From Candidatus Eiseniibacteriota bacterium (lineage in GTDB: Bacteria; JAFGKV01), in assembly GCA_025453925.1 (NCBI GenBank), contig JALOPK010000238.1, forward strand, positions 1 through 5,562: 5,562 bases of DNA. Direction: 5' to 3'. A program made the translations under genes and the position numbers. Of this stretch, positions 1 through 5,562 are shown in pieces. Within the stretch, counting starts at the first letter, position 1. Every line of letters begins with the position of its first letter. The notes below the pieces were generated by a model. The model ran no database searches and was not told the origin of the DNA. It saw nothing but the letters and a program-made list of their open reading frames with translations.

Positions 1-1299
1 GGGCCGTACCCCGACGGGCCCGCGGTGACCCGTGCATGCCTGGCATGCCATGAAGATGCGGCACACCAGGTCATGAAGACGGTGCACTGGACCTGGGAGA
101 CGCATCCGGTGCAGGTTCCCGGTCACGAAGAGCCGGTGCGCCTGGGTAAGAAGAACGTCATCAACAACTTCTGCATCAGCGTGCAGTCCAATTGGTTCGG
201 GTGTACCGCCTGTCACGCTGGATATGGGTGGGAAGACGATTCCTTCGACTTCTCACAGACCGAGAATGTCGACTGCCTGGTGTGCCATGATCAGTCCGGC
301 ACCTACGTGAAGGGAAACGGCGGGTATCCGGCCCCGGGGGTCGATCTTGCCGCCGTCGCGCAGAGCGTTGGATCACCCACGCGCGAGAATTGCGGGGGGT
401 GCCACTTCCGAGGAGGAGGCGGCGACGCAGTGAAGCACGGCGATCTGGACGACACGCTTCGCAATCCGCGGGAGCGCGTCGATGTGCATATGGGAAAACA
501 CGGCATGGTCTGCATCGATTGTCACCGAGCTACAGACCACCTGATCCGGGGCCGCTCCATCTCGGTGAGCATCGACAACGAGAACCGGCTGTACTGCACT
601 GACTGCCACGCCGAGAGACCGCATGGGGATGAGCGTCTCGACGGCCACACCGCCGCGGTGGCCTGCCAGACGTGCCACATCCCGCAGGTCGCCTTGCGCG
701 AAGCCACCAAGATCCACTGGGATTGGTCGGCCGCCGGCCAGGACCTGGGGGACGATCCCCACTCCTATCTGAAGAAGAAGGGTCGGTTCGTGTACCAGAA
801 ATCGCTCGTTCCCGAGTACTACTGGTTCGACGGCACGGCAGGCCGCTACCTGCTGGCTGACCGTGTCGATACTGCTGCGCCGACCCCGCTCAATCCCCCC
901 CGGGGCCATCTTGCCGACCCCGCAGCTACGGTGTGGCCGTTCAAGGTTCACCGGGGCCTTCAGATCTACGACACGGAGAATCGCTACCTCCTTGTTCCCA
1001 AGACGGTGGGCTCCGGCGGGTATTGGGAGGACTTCGACTGGGACAAGGCGGCACGCCTGGGATCAGAAGCGACCAAACTCCCTTATAGCGGTCACTTCGG
1101 GTTCACCTCCACGGAGATGTTCTGGCCGCTGACCCACATGGTCACCCCCACCGATCAGACGCTCCGCTGCCACGACTGCCATGTCACGAGCGGAATCATG
1201 GATTGGGAAGCCCTGGGCTACCCCGGTGATCCATCGCAATGGGGAGGGCGATCCCGGCTCCGGCAGGCGGGCCTCATCGCCTCGGGAGAACTCCGATGA
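1..1299 (+). CDS. otr: Octaheme c-type cytochrome, tetrathionate reductase (OTR) family, 5'-truncated
   Basis: Residue 1 here is the GTG codon at base 25, but the frame is open from base 1 with no ribosome site, so the signal peptide and N-terminus lie upstream. Eight CXXCH heme-c motifs start at residues 5, 60, 84, 123, 163, 191, 214 and 382, the number expected for periplasmic OTR, which in Shewanella reduces tetrathionate and, in vitro, nitrite and hydroxylamine. The only Cys outside these motifs is C50 in NNFC. With N47, and with D134 and K137 in GGGGDAVKHGD, it reproduces the spacing of the Shewanella active-site residues as I recall them (Asn61/Cys64, Asp150/Lys153), where the Lys is the unusual distal ligand of the catalytic heme. 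No CXXCK motif is present, which argues against NrfA- or TvNiR-type nitrite reductases. The stop overlaps the next start. Family assignment is strong; the physiological substrate is uncertain. Confidence 0.9.
   Translation, partial: GPYPDGPAVTRACLACHEDAAHQVMKTVHWTWETHPVQVPGHEEPVRLGKKNVINNFCISVQSNWFGCTACHAGYGWEDDSFDFSQTENVDCLVCHDQSGTYVKGNGGYPAPGVDLAAVAQSVGSPTRENCGGCHFRGGGGDAVKHGDLDDTLRNPRERVDVHMGKHGMVCIDCHRATDHLIRGRSISVSIDNENRLYCTDCHAERPHGDERLDGHTAAVACQTCHIPQVALREATKIHWDWSAAGQDLGDDPHSYLKKKGRFVYQKSLVPEYYWFDGTAGRYLLADRVDTAAPTPLNPPRGHLADPAATVWPFKVHRGLQIYDTENRYLLVPKTVGSGGYWEDFDWDKAARLGSEATKLPYSGHFGFTSTEMFWPLTHMVTPTDQTLRCHDCHVTSGIMDWEALGYPGDPSQWGGRSRLRQAGLIASGELR
1284..1288 (+). promoter_or_regulatory. 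Ribosome binding site for the heptaheme-cytochrome b gene
   Basis: GGGAG lies 7 bases before the ATG at 1296, inside the last codons of the octaheme gene. It decides the start. The in-frame ATG at 1239 has no comparable Shine-Dalgarno sequence and would add 19 residues before the hydrophobic signal segment. The 1296 start gives an ATGA stop-start overlap typical of translational coupling. Confidence 0.7.
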
Positions 1300-3965
1300 G
1301 CTGGGGCCTCATCGCCTTCATTACCGTGGTGGCCGCGACGCAGCCCGGTATCTCCCAAGCTCCTGCCACGCATGCGTCCGCCACGATCCACCCCACCTAT
1401 CCGCTGCTGGATGACCAGGGGCGGAGTGTCCTTGAGTCCTCGGGCCCCGTGTCGCCGATTGCGACGTGCGGTGCCTGCCACGATACTCGCTTCATCGAGA
1501 CGCATAGCGCCCATGCCGATGCCGGCTTCAGTGCACTGGGGACCCCCGGATCGGCACCCAGCGGGCGCGCATGGGACACCAGCACCGGGATCTTCGGGCG
1601 CTGGTATCCCCTGACCTATCGGTATCTCTCGCCCCTGTCTGATTCGATCATCGACCTGAGCACCGCCGACTGGATTCGGTTCTACGGGCGGCGGCACGTG
1701 GGTGGTGGGCCGGCGGTGTACACCCGCGATAGGGGGAGGCTCGTCGACCTTGATGCGAGCGGGGGCTCCGATGCCGAAACAACGGCATACGACCCCGTCT
1801 CGCAGCGCCGGGTTTCCTGGGAATGGCGCCGCTCCGGCGTGGTGGAGCTGAACTGCTTTCTCTGCCATATCGCGAATCCCGACAACGCCGCACGAATCGC
1901 CGAGCTGGAGGCCGGTGCATTCGGTTGGGCGAGTACGGCGACCCTGTCGACCACCGGCCTGGTGTCGAAGCATCCGTCGGGGTGGCGGTGGAATCCGGCT
2001 GGTTTCGATGCGCAGGGCCACGTCCGGACGGAACTCCTCTCGGTGCGGGAGTCGACGAATGACAACTGCGCGTTGTGTCATGGTCTTGTCCATGGTGAAC
2101 CAGACGTCCCGGTCTTGCTCAAGGGGTGCGTACCCGACTACTGGACCACCATGACCACGGGCCAGATCATCTCCCCGCAGAGGGTGGCGGAATCCGGCAT
2201 GAACATCAGAGGCAAGACCACCCTCACGCGCGCATGGGACGTGCACGCGGAACGGCTCGTTGACTGCGTGGATTGCCACTACTCGCGCAACAACCCCGTG
2301 TACTGGGACGCCCGGGATCCCGGACGGCCTGCGCATCTGCGCTTTGAGGCCCGTCGGATGTCCCTTGGTGCCTACCTGCACCGCCCCAGCCATCGGCTCG
2401 CCAACAGCCCGTCCGACCCGGTGGGAGAGGGAGCCGCCTCCTTCGAGGGGTGCACGGGGTGCCATGACGCACGACGAGCCCACCGTGACCTCCCGTACGC
2501 CGCGCGGCATGAGCAGGTGCTGGCATGCAATGCGTGCCACGTCCCCCGTCTCTTCGCCCCGGCCAGGGAGATGCTTGACTGGACCGTGCTGACGCCCGAC
2601 CGGAAGCCGCGCACCGTGTGCAGGGGAGTATCCTCGCCTTTCGCCGACGCCAGCGTCCTGGTGGAAGGATACGAACCGGTGTTGCTCCCGGCCCGCCAGA
2701 GCGACGGCCGGGAGCGCCTGGCACCCCACAACCTCGTCGGTACGTGGTTCTGGGTTGCGGGCGCGCCCGAACGGCCCGTGAGGCTTGATGACCTTTCGGC
2801 TGCGTACTTCGACGGCGATGGCTATCACCCCGACATCGTCGCTCTCCTGGATGGCAACCGGGATGGAGCCGTGGATCCCGGCGAGCTGGTGTTGGATTCC
2901 GCTGCGAAGATCGAGCGAATCAGCTCCCGGCTGCGCGCACTCGGACTTCAGGATCCGCGGATCGTCGCCGAGCTGCAGCCCTTCGCCATCCATCATGGCG
3001 TCGCCGCCAAGGGGTGGGCCACGGAGGATTGCGCTGCCTGCCACCACCCCCAGTCGAGGATCGACCGGCCGTTCACCGTGGGACGCGGGACGCCGGGAGA
3101 CGTTCGCCCGATGCTGGCGGGCGGCACCGGCGTTCGGCTGGCCGGCCAGGTGCGGGCAGAGGACGGTCGAATCGACTACCGGCCACGTTCCACCGCCGCG
3201 GGCCTCTACGTCCTGGGCCATGACAGCCATCCCCTGAGTGACGCCGTCGGCGTCATCGCGGTGGCTGGCGTCCTCTTCGGGGTTGCCGGACATGGCGCGC
3301 TGCGGCTCCGTGTCGCGCGAAAGATGCCTCGGCATCACGGAATAGCGCGGGCCGTCTATATGTACACGGCCTACGAGCGGTTCTGGCATTGGCTGCAAGC
3401 GCTGACGATCATCGCCCTCATCGTGACCGGGCTGGAGATCCACCTCCCCGGGACCGTCAGACTGCTCGGCTTCCGCGCTGCTGTGCGTACCCACACCATC
3501 GTCGCCGCGGTGGTGGTGGTGAACGCCTTCCTGGCCCTGTTCCATCATCTCGCGGGAGGGCAGATCCGGCAGTACTTCCCCGAACCCCACGGGTTCTTCG
3601 ATCAGGCGATACGCCAGGCCCGCTACTATCTGATCGGGATCTTCCGTCATGAACCCCACCCCTTCGTCAAGATACCGGAGCGCAAGCTGAACCCTCTCCA
3701 GCAGATCACCTACCTGGCGCTCCTGAACATCCTGCTGCCGCTCCAGATTGCCACGGGCATTCTCATGTGGGGCGCCGAACGGTGGCCAGTGGTTGACGGA
3801 ATGCTGGGGGGGCTGCGCACGCTGGCGCCGATCCATGCCGTGGGGGCGTGGCTCTTTCTGGCATTCCTCATTGCCCACATCTACCTGACCACGACGGGCC
3901 ATACGGTCCTCTCCAACATCAAGGCCATGCTCACCGGATGGGAGAACATCGATGACGTCGCGTGA
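1296..3965 (+). CDS. Exported heptaheme cytochrome c fused to diheme membrane cytochrome b
   Basis: This 889-residue protein probably links the quinone pool to the periplasmic octaheme enzyme. Residues 1-22 resemble a Sec signal peptide (hydrophobic LIAFITVVAA, cleavage near ISQA), though its n-region lacks Lys or Arg. CXXCH motifs start at 58, 187, 258, 324, 386, 411 and 579. A perfect EF-hand loop occupies 519-530 (DGNRDGAVDPGE). After a membrane helix at about 646-666 and a basic, likely cytoplasmic stretch comes a four-helix cytochrome b domain of the hydrogenase/formate dehydrogenase/PhsC type (helices about 697-714, 733-751, 803-823, 845-865). H698, H733, H847 and H861 are the likely ligands of two b hemes; the 14-residue gap between the last two matches my memory of FdnI His155/His169. 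Topology puts the c hemes in the periplasm and the C-terminus in the cytoplasm. The start is ATG 1296, with 1239 the alternative. Domain calls are strong; partner and direction of electron flow are inferred. Confidence 0.87.
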   Translation: MSWGLIAFITVVAATQPGISQAPATHASATIHPTYPLLDDQGRSVLESSGPVSPIATCGACHDTRFIETHSAHADAGFSALGTPGSAPSGRAWDTSTGIFGRWYPLTYRYLSPLSDSIIDLSTADWIRFYGRRHVGGGPAVYTRDRGRLVDLDASGGSDAETTAYDPVSQRRVSWEWRRSGVVELNCFLCHIANPDNAARIAELEAGAFGWASTATLSTTGLVSKHPSGWRWNPAGFDAQGHVRTELLSVRESTNDNCALCHGLVHGEPDVPVLLKGCVPDYWTTMTTGQIISPQRVAESGMNIRGKTTLTRAWDVHAERLVDCVDCHYSRNNPVYWDARDPGRPAHLRFEARRMSLGAYLHRPSHRLANSPSDPVGEGAASFEGCTGCHDARRAHRDLPYAARHEQVLACNACHVPRLFAPAREMLDWTVLTPDRKPRTVCRGVSSPFADASVLVEGYEPVLLPARQSDGRERLAPHNLVGTWFWVAGAPERPVRLDDLSAAYFDGDGYHPDIVALLDGNRDGAVDPGELVLDSAAKIERISSRLRALGLQDPRIVAELQPFAIHHGVAAKGWATEDCAACHHPQSRIDRPFTVGRGTPGDVRPMLAGGTGVRLAGQVRAEDGRIDYRPRSTAAGLYVLGHDSHPLSDAVGVIAVAGVLFGVAGHGALRLRVARKMPRHHGIARAVYMYTAYERFWHWLQALTIIALIVTGLEIHLPGTVRLLGFRAAVRTHTIVAAVVVVNAFLALFHHLAGGQIRQYFPEPHGFFDQAIRQARYYLIGIFRHEPHPFVKIPERKLNPLQQITYLALLNILLPLQIATGILMWGAERWPVVDGMLGGLRTLAPIHAVGAWLFLAFLIAHIYLTTTGHTVLSNIKAMLTGWENIDDVA

Positions 3966-4040
3966 ATCCGTGGGGAACATGGCACACCGGGAGCATGCCC
4001 CCGCCATGCCGGCCATATCCGAAGATCGAAGGAGTCATTC
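3966..4040 (+). other. Short intergenic gap with a weak bulged hairpin
   Basis: This is the only non-coding gap of note. CCG (3987-3989) and GCATG (3993-3997) can pair with CATGCCGG (4005-4012), leaving a GGA bulge and a 7-base loop. No T-run follows, so it is not a convincing intrinsic terminator. I see no clear -35/-10 pair. The simplest reading is a leader within one transcript, with possible RNA processing or a chance structure in GC-rich DNA. Confidence 0.3.
4029..4034 (+). promoter_or_regulatory. Ribosome binding site for the first YeeE/YedE gene
   Basis: AAGGAG is a near-consensus Shine-Dalgarno sequence 6 bases before ATG 4041. It is the strongest ribosome site in the window, consistent with independent rather than coupled initiation after the 75-base gap. 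Confidence 0.8.
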
Positions 4041-4562
4041 ATGAGTTCCACCACACCCCGCGGCTACCTGAACCCCTATGTCGCCGGCGCGCTGCTGGGT
4101 ATCGTGCTGTTCGCCGCATTCTTCATCACCGGAAATGGCCTTGGCGCCTCGGGAGGCATTGCCCGTGTTCTGGTCTCCGTTGAGGACCAGGTTGCACCGG
4201 GGCATGTCGACCGCACCGCGCACCTTCTTGCCATGGCCGGCGGGCGCACCAACCCGTTGGATAACTGGATCGTCATGGTGACGGCAGGCACCCTGGTGGG
4301 CGGGTTTCTGTCGGGTCTGCTCCACCGCAGGATTAGGGTTGAGACCCTGAAGGGACCGCGGATCTCCGTTCGGGCGCGCTGGGCATTCGCGGTGGTCGGC
4401 GGGGCATTCATGGGGTATGGGGCACGCCTTGCCAGAGGATGCACTTCGGGACAGGCCCTCTCGGGTGGCGCGGTGCTTTCGGTGGGGAGCTGGGCCTTCA
4501 TGTTCGCCGTGTTCGCGGGCGGGTATGCGCTGGCGTGGTTCGTACGCCGGCTGTGGACGTGA
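4041..4562 (+). CDS. YeeE/YedE family (DUF395) membrane protein, half-transporter with RGCTSG motif
   Basis: This 173-residue integral membrane protein belongs to the YeeE/YedE sulfur-transport family (PF04143), whose best-studied member TsuA takes up thiosulfate. About four hydrophobic helices are visible (residues 14-33, 75-95, 112-130 and 143-168). The N-terminal NPYVAGALLG and GNGLGASGG and the central GYGARLARGCTSGQALSGG are characteristic; C134 is its only Cys and sits at the conserved family position. Full-length TsuA-type proteins are roughly twice as long and carry two such Cys motifs, so this is a half-size protein. The other half appears to be the next gene, 11 bases downstream. 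In this context thiosulfate, or another sulfur product of the octaheme enzyme, is a reasonable substrate, but that is inference. The start is set by AAGGAG and the family-like N-terminus. Confidence 0.88.
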   Translation: MSSTTPRGYLNPYVAGALLGIVLFAAFFITGNGLGASGGIARVLVSVEDQVAPGHVDRTAHLLAMAGGRTNPLDNWIVMVTAGTLVGGFLSGLLHRRIRVETLKGPRISVRARWAFAVVGGAFMGYGARLARGCTSGQALSGGAVLSVGSWAFMFAVFAGGYALAWFVRRLWT

Positions 4563-4567
4563 GGGAG
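4561..4567 (+). promoter_or_regulatory. Ribosome binding site for the second YeeE/YedE gene
   Basis: GAGGGAG overlaps the TGA stop of the preceding gene and lies 6 bases before ATG 4574. It supports that start and tight co-translation of the two transporter halves. Confidence 0.7.
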
Positions 4568-4573
4568 ATCGCC

Positions 4574-5562
4574 ATGGCACCATTTGCCATCATCGACATT
4601 CTGGGCAAGCCCCTCGCCTACGGAGTCTACCTCCTCATCGGCGTCGCGTTCGGCGCGGTGCTGGAGATGGCCGGCTTTGCCGACTCCCGTCGCCTGGCTG
4701 CGCAGTTCTACCTGAAGAACATGACCGTGCTCAAAGTCATGTTCACCGCCATCGTGACCGCCATGGTCCTGATCTTCCTCGCATCGGGACTGGGGCTCTT
4801 GGACTACACGCGTGTCTGGGTCAATCCGACGTACCTGGTGCCCGGCATCGTGGGCGGGCTGATCATGGGTGTCGGCTTCATCATCGGTGGCTTCTGCCCC
4901 GGCACGTCCATGGTCGCGTTGGCTACCCTTAAGGTCGATGGGCTGTTCTTCTTCCTGGGCGCGTCCTTCGGCGTGTTCCTCTTCGGCGAGACGGTGGGGC
5001 TCTACCCGGAGTTCTTCCACAGCACCAGCATGGGCCGCTTCACGCTGCCGCAGTGGCTCGGCCTGCCGACCGGCGTGGTGGTCATCATCGTGGTGGGCAT
5101 GGCGCTGTTCATGTTCTGGGGCGGTGAGAAGCTGGAGGCGGCGTTTGGGGGCGTGTCGAAACAGACTGGAAGATCCCGGTGGAAGCTCGCGGGCGCGGGC
5201 ACGCTGGTCGCGTTGGCGTTGGTGGTCCTCGCGATTGGCCAGCCATCCGCTGCCGATCGGTGGGCGTATGTCGCCAGTGACAAACAACCGCTCCTGGATG
5301 GCAGGAAGGTCCATGTCGAGCCCGGAGAGCTGGTGGAGCTTTCCCAGAATGATCAGATCAACTTGATGCTGCTGGATGTGCGGGACGAGCGGGATTTCAA
5401 CCTCTTCCACCTGATCGATGCGCAGCGGGTGACGTTGGGCGAGATCCAGGATGGCCTGGTGAGCCTGCGGCTGCTGTCGGCTCCTCAGAACACGGTGACG
5501 GTGCTCATGTCCAATGACGAGCTACGCGCCGTCGATGCATGGAAGCTCCTGGTCGCGGGCGG
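4574..5562 (+). CDS. YeeE/YedE family membrane protein fused to a degenerate rhodanese domain, 3'-truncated
   Basis: The frame opens at ATG 4574 and stays open to the window edge, giving 329 complete residues. Residues 1-185 form a YeeE/YedE (PF04143) unit with hydrophobic helices near 15-33, 53-74, 87-108, 121-140 and 163-183. It contains GGFCPGTSMVAL, with C108 at the second conserved Cys position of the family; C108 is the only Cys visible. A further helix at about 204-222 follows a basic RSRWK stretch, which by the positive-inside rule places what follows in the periplasm. Residues about 250-329 look rhodanese-like: LLDVRDERDFNLFHLIDA matches the family's DVR...E/D-F/Y...H...A pattern, and a beta-strand then a helix (TVTVLMSNDELRAVDAWKLL) follow. 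Ser313 falls where the persulfide-forming Cys is expected, so sulfurtransferase activity is unlikely. The protein probably pairs with the preceding half-transporter. The C-terminus is not seen. Confidence 0.85.
   Translation, partial: MAPFAIIDILGKPLAYGVYLLIGVAFGAVLEMAGFADSRRLAAQFYLKNMTVLKVMFTAIVTAMVLIFLASGLGLLDYTRVWVNPTYLVPGIVGGLIMGVGFIIGGFCPGTSMVALATLKVDGLFFFLGASFGVFLFGETVGLYPEFFHSTSMGRFTLPQWLGLPTGVVVIIVVGMALFMFWGGEKLEAAFGGVSKQTGRSRWKLAGAGTLVALALVVLAIGQPSAADRWAYVASDKQPLLDGRKVHVEPGELVELSQNDQINLMLLDVRDERDFNLFHLIDAQRVTLGEIQDGLVSLRLLSAPQNTVTVLMSNDELRAVDAWKLLVAG

Follow-up and report, generated by a model that had tools for sequence, protein, structure and literature searches.

A heptaheme cytochrome c-cytochrome b fusion encoded beside octaheme tetrathionate reductase as a probable electron conduit on an OTR-type scaffold without heme 2

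Our analyses support the interpretation of a heptaheme cytochrome c-cytochrome b fusion, encoded directly 3' of a gene of the octaheme tetrathionate reductase (OTR) family and hereafter called the partner, as a membrane-anchored electron conduit. The protein is probably an OTR-type scaffold minus heme 2, which would carry electrons from quinol through its heptaheme domain to OTR for the reduction of sulfur oxyanions; the passage of electrons between the two proteins, its direction and its substrate are what we infer, and electron transfer would presumably be the only role of the partner. Its relationship to OTR can fairly be stated as an old divergence inside the OTR-fold superfamily rather than a recent copy of the neighbouring gene.

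The window, i.e. the whole stretch of DNA that was analysed, comprises 5562 bases and corresponds to one entire contig (C262) of a draft genome, with four genes on a single strand. The OTR assignment is supported by a score of 551 bits against TIGR04315 (cut-off 375) and by a phmmer E-value of 1.2e-141 against 1SP3; in the open frame, CXXCH motifs lie at residues 13, 68, 92, 131, 171, 199, 222 and 390, and the catalytic set is present. The ATG of the partner overlaps the OTR stop codon (ATGA at 1296-1299), and the last gene runs off the contig end, its 3' part missing. No match to the window was found in the plasmid collection searched.

1..1299 (+): OTR family gene, 5' end missing at the contig edge
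172-174 (+): C58 of the OTR NNFC segment
202-216 (+): OTR heme-2 motif CTACH
433-435 (+): K145 of the OTR DAVK segment
1296..3965 (+): partner, heptaheme cytochrome c-cytochrome b fusion, 889 aa
4041..4562 (+): YeeE half-transporter (sulfur transport family) with an RGCTSG motif; PF04143, E 8.3e-22
4574..5562 (+): YedE half-transporter fused to a rhodanese-like domain; PF04143, E 1.7e-11; Rhodanese, E 0.0046

Of 76 YedE-rhodanese proteins (loci L006, L024-L026 and L036 onward), 67 have GGCG at the C-terminus, a possible sulfur-carrying cysteine tail, and the rhodanese loop of the proteins from the window and L006 seemingly does without the usual catalytic Cys.

A scan of named genomes recovered 306 relatives of the partner, and the best 80 of these 306 belong mostly to Chloroflexota, with others in KSB1, Gemmatimonadota, Planctomycetota, Latescibacterota and further groups. 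Counted together with the loci from genome searches, these 80 gave 85 non-redundant partners. An OTR gene lies directly upstream of the partner in all 82 testable loci, the contig beginning at the partner in the other three. Cytochrome b is fused to the partner in 75 of the 85 loci and encoded by a separate gene in eight, while YeeE is found in 77 and YedE in 74, the exceptions being mostly at contig ends, L112 apart. OTR and partner distances are correlated (Mantel r 0.763, equalled in 0 of 1000 permutations), part of this r reflecting species phylogeny. The two genes form a conserved, co-inherited cassette. At one further locus (L035, 7339-7656, minus strand) OTR is followed by a partner remnant of about 105 aa in which heme 1 alone is left, apparently a product of decay.

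The partner of the window carries seven CXXCH motifs, at residues 58, 187, 258, 324, 386, 411 and 579, the final base of the last one being 3044. Its features, including the membrane module, are as follows, hemes being numbered by their OTR equivalents.

1467..1481 (+): heme 1 motif CGACH
1596..1628 (+): segment GRWYPLTYRYL, matching GKLUPPAYRQL, the selenocysteine segment of an eight-heme family
1683..1712 (+): putative fossil heme-2 motif YGRRHVGGGP, residues 130-139
1854..1868 (+): heme 3-equivalent CFLCH
2067..2081 (+): heme 4-equivalent CALCH
2265..2279 (+): heme 5-equivalent CVDCH, with an invariant DVH (H317) just before
2451..2465 (+): heme 6-equivalent CTGCH
2526..2540 (+): heme 7-equivalent CNACH
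2850..2885 (+): EF-hand-type loop DGNRDGAVDPGE, between hemes 7 and 8
3030..3044 (+): heme 8-equivalent CAACH
3246..3302 (+): first transmembrane helix, with H666 and R670 kept in 84 of 84
3363..3938 (+): cytochrome b domain, Ni_hydr_CYTB (PF01292), E 1.5e-22

Outside these motifs, seven His are invariant among partners (H32, H73, H317, H366, H396, H405 and H567), a number that would match seven bis-His hemes one to one, individual distal ligands being assigned only putatively; OTR additionally has the DAVK lysine. In the EF-hand-type loop, D519, G524 and E530 are at least 90% conserved and the Pfam EF-hand is detected in some members, making it possibly a calcium site.

The heme domain of the partner is predicted to share the OTR fold over its full length. 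An AlphaFold2 model built from a 72-sequence alignment, as a protein chain without hemes, reached a mean pLDDT of 88.4 and a pTM of 0.89, and a Foldseek search of the PDB retrieved OTR (1SP3) as the sole significant match (E 3.2e-8, probability 1.00; next match 0.3). A structural aligner superposed model residues 6-615 on residues 1-442 of the 1SP3 chain (Z 12.7, 345 residues, 4.3 A), so that the OTR scaffold proposed in the first-pass annotation was borne out by a fold that, in this heme-free model, is collinear with 1SP3 from end to end. A model of a selenocysteine (Sec)-type octaheme relative (L117) reached a pLDDT of 57 and a pTM of 0.47 and was left out of the fold search.

At the sequence level the two proteins match weakly by BLASTP (E 8e-4, with an alignment limited to hemes 6-7, weak alone), and the by-eye comparison of the first-pass annotation therefore needed stronger evidence. 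The profile-profile check that it had proposed gave significant matches to OTR (E 6.5e-11 and 1e-10), which cover hemes 4-7 only; neither of the outcomes set beforehand as refuting, the lack of an OTR match or a match to a different multiheme fold, was found. Both profile-profile and fold resemblance are well beyond chance. Against the TIGR04315 family model the partner scores 22.8 bits, below its cut-off of 375. The local correspondences that had been listed are indeed present in the sequences: the last two CXXCH lie 168 residues apart in both proteins (411-579 in the partner, 222-390 in OTR), the pair before is separated by 25 and 23 residues respectively, DVH precedes CVDCH in the partner and CIDCH in OTR, and VACQTCHIP/LACNACHVP and VDCLVCH/LNCFLCH are as described. 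The WFDG/WVAG match after heme 7 carries little weight: the two stretches lie 53 and 75 residues downstream of that heme, offsets whose difference makes them poor evidence of homology. The spacing of 168 residues was likewise rejected as a homology marker, because it varies from 96 to 207 among partners (mode 168), and in the closest eight-heme family it is about 219-297.

The partner had further been described as lacking octaheme motif 2, NNFC and DAVK. No intact motif or residue was found, motif 2, NNFC and VKHG being present in none of 86 partners including the window protein, whereas the neighbouring OTRs have NN[FY]C in 82 of 83 and VKHGD in 78 of 83; the description needs one correction, since motif 2 persists as the remnant YGRRHVGGGP. 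In partners generally, this remnant reads [FY]GxRHxGGGPA and aligns with CxxCHPGGGP, the heme-2 motif of eight-heme relatives. The window protein, like each of the 85 non-redundant partners of the retrieved loci, has exactly seven CXXCH, and neither Cys of the heme-2 site is present in any of the 86: the first position is mostly Phe or Tyr and the second (R133) is Arg in 75, while 76 retain the motif His (H134), about 84 GGG, 83 the Pro and at least 80 GGGP. Among the same 86 partners, the position that holds Sec in eight-heme relatives is occupied by Asn or Asp in 82; the window protein has Tyr there. These patterns suggest that heme motif 2 and the active-site residues disappeared together. 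What is left of the site is well kept in most members, but some can do without it, as the segment is mostly or wholly deleted in two of the 85 partners (L027 and L028) and in the additional relatives L128-L131; elsewhere the fossil motif is too conserved for plain decay, and the site may therefore serve another role. The earlier claim of a lost catalytic heme thus stands as regards ligation, missing in 86 of 86. As to direction, loss is likelier than gain, but the tree is unrooted, and rooting it on the branch of the partners would turn seven hemes into the ancestral state. A further seven-heme relative (L152, genome G146) has FGRHWPGGGVG at the heme-2 site, perhaps a separate loss.

The origin proposed in the first-pass annotation, a duplication of the neighbouring OTR gene, is not supported by the phylogeny. 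In the unrooted tree, partners and OTRs form separate groups across several phyla (SH-aLRT 99 and 99), and the N-terminal half of the partner and the surroundings of its heme-2 site resemble another family, the Sec-type octahemes. This family provides the closest full-length profile (hhalign, 537 columns that take in hemes 1-2, E 7.3e-56). An HP motif near the N-terminus, the segment W-x-P..YR and the fossil GGGP are common to it and the partner, and not to OTR. A tandem duplication of the adjacent gene followed by loss of heme 2 is therefore very unlikely in our judgement, even though the genes are adjacent, their folds are identical in type and heme-pair motifs are common to both; on a tree of the core spanning hemes 3-8, a sister relationship of partner and OTR was not rejected (AU p 0.435), so that a duplication, if any, may have been a very old event. 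Still less credible, and highly improbable as we see it, is an ancestral state of seven hemes, to which the lineages of OTR and the Sec-type octahemes added heme 2 in one event. A single gain is as short as a single loss when the unrooted tree is rooted on the partner branch, but all other sampled families (OTR, the Sec type, the non-Sec type and the type of L126, L127 and L148) have eight hemes, and a His-GGGP that is conserved although its cysteines are missing reads more naturally as a remnant.

The fusion to a quinone-type cytochrome b, also claimed at the outset, was confirmed by matches to PF01292 (80.6 bits, cut-off 30.1) and to PhsC (NF011582), the nearest equivalog (E 1.3e-37, below the equivalog cut-off). 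The cytochrome b helix His H698, H716, H733, H847 and H861 are fully conserved, and H666 and R670 of the first helix persist even in loci with the remaining cytochrome b as a separate gene. A PhsC-like cytochrome b with conserved helix His suggests a quinol site. In the mechanism that we propose, this C-terminal module would oxidise menaquinol, its b hemes would pass electrons to the heptaheme domain (bis-His hemes 1 and 3-8) and thence to the adjacent OTR, whose heme 2 would reduce a sulfur oxyanion such as tetrathionate, and the YeeE/YedE-rhodanese transporter would import thiosulfate or sulfane sulfur. OTRs in several loci have a hydrophobic anchor at the N-terminus.

Other roles can be read from the same cassette. 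Electron flow through cytochrome b modules and multiheme wires can be reversed, and YeeE and YedE are sulfur-uptake genes, as would suit an oxidative direction in which OTR takes electrons from thiosulfate or a different sulfur compound and the heptaheme-cytochrome b protein feeds them to the quinone pool; we regard this as unlikely, since the known OTR activities are reductive, with tetrathionate, nitrite and hydroxylamine as substrates (PMC4484225), and the nearest cytochrome b, PhsC, comes from a reductase. The conserved remnant raises the question of whether the heme-2 site is still occupied, by a non-covalent heme or as an Arg-His anion site, with the partner retaining chemistry of its own. 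The retention of Arg, His and GGG in most members is what such a site would predict, but no Cys is left for heme attachment, the His is missing in several members and the segment is mostly or wholly gone in those named above, and we find this reading distinctly unlikely. We attach similarly little credence to the idea that a repurposed remnant, binding an anion or a non-covalent heme, makes OTR and the partner a two-scaffold enzyme in which the latter does chemistry or gates electrons. A quinol-fed conduit to OTR is the reading that we consider probable.

Among known systems, OTR itself (1SP3; TIGR04315) resembles the partner in its whole fold, in the order of hemes 1 and 3-8, in DVH-CxDCH and in the close heme 6-7 pair. 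It differs in having eight hemes instead of seven, the partner being devoid of the heme-2 CXXCH, the NNFC Cys and the DAVK Lys; the partner, unlike OTR, has a longer N-terminus, the EF-hand-type loop and the fused membrane cytochrome b. Published work calls the function of OTR cryptic and names a conserved Lys as a ligand of its second, catalytic heme (PMC11024163). The demonstrated partner of the Shewanella OTR is a weak-binding, shared tetraheme cytochrome, with a Kd of about 1.6 mM (PMC4484225). An OTR with its own quinone-linked, structurally related wire and sulfur-uptake genes, and with a wide distribution, would make the physiological role and electron donor of this enzyme directly testable.

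The Sec-type octahemes (e.g. L005, L029, L032 and L117), found in a search of 386 genomes, combine eight hemes with an in-frame TGA. They share with the partner the N-terminal HP motif, a GMYGK/GxFGKW segment and GGGP after heme 2, and differ by an intact heme 2, with CxxCHPGGGP and a TGA (Sec) ahead of it, where the partner has GxRHxGGGP and Asn, Asp or Tyr. No OTR is adjacent to them in the loci examined, and a cytochrome b fusion was seen only in L031. The TGA lies within GMYGK-U-PP..YRQLA shortly before heme 2 (L005:4350-6782; L029:5578-8034, minus strand; L031:6316-8817, minus strand; L032:5707 onward; also L117, L118, L119, L136, L137, L140, L142, L144, L154 and L155) and likely encodes selenocysteine at the catalytic heme. 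In a 2026 review, an octaheme cytochrome of the tetrathionate reductase family is listed in a Sec form on the basis of GenBank annotation (PMC13188914). Paralogues of the Sec type with heme 2 intact and Sec absent have the segment MYNRxSVPHMFxxAP (L030, L135, L138 and L139), and a further octaheme family with CGQCHxGG at motif 2 (L126, L127 and L148) groups with OTR.

PhsC (NF011582) is similar to the partner in its cytochrome b membrane module with conserved helix His; the differences are that the cytochrome b of the partner is fused to a heptaheme cytochrome and that a molybdoenzyme gene is absent from this operon.

A published precedent is MmcA of Methanosarcina, a seven-heme OTR relative without heme 2 that acts as an electron conduit (PMC11024163). 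MmcA (TIGR04314) and the partner are alike in having a seven-heme OTR-type scaffold devoid of heme 2 and its Lys; TIGR04314 matches 70 of 72 partner relatives (best E 5e-17), the window protein itself scoring 22.1 bits, far below the cut-off of 250. MmcA is archaeal and encoded in an rnf operon, away from otr, whereas the partner is bacterial, carries cytochrome b and lies beside otr, its neighbours in the window being OTR, YeeE and YedE and not an rnf operon. A literature search found no paper on a heptaheme partner of OTR, and the accessible part of a report of OTR in Anaerolineae does not mention one; a bacterial cassette in which OTR is paired with such a quinone-linked wire appears to be undescribed. 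Since MmcA has been published, a heme-2-less wire on the OTR scaffold is known in principle, and the two proteins together suggest that this scaffold has served as a conductor without heme 2 more than once, or in several settings.
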